34,433 nt of DNA from a bacterium (GTDB lineage Bacteria > JAMOTN01), in assembly GCA_027062325.1 (NCBI GenBank), contig JAMOTN010000044.1:1-34433 (forward strand). The letters run 5' to 3'. The notes beneath the pieces are model-generated. The model was given only the letters and a program-made list of their open reading frames with translations, was not told the DNA's origin and did not search any database. The translations under genes were made by a program, and so were the position numbers. The first letter of the stretch is position 1, and the number at the start of each line of letters is the position of its first letter. Below are positions 1 to 34,433 of the stretch, piece after piece.

Positions 1-54
1 GGGGTTTTTGTTTTGGATTTAATTGAGTAGAATTGAACTTGAGGTGAGCAATTA

Positions 55-627
55 ATGGTTTTTATAGGGCGCGAGCGCGAGATAGGTTGGATGAGGCTGT
101 ATTTGGAACATGAGGCGAATAAGATTTTGGCGGTGACGGGCAAGGCGAACTGCGGCAAAACTGCGCTTATGCAGGAAGTGATGAAAAGGCTTGGTGCGAC
201 GCACACGTTTTTTTATCTTGATTTGCGATTGCTTGATGTATCAGCCCCAGAAGATTTTGTGAAGGTTTTGTTGTATCTACTACGCCTTGCACGCCGCGAG
301 CAGAATTTTATAAGGAGGCTGTTCAACGGAAGCAAGTTTGAGTTTAGTGTGATGGGGTTTAAAGTGTCAAGGGATGTGAAGTTTGAGGATGTATTGCAGG
401 AGCTTTATCTTGCGTTGATAGAGGAGTTAAAGAAGGTGAAAACTCCTGTGATAGTGGTTGATGAGCTGCAGAGTTTAAGAGAACTTTATTACAACGGAGG
501 GAAAAAGCTTATAGACAGCGTATTGGAATTTTTCATTTCGATCACGAAGCACCAGCACTTAGCGCACGTAATTGTTCTTACCTCAGACAGCACGTTTTAT
601 GCGGAACTTTATTCGAAATCTGGGATG
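55..627 (+). repeat. Direct repeat, left copy (5' two thirds of ATPase gene 1)
   Basis: This segment matches 1085-1657 at an offset of exactly 1,030 bases with no gaps. I count about 15 substitutions by eye over 573 bases, most of them in the last 100 bases. Similarity reaches a few bases upstream through the GAGGTGA leader and collapses right after the codons for YSKSGM. Confidence 0.85.
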
Positions 628-1029
628 CACGAGAGGATGAAGTTTTACTTGCTGGATGAACTGGATCGTGCGGAGGCAATGGAGCTTATTTGTTATTACT
701 GCGAAGAATACGAGGTGGATATTAAGCCGGAACGGATTTATCGCTACACAGGTGGGAATCCTGCGTTGATAGAGACGGTGGTATCAGAGGCAGCGCGTCT
801 TGGTTTTAGGAAAGCGGTTGAGTTGAAGAAAGGATATTTGAAGGATTACATAGCGACGTATGCGGAGGAGAAGAAGCTTGAGTTGAAGGAGTTGGAGAAG
901 CTGAGGAAGGAGGAAGGACAAGCGTGGGTAGATGCGAATGTGTTGTTTTACAATGTAGAGACTGCGGAGTTTGAGTTTCAGCACCGGATGATGGAGCTAG
1001 CGTGGAATGAGTTGCTGGGTGAGTCCTGA
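55..1029 (+). CDS. Archaeal-type (MNS/STAND-like) ATPase, tandem copy 1
   Basis: 324-residue P-loop ATPase of the archaeal ATPase type. Visible motifs: the N-terminal FIGRERE signature (residues 3-9), Walker A GKANCGKT (29-36), a hydrophobic strand ending in DE (VIVVDE, 132-137) as Walker B, a sensor-like VIVLTSDS (172-179) and the family's GGNP motif (233-236). The C-terminal part ends with a short NVLFYNV...QHR...ELAW segment that could be a winged helix. No membrane segment or signal peptide, so cytosolic. The ATG has GAGGTGA upstream. Family members act as signal-transducing NTPase switches, some in defence or plasmid systems; the function here is unknown. A near-identical paralogue follows after 55 bases. 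The first two thirds match that copy almost base for base while the last third does not. Codons richer in GCG/CGC than the neighbouring groE genes hint at a different origin. Confident on family, not on role. Confidence 0.85.
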   Translation: MVFIGREREIGWMRLYLEHEANKILAVTGKANCGKTALMQEVMKRLGATHTFFYLDLRLLDVSAPEDFVKVLLYLLRLARREQNFIRRLFNGSKFEFSVMGFKVSRDVKFEDVLQELYLALIEELKKVKTPVIVVDELQSLRELYYNGGKKLIDSVLEFFISITKHQHLAHVIVLTSDSTFYAELYSKSGMHERMKFYLLDELDRAEAMELICYYCEEYEVDIKPERIYRYTGGNPALIETVVSEAARLGFRKAVELKKGYLKDYIATYAEEKKLELKELEKLRKEEGQAWVDANVLFYNVETAEFEFQHRMMELAWNELLGES

Positions 1030-1084
1030 TGGTGTCTATCGGCCACCCCCTTCATCACTCCTGCTGCTTGTGAGGTGAAAATTA

Positions 1085-1657
1085 ATGGTGTTTATAGGGC
1101 GCGAGCGTGAGATAGGTTGGATGAGGCTGTATTTGGAACATGAGGCGAATAAGATTTTGGCGGTGACGGGCAAGGCGAACTGCGGCAAAACTGCGCTTAT
1201 GCAGGAAGTGATGAAAAGGCTTGGTGCGACGCACACGTTTTTTTACCTTGATTTGCGATTGCTTGATGTATCAGCCCCAGAAGATTTTGTGAAGGTTTTG
1301 TTGTATCTACTACGCCTTGCACGCCGCGAGCAGAATTTTATAAGGAGGCTGTTCAACGGAAGCAGGTTTGAGTTTAGTGTGATGGGGTTTAAAGTGTCAA
1401 GGGATGTGAAGTTTGAGGATGTATTGCAGGAGCTTTATCTTGCGTTGATAGAGGAGTTAAAGAAGGTGAAAAATCCTGTGATAGTGGTTGATGAGCTGCA
1501 GAGTTTAAGAGAACTTTATTACAACGGGGGGAAAAAGCTTATAGACAGCGTATTGGAGTTTTTTATCTCACTCACGAAACACCAGCACTTAGCGCACGTC
1601 ATTGTCCTTACCTCAGACAGCACGTTTTATGCGGAGCTTTATTCGAAATCTGGGATG
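1085..1657 (+). repeat. Direct repeat, right copy (5' two thirds of ATPase gene 2)
   Basis: Right-hand partner of the 55-627 repeat. In the first ~470 bases only about six substitutions are seen, several of them synonymous; a cluster of mostly third-position changes follows, then the sequences become clearly different. The sharp boundary inside the gene is what gene conversion or recombination would leave. Confidence 0.85.
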
Positions 1658-2062
1658 GAGAAGCGGATGAGGTTTTATTTGCTGGATGAGTTGCAACGCG
1701 AAGAGGCGATGGAACTTATCCGATACTGGAGCAGGGAGTATGATGTGGAGCTTGATCCTGAAGGTGTTTACAACTACACAGGGGGGAATCCTGCTTTGAT
1801 AGAGGATATAGTGGCTAAGGTGGCGCTTTATGGGGAGTTTGAAGATGTGGTAAAAGATGAGTTGAGGATGGCAAGTGCGAAGATAAAACGTCTAATCAAG
1901 AAAGGTTTTAGTTTCAAGAGGATAGAGGAGATGGAGTATGAAGAGGGTCAAGAATGGGTGGAAGAGAATGTGCTGTTTTACAACGTGCAGAAGGAGTGCT
2001 TTGAGCCACAGCACCGGATAATTGAATTGGCGTGGGGGGAAGTGTTAAAGGTAAGAAAATAG
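1085..2062 (+). CDS. Archaeal-type (MNS/STAND-like) ATPase, tandem copy 2
   Basis: 325-residue paralogue of the gene just upstream, with the same FIGRERE start, Walker A GKANCGKT, Walker B VIVVDE, sensor VIVLTSDS and GGNP motifs at matching positions. Up to about residue 191 the two proteins differ at only a handful of positions; after the shared YSKSGM they diverge sharply, keeping FYLLDEL, EAMELI, YTGGNPALIE and the terminal NVLFYNV...QHR...ELAW framework. The ATG lies behind GTGAGGTGA, a duplicated leader. The pattern implies duplication followed by gene conversion of the NTPase half, or domain shuffling of the C-terminal half. The C-terminal third presumably recognises a partner or ligand (inference). 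No accessory gene nearby explains the role. Confidence 0.85.
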   Translation: MVFIGREREIGWMRLYLEHEANKILAVTGKANCGKTALMQEVMKRLGATHTFFYLDLRLLDVSAPEDFVKVLLYLLRLARREQNFIRRLFNGSRFEFSVMGFKVSRDVKFEDVLQELYLALIEELKKVKNPVIVVDELQSLRELYYNGGKKLIDSVLEFFISLTKHQHLAHVIVLTSDSTFYAELYSKSGMEKRMRFYLLDELQREEAMELIRYWSREYDVELDPEGVYNYTGGNPALIEDIVAKVALYGEFEDVVKDELRMASAKIKRLIKKGFSFKRIEEMEYEEGQEWVEENVLFYNVQKECFEPQHRIIELAWGEVLKVRK

Positions 2063-2247
2063 GAAGGAAATTCCTGAGCGGAAGTACTAGCAAAATATTC
2101 AACTTTTAATTAAATAACAAGTTTTACTTACTTAGCTTTCTTTTAGCTTTTTTATTTGAATTTGTTGTGCTTAATTAAAATTTTAGCTTGAAGGATAAAC
2201 GTTTGGAATTTATTTTTTTAATTTTAGAATTTATTTCCTTACGCGAG
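2063..2247. other. AT-rich intergenic region, no gene seen
   Basis: Very AT-rich spacer between the ATPase pair and the groE promoter. I see no convincing ORF or RNA and no strong terminator. A short GGAA/TTCC inverted repeat lies just after the stop codon of ATPase gene 2 but has no T-tract. Confidence 0.5.
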
Positions 2248-2277
2248 TTGACAGTGGAGTGAAAGGTGTGTTATATT
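2248..2277 (+). promoter_or_regulatory. Sigma70-type extended -10 promoter of groES-groEL
   Basis: A perfect -35 TTGACA (2248-2253), an 18-base spacer, and -10 TATATT (2272-2277) preceded by the extended -10 dinucleotide TG (2269-2270). It lies about 60 bases before the groES start and its -10 box is embedded in the operator-like inverted repeat, so a bound repressor would block RNA polymerase. Confidence 0.8.
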
Positions 2278-2307
2278 AGCAGCAGAAAATAGTGATTGCT
2301 AATATAA
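2271..2307. promoter_or_regulatory. Diverged CIRCE operator (HrcA site) upstream of groES
   Basis: A perfect 11-base inverted repeat, TTATATTAGCA / TGCTAATATAA, separated by 15 bases. Read in the CIRCE register (9-9-9), the arms at 2276-2284 and 2294-2302 are TTAGCAGCA and GATTGCTAA against the consensus TTAGCACTC and GAGTGCTAA: the outer six bases of each arm are conserved and the inner ones have drifted. HrcA is known to bind CIRCE and repress groE; an hrcA gene lies downstream in this window. Position over the -10 box supports operator function. Binding is inferred. Confidence 0.72.
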
Positions 2308-2334
2308 AAAATAGAAGATTAGGAGGTGGGAGTT

Positions 2335-2646
2335 ATGGCAATGGAACTTACTGGAATTAAGATAAAGCCTCTTGGTGACAGAGTTTTGGTACGCATTGAA
2401 AAACAAGAAAAAACTACTAAAAGTGGCCTTGTAATTCCTGATACTGCTCAAGAAAAGCCTCAAATAGGTACTGTTGTTGCAGTTGGAACTGGCCGTATGT
2501 TGGAGAATGGTCAGACACTTCCAATTGAGGTTAAGGTTAATGACAAGGTTATCTTCTCTAAGTACGCAGGTACCGAAGTAAAAATTGATGAGGTAGAGCA
2601 TCTTCTTCTTTCGGTGGATGATATCTTGGCAGTTGTTGAAGGTTAA
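2335..2646 (+). CDS. groES: Co-chaperonin GroES (Hsp10)
   Basis: 103-residue cytosolic co-chaperonin that caps the GroEL folding chamber. Recognised by the N-terminal IKPLGDRVLVR and by the sequence around the mobile loop (KTTKSGLVIPDTAQEKPQIG), the following GTVVAVGTG strand, and the closing VKVNDKVIFSKYAGTEVKID...LLSVDDILAVVE. Length is typical or slightly long for the family. ATG 2335 is chosen because the AGGAGGTGGG site and the distance to ATG are the same as in front of groEL; ATG 2341 two codons later is an alternative. First gene of a two-gene operon with groEL, transcribed from the promoter at 2248-2277 and probably repressed by HrcA at the CIRCE-like site. Confidence 0.96.
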   Translation: MAMELTGIKIKPLGDRVLVRIEKQEKTTKSGLVIPDTAQEKPQIGTVVAVGTGRMLENGQTLPIEVKVNDKVIFSKYAGTEVKIDEVEHLLLSVDDILAVVEG

Positions 2647-2687
2647 ACAAGCGGTATTTGTTTGCTGTTTGGATAAAAAATAATTAG

Positions 2688-4316
<1,629 letters not shown>

Positions 4317-4332
4317 AGTTGAATATGAAGTA

Positions 4333-4391
4333 GGGCACCTGTTCAGTTTCCTTGCTGCTCCATTGGCAAGAGCTGGATGGGTGCCCTTTTT
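4333..4391 (+). terminator. Rho-independent terminator after groEL
   Basis: The outer stem GGGCACC (4333-4339) pairs with GGTGCCC (4380-4386), followed by five T residues. An inner CTTGC/GCAAG pair lies in the long loop, giving a two-tier hairpin. It begins 17 bases after the groEL stop, so it ends the groESL transcript and separates it from hrcA. Confidence 0.7.
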
Positions 4392-4495
4392 GTTTGCAAG
4401 AAAATCTTTGAAGTTGTTGTGGTTTCGAAAAGTTGGTGTTTAATTATGTTGGTGTTCAAATTGTTTGATTAAATTCTGATGGAGAGGGAAGGCTT

Positions 4496-5452
4496 ATGGG
4501 AGAGTTGAGGTTACTCTCGTCGGAGTTGAGCCAAAGAGAAGGGGAAGTTTTGTTAAGAGTTATAGAAGAGTATGTGAAAGGTAGAAATAGTGTGGGTTCT
4601 CGAGTTGTTGCTTCAACTCTTCCATATAGCTCTGCTACTGTAAGGAATGTTATGTCTGATTTGGAAAAAAAGGGTTTTTTGAGGCAGCTGCATGCAGTTA
4701 GTGGAAGGGTTCCAACTTTTAAAGCCCTTCTTCTATACCTTAACTCTGTCATAAGCCTTCCGGATGAAGTTGGAGAGGATGTCAGGGATGTAATAGAAAA
4801 GGTGGGAGTGGAACTTTTCTTTGAGATGGTGTTTTCGGAGGAATTAAGAGGAGTAGTGATAGCATTTGAAAAAATAGGAGTAGATGTTAATAGAATAAAA
4901 ATGGTGCCACTATCTAATAAAACCGTTATTGTGTTTGAGGGAAGAAAAGTTTTTGAAATTCCGGAGAAATTGCCAAATGAATTGATAAATAGGATAGTGA
5001 ATTTGTTTAAAGTTTTACAGTTATCGGATGCTATGAGAGAGATGGGAAGAATTTCATGGCAGATTTTTAAACTGTTTGAAGAGTTTGTTGATAATGCGTC
5101 GAATGTTGCTGATGTTCGTGTGAGAGGTTTTAAGAATATTGAAAATTTTGGAAATGCTGCGAGGACTGTGTTAAAGGTAATAGATGAAGCGCTTAAAAAT
5201 CCTGTGATTAAAGGTTTTGTACCGGGAGCTTTTGGTTTTAAATATGCGGATGATGAGTGTTTATGCATAATGGATGTTGATTTTCCGGGAGGAAAGAGGT
5301 TGAGAGTAGTTTTACCATATTGGACAAATTGGTATAAAATTGGACAGTATTTTGCTGAGTTGGCAAAGTTGATGGATAGTTTTAAACTTAGAGAGAGTCT
5401 TGAGTTGAAAAGAAAGAGTAAAGTGTCGTTAAGTTTTTATGATTTTGCTTAA
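4496..5452 (+). CDS. hrcA: Heat-inducible transcription repressor HrcA
   Basis: 318-residue repressor that binds CIRCE operators, and in known systems needs GroEL for activity. The N-terminal winged helix is clear: LSQREGEVLLRVIEEYVKGRNSVGSR..., then SSATVRNVMSDLEKKGFLRQ and the HrcA-typical SGRVPT motif near residue 75. The rest is the GAF-like and dimerisation part, more diverged. ATG 4496 is preceded by GGAGAGGGAAGG. It starts a pair with grpE (55-base gap). No CIRCE-like repeat is seen in its own upstream region, so autoregulation is not evident; the likely target in this window is the groES operator. Confidence 0.93.
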   Translation: MGELRLLSSELSQREGEVLLRVIEEYVKGRNSVGSRVVASTLPYSSATVRNVMSDLEKKGFLRQLHAVSGRVPTFKALLLYLNSVISLPDEVGEDVRDVIEKVGVELFFEMVFSEELRGVVIAFEKIGVDVNRIKMVPLSNKTVIVFEGRKVFEIPEKLPNELINRIVNLFKVLQLSDAMREMGRISWQIFKLFEEFVDNASNVADVRVRGFKNIENFGNAARTVLKVIDEALKNPVIKGFVPGAFGFKYADDECLCIMDVDFPGGKRLRVVLPYWTNWYKIGQYFAELAKLMDSFKLRESLELKRKSKVSLSFYDFA

Positions 5453-5468
5453 ATTATATGGTTGCTAG

Positions 5469-5496
5469 TACTAAAGAATAGAATACTAAAGGATAG
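5469..5496 (+). repeat. Short direct repeat in the grpE leader
   Basis: TACTAAAGAATAG (5469-5481) and TACTAAAGGATAG (5484-5496) differ at one base and are spaced by two bases, a period of 15. The second copy merges into the GGATAGGGGG ribosome binding region of grpE. Function unknown; may be chance in AT-rich sequence. Confidence 0.5.
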
Positions 5497-5507
5497 GGGG
5501 AATAGGT

Positions 5508-6308
5508 ATGGAATTTGAGAGGTTGGAGAAAATTTTGCGAGAAGAAGAGTTTAAGGCTATTTTAAAGGGGTTAGAGCTTTTCTTCTCAGATGTGGCTGAG
5601 GACAAGATAAAAGAGGAGTTTGCAGAATTCGTGAATTTTTTAAAGGAAAAGCTTAGTTATTCCGAAGAAAGTGTCTCGAGTGAAAATTCGAAAGAAAGTG
5701 AGGGTTCCCAAGATTCTGGAGTAGAAGTTGAAGAAACTGGTGGGGAGGATAGCGACGTAGAAAAAGTAGAAAATTTTGAAAATTACCTAGAAAATCCAGT
5801 ATTTTTAAGTACAGCATTTACAGCTTATCTGGCTCAGAAAACTATAAGCACTTTAAGTTCGGAGCTTGTAAAATTGAAGCGACAGGTTTCATTTCTTGAA
5901 GATAGAGCTCGTAGCTATGCTGAGGCTGTTCAGAGTTTAAAGGATGAATTCAACCGTTTAAAGGAGCGACAAAAGAGGGAGATAGAGGAAATAAAGAAGA
6001 GGGCAGAAGTGGATTTGATAGAGGCAATTTTACCGGTTCTTGACTCTATGCAGATGGCCTTAGAGCATGGAATAGATGAAGAGGGATTAAAAGTTATGCT
6101 GAGGCAATTTATTACGTCTCTTGAGAAAATGGGACTAGAAGAGGTTGGTAAGGAGGGAGAAGAGTTTGATCCAGAACTGCATGAAGCGGTGGGAAGGGAA
6201 GAAGCTCCAGATGAGAGTAGTGTGAATTTAATTGCTAAAGTTCACAGAAAAGGGTATAAATTCCGTGAAAAATTGCTCCGCCCTGCCTTGGTTGTCGTTT
6301 ATGTGTAG
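5508..6308 (+). CDS. grpE: Nucleotide exchange factor GrpE
   Basis: 266-residue cytosolic exchange factor that releases ADP from DnaK. The C-terminal two thirds are diagnostic: a long helix (about residues 110-165, heptad-rich, ending KREIEEIKKRAEVDLIEAILPVLDSMQMALEH), then FDPELHEAVGREE and the final beta domain with VHRKGYKFREKLLRPALVVV. The N-terminal ~95 residues are very acidic and Ser-rich, making the protein longer than the usual ~180-200. ATG 5508 follows GGATAGGGGG. It lies downstream of hrcA as in many bacteria, but dnaK is absent from the window. Its transcript ends at the bidirectional terminator. Confidence 0.95.
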   Translation: MEFERLEKILREEEFKAILKGLELFFSDVAEDKIKEEFAEFVNFLKEKLSYSEESVSSENSKESEGSQDSGVEVEETGGEDSDVEKVENFENYLENPVFLSTAFTAYLAQKTISTLSSELVKLKRQVSFLEDRARSYAEAVQSLKDEFNRLKERQKREIEEIKKRAEVDLIEAILPVLDSMQMALEHGIDEEGLKVMLRQFITSLEKMGLEEVGKEGEEFDPELHEAVGREEAPDESSVNLIAKVHRKGYKFREKLLRPALVVVYV

Positions 6309-6387
6309 TTATGCTATAGTAGTTGTTCCTGCTATAGTGTATATGCTTAGGTAATCGAAACAATAGATATACCGTGAATAAAGGCAT

Positions 6388-6418
6388 AAAAAAGCAGCCC
6401 CCTAAACAGGGGGCTTTT
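6388..6418. terminator. Bidirectional terminator between grpE and the chemoreceptor gene
   Basis: Stem AGCCCCC (6396-6402), six-base loop TAAACA, and AGCCCCC complement GGGGGCT (6409-6415), followed by T residues on the plus strand and flanked upstream by an A-run that reads as T-run on the minus strand. It suits the convergent grpE (plus) and chemoreceptor (minus) genes. Confidence 0.85.
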
Positions 6419-6472
6419 ACTATTTTCATTGTTTTGTTGGGATTTTAAATGCTACACCTTGTTGTGCTTAAA

Positions 6473-8014
6473 TTATATATCCATCATCTTCAACTTAGCT
6501 ACTTTATCAGCAAGATTTTCCACTTCACGTTTTGTTGAATCCACATGACTTGCAATTTCTTTTGTAGCATTTGAATTGAGTTTGACTTGCTCTGTCAACT
6601 CAAGAATATTTTCAAGTATACTGCTTGCTGCTTCTACTCCTTGATTAACAGCGCTTGCAACTTGAGATATGCTGAGCTGTATAGAATTAAACTGATTGCG
6701 AACTTCACTAAACATTGAAAGAGTTGTATTCAAATTTTCCAATTCATTCTTGTTTTCTTGAACGTAGGAGTAAATGCCTTCGCCTACTTCATTGCTTACT
6801 GTCACAATATTTGAAATTATTTGATTTATTTCTTTAACTTGCTTTGCAGTGTTATCAGATAATTTGCGGATTTCATCTGCTACAACTGCGAATCCTTTAC
6901 CTGCTTCTCCTGCACGGGCTGCTTCAATCGCAGCATTAAGAGCCAGCAGGTTTGTTTTAGATGCTATGTTGGAGATTATAATTACAGCTTGTTTTATTTT
7001 TGAGACGGCAACGTTTAATTCATTGGCTGATGAATGAAGATTTTCCAATTTTGGCAATCCTTGATTATTTGACCATTCAACCAAAGAAGTTAAATTTCTA
7101 AAGGATGTATCTACAACTTCAGCAAATTTATCAGTTAGTAATTTTATTTGATTGAGATTTTGATTAACTTCTTTTAATCCCATGTTTAGTTCTTCTACTG
7201 CGCTTGCTATGTTTTCAGCATTAGCAAGGGATTTATTTGCTCTATTTTTCATTGTAGAGGTAAGGTCAGCAATTTTATTCATTGAATTTTGAATCTCCAA
7301 GATGATTTTCCTTGTCTCAGAGAATAGCCAATTTATGTGAACCACAAACTCTTTGAGAGTTTGTGCAACTTTTCCTACAACTCCCTTTTCAAGTTGTGTA
7401 TTCCACCTCAAATCATTTTTGTCTTCAACTAACGCAAAGACTTCATTGATGAACTGTGTCATATCTGAGAAAATGCGATTTAAACTCATTACGGCTACTA
7501 TACTGCTGCCAATCAAGAATATAAATAACAGTGCAAAGAGATATTTGAAATTCTCTTTCATATTAGCAGAGGTAATTAGTTTAGGATTTATGCCAACAAA
7601 GAAGTTTTTTTCTTTTGGATGTGATACTGCAAGTATTTCCATCTTTAAATTTGGAATGGAAATTAAATAAACGTTTTTCTTACTAGGATACTTCATTATT
7701 ATGCATTTTTTACCTATAGTCTCTTTGTAATTCGAATTTTTAACTACTTTATCTGCTATATTAAACCAATAAATTGCCTTTTCTTTATTTGTTTTAAAAT
7801 TAAGAATGAGTATCTTTTTAAGATCAGTAGGTGTGAATCTTTCTGTGAGTGTATTTAAGGTGTGGATTACGAATGATATTGTATGCTGCTTGTCCAAGTA
7901 CATGAATACCCATGCTACAATTGTGAAGACGATCAATGCAGCTCCAAATGTAGAAAGTAGGACATTCCTTTTTAATCTACTCAATTCCTCAGAGACTCGG
8001 TTTCTTTCGTTCAT
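6473..8014 (-). CDS. Methyl-accepting chemotaxis protein
   Basis: 513-residue transmembrane chemoreceptor. Two membrane segments (about residues 17-40 and 157-177) bracket a ~115-residue extracytoplasmic sensor domain, too short for a classical double-Cache domain and of unknown ligand. A HAMP-like linker is followed by a long coiled-coil signalling domain. The hairpin tip that contacts CheA/CheW is canonical ([19 protein letters not shown], about 352-370, then [15 protein letters not shown]). No C-terminal CheR-docking pentapeptide is seen; the end is KLKMMDI. The start is supported by AAGGAGGGTG on the minus strand. It is the only minus-strand gene here, placed between grpE and dnaJ. A cheR and a response regulator lie about 7 kb away on the plus strand and may serve the same or another pathway. 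Confidence 0.94.
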
Positions 8015-8151
8015 ACTGCACCCTCCTTATGTGTTTTATTTTTTTACTAAGTAGTTTTAACCACAACTAAAGTATAAATAAAACATATTGTAAAATAAAG
8101 CGTTGGGGATAAAATTTTTATTGAAGATGAATAATATTAGGTGGTGGGAAT

Positions 8152-9177
8152 ATGGTAAAGGATTACTATTCAATTTTAGGAGTATCCCGTGATGCTACCC
8201 AAGAGGAGATAAAGAGGGCTTTCAAAAGGCTTGCAAGAAAATATCATCCTGATGTTTCAGACGATCCTAATGCTGAGGAGAAGTTTAAAGAAATTGTAGA
8301 GGCTTATCAGGTTTTGTCGGATCCAGAAAAGCGCCGTCAATACGACTCTGGTGGAAGTTTTTCTTTTGATTTTTCTACGGATTTTGGATTTGATATATTC
8401 GACATATTTGACTCGTTTTTTTCAGACTTTGACCTCTTCTCTTCTAGGAGAGGTTCGAGAAAGCAGATTGTGGATGTGGCAGTTGATGTGGTGGATTTGT
8501 ATTTTGAAAGAGAGGTAGAAGTTGATGTTGAATTGAAGAGGAGTTGCGAGCGTTGTAAAGGTAGCGGTTATGAGAGTTTTGAAGTGTGTAAGTACTGCGG
8601 AGGAAGAGGAGCGGTTGAAGTAACTAGAGGATTTTTTAGATTTGTTAGCACGTGTTCACGGTGTGGGGGAACTGGTAGAGTTGGAAAGGATATGTGTTCA
8701 GAATGTAATGGTAGAGGGTACAAGTTGGAAAAGAAAAGGGTGCGGTTGAAGTTGTATAGAAGTATGATTGAGGGAGAAGTTTACGATTACGGAGATTTTT
8801 TGGTAAGACTTACGCTGAAACAACGTCCAAATTTTGAAAAAAAAGGTCAGATATTCTATGTGCATGTTCCGGTGAGTCCATTTGAATTTGTTGATGGAAA
8901 GGCTAAAATTGTGAAAATAGGTAATCTTAGCTTTAGTATCGATGTGAGAAAAGCCAATCCCATAGATCAGGTAAAACTTGATGATAATTTGTATGCACTT
9001 GTTTATCTCTATATAGATGAAAATGTAGAAAAGGTGTTGAAAAAGGTAAAGTCTGAAGAGAAGAATTCAAATACTGCTGAAGAAATTGTTGTTGAAAAAC
9101 GGGAAGAAGACTCAGAAGAAAAAAGTGGCTGGTTTGATAATGTAAAAGCATTTTTAAAGAAATTGCTGGCTTCGTGA
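8152..9177 (+). CDS. dnaJ: Chaperone DnaJ (Hsp40), shortened C-terminal region
   Basis: 341-residue J-protein that stimulates the ATPase of DnaK and binds clients. The J domain has HPD at 32-34. The usual Gly/Phe linker is replaced by a Phe/Asp/Ser-rich stretch (about 69-96). The zinc-binding region has all four CxxCxGxG repeats (starting at C132, C146, C168 and C182). After it the client-binding domain is shorter than in typical ~375-residue DnaJ, with [30 protein letters not shown] still recognisable, and ends in an acidic, Glu/Ser-rich tail plus a terminal amphipathic helix. ATG 8152 follows GGTGGTGGG. DnaJ identity is favoured over a CbpA-type protein by the zinc motifs. dnaK must be elsewhere. 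Confidence 0.93.
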
Positions 9178-9203
9178 GCATGTCTACAGGATTGTATTTT
9201 GAC

Positions 9204-9233
9204 TTGAATTGGCAATTGGTAAAGTGTTAAAAT
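9204..9233 (+). promoter_or_regulatory. Probable promoter of the tRNA-Ser(GCU)/tRNA-Arg/tadA run
   Basis: TTGAAT (9204-9209), 18-base spacer, TAAAAT (9228-9233) preceded by TG in the extended -10 position. It would start transcription about 60 bases before tRNA-Ser(GCU). Match quality is good at -10 and moderate at -35. Confidence 0.5.
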
Positions 9234-9299
9234 TAAAATGTCCGAATGGATAGTGATAATGCAATTGTGCTTGGTAGATTGCAAGCGCCTTCAAGATGC

Positions 9300-9388
9300 G
9301 GAGAGGTGGCCGAGCGGCCGAAGGCGCTCGCCTGCTAAGCGAGAGGGCGGGTAACACCGCCCCGAGGGTTCGAATCCCTCCCTCTCCG
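9300..9388 (+). tRNA. tRNA-Ser(GCU)
   Basis: Acceptor stem GGAGAGG/CCTCTCC with discriminator G, anticodon stem CTCGC/GCGAG with loop CTGCTAA (anticodon GCT at 9334-9336), a long class II variable arm (GGGCGG/CCGCCC) and TTCGAATC T-loop. Reads AGC/AGU. CCA is not encoded (CTC follows), so it must be added by nucleotidyltransferase. Confidence 0.96.
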
Positions 9389-9444
9389 CTCTTTTTATTT
9401 TTACCTACCTTTGGGTTTTGTGATTCTTACAGCAAATTTTTAAA

Positions 9445-9518
9445 GCGCCCGTAGCTCAACTGGATAGAGCGTGGGACTACGGATCCCAAGGTTGCAGGTT
9501 CGACTCCTGCCGGGCGCG
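9445..9518 (+). tRNA. tRNA-Arg(ACG)
   Basis: Acceptor stem GCGCCCG/CGGGCGC, D-arm GCTCAACTGGATAGAGC, anticodon stem TGGGA/TCCCA with loop CTACGGA (anticodon ACG at 9479-9481), T-loop TTCGACTC. CCA is not encoded. This is the tRNA whose A34 is converted to inosine by TadA, and the tadA gene starts 40 bases downstream on the same strand. Confidence 0.96.
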
Positions 9519-9558
9519 TTTGTTGTGCTTATTTTTATCACATTTGCAGTGAGAGAGG

Positions 9559-10116
9559 TTGGATATTTTGGAAAGTCCCAAAAATTCGCTTTTTTATTTT
9601 AAAGCTGCTTATAAAGCTGCCTTGAAGGCTTTCGAATTGCGGGAAGTTCCAATAGGAGCTGTCGCTGTGTATGAGGGAAGAATTGTGTCCATTGCGTATA
9701 ATTTACGAGAGACTCTATTAGATCCAACGGCTCATGCTGAAATTGTGCTAATAAGGAGAGTTTCTAACATTTTGAAGCGCTGGAAATTGGTGGATGTTGA
9801 TGTGTTCGTTACGTTGGAGCCGTGTTTGATGTGTGCTTCTGCTTTGAAAACTGCCCGAGTCAGGAGCGTTTATTTTCCTACCCTTGAGCCAAGATTTGGT
9901 GCTGTTTTTTCAAATGTTTCTTTAGCTTCTCTTGAGAAAGAGCATCCATATCATCACTTGGTTGAATGGCGGTTAATAGACGATGAGAGGTTGAAGAGGC
10001 TGACTGGGGAGTTGCTGCGACTATTTTTTAAAGCTAGGAGAGGCAAGGTTGATTTTGAAAGGGCTTTAGGAGAAGCAAGAGATTTGTTTGAAGAAACTTT
10101 TAGGAATTTCAGTTAA
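9559..10116 (+). CDS. tadA: tRNA-specific adenosine deaminase TadA
   Basis: 185-residue zinc-dependent deaminase that converts A34 to inosine in tRNA-Arg(ACG), letting it read CGU, CGC and CGA. The catalytic signature is complete: H59-A-E61 in DPTAHAEI, then TLEPCLMC with C89 and C92 as the other zinc ligands and E61 as proton shuttle. VPIGAVAV and the AFELRE start are family-typical. The N-terminus is uncertain: TTG 9559 behind GAGAGAGG is used, and no better ATG lies in frame near it. A 30-residue helical C-terminal extension lies beyond the core. It follows tRNA-Arg(ACG), its substrate gene, by 40 bases and could share its transcript. A guanine-deaminase-like alternative is less likely. 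Confidence 0.93.
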   Translation: MDILESPKNSLFYFKAAYKAALKAFELREVPIGAVAVYEGRIVSIAYNLRETLLDPTAHAEIVLIRRVSNILKRWKLVDVDVFVTLEPCLMCASALKTARVRSVYFPTLEPRFGAVFSNVSLASLEKEHPYHHLVEWRLIDDERLKRLTGELLRLFFKARRGKVDFERALGEARDLFEETFRNFS

Positions 10117-10139
10117 AAGAGGTTGCGGATGTTGCTACG

Positions 10140-10168
10140 TTGCAGTGGCTTGGGTTTAAGTGTAAAAT
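10140..10168 (+). promoter_or_regulatory. Possible promoter of tRNA-Ser(CGA)-tRNA-Pro
   Basis: TTGCAG (10140-10145), 17-base spacer, TAAAAT (10163-10168). The expected start point, about seven bases after the -10 box, coincides with the first base of the mature tRNA-Ser(CGA) at 10175. The -35 is a weak match. Confidence 0.4.
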
Positions 10169-10174
10169 TTAATT

Positions 10175-10265
10175 GGAGAGGTGGCCGAGCGGTCGAAGGC
10201 GCTTGACTCGAAATCAAGTGCACGCTCTATGCGTGCCGCGGGTTCAAATCCCGCCCTCTCCGCCA
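10175..10265 (+). tRNA. tRNA-Ser(CGA)
   Basis: Acceptor stem GGAGAGG/CCTCTCC identical to the tRNA-Ser(GCU) upstream, discriminator G, encoded CCA. Anticodon stem CTTGA/TCAAG with loop CTCGAAA (anticodon CGA at 10209-10211), long variable arm, T-loop TTCAAATC. Reads UCG. Confidence 0.95.
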
Positions 10266-10283
10266 CTGAGAGAAAAAAAGGGT

Positions 10284-10361
10284 CGGGGCGTAGCTCAGTA
10301 TGGTTAGAGCGCGTGCATGGGGAGCACGAGGTCGCTGGTTCAAGTCCAGTCGCCCCGACCA
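10284..10361 (+). tRNA. tRNA-Pro(GGG)
   Basis: Acceptor stem CGGGGCG/CGCCCCG, discriminator A, encoded CCA. D-arm GCTCAGTATGGTTAGAGC, anticodon stem CGTGC/GCACG with loop ATGGGGA (anticodon GGG at 10319-10321), T-loop TTCAAGTC. Reads CCC/CCU. It starts 18 bases after tRNA-Ser(CGA), so the two are probably one precursor. Confidence 0.95.
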
Positions 10362-10537
10362 TTTTATATTTGTTAGCTTTTTGGCCTTTTCAGGTTTTGC
10401 AACTATTAGTTTTCTTTTGATAATTTTGGATTGTGTTGTTAAATTGATGTTAGGGTTATATTTATTCATACCCTGCTGGTATCTCAAGGCTTTAGCTTTA
10501 AAATGGGTGGTTTGAAGTTTTTAAGGAGGGAGCAGCA

Positions 10538-12397
10538 ATGCTATTTGAGTTGGATCTGCCACGTGATCTCAGAAAGTTGACTTACAAAGAGCTTGAAAAG
10601 CTTGCTACTGAGATAAGAAAATATATAATAACCGTTTGTTTCCAAAATGGGGGCCATCTTGCTCCTTCACTTGGAGTTATTGAGTTGACTATGGCGCTGC
10701 TTAGGAATTTTGATTTTTTAAGAGACAGGATAGTATGGGATGTTGGACATCAATCTTATCCTTATAAAATTCTCACTGATAGGCGTGATAAATTTGTTAC
10801 ACTTAGACAATACAATGGAATTTCCGGGTTTATAGCCCCCTGGGAGAGCCCATACGATCACTTTGCGGTTGGTCATAGTAGCACATCTATCTCTGCGGGG
10901 CTTGGAATAAATGTTGCCCGTCACAATACCGATACGTGGACGGTTGTTGTTATAGGTGATGGTTCGTTGACGGCGGGAATTGCTTATGAAGGACTTTGCA
11001 ATGCTCCTCAGTATGGAAAAAATTTTCTAATAATACTCAATGATAATGGAATGTCAATAGACAGAAATGTGGGGGCTTTGTCTTCTTACTTGCAAAAGAT
11101 TAAGGTAAGTCTTAAACTCAAAAATTTAAAAGGGGCTGCACGAGTATTTGATAAGCTTTTTAAGTTCGAGGAGACGCTGGAGGAGTATTTGTTCACTGGT
11201 GGATCGTTTTTTACTTCCCTCGGATTTGAGTACATTGGTCCAGTTGATGGGCATGATATTAAGTTGCTGGATGAGGTTTTAAAAAGTATAAGGACTATAA
11301 AGCGTCCCGTAGTGTTGCATGTTCTTACACAGAAAGGGAAAGGATGGTTTGAAGCAGAGGAGGATCCTGAAAAATTCCATGGAATATCCGGTCCCAAAGT
11401 CAAAAAAAGTGAGAATTTCAGTTCAGTGTTTGGGAGAAAGTTAACTGAGTTAGCAAAGGAGAACAATAACATTTATGCGATAACTGCTGCAATGCCTTTA
11501 GGAACGGGGTTGAAAGAGTTTCAGGCAAAGTTTGCAGATAGATTCTTTGATGTTGGTATTTGTGAGCAGCACGCTGTTACGTTTGCAGCAGGTTTAGCTA
11601 AAGAGGGTAAGAGGCCAGTTGTTGCAATATACTCTACTTTTCTACAAAGGGGTTATGATCAAATTATTCACGATGTAGCTTTACAAAATCTGCCTGTAGT
11701 GTTTGCTATAGACAGAGCCGGATTGGTTGGAGAAGATGGACCTACTCATCACGGAGTGTTTGATATAGGTTATCTTCGGATAGTGCCGAATATGGTGTTG
11801 ACTAGTGCTCCTACTCGAGAACACCTAGAGGCTCTCCTTGAATGGGCAGTTAATTATAAAGAAGGGCCAGTTGCAATTCGATATCCTAGAGCAAAGGCGT
11901 CATCTTTGGAAGAGTTGGGGATTGAGGAAAGCGTTTCTGTTGAGAAAGGTGTATGGGAATATTACTCTTCATCTAATGATGAAAATTTAGAAAATTACGT
12001 TCCCAAATTGGATAGGTTGGAAAAGGTTCGCACTAGTAAAGCAGATGTTGTTGTGATTTTGGAGGGCTTCTTCTTCTCAAGACTTTTTAAAAGATTTATT
12101 GAAAATGGTTGGGATGTTGTAAATCCTGTGTTTTTAAAACCTATGGATGAGGAGTTGCTAGAAACTATTGTAAGAAGTGGGAAAAAGTTGGTAGTTGTTG
12201 AGTGGCATTCCCAGACGGGAGGTTTATTCTCAGCAGTTGCAGAATGGGCTGCTAAAAGAGGCGTTGGATTAAAGGCTTTGTCTATAGGAATACCGGAGGA
12301 GTTTGTTCCTCATGGAAAAATTGAGGATCTGTTAAAGCATTGTAATCTTGATACAGACAGCATAGAAGAAAGGATTAGAAAGTGGTGTGTGGAGTAA
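10538..12397 (+). CDS. dxs: 1-deoxy-D-xylulose-5-phosphate synthase
   Basis: 619-residue cytosolic thiamine-diphosphate enzyme joining pyruvate and glyceraldehyde 3-phosphate into DXP, the first step of the MEP isoprenoid pathway and a precursor of thiamine and PLP. Motifs: VWDVGHQSYPYKILT (about 66-80), the TPP/Mg site GDGSLTAG (from 140) with NDNGMSI following, GPVDGHD, FDVGICEQHAVTFAAGLA in the pyrimidine domain, DRAGLVGEDGPTHHG, and a transketolase C-terminal domain. Length is typical. ATG 10538 follows AAGGAGGGAG. It leads a same-strand run: tlyA begins three bases after its stop. The 176 bases upstream hold a weak TAAAAT at 10499 but no convincing -35. Confidence 0.97.
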   Translation: MLFELDLPRDLRKLTYKELEKLATEIRKYIITVCFQNGGHLAPSLGVIELTMALLRNFDFLRDRIVWDVGHQSYPYKILTDRRDKFVTLRQYNGISGFIAPWESPYDHFAVGHSSTSISAGLGINVARHNTDTWTVVVIGDGSLTAGIAYEGLCNAPQYGKNFLIILNDNGMSIDRNVGALSSYLQKIKVSLKLKNLKGAARVFDKLFKFEETLEEYLFTGGSFFTSLGFEYIGPVDGHDIKLLDEVLKSIRTIKRPVVLHVLTQKGKGWFEAEEDPEKFHGISGPKVKKSENFSSVFGRKLTELAKENNNIYAITAAMPLGTGLKEFQAKFADRFFDVGICEQHAVTFAAGLAKEGKRPVVAIYSTFLQRGYDQIIHDVALQNLPVVFAIDRAGLVGEDGPTHHGVFDIGYLRIVPNMVLTSAPTREHLEALLEWAVNYKEGPVAIRYPRAKASSLEELGIEESVSVEKGVWEYYSSSNDENLENYVPKLDRLEKVRTSKADVVVILEGFFFSRLFKRFIENGWDVVNPVFLKPMDEELLETIVRSGKKLVVVEWHSQTGGLFSAVAEWAAKRGVGLKALSIGIPEEFVPHGKIEDLLKHCNLDTDSIEERIRKWCVE

Positions 12398-12400
12398 AAA

Positions 12401-13186
12401 ATGAGTGAGTCAAAAAAGGTTAAAAAGGTGCGTCTGGATCTTCTTCTCGTTGAGAGGAGATTAGTGGCTAGCAGGACTTTAGCTCAGCGCTTGATTATGG
12501 CTGGAAAAGTCATAGTTGATGGTCAGGTTATTGATAAAGTAGGAATTAAGGTTAGAAATGATTGTGAGCTTGAGTTGAAGGAGATTCCTAAATATGTGAG
12601 TCGTGCTGGCTATAAATTGGAAACTGCCTTGGATGAAGTTGGATTGAATGTTTCGGGTTTGGTGTGTTTGGATGTGGGAAGCTCTACAGGTGGATTTACT
12701 GATTGTTTGCTTCAGCGTGGAGCGCGAAAAGTTTTTGCAGTTGATGTTGGTAAGGGTTTGTTGGATTGGAAATTGAGAAATGATGAAAGAGTTGTTTTGC
12801 TCGAAGGAATAAATTTTAGGTATTTTGATGAGAAGTTGTTAGATGAGAATGTGGATCTTGTAGTTGTGGATGTTTCTTTTATATCAATTTTGAAGCTTAT
12901 GAATTCGTTCAAGAAAGTTATTGCAACTAGGATGAATCCAGGTGGTAAAATGGTAGCTCTTATAAAGCCGCAGTTTGAGGCAGGAAAAGAGATAGCAGAT
13001 AGGTACCGGGGTGTTATTCCATCTGAGTTGGCATTTGATATTGCAATGGAAGTTAGAGAAAAATTGATTAAAGAGCTTTATGAAGTTGCATCTGAGGATT
13101 TTGAAGCTACTCCTCTTATTCCATCAAAGGTAAAGGGTGATAAGGGAAACCAAGAATTTTTAGTTGTGTTTTATAATTTAAAGTGA
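12401..13186 (+). CDS. tlyA: TlyA family rRNA 2'-O-methyltransferase
   Basis: 261-residue SAM-dependent methyltransferase related to TlyA, which 2'-O-methylates 16S and/or 23S rRNA cytidines. An N-terminal S4 RNA-binding domain (RLDLLLVERRLVASRTLAQRLI..., residues ~10-60) leads into an FtsJ-like fold: YVSRAGYKLETAL supplies the first catalytic Lys, LDVGSSTGGFTDCLLQ the SAM loop, VDVSFISI the catalytic Asp and LIKPQFE the second Lys plus Glu. Only three bases separate it from dxs, whose end supplies GGAG, so translation is probably coupled. The dxs-tlyA neighbourhood is common in bacteria. TlyA proteins also have reported haemolysin activity in some species; rRNA methylation is the safer call. 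Confidence 0.93.
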   Translation: MSESKKVKKVRLDLLLVERRLVASRTLAQRLIMAGKVIVDGQVIDKVGIKVRNDCELELKEIPKYVSRAGYKLETALDEVGLNVSGLVCLDVGSSTGGFTDCLLQRGARKVFAVDVGKGLLDWKLRNDERVVLLEGINFRYFDEKLLDENVDLVVVDVSFISILKLMNSFKKVIATRMNPGGKMVALIKPQFEAGKEIADRYRGVIPSELAFDIAMEVREKLIKELYEVASEDFEATPLIPSKVKGDKGNQEFLVVFYNLK

Positions 13187-13212
13187 GGATCTCACAAAGG
13201 AGAGTGTAGGTT

Positions 13213-15141
13213 ATGAGTCCTAAAGAGATAATTAAAGAAGCGTTGAAAACTTCAGATGATGATACGAAAGGGTTATTGTTGTATTCGTTAAAGGATATAC
13301 CGCGCGAAGAGTTTGATAAAGAGAGCATCGACTTGGTATTTGAGTTTTTTTATTACGATAATACTGCGGTGAGAGAGATTGCCGCCGAAGTTCTAAAGTA
13401 TGTAGGTAGCGATTATGTGGTTAAAAAGGCGATAGAGCTGATAATGGAAGAAAAGTTGTATGTTAGAAATGCGGCTTATGATCTTCTTCTTGAGTTAAAG
13501 CGAGTGGATATTGAAGGTTTAAGAAAGCTGTTTTCTGATGCAGATCCGACAATCAGAAAGTTTGCAGTTGATTTAATTATAGGAACTGAATGTGGAAGGG
13601 ATGAGTGTGAAGAGATTGTGATGAAGGCTCTTGAGGATTCAAATCAAAATGTGAGGTTGGCAGCTGCAGAAGCTGTGCTTAAGCTGTTTCCAGGAAAAGA
13701 AAAGACCCTTATAGATGCTTTTTCGAATGAAGATGCATGGGGAAAGATAATGTTTGTTACCACGCTTTCGACTTTAAAGAAAGTTGATGTTTTAAGAGAA
13801 TATATGAAGCGATTAATAGAGAAAAGAGAGTATGAGATTTTAGAGATAGCTATAAAAGTGATGGAAAACGAGGCTTTTACTAAAGAAGATTTGGAGCAGT
13901 TGATAAAGGTTGTGGAGAGTGAAGATGTTGAAGCTAAGGTGAGAGTATCTATACTTGATAAGGTGTTGGAAGTGATGAATGATAGAGGAGTTTATCTTCC
14001 CATAAAACAGAGGATCTTAAAGAAATTTTTTGCAGATTTGAAAATTGATAATTTAATTAGGTATTTAGATGGCGTTGGAAGGCTTGGAAAGTTTATTGAG
14101 AAGATTGTGGAACGATCTAAAGAGATAAAGGATGTTAGGGTAGCGGCTTATTTGGCTACTCATTTCAGATGTGAGAATTGGATTACCAGGCGGGACTGGA
14201 AGAGTTGCAAAATTGCGGTTGCTGTTATGGCTTACAAGGGGTGTTGGGATTATGTGCTGGGGGGTATAAGAGATTTAGCAAGTTTGTACGTAAGTGAGGA
14301 TGGATTGGGAGAGGTTTTTGACGTCATCATTGAGCGTATTCCTCCTAAGTTGCTGAATAGGACTTTAATAGAGATTGTGTTTCAGTATGGAAATTTGAAT
14401 CAAAAGGTTGCTTTGATGGGAAAATTTGATGAGGAAGTGTTGCAGAAATTTGATGCTCTTATTGCTAGTAAGTTGGAAGAGGAGGATGACTTCACGTTTA
14501 AAGAGATGATGCTTAGATTACCTACAGATAAGCTTGCTTTACTTGCGACTTTACTTGAAGAATTGTCCTATACTAAGAAAATAATTCTAGTTGAGAGTGC
14601 TGTGGTTCTTCCACGCTATAAAAGAATGGAGATTGTGGAGGACTTTTGGTTAGTCTTGGAATTAAGACCCCCACTTTTAAAGTTGGCTTTCGATTTTCCA
14701 ATTTATAAATTAAAGACACTTGTGCAAGATGTAGTGAATTCATTTGATATAGAACAGGTTTATGATCTAGTAGTTGATGTGGTTTTAGCAAATGCTTATT
14801 ACACTGAAAACTTTGATGAGTGGTATGAGGTGTTGTTCAGACCAATAGAATACTATATATCTAGGAAAGAGGTTACCGATAGAGTTATCAAGGTATTTTT
14901 GGAAAGAGGGGATGAAAAGTATTCAGAGGTTGTTAGAAAATTTATTTTAGAGATACAGTCAGATAATGCTTTGAAGGGAGTGATAATGCTTCTTTTAAAT
15001 CTCCATGTGGGCGAGTATTTTGAAGAGGTTAAGAAGGTGTTTTTATCGTTTAAGGGAGCACGTAGCGTGGATACAGAGCTTGAAGAATTGTTTGAGGTTT
15101 ACTCAGAGTTCTGCAGAAAGGGTGATGAGAGTAATGACTGA
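13213..15141 (+). CDS. HEAT-repeat protein upstream of cheR
   Basis: 642-residue all-helical solenoid with no signal peptide or membrane segment. The N-terminal ~180 residues are clear HEAT/PBS-lyase-type repeats with the typical AVREIAAEVL, YVRNAAYDLL, TIRKFAVDLI and NVRLAAAEAVLKL second helices; later repeats are degenerate but still helical. No catalytic motif. ATG 13213 follows AAAGGAGAG. It sits 26 bases after tlyA and its last eight bases overlap the favoured start of cheR, so the HEAT, CheR and response regulator genes look like one translational unit. By analogy with other HEAT solenoids it is probably a scaffold or regulator of the signalling proteins; this is inference. Confidence 0.85.
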   Translation: MSPKEIIKEALKTSDDDTKGLLLYSLKDIPREEFDKESIDLVFEFFYYDNTAVREIAAEVLKYVGSDYVVKKAIELIMEEKLYVRNAAYDLLLELKRVDIEGLRKLFSDADPTIRKFAVDLIIGTECGRDECEEIVMKALEDSNQNVRLAAAEAVLKLFPGKEKTLIDAFSNEDAWGKIMFVTTLSTLKKVDVLREYMKRLIEKREYEILEIAIKVMENEAFTKEDLEQLIKVVESEDVEAKVRVSILDKVLEVMNDRGVYLPIKQRILKKFFADLKIDNLIRYLDGVGRLGKFIEKIVERSKEIKDVRVAAYLATHFRCENWITRRDWKSCKIAVAVMAYKGCWDYVLGGIRDLASLYVSEDGLGEVFDVIIERIPPKLLNRTLIEIVFQYGNLNQKVALMGKFDEEVLQKFDALIASKLEEEDDFTFKEMMLRLPTDKLALLATLLEELSYTKKIILVESAVVLPRYKRMEIVEDFWLVLELRPPLLKLAFDFPIYKLKTLVQDVVNSFDIEQVYDLVVDVVLANAYYTENFDEWYEVLFRPIEYYISRKEVTDRVIKVFLERGDEKYSEVVRKFILEIQSDNALKGVIMLLLNLHVGEYFEEVKKVFLSFKGARSVDTELEELFEVYSEFCRKGDESND

Positions 15142-15925
15142 TAGGGAATTTGAATTACTAAAAAAGAAGGCGATGGAGGTAGCAGGGATTGAGATCCCTG
15201 ATATGAAGAGGAGCATTTTAGAACTGAGGATTAGCAAAAGACTGCGAGAGAAGAATTTGAAAAGTGTTGAGGAGTGGCTGCGCTATATAAACTTTGACAA
15301 ATCAGAATTTGATAAATTTATTGATTTCATTACGGTTGGTGAAACTTACTTTTTCAGAACAGAGTATCAGCTGGATATATTTGCAGAATATATAGTTCCT
15401 GAGTTGAAAAAGCACTCATTTGTGAAGCTTTGGAGTGCAGGATGTTCCACGGGAGCAGAGCCGTATACACTGGCTATAATAATGCTTGAAAATGGTGTCA
15501 GAAATTTTAAGGTTGTAGGGACCGATATAAATGCATTTGCTCTTCAACAGGCAAGGGAAGGTATTTACTCTAAAAGGGCAGTTGATAAAGTGCCTTCAGA
15601 TTTGTTGAAAAAGTATTTTGAAGAGAAGGATAACAGCTGGGTGGTTAAGCCTGAATTGAAAAGGTATGTGGAGTTTAAGCAGTTGAACCTTGTTGATACT
15701 ACTAAAATGATGCTGATGAGGGGATTTCACACCATATTTTGCCGTAACGTTATAATATACTTTCCTCTTGATGTGAAAAAGAAGGTTATTAGGAACTTTT
15801 ACTTTGCACTGGAGCCGGGAGGATTCTTGATTTTAGGACACAGCGAAAGTTTATCCAATATTACGACATCGTTTGAGGTTTTGCACTACAAGGGAGCAGT
15901 GGTGTATCGCAAACCTGAAGAGTAG
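15134..15925 (+). CDS. cheR: CheR-type protein-glutamate methyltransferase
   Basis: 263-residue SAM-dependent methyltransferase that esterifies glutamates on chemoreceptors. An N-terminal helical domain is followed by FITVGETYFFRTEYQLD, the SAM motif LWSAGCSTGAEPYTLAI, VVGTDINAFALQQAREGIYS, FHTIFCRNVIIYF and PGGFLILGHSES, all standard CheR. Start: ATG 15134 suits an AAAGGGTGATGAG site ending the HEAT gene and gives an 8-base overlap; ATG 15125 and GTG 15122 are alternatives, and the frame stays open well upstream. No TPR or other extension, so a stand-alone class CheR. No cheA, cheB or cheW is nearby; targets could be the receptor at 6473-8014 or a pilus-linked pathway. Confidence 0.93.
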   Translation: MTDREFELLKKKAMEVAGIEIPDMKRSILELRISKRLREKNLKSVEEWLRYINFDKSEFDKFIDFITVGETYFFRTEYQLDIFAEYIVPELKKHSFVKLWSAGCSTGAEPYTLAIIMLENGVRNFKVVGTDINAFALQQAREGIYSKRAVDKVPSDLLKKYFEEKDNSWVVKPELKRYVEFKQLNLVDTTKMMLMRGFHTIFCRNVIIYFPLDVKKKVIRNFYFALEPGGFLILGHSESLSNITTSFEVLHYKGAVVYRKPEE

Positions 15926-15949
15926 TTTAATTTGAAGAGGTGGTTAATT

Positions 15950-16315
15950 GTGCCTAAGGTGATGATAGTTGATGATTCAAACGTAGTCAGAATGGCAGTA
16001 AAAAGTATTTTGGAAAAAGCAGGTTACGAAGTTTATGAGGCAGAAAATGGTTACGATTGCCTGGAAAAGCTTGGAAGTTTAGATCCGGATTTATTTTTGA
16101 TAGATCTTAATATGCCTAAAATGGATGGTGTGGAGCTTATAAAGAAATTGAAGGGGAATTCAGAGTTTTCACACAAACCGATAGTTATACTTTCGACAGA
16201 GGAAAATCCAGAAGTAATAGCTGAGGTTGAAAAATTAGGAGTTACCGAATATTTGAAAAAGCCACCGGATCCTATGAAATTGATAAAAATAGTCGGTGAG
16301 TTTATTGCAAAGTGA
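15950..16315 (+). CDS. Single-domain response regulator (CheY-like)
   Basis: 121-residue stand-alone receiver domain. VMIVDDSN gives the acidic pocket (DD at residues 8-9), LFLIDLNMPKMDG the phospho-acceptor Asp, VILSTE the switch Thr/Ser, and LKKPPDP the conserved Lys. GTG 15950 is preferred because AGAGGTGG ends six bases before it; an upstream TTG at 15932 would lie before the ribosome binding site. It follows cheR by 24 bases. No DNA-binding output domain, so it acts by protein-protein contact, on a flagellar motor, a pilus motor or the HEAT scaffold. No histidine kinase lies in the window. Confidence 0.93.
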   Translation: MPKVMIVDDSNVVRMAVKSILEKAGYEVYEAENGYDCLEKLGSLDPDLFLIDLNMPKMDGVELIKKLKGNSEFSHKPIVILSTEENPEVIAEVEKLGVTEYLKKPPDPMKLIKIVGEFIAK

Positions 16316-16358
16316 ACTGAGAAATCTGAGTTTAATGAAGTATTGAGGTTTATTGTGC

Positions 16359-16385
16359 TTGAAGTTTTTTGATAAGTGCTAAAGT
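16359..16385 (+). promoter_or_regulatory. Weak candidate promoter before the PilX-like gene
   Basis: TTGAAG (16359-16364), a short 15-base spacer and TAAAGT (16380-16385) with TG in the extended -10 position. It resembles the transketolase promoter, which also uses TTGAAG and TGC before the -10. It lies in the 168-base gap separating the signalling genes from the pilin-like gene. Confidence 0.3.
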
Positions 16386-16483
16386 ATTTTTTATATCTTG
16401 AAAGATCTTTAGTGAATTTAAATCCCATGTTTTGTGGGGATAATTTGGGTTGGTGTGGTTATAATTTTTATTGGGGGATGACT

Positions 16484-18448
16484 ATGAGTTTTAAGGGAAA
16501 GATTAAAAGAGGTATGGTTCTTTATACGGTGATGGGTATAATTACAGTTCTTATGATTGTGGGGGCGTTTTTGCTTAAGTTTTTTAGAAATGAGATGAGT
16601 CAGGCAATTGCAGTGAGTGATTATGTAATTGCCACAAATATAGCGGAGGCAGGGGTTGAACATGCTATTCATATGTTGAAATACTACGTGAACGATGTTG
16701 ATGACAAAGTGAAGCTTGGATGGAGTAAGTTATTTTCAAAAGATGATGAATTTGAAGTTGAAATTCCTATGGCGGATCCGGGACTTGGTGGAGATGATAA
16801 GGGGTTAGATAATGCTATTTCATCTTCTTTTGGTTCAAAGGCAAAATTAGTGAAAGTTTTATTTGCGTTTAAAACTACTGAAAAGATAAACTCCTATACC
16901 AAAAAAGGGATATTGACTGTTCGAGCAACGGCTAAGTATGGGAGAGTAAAAAGAACTGTTGAAGAGGAGTTTGAGGTATTGTGTTACTTAGATGTTCCTA
17001 TACAGTGGGATAAGGTCTTATATGTTGCAAATTCGGGGCAGGAGATTTTGGGCTATAAAGAGGAAGGTGGAAAGAAGATACATCAAAATCTTGCAATTTT
17101 TGGAAATGTTTACTTCAAAGATGCGCTTATAGATTTGAATACGGATCCATCAATTGGAGCAATGATAGGGGATATGTTTACAGGAGCTGCTGCTCAAAAG
17201 GTTTGGTATGACATGATTCAATATTTAGCAGAAAATGGAGAGCTCAAAGGAACTGGTGGTTGGGTTGATGATTGGTTTGGAGGAGTAATGGGATACTCTG
17301 GATTGTACGAAAGAGGAGAGGGTGCGAGTTTGTTCAGTGCTGGTGCTAGGGGAGCCAACGATTTAACTGGTGTTGTTGTAATGAAGAATGCTTGGGTAAA
17401 GGATTGGGTGAAGGATGCTGACAAATTCAGTTATCTAAAAGTTAAGAGTGTTCCTTGGGATGTATCTTATGCTAGGACAAAATTAAAGATATACGGACAT
17501 CCGAGACGTGGATATGCTAAGAAGGTGGGAGGAAAAATAGTTGAAGTTACGAATGAGGTTTACTGTTCCTGGGTTGATACAAGTATTGATTATCCTGAAA
17601 ATACTGTTGAAGGTTTGATGAGTCCAGAGGCTTACAGAAGAGCTGCTAGAGTTTATAAAGTGGCTACCCAGGATATAACGTTTTATACTCAGCACTGGAC
17701 AGGATGGGGAAAGACGAGTGTAACGTATCATAATGTTGTTTATTATTGTGGTTGGGGAAAATGGCAGGATGTGGCTAGTTATTCTCTGTTGGGGTGGTTT
17801 AAAAGGTTGTTTAAAAAGCCTACACGTTACGATGATTCGCTCATGAATCCATACAATCCGAGAAAAGTGATTCAGCTGTCGGGGATTCATTATATAGATG
17901 GAAATGTTTTAATAGAGGGATTTTACAGAGGAAGTGGGACAATAGTGGCAGCAGGTGACATATACATAGGTGGAAAGCTTTTAAAACATCCTGTAGACAA
18001 AGATGGACTTGATCCTAAGAATACTAACAAGTTGCAATTGATAGCACTTGGAATAAAACCGGGATCTAAGGGAAAGATAATTCTACAACTTCATCCTGAT
18101 ATAAGCTGGAAGGACTGGAGTGTAGTTGATACCCTGTTAGGGCGTTACATGTATCCAGATAACGTTATTGAGATTGATGCCTATATGTTTGCTCCAAATG
18201 GGTTTGAAGTGGAGCCTTTTTACAAGTGGTGGTTTGGTAAAGTTATGCCTGATAAAGAGAGAAGTGGAGTAGTTATAAAAGGGAACCTTGTGTGTTACAA
18301 CTGGGATAGGCAGAAGGCCTATGACAACATAGTGATAATTGAGGATAGAGATGTAAAAGAGCATTCTAAAAAGGTTATGAGAGATCAAATTTACAACATT
18401 GATTTTGATCCGCTAAGTTCATTGATTTCGTATAGAATTAAGAGATAA
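16484..18448 (+). CDS. PilX-like type IV pilin family protein with large exported domain
   Basis: 654-residue protein with a class III (prepilin-like) N-terminus: basic KGKIKRG followed by the hydrophobic helix MVLYTVMGIITVLMIVGAFLLKFF (cleavage expected after G10; +5 is Thr rather than Glu), then a helix ending in IATNIAEAGVEHAIHML, the Ala-Glu-Ala-Gly motif of PilX-type minor pilins. The remaining ~580 residues are exported, Trp/Tyr/Gly-rich, and near residues 465-500 show GIHYIDGNVLIEG...GSGTIVAAGDIYIGGKL, a beta-solenoid pattern seen in DUF4900-type pilin-associated proteins. ATG 16484 lies six bases after GGGGG; ATG 16478 is possible. No other pilus gene is nearby. Family is well supported, function (adhesion, pilus tip, secretion) is inferred. 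Confidence 0.75.
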   Translation: MSFKGKIKRGMVLYTVMGIITVLMIVGAFLLKFFRNEMSQAIAVSDYVIATNIAEAGVEHAIHMLKYYVNDVDDKVKLGWSKLFSKDDEFEVEIPMADPGLGGDDKGLDNAISSSFGSKAKLVKVLFAFKTTEKINSYTKKGILTVRATAKYGRVKRTVEEEFEVLCYLDVPIQWDKVLYVANSGQEILGYKEEGGKKIHQNLAIFGNVYFKDALIDLNTDPSIGAMIGDMFTGAAAQKVWYDMIQYLAENGELKGTGGWVDDWFGGVMGYSGLYERGEGASLFSAGARGANDLTGVVVMKNAWVKDWVKDADKFSYLKVKSVPWDVSYARTKLKIYGHPRRGYAKKVGGKIVEVTNEVYCSWVDTSIDYPENTVEGLMSPEAYRRAARVYKVATQDITFYTQHWTGWGKTSVTYHNVVYYCGWGKWQDVASYSLLGWFKRLFKKPTRYDDSLMNPYNPRKVIQLSGIHYIDGNVLIEGFYRGSGTIVAAGDIYIGGKLLKHPVDKDGLDPKNTNKLQLIALGIKPGSKGKIILQLHPDISWKDWSVVDTLLGRYMYPDNVIEIDAYMFAPNGFEVEPFYKWWFGKVMPDKERSGVVIKGNLVCYNWDRQKAYDNIVIIEDRDVKEHSKKVMRDQIYNIDFDPLSSLISYRIKR

Positions 18449-18463
18449 GAGGGGGGAAGAGGT

Positions 18464-18790
18464 GTGAAAGTAGAGTATTTTGTGAAGGAAGTAGGATTTA
18501 CAAAGGATGTGTTTGAAGTTTTGGAAGAAATAAGTGCCCATAGAGATGGTTATGTTGAGGCAATAGGTTATTTGAAAAATCCAGTGATTGGTTGGTTTGA
18601 GGCTGATAAGAGGGAGTACAAAAAAATTGAATTGAAGGGTGGATATGAACTTTTGAGTTTGAAAGGTTACAAAAGTAATGGCAACTGGCATGTTCATGTT
18701 GTCTTAGGAGATCAGGAAGGAAGAGCATTTGGTGGACATCTATTTGAGGGGAAGCCTTTTAAATTGGAAGGAACGTTTACTTTGAATTAG
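18464..18790 (+). CDS. PPC/DUF296-domain protein
   Basis: 108-residue small protein of the PPC (plants and prokaryotes conserved, DUF296) fold: YELLSLKGYKSNGNWHVHVVLGDQEGRAFGGHLFEGK is the family signature, with His residues that form a metal site in structurally known homologues. GTG 18464 follows GGGGGGAAGAGG, 15 bases after the pilin-like gene. Often annotated as a DNA-binding protein by relation to plant AHL proteins, but free-standing bacterial ones are of unknown role and probably trimeric. The function is not predictable here. Confidence 0.85.
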   Translation: MKVEYFVKEVGFTKDVFEVLEEISAHRDGYVEAIGYLKNPVIGWFEADKREYKKIELKGGYELLSLKGYKSNGNWHVHVVLGDQEGRAFGGHLFEGKPFKLEGTFTLN

Positions 18791-18823
18791 TAATTTTGAG
18801 TTTTAACTTGACTGGTGGGTGTG

Positions 18824-18842
18824 TTGAATCAGTTCAATTTTT
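18824..18842 (+). terminator. Weak hairpin plus T-run after the PPC gene
   Basis: TTGAA (18824-18828), loop TCAG, TTCAA (18833-18837), then five T residues. The stem is only five mostly A-T pairs, so termination would be inefficient. It lies just before the transketolase promoter. Confidence 0.25.
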
Positions 18843-18865
18843 CAATAGTTGTTTTTATTTGTGTT

Positions 18866-18893
18866 TTGAAGTCATGTCTTAATTTGCTAAAAT
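18866..18893 (+). promoter_or_regulatory. Promoter of the transketolase genes
   Basis: TTGAAG (18866-18871), 16-base spacer and TAAAAT (18888-18893) with TG at 18885-18886 in the extended -10 position. It is placed about 60 bases before the start of the transketolase N-terminal subunit gene, in a 164-base gap. Confidence 0.55.
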
Positions 18894-18954
18894 TACGTGG
18901 GGAGATTAAACTCCAATTTGTCAAGTTAGTGAATATATATTGGGAGGGATGGAG

Positions 18955-19794
18955 ATGTTTGAGAGACCGGTGGAGGACACTGCAAAGTTGAAAAAGATAG
19001 CTAATCAGCTCAGAAAAGATGTTGTAAAAATGACTTACCTTGCTGGAAGTGGACATCCGGGAGGATCGTTGAGCGCAGCAGATATGATGGCAGTGCTATT
19101 CTTTTATAAGATGAAACTTGATCCTAAAAATCCTAAGTGGGAAGGAAGAGATTATTTCATATTGAGTAAAGGACACATATGCCCAGTTTACTATTCAGCG
19201 CTTTGCCGTGTTGGATTTTTCCCAGAGGATGAGCTTTGGACTTTGAGAAAATTCGGTTCGCGACTTCAGGGACACCCTGCGAGTAGCAAAATGCAAGAGA
19301 TTGAGGTATCGACTGGATCTTTGGGACAGGGATTGAGTGTGGCGAATGGAATAGCGCTTGGTTTGAAACTTGATGGTAAGCCAAACCGCGTTTACTGTAT
19401 GCTTGGAGATGGAGAGCTTCAAGAGGGGCAGGTATGGGAAGCTATAATGACTGCTGCTCACTACAAACTGGATAATGTTTGTGCAATAGTTGACTACAAT
19501 AACTTGCAGATAGATGGATTTGTAGAGGACGTGATGGGAATAGCACCTCTTGCTGATAAGTGGAGAGCGTTTAACTGGGAAGTAATTGAGATTGATGGAC
19601 ACGATATTGATCAAATAAAGAAGGCGCTTGATGAGGCAGAAAACATCAAGGGTAAGCCTACAGTCATCATTGCCCATACGGTTAAGGGTAAGGGAGTTTC
19701 TTTCATGGAGAATGAGGCTGGATGGCATGGTAAGGCACCAAGTAAGGAAGAGTATGAGAAAGCAATGGCTGAGCTTGAGGCTCAAGATGTATAG
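18955..19794 (+). CDS. Transketolase, N-terminal subunit
   Basis: 279-residue thiamine-diphosphate-binding half of a split transketolase (non-oxidative pentose phosphate pathway, two-carbon transfer between sugar phosphates). Motifs: AGSGHPGGSLSAADM, LSKGHICPVYYSAL, FGSRLQGHPASSKM, GSLGQGLSVANG, the TPP/Mg motif GDGELQEGQVWEA with DYNNLQIDG, and AHTVKGKGVSFME. ATG 18955 is chosen because GGGAGGG ends six bases before it; ATG 18949 overlaps that site. The partner subunit starts 53 bases downstream, so the enzyme should be a heterotetramer. Such split forms are common in archaea and many anaerobes. Distinct from the full-length DXS also present. Confidence 0.96.
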   Translation: MFERPVEDTAKLKKIANQLRKDVVKMTYLAGSGHPGGSLSAADMMAVLFFYKMKLDPKNPKWEGRDYFILSKGHICPVYYSALCRVGFFPEDELWTLRKFGSRLQGHPASSKMQEIEVSTGSLGQGLSVANGIALGLKLDGKPNRVYCMLGDGELQEGQVWEAIMTAAHYKLDNVCAIVDYNNLQIDGFVEDVMGIAPLADKWRAFNWEVIEIDGHDIDQIKKALDEAENIKGKPTVIIAHTVKGKGVSFMENEAGWHGKAPSKEEYEKAMAELEAQDV

Positions 19795-19847
19795 GTTTGA
19801 ATTAGAGTTAAAAGTTTTAAATAAGGAAAATTAAGGAGGGATAAGAT

Positions 19848-20813
19848 ATGCCTATAAAGAGAAGAGAGGTTGAGATGAAGCCGACACGTTACGGATATGG
19901 AGAAGCACTTGTTGAGCTGGGAGCGTCAGATCCTAATGTGGTTGTACTTGATGCGGATCTTTCAAAATCTACGATGACCAAGTTGTTTGCTGAGAAGTAT
20001 CCGGAGCGTTTCTTTGATATGGGAATAGCAGAGCAAGATATGCTTGGAACTGCGGCAGGTCTTGCTATTGAGGGGAAAATACCATTTGTTTCGACTTATG
20101 GAGTTTTTGTTGCAGGAAGAGCGTGGGATCAGATAAGAACTACTATATGCTATAGCAACTTAAATGTTAAGATTGGTGGAGCCCACGGTGGAATCTCTGT
20201 TGGTCCTGATGGAGCAACTCACCAAGCTTTAGAAGAGATTGCTACTATGCGCTGCATACCGAATATGACAGTAATTGTCCCTGCTGATGCAATAGAGACG
20301 AAGAAAGCAACTTTGGCGGCAGCTCGTATGCATGGTCCTGTTTACTTGAGGTTTGGAAGGGCACCAACTCCAATATTTACTAAGGAAGATGATGAGTTTG
20401 TTGTTGGAAAGGCCAGAGTTTTGCGTGATGGAACGGATGTTGTTATATACGGTGCCGGTCCTCTTCTTTATGAAGCACTCCTTGCAGCAGAGGCTTTAGA
20501 AGAAGACAAAGGTTTATCTGTAGCTGTCATAAACGTTCACACGGTGAAACCAATAGATGTGGATACAATTGTTGAATATGCTAAAAAGTGTGGAGCTGCA
20601 GTGACTGTTGAAGAGCATCAGGTGATGGGTGGATTTGGAAGTGCAGTTGCAGAAGTTATTGTGCAAAATCATCCTATTCCAATGGAGTTTGTGGGAGTTC
20701 AGGATAGATTTGGAGAGAGTGGTAAGCCAGAAGAGTTGCTGCCGGCATTTGGTTTAGATGCTGAGACAATTTATGATAAGGTATTGAAGGTTTTGGAAAG
20801 AAAAGGTAATTAG
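19848..20813 (+). CDS. Transketolase, C-terminal subunit
   Basis: 321-residue pyrimidine-binding and C-terminal half of transketolase. Motifs: TRYGYGEALVELG, VVVLDADLSKST, RFFDMGIAEQDMLGTAAGLA with the catalytic Glu that activates the thiamine ring, YSNLNVKIGGAHGGISVGPDGATHQALEEIATMR, VYLRFGRAPTP, then a C-terminal domain with VINVHTVKPID and TVEEHQVMGGFGSAVAE. ATG 19848 follows AAGGAGGG. It must work with the upstream subunit. DXS-like or pyruvate dehydrogenase beta subunits share the fold, but pairing and motifs favour transketolase. Ends at a strong terminator. Confidence 0.96.
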   Translation: MPIKRREVEMKPTRYGYGEALVELGASDPNVVVLDADLSKSTMTKLFAEKYPERFFDMGIAEQDMLGTAAGLAIEGKIPFVSTYGVFVAGRAWDQIRTTICYSNLNVKIGGAHGGISVGPDGATHQALEEIATMRCIPNMTVIVPADAIETKKATLAAARMHGPVYLRFGRAPTPIFTKEDDEFVVGKARVLRDGTDVVIYGAGPLLYEALLAAEALEEDKGLSVAVINVHTVKPIDVDTIVEYAKKCGAAVTVEEHQVMGGFGSAVAEVIVQNHPIPMEFVGVQDRFGESGKPEELLPAFGLDAETIYDKVLKVLERKGN

Positions 20814-20838
20814 TAAATACATTTTCGTAGACTGCAAC

Positions 20839-20867
20839 GCCCGGGGGTTCACCCGGGCTTTTTTTTT
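20839..20867 (+). terminator. Strong Rho-independent terminator after transketolase
   Basis: Perfect GC stem GCCCGGG (20839-20845) and CCCGGGC (20852-20858) with a six-base loop GGTTCA, followed by nine T residues. It ends the transketolase operon 26 bases after the stop. Confidence 0.92.
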
Positions 20868-20876
20868 GCCTATATG

Positions 20877-20885
20877 TGTTAAAAT
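20877..20885 (+). promoter_or_regulatory. Extended -10 element before the aminotransferase gene
   Basis: TG (20877-20878), one base, TAAAAT (20880-20885), right after the transketolase terminator. No recognisable -35 at the right distance, so this rests on the extended -10 alone. It would place the start about 50 bases before the gene. Confidence 0.35.
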
Positions 20886-20939
20886 AAAGTGTGAGTTTTA
20901 AAGTATAGATTTGATTTTTGCGTGATGGGAGGGGTTGGA

Positions 20940-22109
20940 ATGAAACCATTAGCAGAGCGTATGTCGAGGCTTGGGACGGAGACAGCATTTGAGGTTTTAG
21001 CAAAAGCAAAGGCTTTGGAGGCTAAGGGAATAGATGTGGTGCACCTTGAGATAGGAGAGCCTGATTTTGATACGCCTTCTAACATAAAGTATGCGGCAAT
21101 TGAAGCTATGATTGAGGGATACACACATTATAATCCTTCTCAAGGACTTCCTGAGACTCGTGCTGCGATTGCTGAGTACTTTGGTAGAAAGCGTGGAATA
21201 AAGGTAAATCCAGAAAATGTGATAGTTGTTCCTGGAGGAAAACCAATTATTACTTTTACCATACTGGCTCTTGTGGATGAGGGAGACGAGGTTATATATC
21301 CGGATCCGGGATACCCAATATACGAATCTGTTGCAAACTTTTGTGGAGCAAAGTGTATTCCAATACCATTACGTGAAGAGAACGAATTTAGACTTGATGT
21401 AAATGAGCTTGAAAAGTTGGTAAATGACAAGACAAAGCTTCTTGTTATAAACTCACCTCAAAATCCAACAGGTGGTATGCTGACTCGTGAGGATCTAAAA
21501 AGAATTGCAGAATTAGCTGTAAAGTATGATTTTTACGTTTTGGCAGATGAGATTTACTCGGAGATAATATACGAGGGGGAACATGAGAGTATACTTCAGT
21601 TTGATGGGATGAAAGATAGGACAATTGTGCTAGATGGATTTTCCAAGACTTATGCTATGACTGGATGGAGAATAGGTTACGGAATTGTTCCGGATCATCT
21701 CATAGATCACATGGTGCGTTTGGAGACAAATTTTAACTCTTGCACTACAACTTTTATACAGAAGGCTGCAATTGAAGCTTTGACAGGTCCTCAAGATGCA
21801 GTGAGGGCAATGGTTGAGGAGTTTAGAGAGAGAAGAGATGTTATAGTTGATGGAGTCAATTCGATTCCGGGACTGTCTTGTTTAAAACCCAAAGGTGCTT
21901 TCTATGTATTTGTCAACATTAAAGAGACTGGAATGGCAGCTAAAGAGATGGAGGAGTTTTTATTAAACGAAGCCCATGTTGCAGCTCTTGCAGGAACTTC
22001 ATTTGGTAAGTATGGCGAGGGCTACATAAGATTTTCTTATGCAAACAGTATTGAGAACATCAACAAGGCAATTGAAAGAATAAGAGAAGCTCTTGCAAGG
22101 AGGGGATAA
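20940..22109 (+). CDS. Class I pyridoxal-phosphate aminotransferase (aspartate aminotransferase type)
   Basis: 389-residue PLP enzyme of fold type I, subfamily I-gamma like thermophile aspartate aminotransferases. Seen: HLEIGEPDFDTP, YNPSQGLPETR, PDPGYPIYESVANFCG, NSPQNPTGGM (Asn and Pro of the cofactor site), LADEIYSEIIYEG, the PLP lysine K236 in DGFSKTYAMTGWRIGY, and the C-terminal YIRFSYANS with the substrate-carboxylate Arg. Substrate could be aspartate, another amino acid or N-succinyl-diaminopimelate; sequence alone does not settle it. ATG 20940 follows GGGAGGGG; an in-frame GTG at 20922 precedes that site. It is followed after 47 bases by a HutP-family gene. Confidence 0.92.
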   Translation: MKPLAERMSRLGTETAFEVLAKAKALEAKGIDVVHLEIGEPDFDTPSNIKYAAIEAMIEGYTHYNPSQGLPETRAAIAEYFGRKRGIKVNPENVIVVPGGKPIITFTILALVDEGDEVIYPDPGYPIYESVANFCGAKCIPIPLREENEFRLDVNELEKLVNDKTKLLVINSPQNPTGGMLTREDLKRIAELAVKYDFYVLADEIYSEIIYEGEHESILQFDGMKDRTIVLDGFSKTYAMTGWRIGYGIVPDHLIDHMVRLETNFNSCTTTFIQKAAIEALTGPQDAVRAMVEEFRERRDVIVDGVNSIPGLSCLKPKGAFYVFVNIKETGMAAKEMEEFLLNEAHVAALAGTSFGKYGEGYIRFSYANSIENINKAIERIREALARRG

Positions 22110-22156
22110 GGAGCAGTATTGTGGGCTAAAACAAGGAGAAAAGGAGGAGTTAGGAG

Positions 22157-22642
22157 ATGAGTGAAGGAAGATTGATGTTGAGAGATCTTCTCTATTATAA
22201 GGATTCAAGCACAAAGGAAGGTATATTGTCGGCTGCTAAGGTTGCGTTAGCAATTGCGATGATAGAGGATGACTACGATGATAAGTTGTTTGCAGAACTT
22301 GAAGAGGTGGGAGTAAAGGCTGTTGCAACTCGTGCTGGCGGGATAGGTGATAATGTCAAAAATAAGTTGATTCGCAATGCTATTGCTGCGGCTGAGAAGG
22401 CTGGAGTTGTTGAGGCAACGCCTACTAACAAAGACATTATAATAAGGTGCGTGGAGTCTGCAATGAAAATGTTTGAAGGTACACTCTCTTCCATTTTTGG
22501 AGGAGGTTTAAAGATAGGAATTGCGCGCTACAATGGGCAGATAGCTGTTGCCTTTTATGGAGTTATTGGAATTCCAGGTGTTGGTGGAGATCGCGAAGTT
22601 TGTGGGGTTGGAGTTATGAACTACGGTTTGGAAGGTGAGTAA
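22157..22642 (+). CDS. HutP-family protein
   Basis: 161-residue protein resembling HutP, the histidine- and Mg-responsive RNA-binding antiterminator of the Bacillus hut operon. The match is mainly C-terminal: GLKIGIARYNGQIAVAFYGVIGIPGVGGDREVCGVGVMNYG parallels the HutP end with its YGTIGAP and GVG motifs; an Ala-rich helical centre (RNAIAAAEKAGVVEATPTNKD) fits the same fold. From memory of Bacillus HutP, the metal-ligand histidines are not kept (Arg replaces the one near the C-terminus). No hut genes are nearby. ATG 22157 has GGAGGAGTTAGGAG upstream. It is one base from the ABC ATPase gene and probably co-transcribed with it and the aminotransferase. RNA binding and ligand are inferred. Confidence 0.7.
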   Translation: MSEGRLMLRDLLYYKDSSTKEGILSAAKVALAIAMIEDDYDDKLFAELEEVGVKAVATRAGGIGDNVKNKLIRNAIAAAEKAGVVEATPTNKDIIIRCVESAMKMFEGTLSSIFGGGLKIGIARYNGQIAVAFYGVIGIPGVGGDREVCGVGVMNYGLEGE

Positions 22643-22643
22643 T

Positions 22644-23708
22644 ATGGGTAGAGTGCTTCTTGATAATGTTTATAAGAAGTATCCGACTCAACCTGATTAC
22701 ACTATTAAGGGAATAAATCTTGAGATAAAAGATGGTGAATTTATGGTGCTTGTTGGTCCATCGGGTTGTGGAAAAACAACAACTCTCCGTATGATTGCAG
22801 GTTTAGAAGATGTGACTGAAGGGCGCATCTACATTGGAGATCGTGATGTGACGGAGCTTCATCCAAAAGATAGAAACATAGCGATGGTATTCCAGAACTA
22901 TGCTCTTTATCCTCACATGACGGTTTACGATAACATGGCTTTTGGTTTGAGATTGCGTGGGGTGGATGAGGAGACAATTCGCAAGAAAATTGAGGCGACG
23001 GCTAAAATGCTTGGAATTTATGAGTATTTAAATAAAAAGCCGCGTGAGCTTTCAGGTGGGCAACGTCAACGTGTTGCTGTTGGAAGAGCAATAGTGAGAG
23101 AACCGGAGGTTTTCTTAATGGATGAACCGTTGAGTAACCTTGATGCTAAGCTTCGAGTTCAAATGAGAGCAGAGCTTGTAAAGCTTCATAGAAGAATTGG
23201 AGCTACCACGGTTTATGTCACTCATGATCAGGTTGAGGCTATGACAATGGGAGATAGAATTGCAGTATTTAATCTTGGGGTGATTCAACAAGTTGCTTCT
23301 CCGGAAGAGGTTTACAACAAGCCAGCGAATAAATTTGTTGCAGGATTTATAGGATCTCCTGCAATGAACTTTTTGGATGCAAAGGTTGAAGGGGGACGTG
23401 TTTATCTTGCAGGAGTTGAATTAGCTCGTGTAAATGTGGATGATGGAGAGTACTGGTTTGGAGTGCGCCCAGAGCATGTCAAACTGGGGAAAGGAGTTAA
23501 GGGAAAGGTTGATATTGTTGAGCTTCTTGGTGGTGAGTCAATTGCTCACATTGATACAGATGCAGGTAGAGTAGTGGTTAAATTTATGGGAGTGCCTGTG
23601 TCTGCTTCTCAAAATGTGGAGCTGAATTTAACAGGAAATAGGTGGTATCTGTTTAGGAAAGATGAGGATGAAAAGTGCGTATTTTTTGGTGGAAAAAGTG
23701 AAGTCTAA
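22644..23708 (+). CDS. Sugar-type ABC transporter ATPase (MalK/UgpC/MsmK family)
   Basis: 354-residue ATPase of a carbohydrate importer. Walker A GPSGCGKT (38-45), Q-loop VFQNYALYPHMT (Q84), signature LSGGQRQR (136-143), Walker B FLMDE (157-161), D-loop SNLDAKLR, H-loop VTHDQ (H194). The last ~110 residues are the OB-fold (TOBE/MalK regulatory) domain, with WFGVRPEHV typical of UgpC/MsmK. ATG 22644 lies just after the HutP-family stop, whose end supplies GGAAGGTGA. No permease or binding protein is in the window, so it may energise several sugar transporters, as known for MsmK-type ATPases (inference). Confidence 0.94.
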   Translation: MGRVLLDNVYKKYPTQPDYTIKGINLEIKDGEFMVLVGPSGCGKTTTLRMIAGLEDVTEGRIYIGDRDVTELHPKDRNIAMVFQNYALYPHMTVYDNMAFGLRLRGVDEETIRKKIEATAKMLGIYEYLNKKPRELSGGQRQRVAVGRAIVREPEVFLMDEPLSNLDAKLRVQMRAELVKLHRRIGATTVYVTHDQVEAMTMGDRIAVFNLGVIQQVASPEEVYNKPANKFVAGFIGSPAMNFLDAKVEGGRVYLAGVELARVNVDDGEYWFGVRPEHVKLGKGVKGKVDIVELLGGESIAHIDTDAGRVVVKFMGVPVSASQNVELNLTGNRWYLFRKDEDEKCVFFGGKSEV

Positions 23709-23770
23709 GAAAAGGGATTTGATGATCTTGAGAGTAGTTTTTGAATGTTTTGAGGTATGGGGGGGTTTTT

Positions 23771-25399
23771 ATGAATTTTGTGAGAAAAACGCTTCTTATT
23801 AGTGGTTTGCTTTTTATGTTTGCAGTTGGGAGTATTGCTACTCCAATTGATTATCTTCAGAATTTATTGGTTAACAAAGGCGAGCCAATGCCTGTTTTAC
23901 TTTACGTAGATAAGGTTGATGGGTTTATAGATCTGGTTAAAAAGTTTATGGATGTGGGTATGAAGATTATGGCTATGAGAAATGGGGGAATGAACAAAGA
24001 TGATAAAGTAAAAATTGATTTGGCACTTTACATGATGGATGAGTTTAAAAAGTTAAACTTGGGTGATTTTGCACTTGGAATATTGGTTATGAAGGATAAA
24101 ACTATGAAGGTTCCGTTTGCATTGATAAAAGGGGATCCGCATGCTATTTTACAGAAGATTAAGAATTACATGGTAAGTGTAGAAAAATATGCCGAAAAGA
24201 TTGGTTTTGTTAGTAGAAAAAATGATCTTGTTCTTGAGAGAGAAAATACCAAAGCCTCTAATTGTTGGTTAATTCGAGATAAAGATATGAATGAAAAGTT
24301 AATTGCAGGTATTGAGTTTGGGAATGGATACACCATTGTCACAAGTTGGTATGCTGCTGCAAGACTTGAAGAGGGTTTTGTTAACAAAAAACTTGCCTTT
24401 TTCAAAGATTTGCCACAGGCTTCTATTTCTGTAAAAGCTTTACAGGAGCTGGCTAAAAAAGTTTCAGATAGTGATGTTGTGTTAGTGGGAAGTTTTGATT
24501 TAACTAATCAACAAAAAGAAAAGAAAGATAAGGTTTTGTGGCTTTCCTATATAGGAGTTCGTTTTAAAAAGACAAAGACTAAGATAGATGGATTGATGAA
24601 ACTTGTAGGGGATGAGAAGGCTCATAAGGAATACAAAAATATAGCGGCATCACTTGATGAGATGGCTAAAACTGGCATGATAACTTCATACGTTTACTCA
24701 GATCCAGTGTTTATGTTGGTTCTCAGGATTCCAACTCTTATATTTGACAAGATTAATATTAATAATGCACCTAATGCTCAAGCGGCTATGGTGATGCAGA
24801 TATTGAAGCAGTATTTTGGTGGAGAGATAGCTTTTGTAGTTGGTGGTTATCCTTCAATGATTAATATTGAGGAAGTGGCTCAATCTGCAAATCCAGTTGC
24901 TGTTCCTATAGTGGAATTGGCAGCAAAAGTTAAGAATCCAGAGCAGGTTAAGGCTCAACTTCAGGCTTTTGAGTTCATGCTTGCTCAAAAGGTTGGTGGA
25001 ATATCTCCAGAGAAAATTGATGGGATTGAATACAGAAAGTTTGCGGGTATTAGTGGTCAATTTGCTAATAATGGTGCAATTCCCGGATATGCAGTTGTGG
25101 ACAATGTTTTAGTTGTTGCAAGCAATCCGGAGGCTATAACTAAACGGGGTATAAAAGGTAAGTTTCCACCGCGTCTTACCATTGCTTTTTTAGTAAGTGT
25201 TGCAAAATTGATAGATATGGCAAAGGTCAACTTAGAACTGCAATACAAGAGTAAAAAAATTGATGAGAAAGTTTATCAACAGAGTGTAAAAGTATTAGAT
25301 GAGTTGAAAAATGTGATGAAATTTGTCAAAGTTGCTGGAGGTTACAGTGAAGATCCATCTGAGATGATAATTAAAGGAACGATTAAATACGGAGATTGA
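23771..25399 (+). CDS. Exported protein resembling DUF3352
   Basis: 542-residue protein with a signal peptide (MNFVRKTLLISGLLFMFAVGSIAT, cleavage probably near residue 23). The body alternates beta strands and helices; MPVLLYVDKVDGFIDLVKKF near the start and GYAVVDNVLVVASNPEAI near residue 450 resemble the DUF3352 family of exported proteins with two similar halves. No Cys after the signal, so not a lipoprotein; no further membrane segment. ATG 23771 follows GGGGGGG by five bases. It lies 62 bases after the ABC ATPase and 14 before acpS. Function unknown; the family match is by pattern only. Confidence 0.6.
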   Translation: MNFVRKTLLISGLLFMFAVGSIATPIDYLQNLLVNKGEPMPVLLYVDKVDGFIDLVKKFMDVGMKIMAMRNGGMNKDDKVKIDLALYMMDEFKKLNLGDFALGILVMKDKTMKVPFALIKGDPHAILQKIKNYMVSVEKYAEKIGFVSRKNDLVLERENTKASNCWLIRDKDMNEKLIAGIEFGNGYTIVTSWYAAARLEEGFVNKKLAFFKDLPQASISVKALQELAKKVSDSDVVLVGSFDLTNQQKEKKDKVLWLSYIGVRFKKTKTKIDGLMKLVGDEKAHKEYKNIAASLDEMAKTGMITSYVYSDPVFMLVLRIPTLIFDKININNAPNAQAAMVMQILKQYFGGEIAFVVGGYPSMINIEEVAQSANPVAVPIVELAAKVKNPEQVKAQLQAFEFMLAQKVGGISPEKIDGIEYRKFAGISGQFANNGAIPGYAVVDNVLVVASNPEAITKRGIKGKFPPRLTIAFLVSVAKLIDMAKVNLELQYKSKKIDEKVYQQSVKVLDELKNVMKFVKVAGGYSEDPSEMIIKGTIKYGD

Positions 25400-25413
25400 G
25401 GTGGGTGTGATTT

Positions 25414-25719
25414 TTGCAGGGAATAGATATACTCAAAGTTGAAAGGATGCTTTCGGCCTCAAAGCGATTGAAGGAAAGGTTTTTCAATGAAGGGGAGGAT
25501 GTGGTGTCCTCCTTTGCTGCCAAGGAGGCTTTTATAAAGGCAGCGGGGGGGCACTTTGCCTCATTTGTGTGGAAAGATTTAAAGCTTGTCAAATTGAGAA
25601 CAGGTGAGCCGTGGTTTGTAGCGCGAGGTACTGCGAGGAGATTGCTTGGAGTTAGAAGACCTCGTGTTACTGTTACAGATGAGAAAGAGTGTGTTGTAGT
25701 TGCTGTTGAGCTAGTGTAG
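25414..25719 (+). CDS. acpS: Holo-[acyl-carrier-protein] synthase
   Basis: 101-residue phosphopantetheinyl transferase that moves 4'-phosphopantetheine from CoA to acyl carrier protein. GIDILKVERM supplies the first Mg-binding Asp (D5) and FAAKEAFIKAAGG the second acidic ligand (E38) and conserved Lys; WKDLKLVKLRTGEPWF and RPRVTVTD...VVVAVEL complete the fold. It is shorter than the usual ~120 residues and the common SISHD motif reads TVTDE. TTG 25414 is the only usable start: an in-frame TGA precedes it and GAGGTGGGTG ends six bases away. It is 57 bases before the NAD(P)HX repair gene, a frequent bacterial neighbour. Confidence 0.85.
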   Translation: MQGIDILKVERMLSASKRLKERFFNEGEDVVSSFAAKEAFIKAAGGHFASFVWKDLKLVKLRTGEPWFVARGTARRLLGVRRPRVTVTDEKECVVVAVELV

Positions 25720-25776
25720 TTGGAGAATTTAAGGAGTGATGAGTTTTTAAATTGGTAACTTGAGCGGAGGGATTGT

Positions 25777-27429
25777 TTGGGAATGGATAGATCTATAAAG
25801 GCTCGTGCAGTTTTGGGTCTAACGCCTGTAGCAACTTTTAAGCAAACTCGAAAAAATGATGATTACACTATTAACAAGTTGGGGATTGATTCCAAAATTC
25901 TCATGGAAAATGCAGGAAAGGCGGCTTTTGAAAATATATTGGATTTTGTGGAAGATAAGGGATTTTCATCCTCAAAATTTGTGATATTAGCAGGTGGTGG
26001 AAATAACGGTGGAGATGGGTATGTGATAGCTAGGTACTTAAAGAGGGCAGGATTTGATGTTCGTTGTGTTCAAGTTTCGGAGCCTAAAACTGATGAATGT
26101 GAATACAACTATGCTCTATGTAAAAAGGTGGGAGTTGAAATATTTCCACTTGAGAAGTTTGAATCGAAGTTGAGTGAAACGTTACTTGAAAGAATTGTGG
26201 TGGTTGATGCGGTATTTGGCACTGGATTTAAGGGAAAAGTTGAGGGAAGAATTAGGGCCTTAATGGAAAAGGTGGCTAAGTATCAACGGAATGGAAGAGT
26301 GTTAGTTGTAGCAATTGATGTTCCATCTGGATGGGGGAGTGAAGACGGTTTTTATCTACCAGCTGATCTTATAGTGACGTTTCAATATTTTAAGCGTGAA
26401 TTTTTAACGGAAGAATTGCTTAGTAAAACTTGCGTAAAAGTGGTTGATATAGGTTTGTTTGAACCTGTTAGTGGTGAGGGAGGGAGTGAGGAGCAAGGAA
26501 ATGATTTAGAACCTAAAGGGTATATGTTGAGAGATTGCTATGTTTTACTAAGAAAAAAAGAATACTCTCATAAGGGGATGGCAGGAAAGGTATCTATAAT
26601 TGCTGGAAATTTAGGAACTGTTGGTGCTGCTATTATGTGCTCGAGAAGTTGTTTTTTGGCAGGGGCTGGATTGGTTTATATGTTTATACCAGAGGAGGTT
26701 GCTCCTTTTGTAGATGTTGCTGTTCCAGAAGTGGTTATTGAGCCATATGATTCAAGAGATGTTGGGTTTTCTGATGATGTGCTTTTGCGTTTAGAAAAAT
26801 TGAGAGTAAATAGTGTTGTTGTTGGGCCGGGATTTGGTTTAGATAGAGGAAGATTGTTTAATTTGAAAGGAGTGCTGGATTCTTTTAGAGAGAAAGAGTG
26901 CTTTGTTGTAGTAGATGCAGATGGTTTGCAGGCTTTAGATGGTGTTTATAATGAAAGATTCCTTATAACTCCGCATCCTGCTGAAGCTGCTAGGTTGCTC
27001 GATGTTTCGTTGGAAGAGGTGCTGCAACATAAGGTTGATACGGCTGTGGAGTTGTGGAAAAAATTTAAAACAAGGGTTTTACTGAAAGGGACTCCAAGTG
27101 TTTATTTTAACGGTAAAAAGTATTTTGTATTTAATGATACTGAGCCTTCACTAGCTAAAGCAGGAAGTGGTGATATTTTGGCCGGGATTTTAGGAAGTTT
27201 ACTTAACTGGGAGATTAACATTGAGCTGCTAAAAAGGGGGCTTGTGGATGTTGAAATTGATTCTTTTGACGCTGCAGTAATTTTGGCTGTTAAATTGCAT
27301 ATAGAGGCTGCTAAGGTTGCAAGCGTAGAGACTGGAAAGGTTGCTTGCTATCCAACTAAAATTGTGGAGGCTATTCCCAAAGTTTTGAAAAGCTGGGAAG
27401 GAATTGTAAGTGAGGAGATTATTTATTAG
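25777..27429 (+). CDS. nnr: Bifunctional NAD(P)H-hydrate epimerase / ADP-dependent dehydratase
   Basis: 550-residue fused repair enzyme. The N-terminal YjeF_N domain (about residues 15-240) has GGGNNGGDGYVIARYL, VVDAVFGTGFKG and VAIDVPSGWGS and epimerises R- and S-NAD(P)HX. The C-terminal ribokinase-like YjeF_C domain (about 260-545) has HKGMAGKVSIIAGN, FLAGAGLVYMF, VVVGPGFGLDRG, VVDADGLQAL, ITPHPAEAARLL and AKAGSGDILAGILGSLL, and dehydrates S-NAD(P)HX using ADP. TTG 25777 is six bases from GGAGG; ATG 25783 is twelve away, so the start is ambiguous by two codons. Same strand and close to acpS. Confidence 0.93.
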   Translation: MGMDRSIKARAVLGLTPVATFKQTRKNDDYTINKLGIDSKILMENAGKAAFENILDFVEDKGFSSSKFVILAGGGNNGGDGYVIARYLKRAGFDVRCVQVSEPKTDECEYNYALCKKVGVEIFPLEKFESKLSETLLERIVVVDAVFGTGFKGKVEGRIRALMEKVAKYQRNGRVLVVAIDVPSGWGSEDGFYLPADLIVTFQYFKREFLTEELLSKTCVKVVDIGLFEPVSGEGGSEEQGNDLEPKGYMLRDCYVLLRKKEYSHKGMAGKVSIIAGNLGTVGAAIMCSRSCFLAGAGLVYMFIPEEVAPFVDVAVPEVVIEPYDSRDVGFSDDVLLRLEKLRVNSVVVGPGFGLDRGRLFNLKGVLDSFREKECFVVVDADGLQALDGVYNERFLITPHPAEAARLLDVSLEEVLQHKVDTAVELWKKFKTRVLLKGTPSVYFNGKKYFVFNDTEPSLAKAGSGDILAGILGSLLNWEINIELLKRGLVDVEIDSFDAAVILAVKLHIEAAKVASVETGKVACYPTKIVEAIPKVLKSWEGIVSEEIIY

Positions 27430-27466
27430 TCTGAGATGAGAATTAAACACTGTGGGAGGGATAGAG

Positions 27467-28681
27467 ATGGAAGAAAAAATTTATCAGCAGATTGAGAAAA
27501 TGCTTTCCAGCAGAAAGACAAATGTTAGATTAGAAGCGGTAGAGATGTTGAGAGAATATTCTACAGAAAAGGCTGTAAAGCTTTTGATCAAAGCTTTGAG
27601 TGATCCAAATGAAGAGGTAAGGTTGTTGGCTGCTAATATTCTACTTGAGAGAGGTTTAGAGGTTGTTGATGATTTGATAGAGGCTTTAGCGCATCCAAAG
27701 TGGATGGTAAGGAGAATGGCATCAACAATTTTAGCAGCTTTAGGAGATGATGTTGTTGATGATTTGATAAATGCTTTGTCTCATGATAACGATGATGTTC
27801 GTTACTGGGCAGCTCATGCTTTAAGTGGAATAGGTGGGGATAAAGCAAGAGAGGCAATAATAAAAGCTGCAGAGGAAAATAGAATTCCCAAACAGTGGTT
27901 GCCAAGGATTTTAATAGCTTTTCCAGATGATGAAAGAGTTGGAAAGCTTTTATTTGATATGCTTTCTGATAATAGATGGGTTAATAGGCGAGAGGCTGCT
28001 CAGGCTTTGGAGAGAGTCGCACAATTGAATGAAAGTGTATTGGAGATGCTCAAAAAAGGTGTTGATTCTCCAAATGATGATGTATGTTATTGGTCGCTGC
28101 AGGTTTTGGGGGTTATTGGGAGGACTCGTTCTGATATAGTTGATTTTCTTGCTAGAAAGCTTGAGGTTTGTGATGATGATATTCGCAGGGAGTTTATTGT
28201 AGATGCGATCGCAAAAACTGGGAGGAAAGAGGCGGCTCAAGTGTTGATAAAATTACTTGAGAGAGTTGACCTTGCCTCGACTCAAAGGAAAGCTGTAGAT
28301 GCTTTGATAGAAATGGGACAGGATATAGTGGATGTTTTGTTGAAGGAGTTAGAGAGTGCAGATGAGACAAAACGTTATTGGATATATCGTGTTCTTTATG
28401 GGTTGCATTATGACAGCATTGAAATTTACAAGAGGGCGTTGAAAGATCCAAGTTGGAAAGTGCGCAGTATTGCAGTTATGGCAATTGGAGATTTGGCAAA
28501 GAGTGAAGATGATGTTAAGGAGATATTGAAGCTTGCAGAGGATCCGGATAGTGAGGTTAGAAAGAGTGTTTTGATAGCCTTGAGAAATTACAAGGACAAA
28601 GAGTGGGCTCGTGAGGTTATAGAAAAACTTGCGAATGATTCTGATGAAGCTTGCAGAGTTTATGCTAGGAGCCTTCTTTAA
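27467..28681 (+). CDS. HEAT-repeat protein adjoining the giant solenoid gene
   Basis: 404-residue protein made almost entirely of about a dozen HEAT/PBS-lyase-like repeats, for example NVRLEAVEMLREY, EVRLLAANILLERG, MVRRMASTILAALG, DVRYWAAHALSGIG, NRREAAQALERV, DVCYWSLQVLGVIG, KVRSIAVMAIGDLA and EVRKSVLIALRNY. No signal peptide, membrane segment or catalytic motif. ATG 27467 is six bases after GGGAGGG; the 17-base leader is identical, bar one base, to that of the transketolase N-subunit gene. It follows the NAD(P)HX gene by 37 bases and precedes the giant HEAT-TPR gene by 52. Likely a protein-interaction scaffold. PBS-lyase activity is unlikely without phycobilisome genes. Confidence 0.88.
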   Translation: MEEKIYQQIEKMLSSRKTNVRLEAVEMLREYSTEKAVKLLIKALSDPNEEVRLLAANILLERGLEVVDDLIEALAHPKWMVRRMASTILAALGDDVVDDLINALSHDNDDVRYWAAHALSGIGGDKAREAIIKAAEENRIPKQWLPRILIAFPDDERVGKLLFDMLSDNRWVNRREAAQALERVAQLNESVLEMLKKGVDSPNDDVCYWSLQVLGVIGRTRSDIVDFLARKLEVCDDDIRREFIVDAIAKTGRKEAAQVLIKLLERVDLASTQRKAVDALIEMGQDIVDVLLKELESADETKRYWIYRVLYGLHYDSIEIYKRALKDPSWKVRSIAVMAIGDLAKSEDDVKEILKLAEDPDSEVRKSVLIALRNYKDKEWAREVIEKLANDSDEACRVYARSLL

Positions 28682-28733
28682 AGGTGAAAGTGGATTGCTT
28701 TAGTTGAATTTAGTATTGGGTAGGGAGGAGTTT

Positions 28734-31700
28734 ATGAGGGAAGAAGCTCTTGTGAAGATGTTTGATGAGTCAAAGCTTGAGGAGAAACTAAAGCTTCTAG
28801 ATAAATATTCATCACGAGATGATGGGTTAGAGCTTTTGTTTAAAGCTGCAGAGGATAAGCATCCGTTAGTAAGAGAGAAGGCAATTCAAGCGCTTGCACG
28901 CTGGACAACTTCACAGGTGAGTGAGTTTTTGTCTAGAAGATTAGATGACAGTAATCACAGGGTTAAGCTTGCTGTGGTAAAGGCGTTGTCTCAAATTGGT
29001 GATGATACAGCGGTTGTTGCTCTCATCAGAGCTTTAGGAGATGAAGCTTTTGATGTTAGGAAAGAAGCTATAGAGGCTTTGGCTAAGATAAAGGATGAAA
29101 GGGCGTTGAAAGATTTAGAAGCGCGATTAGATGTGGCAGAGGCAACGGAAGCTGTTTGCATTTTAAAGGCTATCTCTGAGATAGGTGGCATGGTTGAAGT
29201 ATCTAAAGTGTCGAAATTCTTGAACAATATGCAGGTTTTGGAAAGGTTAATCGATTTTGTTGGTTATTCATATGAGATATTTACAGAAGTTTTAAAGAGG
29301 TTTGATCTTCTCACCGATGAGGCTAAGGCAAAGTTCATAGGTGAATGTGCGCGTGTAGGTTTTGTTCTGCCGCGCGAGATAGAGGAAAAGTTGTTTGAAA
29401 GTGAGCATTATCTTGTGCGTGTAGCAGTTGTTGAATACTTGGCATTGCGTGGAGATTTATCATTTGCAGAGCGCTTTGTGGTGGATGATCACGTCGAAGT
29501 CAGAAAAAAAGTTGCTTACGTTTTAAAAAACTTTGGTGAGATGGCGTTAACTTATTTGAGAAAGCTTATTAAAGATGAGAGCTTCGTAGTTAGGAATGTT
29601 GCGGCGATATCTTTGGCCTCAGTTGCAGGTGATGATGAATTTGTAGAGGATATTGATAGAATAGATAATTTTTCTGTTGATGCTAGAACTGCTGTTGCAA
29701 AGGCTCTGGCTCGGATTGCTACGCAGCGCAGTGTTGAACTTTTAAAGTGCTTGATTAAAGATGGTGCTCCTGTGGTTAGAGCAGAAGCGGTTAAAGCTTT
29801 GGGGCGTATAGGGACTAAAGAGCTGGTTTCAATAATAGTTCAAGCGCTTTCGGATGAATCCAGTCTTGTTAGGTTGGAGGCTGTTAATGCTCTTGCAAAT
29901 ATAGGTTCTCAAGAGGCAATTGTTCAGTTGACGGTTGCTTTGAAGGACAAGAGTGAAGAGGTTAGGGAAAGAGCAGCTCAGATTTTACACAGTTTTGGTA
30001 AGACGACGTTTTACTCGCACCTTGAGTTGTCGCGGCTTTATTTTGAAAGGGAAGAGTGGGAGGTTGCGATTGAAGAGGCTTCTAAGGTTTTGGAGATTGA
30101 ACCTTATAATGTGGAGGCACGTAAAATTATAGGTTTTTCGTGGTATAAGTTAGGTAAGGCTGCTAAAGCTTTTGATTGGTTACTTGAATGTGTGGATAAG
30201 CTAAATGTTGATGAAAAATTGAAATTTGTGGATGTTGCTTTGGAAGTGGGGCGTGTTGAAAAGGCAGCTGATATTCTTGAAGAAGCTTTGAGTACGGATT
30301 ATCGATTAGATGTGTCTATTAAACTTTTAGATGTTTATTTGAAAATGGGAATTCTTGGTAAGGCAAAAGATCTCATAAATACCTTAAAATTGGAAGGAGT
30401 GGATACCTCATATTGGGAGGCTAAGTTGTATTTAGAAGAAGGAAAACTTGATGCAGCTTTAAAGGTTGCAAAAGAGAATGATTATTGGGATGTTATAACT
30501 GAGGTTGCTCTCCGTAAAAGAGACACTGAACAGATAATAAAACTTTTGGAAAAGGATATTCCAGCTTCTGCGTTAGAGAGAATTGCTGAATGGATACTTC
30601 AAAATGATGCGAGAGATTTAATGGAGAGATTTACTAGAGCGGTTATTCCTTCAAATGATGTTTTGAAAAAGTATATGGCAATATTCTACCGCAAGTTAGA
30701 AAAGTTTGTTTACGAGTACAAAATTTTGAAGGAGTTACCATTTGATAATGACAGGCTTTCTTATCTTGCTGTGGAGTTCAGAGAAGTTGGGGAGGTTGTT
30801 CCTGAAGAAGAGTTAAAAGGGAAAATTTTATACAGGTATTTGGCGTGGAAGGGAGATTGGAAGAGATTAGCTTCTTTTGTGGCTAAAAATGATAAGGATA
30901 GTTTTCTATATTATCTAAAAGCCCTTGCTAGAGATTATAACTTTGAAAAGTTAAAAGATGAAGCAAGAGGTGAAGTTGCAGAGTTTGTACTGGCTGTTTA
31001 TACAAATATTTCACAAGCTGCTGAGTTTTTAAGAAGGCAACCTGCATATTGGCGAATTTTGGAGAGAGATGAGAAGATACCAATTTTGTATGTGATGAGT
31101 GAGGAAGATGTAGATGAGTTGCCTATGGATTTTGAGGATGTGTGCTGGTTCAAGTACCTTAAAACTTCTAAGATAGACGATTACCTTGAGGATTTAATGG
31201 CTTATAGACAGCAGGAAAAGAGAATGGTGGATGTGTTGTTTGGAAAGGTTAGTGCAACGATAGAAGATATTGAATGGTTATTGAGATTTGATGCTAAGAC
31301 AGTTGCGGACTGTATTAGTGTGGAAGTGCTTGAAGAGCTAGATGGTGATGAGATTTTAAGTTTTGGACGTTTGGGGGAAGTTGCAACTGTTTTTATGGAT
31401 AAATTAGCATATGCAGCTTGCAATTTGGGACTGTGGGATAAATGTTCGAGTTGGGCGAGAGGGGAATTGAAGCTCAAGGCTTTGTTTGAGCAGAAAAGAT
31501 ATGAGGATGTTGTAAAAGAGGCAGAAAAGTTGTTAGCTGAAGGGACTGAGTTAAGTAGAACTATAAGAGTTTTAGTAGCGCTTTCTTATGCCAAGCTTGG
31601 AAATTGGCATAGGGCGCATTCTCTTATTACGAAGGAAGAAGCGGTGGAAGAAGGTTTAGGAGTTGAATGGGCAGAGTGGGCGTATAGAGTTGGTAAGAAG

Positions 31701-34433
31701 CATTTGGCTCGCGAAGTGTTGGTTGAGTTGAATGAGTGGGAGAGAGTTTATGAACTGGCAAAAAGGGAAGAGGATTGGGAGTTGCTGTATCATGCTCTTG
31801 CTGAGTTGTATAAGGTTAATGATAAATATTCATTAGAATACGAAAAAATTGTTTTCTTTCGTGATGATGAAGAAGCTGCCAAGAAGATTTACCAAAAGAC
31901 TAATGATGAATGGTTGTTAAGGGTAATAAAGGCTGTTAAATATGCAGAGTTTACAGAAGATGAAACAGCAGAGAACCTTAAAGGTGACTCTTTGTGGCAA
32001 AAGGTTTATAACGCTTTAAGAGGAACAAGAGTGGTTCCAGATTTACCTGAGGATGTAAAAAAGAGAGTAGAACTAATAAATATGTGGAGAAATGATGAGT
32101 GTAAACGTTTTGAAAAAGAAGCACTAGCTTGGTTAGAGAGACATCCGTTTGATGAAAGAATTAGATTTCAATTTTTTGCTTGTGTGGGGGAGATAAATTC
32201 GCTTTATAAATACGTAGATATATATGTTCCAGAGGCTGCTGTGGTGATAGCTAGGATGTATATAAAGAAGAAGCGTTGGAAAGATGCAGAAAAACTCCTT
32301 GCACGCTTTAAAGATTACTCAAGTGTGAAAAAACTTTATGCTTATGTACTTTATCAAGAAGGGAAGTTCAACGAGGCACTACGCGTGTTGGATGATATTA
32401 AGGAAGAGGATGATGTGAAGCTTTTGAAGGCTAGAATTTACTACTTGGCAGGTGAATTTGAAAAGGCTAGTAAGTATTATTGTGAACTTTACGGGAAGTT
32501 GACCTCTGCAGAAGTTTACGAACGATGCGGCGATTGGTGGGTGAAAAGCAGCGATTATCTAAGAGCAAAGGAAGCTTATGAAAAAGCATATGCCTTGACT
32601 CCAACTGCTTATTTAGCTGCTAAATTAGGGGGCGTTTACAGGATCCTTGGGGATTTGGAAAAAGCAGCATTTTATTATCGTAAAGGGAAAGATTATCTTT
32701 CTGCTGCAGATTGCTATGTTGAAATGGGAGAACTTGAGGATGCGTTAGAAACATTGATTCCAGAGGTTGAGATGGCTAATCCAGAAGCTGTTGAATTGGC
32801 CTTTAAAATTGCCTCCCAACTTCAAAAATGGGATTTTATTCTGAAATATGAAAACTTCGCTACAACTCCTGCTGCTCAAGTTTATGCTGCTCTTGCCAAT
32901 GTTGAAGCAGCAGATCCCGAAAGGGCTTTGTTATTGATAAAAGATCTCCCAGATTCGGCTGAACTTGATTATTTGAAGGGAAAAGCTCATTTTAAACTGG
33001 GAGAGTGGAAAGAGGCAGTATATCATTTTGAGAGAGCTTATAAAGAATTAGAAGGGGATAACTACTTGAAGTATTTATTTGCAGTGAGCCTTAAGAATTT
33101 TGGGGATTTTGATAGGTCAGAGAAACTATTTGAGGAACTATTGAAGACAGAATTTGATGAGCAGGCTCAGTTAAATTTGGCGCAGATTTGGGAAAAGTTT
33201 GGCAAATGGGATAAGGTCATATTGCTAGATGATGAAAAAGTTTTGAAGTTTAAGGCTAAGGCTCTGTTTAAACTTGGGAAGTTTAAGGAATTTTTGAGTC
33301 TTGTTGAAGGGCGGTTTGAAGATGAATTTATTGAGGAGTTGAAAGAGGTTTATTATCGCTTAGGAAATGTTGAAAAGTTGAAGGAGATTTATTTTAAGAC
33401 TAAGGATTCCAAGTTAGCAGTTAGAATAGCTGAAGTATTGATACGTCTTGAGAGGTACGATGAGGCAGATAGAGTTTTGAAAAGTATTCCAGATGATCCG
33501 TATGTAATGCTGTTGAGAGGAAGAATTGCAAGAAAAAGAGGCAAGATATCGGAAGCTATAAGTTACCTCAGAAAAGCTGAAATGGCAGGAGTTGAGGGAG
33601 TATATTACGAGCTTGGGAAAGTTGCTCTTTTGAGAAAAGATATTAATCAGGCAATAAGTTACTTTGAAAGAAGCTTAGAGGTACACCCTTCTGTAGTTGA
33701 TGCTAAGAAGGAGCTTGGAAAGTTAGTTGGAGGAGAAAAGGGATTTGAGCTGCTGCTTTCTTATTGGAGAGATAGAAAGGATAAGGAAGTTGTGCCTATT
33801 CTTTTGAGTTTAGCTTTAGAGCTTGGAAAAGAGGCTGAGGTGAGGGAAGTAATTGAGTATCACTCTTGGCGTGGAGGATTGTCAAGTAGGATTTATGAGA
33901 GGCTTGGGGAATTTGAAAAGGCTGCAATGTGCCTAAATGATGATGGAGAAGAGGGAGAGAGAAAAGTAGAGCTGCTTTTGAAAGCTGGAAAAGTTGAAGA
34001 GGCAAAAAAATTGGCTTTGGAAAAGGGGATAAAGAGTGGTTGGAAAATAGTGAGGAAAGAGCGGGACTTTGAATTTGCCAAGCTTTTAGACTCTAGGGGA
34101 ATACCATGCGAGGATAAAGAGTTGTATGTTGAGTTTTTAAATTGGAAGGGTGATTATGAAGGAGTGATAAGGTATTGTGAGAAAGAAGGTTTAAAAAATA
34201 GCCAATACTTTGTAAAGGCATTGTTGGAAGTTGGAAGGGGAAAAGAAGCGGTTGAACTTGCAAGGAGGATGGGATACGATAACTTGGCAAAAGATATAGT
34301 GGAGAAGCTAGCAAGAGTGAGTTTGGAGAATAGGATGTGGAAGGAAGCGGTAGATCTTGCAAATAGACTGGAGGGTAAGGATAAATACCTAATATTGTAC
34401 GAAGTTGGTAAAAAAGTGGTAGTGCCAACTTGG
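28734..34433 (+). CDS. Giant HEAT-TPR solenoid protein, 3' end outside window
   Basis: One open frame of 1,900 codons without a stop, running off the window. ATG 28734 follows AGGGAGGAG. Residues 1 to about 420 are HEAT repeats (DVRKEAIEALAKI, VVRAEAVKALGRIG, LVRLEAVNALANIG, EVRERAAQILHSFG). From about residue 423 (SHLELSRLYFEREEWEVAIEEASKVLEIEPYNVEARKIIGFSWYKLGKAAKAFDWL) it becomes a TPR or TPR-like helical array that continues to the last visible codon, with clear repeats such as ALEKAYALTPTAYLAAKLGGVYRILGDLEKAAFYYRKG-type units near 1285-1330 and others near 1620-1660. No signal peptide, transmembrane segment or enzymatic motif was seen, so it is probably a cytosolic scaffold. Function unknown. 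Confidence 0.9.
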   Translation, partial: MREEALVKMFDESKLEEKLKLLDKYSSRDDGLELLFKAAEDKHPLVREKAIQALARWTTSQVSEFLSRRLDDSNHRVKLAVVKALSQIGDDTAVVALIRALGDEAFDVRKEAIEALAKIKDERALKDLEARLDVAEATEAVCILKAISEIGGMVEVSKVSKFLNNMQVLERLIDFVGYSYEIFTEVLKRFDLLTDEAKAKFIGECARVGFVLPREIEEKLFESEHYLVRVAVVEYLALRGDLSFAERFVVDDHVEVRKKVAYVLKNFGEMALTYLRKLIKDESFVVRNVAAISLASVAGDDEFVEDIDRIDNFSVDARTAVAKALARIATQRSVELLKCLIKDGAPVVRAEAVKALGRIGTKELVSIIVQALSDESSLVRLEAVNALANIGSQEAIVQLTVALKDKSEEVRERAAQILHSFGKTTFYSHLELSRLYFEREEWEVAIEEASKVLEIEPYNVEARKIIGFSWYKLGKAAKAFDWLLECVDKLNVDEKLKFVDVALEVGRVEKAADILEEALSTDYRLDVSIKLLDVYLKMGILGKAKDLINTLKLEGVDTSYWEAKLYLEEGKLDAALKVAKENDYWDVITEVALRKRDTEQIIKLLEKDIPASALERIAEWILQNDARDLMERFTRAVIPSNDVLKKYMAIFYRKLEKFVYEYKILKELPFDNDRLSYLAVEFREVGEVVPEEELKGKILYRYLAWKGDWKRLASFVAKNDKDSFLYYLKALARDYNFEKLKDEARGEVAEFVLAVYTNISQAAEFLRRQPAYWRILERDEKIPILYVMSEEDVDELPMDFEDVCWFKYLKTSKIDDYLEDLMAYRQQEKRMVDVLFGKVSATIEDIEWLLRFDAKTVADCISVEVLEELDGDEILSFGRLGEVATVFMDKLAYAACNLGLWDKCSSWARGELKLKALFEQKRYEDVVKEAEKLLAEGTELSRTIRVLVALSYAKLGNWHRAHSLITKEEAVEEGLGVEWAEWAYRVGKKHLAREVLVELNEWERVYELAKREEDWELLYHALAELYKVNDKYSLEYEKIVFFRDDEEAAKKIYQKTNDEWLLRVIKAVKYAEFTEDETAENLKGDSLWQKVYNALRGTRVVPDLPEDVKKRVELINMWRNDECKRFEKEALAWLERHPFDERIRFQFFACVGEINSLYKYVDIYVPEAAVVIARMYIKKKRWKDAEKLLARFKDYSSVKKLYAYVLYQEGKFNEALRVLDDIKEEDDVKLLKARIYYLAGEFEKASKYYCELYGKLTSAEVYERCGDWWVKSSDYLRAKEAYEKAYALTPTAYLAAKLGGVYRILGDLEKAAFYYRKGKDYLSAADCYVEMGELEDALETLIPEVEMANPEAVELAFKIASQLQKWDFILKYENFATTPAAQVYAALANVEAADPERALLLIKDLPDSAELDYLKGKAHFKLGEWKEAVYHFERAYKELEGDNYLKYLFAVSLKNFGDFDRSEKLFEELLKTEFDEQAQLNLAQIWEKFGKWDKVILLDDEKVLKFKAKALFKLGKFKEFLSLVEGRFEDEFIEELKEVYYRLGNVEKLKEIYFKTKDSKLAVRIAEVLIRLERYDEADRVLKSIPDDPYVMLLRGRIARKRGKISEAISYLRKAEMAGVEGVYYELGKVALLRKDINQAISYFERSLEVHPSVVDAKKELGKLVGGEKGFELLLSYWRDRKDKEVVPILLSLALELGKEAEVREVIEYHSWRGGLSSRIYERLGEFEKAAMCLNDDGEEGERKVELLLKAGKVEEAKKLALEKGIKSGWKIVRKERDFEFAKLLDSRGIPCEDKELYVEFLNWKGDYEGVIRYCEKEGLKNSQYFVKALLEVGRGKEAVELARRMGYDNLAKDIVEKLARVSLENRMWKEAVDLANRLEGKDKYLILYEVGKKVVVPTW

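Follow-up and report, generated by a model that had tools for sequence, protein, structure and literature searches.

The first two genes of the window, the bacterial contig of 34,433 nucleotides (C44, taken in its entirety) analyzed here, encode adjacent ATPases that are built as mosaics of fixed and exchangeable parts. Judging from sequence comparisons, we consider it likely, with a probability of roughly 0.8, that they belong to a multi-copy, probably horizontally acquired MJ-type (PF01637) family, in which a fixed frame carries two cassettes that are exchanged between copies by homologous recombination. The alignments establish the mosaic structure, the reassortment of its parts, the constraint on the fixed blocks and the recurrence of this architecture in a second lineage of bacteria.

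Two adjacent ATPase genes diverge in steps

Both open reading frames were confirmed as real.

55–1029, + strand: ATPase copy 1, 324 aa, PF01637, mosaic type alpha-a
1085–2062, + strand: ATPase copy 2, 325 aa, PF01637, mosaic type alpha-b

The two proteins matched the PF01637 profile (ATPase_2, archaeal ATPase) with 132.4 and 136 bits, as compared to the curated Pfam cut-off of 33.2, and covered positions 1–225 and 1–224 of its 225 positions. They carry the sequences GKANCGKT (aa 29–36) and VIVVDE (aa 132–137), which we take to be Walker A and Walker B. In signaling NTPases of the STAND class, the NTPase is followed by a winged helix and then by a long sensor domain of repeats or an effector domain. 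For the window ATPases, matches to nSTAND1 stayed under the cut-off (22 and 23.7 bits vs 27.1), the proteins end about 80 aa beyond the Pfam domain, and the hits included no repeat or effector domain. Structure prediction of the two window proteins by AlphaFold2, including the C-terminal third singled out by the preliminary description, used only these two sequences as input and reached a mean pLDDT of 48.9, too low for a fold search.

According to the preliminary description, the two genes match at about 97% of bases over 573 positions and then diverge abruptly at the same codon. The identity was reproduced (558 of 573 positions, 15 differences, 97.4%) and a strong change does occur within the gene; however, the divergence is stepped rather than a single jump, with 6 differences in gene nucleotides 1–473, 15 in the next 132 nucleotides and 160 in the remaining 367. 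A breakpoint had been placed near window positions 627/1657; the best single break was found at gene nucleotide 606 (window 660/1690), with an equally strong one in 0 of 1000 shuffles. Synonymous divergence (dS) between the copies amounted to 0.07 for aa 1–46, 0.02 for aa 47–129, 0.06 for aa 130–155, 0.56 for aa 156–186 and 1.87 for aa 192–324. These values over five blocks reject a uniform clock, and drift at a uniform rate along the gene is ruled out. The picture of a conserved NTPase half turned out to be incomplete, as a second exchangeable cassette (aa 47–129) sits between Walker A and Walker B. This cassette is masked in the window pair and becomes visible only when other copies are aligned.

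Further copies carry reassorted cassettes on a fixed frame

The source genome comprises 1.65 Mb in 81 contigs and is 83.9% (83.87%) complete; among the 40 nearest genomes compared it stands alone, sharing only the domain with them. A protein search of this genome returned five places, namely the two window genes and the following copies:

C43:95–1048: complete gene
C17, at the contig end: 282-codon piece
C14, at the contig end: 92-codon piece

A sixth gene is represented by its final ~10 codons (...LAWNELLKA, then stop), which open contig C43 (DNA match C43:6–100). Counting pieces, the genome thus has at least four further copies outside the window, and three of these lie at contig ends. Because contigs end inside or beside copies, more copies are probably missing from the assembly.

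When aligned, the copies of the source genome proved to be four-part mosaics, in which two constant blocks, one with the P-loop and the other with Walker B and the sensor, are each followed by a variable part, in the middle and at the C-terminus, respectively.

55–192 and 1085–1222, + strand: constant N block (aa 1–46) with Walker A, 100% aa identity in the 4 copies having it
193–441 and 1223–1471, + strand: variable middle cassette (aa 47–129), type alpha
520–612 and 1550–1642, + strand: constant core (aa 156–186), FFISxTKHQHLAHVIVLTSDSTFYAELY, 90–97% aa identity among the four copies that have the block
628–1026, + strand: variable C cassette of copy 1, type a, common to the C43 copy with 95% aa identity
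1658–2059, + strand: variable C cassette of copy 2, type b, 48–49% aa identity to type a and 41% to type c

The N block is an identical protein sequence in copy 1, copy 2, C43 and C14, at a synonymous divergence (pS) of 0.52 between copy 1 and C43 and of 0.30–0.55 between distant copies. Identity despite pS values of up to 0.55 points to an old divergence under strong constraint on this fixed block. The middle cassette is of type alpha in copies 1 and 2 and of type beta in C43 and C17, with 28% aa identity between the types, 98.8% within alpha and 98.7% within beta; C14 has a third type, gamma, which over the 32–34 codons compared is 53% identical to alpha and 41% identical to beta. Among the C cassettes (aa 192 to the end), type a occurs in copy 1 and C43, type b in copy 2 and type c in C17, with 41–49% aa identity between types. 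The resulting combinations are alpha-a (copy 1), alpha-b (copy 2), beta-a (C43) and beta-c (C17), so that all four pairings of alpha or not alpha with a or not a occur, which requires recombination. The informative sites group the four genes accordingly: at gene nucleotides 139–387, 105 of 105 sites unite copies 1 and 2 against C43 and C17, and at nucleotides 621–975, 34 of 41 unite copy 1 and C43 against copy 2 and C17, with two sites grouping the first way and five a third way. The grouping changes between nucleotides 468 and 483, and 0 of 2000 permutations gave a break as strong when the gene's 7 third-way sites were excluded. Genes whose grouping differs from one segment to the next, the signature of a gene-conversion mosaic, were found in the source genome as well as in a second genome, G364.

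Gene conversion or segment swapping, as proposed in the preliminary description, is therefore supported by the shared cassettes, the discordant sites and the further copies; the opposite outcome that it had named, no further copies together with uniform drift, is contradicted on both points. A tandem duplication, after which the C-terminal third of one copy diverged faster under relaxed or positive selection and without any exchange, would fit the adjacent position of the window copies and their common N and M blocks. Yet synonymous sites go from a dS of 0.02–0.07 to 1.87 along the gene, copy 1 and C43 have 93% DNA identity in the C cassette but 52% in the middle cassette, and the four-combination test together with the cassettes in common with C43 and C17 refutes this scenario, which we find hardly credible.

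The mosaic pattern is unlikely to arise from misassembly

The mosaics could also be chimaeras generated during assembly of a metagenome bin. The position of copies at contig ends and the completeness of 83.87% would agree with such an origin, as would the first 126 bp of C17, which match C43 exactly, an overlap that looks like the product of a k-mer of 127. Against it, the longest exact match between these copies at the cassette joint is 66 bp, a length that an ordinary short read should span, and the same pattern recurs in G364. We regard chimaeras as very improbable, and as the entire cause of the pattern they are ruled out by the joint lengths together with G364. Longer exact repeats exist elsewhere in the genes, with a stretch of 151 bp common to copy 1 and C43 within the C cassette and one of 137 bp common to copies 1 and 2 in the N block and beyond. 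Owing to these repeats, the assembler could have swapped flanks, making the neighbors of copy 1 and C43 less certain than the genes themselves: the 3' neighbors of copy 1 and C43, or the 5' neighbor of copy 1, could have been exchanged.

A second bacterial lineage has the same architecture

G364 belongs to a phylum other than that of the source genome and has a 1.7 Mb assembly of 4 contigs that is 99% complete. Searching it with its own protein P0003 yielded 16 matches; ten of these were tried as full-length genes, giving 9 intact open reading frames with a P-loop, and the six shorter matches were excluded. In 20-codon windows over the nine intact copies, we observed the fixed and variable layout of the source genome as well as discordant types. 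The pair L056/L057 showed a pS of 0.00 in the P-loop, M and core and of 0.70 in C, L057/L058 a pS of 0.72 in M and 0.04 in C, and L053/L058 a pS of 0.68 in M, 0.00 in the lid and 0.81 in C. Since both architecture and reassortment recur in this genome, the mosaic is no artefact of one assembly.

Matches between the G364 copies start near the start codon and end near the stop codon, as seen in pairs headed by 4 of the 16 loci. For L053 (ORF 1588–2667), no match started before 1548 or ended after 2680; the match between L058 and the broken copy L064/L065 extends further upstream, from 1455. Truncated or broken ATPase copies are found at L061 and L064–L067. L061 is a possible cassette donor; its first 159 residues are missing, and over 441 bp it has 99% identity to L056. 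Among 19 genomes of the same order the gene is present in only 3, two of which have a single copy, and 3 of 25 genomes in the phylum carry it. In an empty-site comparison, the 8 genomes of the G364 genus were too diverged to read insertion edges.

Codon use and genomic setting

As stated in the preliminary description, codon use of the window ATPases is unlike that of the groE genes, with a GC3 of 0.56 (copy 1) and 0.55 (copy 2) vs 0.28 for groES and 0.33 for groEL. These values exceed each of the 16 other window ORFs tested (0.28–0.40), and the five copies or pieces of the source genome range from 0.48 to 0.57 vs 0.25–0.47 in 20 flanking ORFs, some of which are possibly spurious frames. The G364 copies, in turn, have a GC3 of 0.34–0.40, close to their background (mean 0.345, 23 flanking ORFs), and these values do not support biased gene conversion as a general source of raised GC3. 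The atypical GC3 in the source genome fits acquisition from elsewhere, and a foreign origin of its ATPase genes is probably the simpler reading.

Copies 1 and 2 lie directly upstream of groES, groEL, hrcA, grpE and dnaJ (groES and groEL were named from sequence). Only these two copies have heat-shock neighbors; the others are accompanied by sugar-nucleotide epimerase-like, MarC-like membrane protein and lipoprotein-like genes, the names outside the window being read from translations.

1029–1084, + strand: leader of ~55 bp, also at L006:50–94 and at L008:277–330 (- strand); common to copy 2, C43 and C14, absent before copy 1
2248–2277: promoter-like site
2276–2302: inverted repeat TTAGCA-N15-TGCTAA upstream of groES, presumably a CIRCE-like operator; 1 match, 0 in 100 shuffles

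The promoter-like site and the presumed operator separate the ATPases from groES. The leader is more conserved than the synonymous sites of the genes. In copy 2 and C14 it contains, when read by eye, a 14-codon ORF (MVSIGHPLHHSCCL); that of copy 2 starts in a TGATG overlap with the copy 1 stop, and the C43 leader lacks a start codon, both again by eye. Two long frames run off contig ends: an ORF of at least 1910 codons at window 28704–34433, which begins with a HEAT-repeat part and ends with a TPR-repeat part, and a W/G-rich open frame of 900 codons that follows a pilin-like ORF at L006:4033–6732, off the end of C43.

The preliminary description had suggested that the family is perhaps linked to defence or to mobile elements, which found no support from neighbors, PADLOC, phage or viral searches. 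No transposase, integrase or phage genes were recognized beside the copies in the translations read and in a Pfam search of 10 window ORFs. Nevertheless, a mobile or selfish gene that multiplies its own ORF, with the mosaics as a by-product without functional meaning, has a real though minority chance of being the better account. It would explain the patchy distribution (5 of 386 genomes at E≤1e-10, 3 of 25 in the G364 phylum), the unrelated places of the G364 copies with homology confined to the ORF, the atypical GC3 in the source genome and the broken copies in G364. However, a non-exhaustive search around the copies turned up neither a transposase nor inverted repeats nor target duplications, and purifying selection on the fixed blocks is strong, a constraint that a decaying selfish gene would require only as far as its own activity depends on it. 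As a further, quite improbable alternative, the copies might be defence NTPases whose cassettes for phage recognition have been swapped. A fixed motor with exchangeable parts does resemble recognition repertoires, and PADLOC returned weak matches to mad8 and PDC-S27, but these stayed at the level of the shared ATPase domain (~14–31 bits, best 30.9, generic ATPase region), the proteins have no effector domain, and neither a confident model match nor defence neighbors were found, the surrounding genes being ordinary. Phage records searched gave no match, and pattern-limited scans of viral records found none.

Distribution and known relatives

A profile built from four sequences of the source genome matched 6 genomes, the source genome among them, in a broad selection of 386. 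With an eight-sequence profile, 5 of the 386, again including the source genome, had matches at E≤1e-10, with at most 5 candidates per genome scored. Among these 5 genomes, more than one full-length copy occurs just in the source genome and in G364, the two with mosaic families. No third mosaic lineage was found; in the phylum of G235, 2 genomes were examined, with one copy. Locus L103 of genome G104 is a 50-residue N-block match stopped by the contig end, as seen in the source genome, which suggests that further multi-copy genomes exist.

Plasmid records gave matches in the plasmid of Methanocaldococcus jannaschii only, at 3 places. Its genes MJ_RS09025 and MJ_RS09100 show near full-length homology, with 27% identity over 98% of copy 2, and share the constant core with the window ATPases. 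The source genome differs from this plasmid in its bacterial host, its tandem and dispersed near-identical copies and its cassette reassortment. Between the two plasmid copies (31% aa identity), nucleotide-level switching is absent and the core is an ordinary conserved one; this pair was thus rejected as a mosaic lineage and represents ordinary diverged paralogues. As these copies lack switching, reassortment is not universal in the family. With regard to structures, 3h92 (MJECL15) and 3bjo (MJ1010) are isolated M. jannaschii domains that align to the part of the A3 profile with the C cassette, and 2fna matches the N-terminal 149 positions of this profile. The 3h92 match holds by construction, as its sequence is the end of an M. 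jannaschii gene included in A3, and a search with P0002 alone recovered none of these structures at E values up to 10.

VSG and pilin genes are cassette systems that operate via gene conversion, with a fixed frame and exchanged variable parts. Unlike in these systems, neither the source genome nor G364 showed one expression site accompanied by silent donors, and intact ORFs are dispersed. The nearest published parallel is the expanded archaeal-type ATPase families of Galdieria, a hot-spring organism, annotated as 'archaeal/STAND' ATPases, with 211 genes in one strain at subtelomeric positions (PMC6629376, PMC9812998). They have been compared to variable surface gene families, and their HGT origin has been disputed (PMC6629376). 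Galdieria differs in being a eukaryote, and the accessible parts describe no cassette mosaic; we liken the families by description (PMC6629376, PMC9812998). A term search of the available text of PMC6053082, on concerted evolution, found neither ATPase nor mosaic mentioned. The PF01637 family and gene conversion as a process are already known. We found no report of cassette mosaics in these ATPases in the open-access literature searched, where a fixed frame with two exchangeable cassettes, present in two phyla, is unreported.

A proposed fixed motor with renewable cassettes

In the reading that we favor, exchange by homologous recombination, each gene would consist of a fixed frame, formed by the N block with Walker A and the core with the strand after Walker B, and of two exchangeable cassettes, the first located between the Walker motifs and the second at the C-terminus. 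Cassettes would pass between copies most simply by gene conversion starting or ending in the fixed blocks, which we infer to be at work rather than reciprocal crossover. Members of PF01637 are P-loop ATPases. The fixed blocks hold the catalytic motifs, and the constraint extends beyond these motifs; the C-terminal domain has been solved separately in M. jannaschii relatives (3h92, 3bjo). From the free reassortment it follows that no match between the two cassettes is needed. All copies may act as ATP-dependent switches that have one partner or co-assemble via a fixed surface, with the cassettes contacting different targets, and we lean toward a STAND-like sensor or stress role. A broader idea, speculative and in our view unlikely, is that a combinatorial set of ATP-driven switches is maintained in some thermophile-like bacteria, in which a fixed motor surface for co-assembly or a common partner is joined to two independently exchangeable recognition cassettes renewed by gene conversion. 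If true, such a set would be the prokaryotic counterpart of a receptor family diversified by shuffling.

To our knowledge, archaeal-type ATPases are numerous and have no established function. The swapped-cassette families in two unrelated bacteria place the functional variation in two regions, the segment that separates the Walker motifs and the C-terminal domain, and a shared partner surface would be aa 1–46 and 156–191 in the window ATPases. Accordingly, the question of what this orphan family does becomes testable by comparing the constant part with each cassette.
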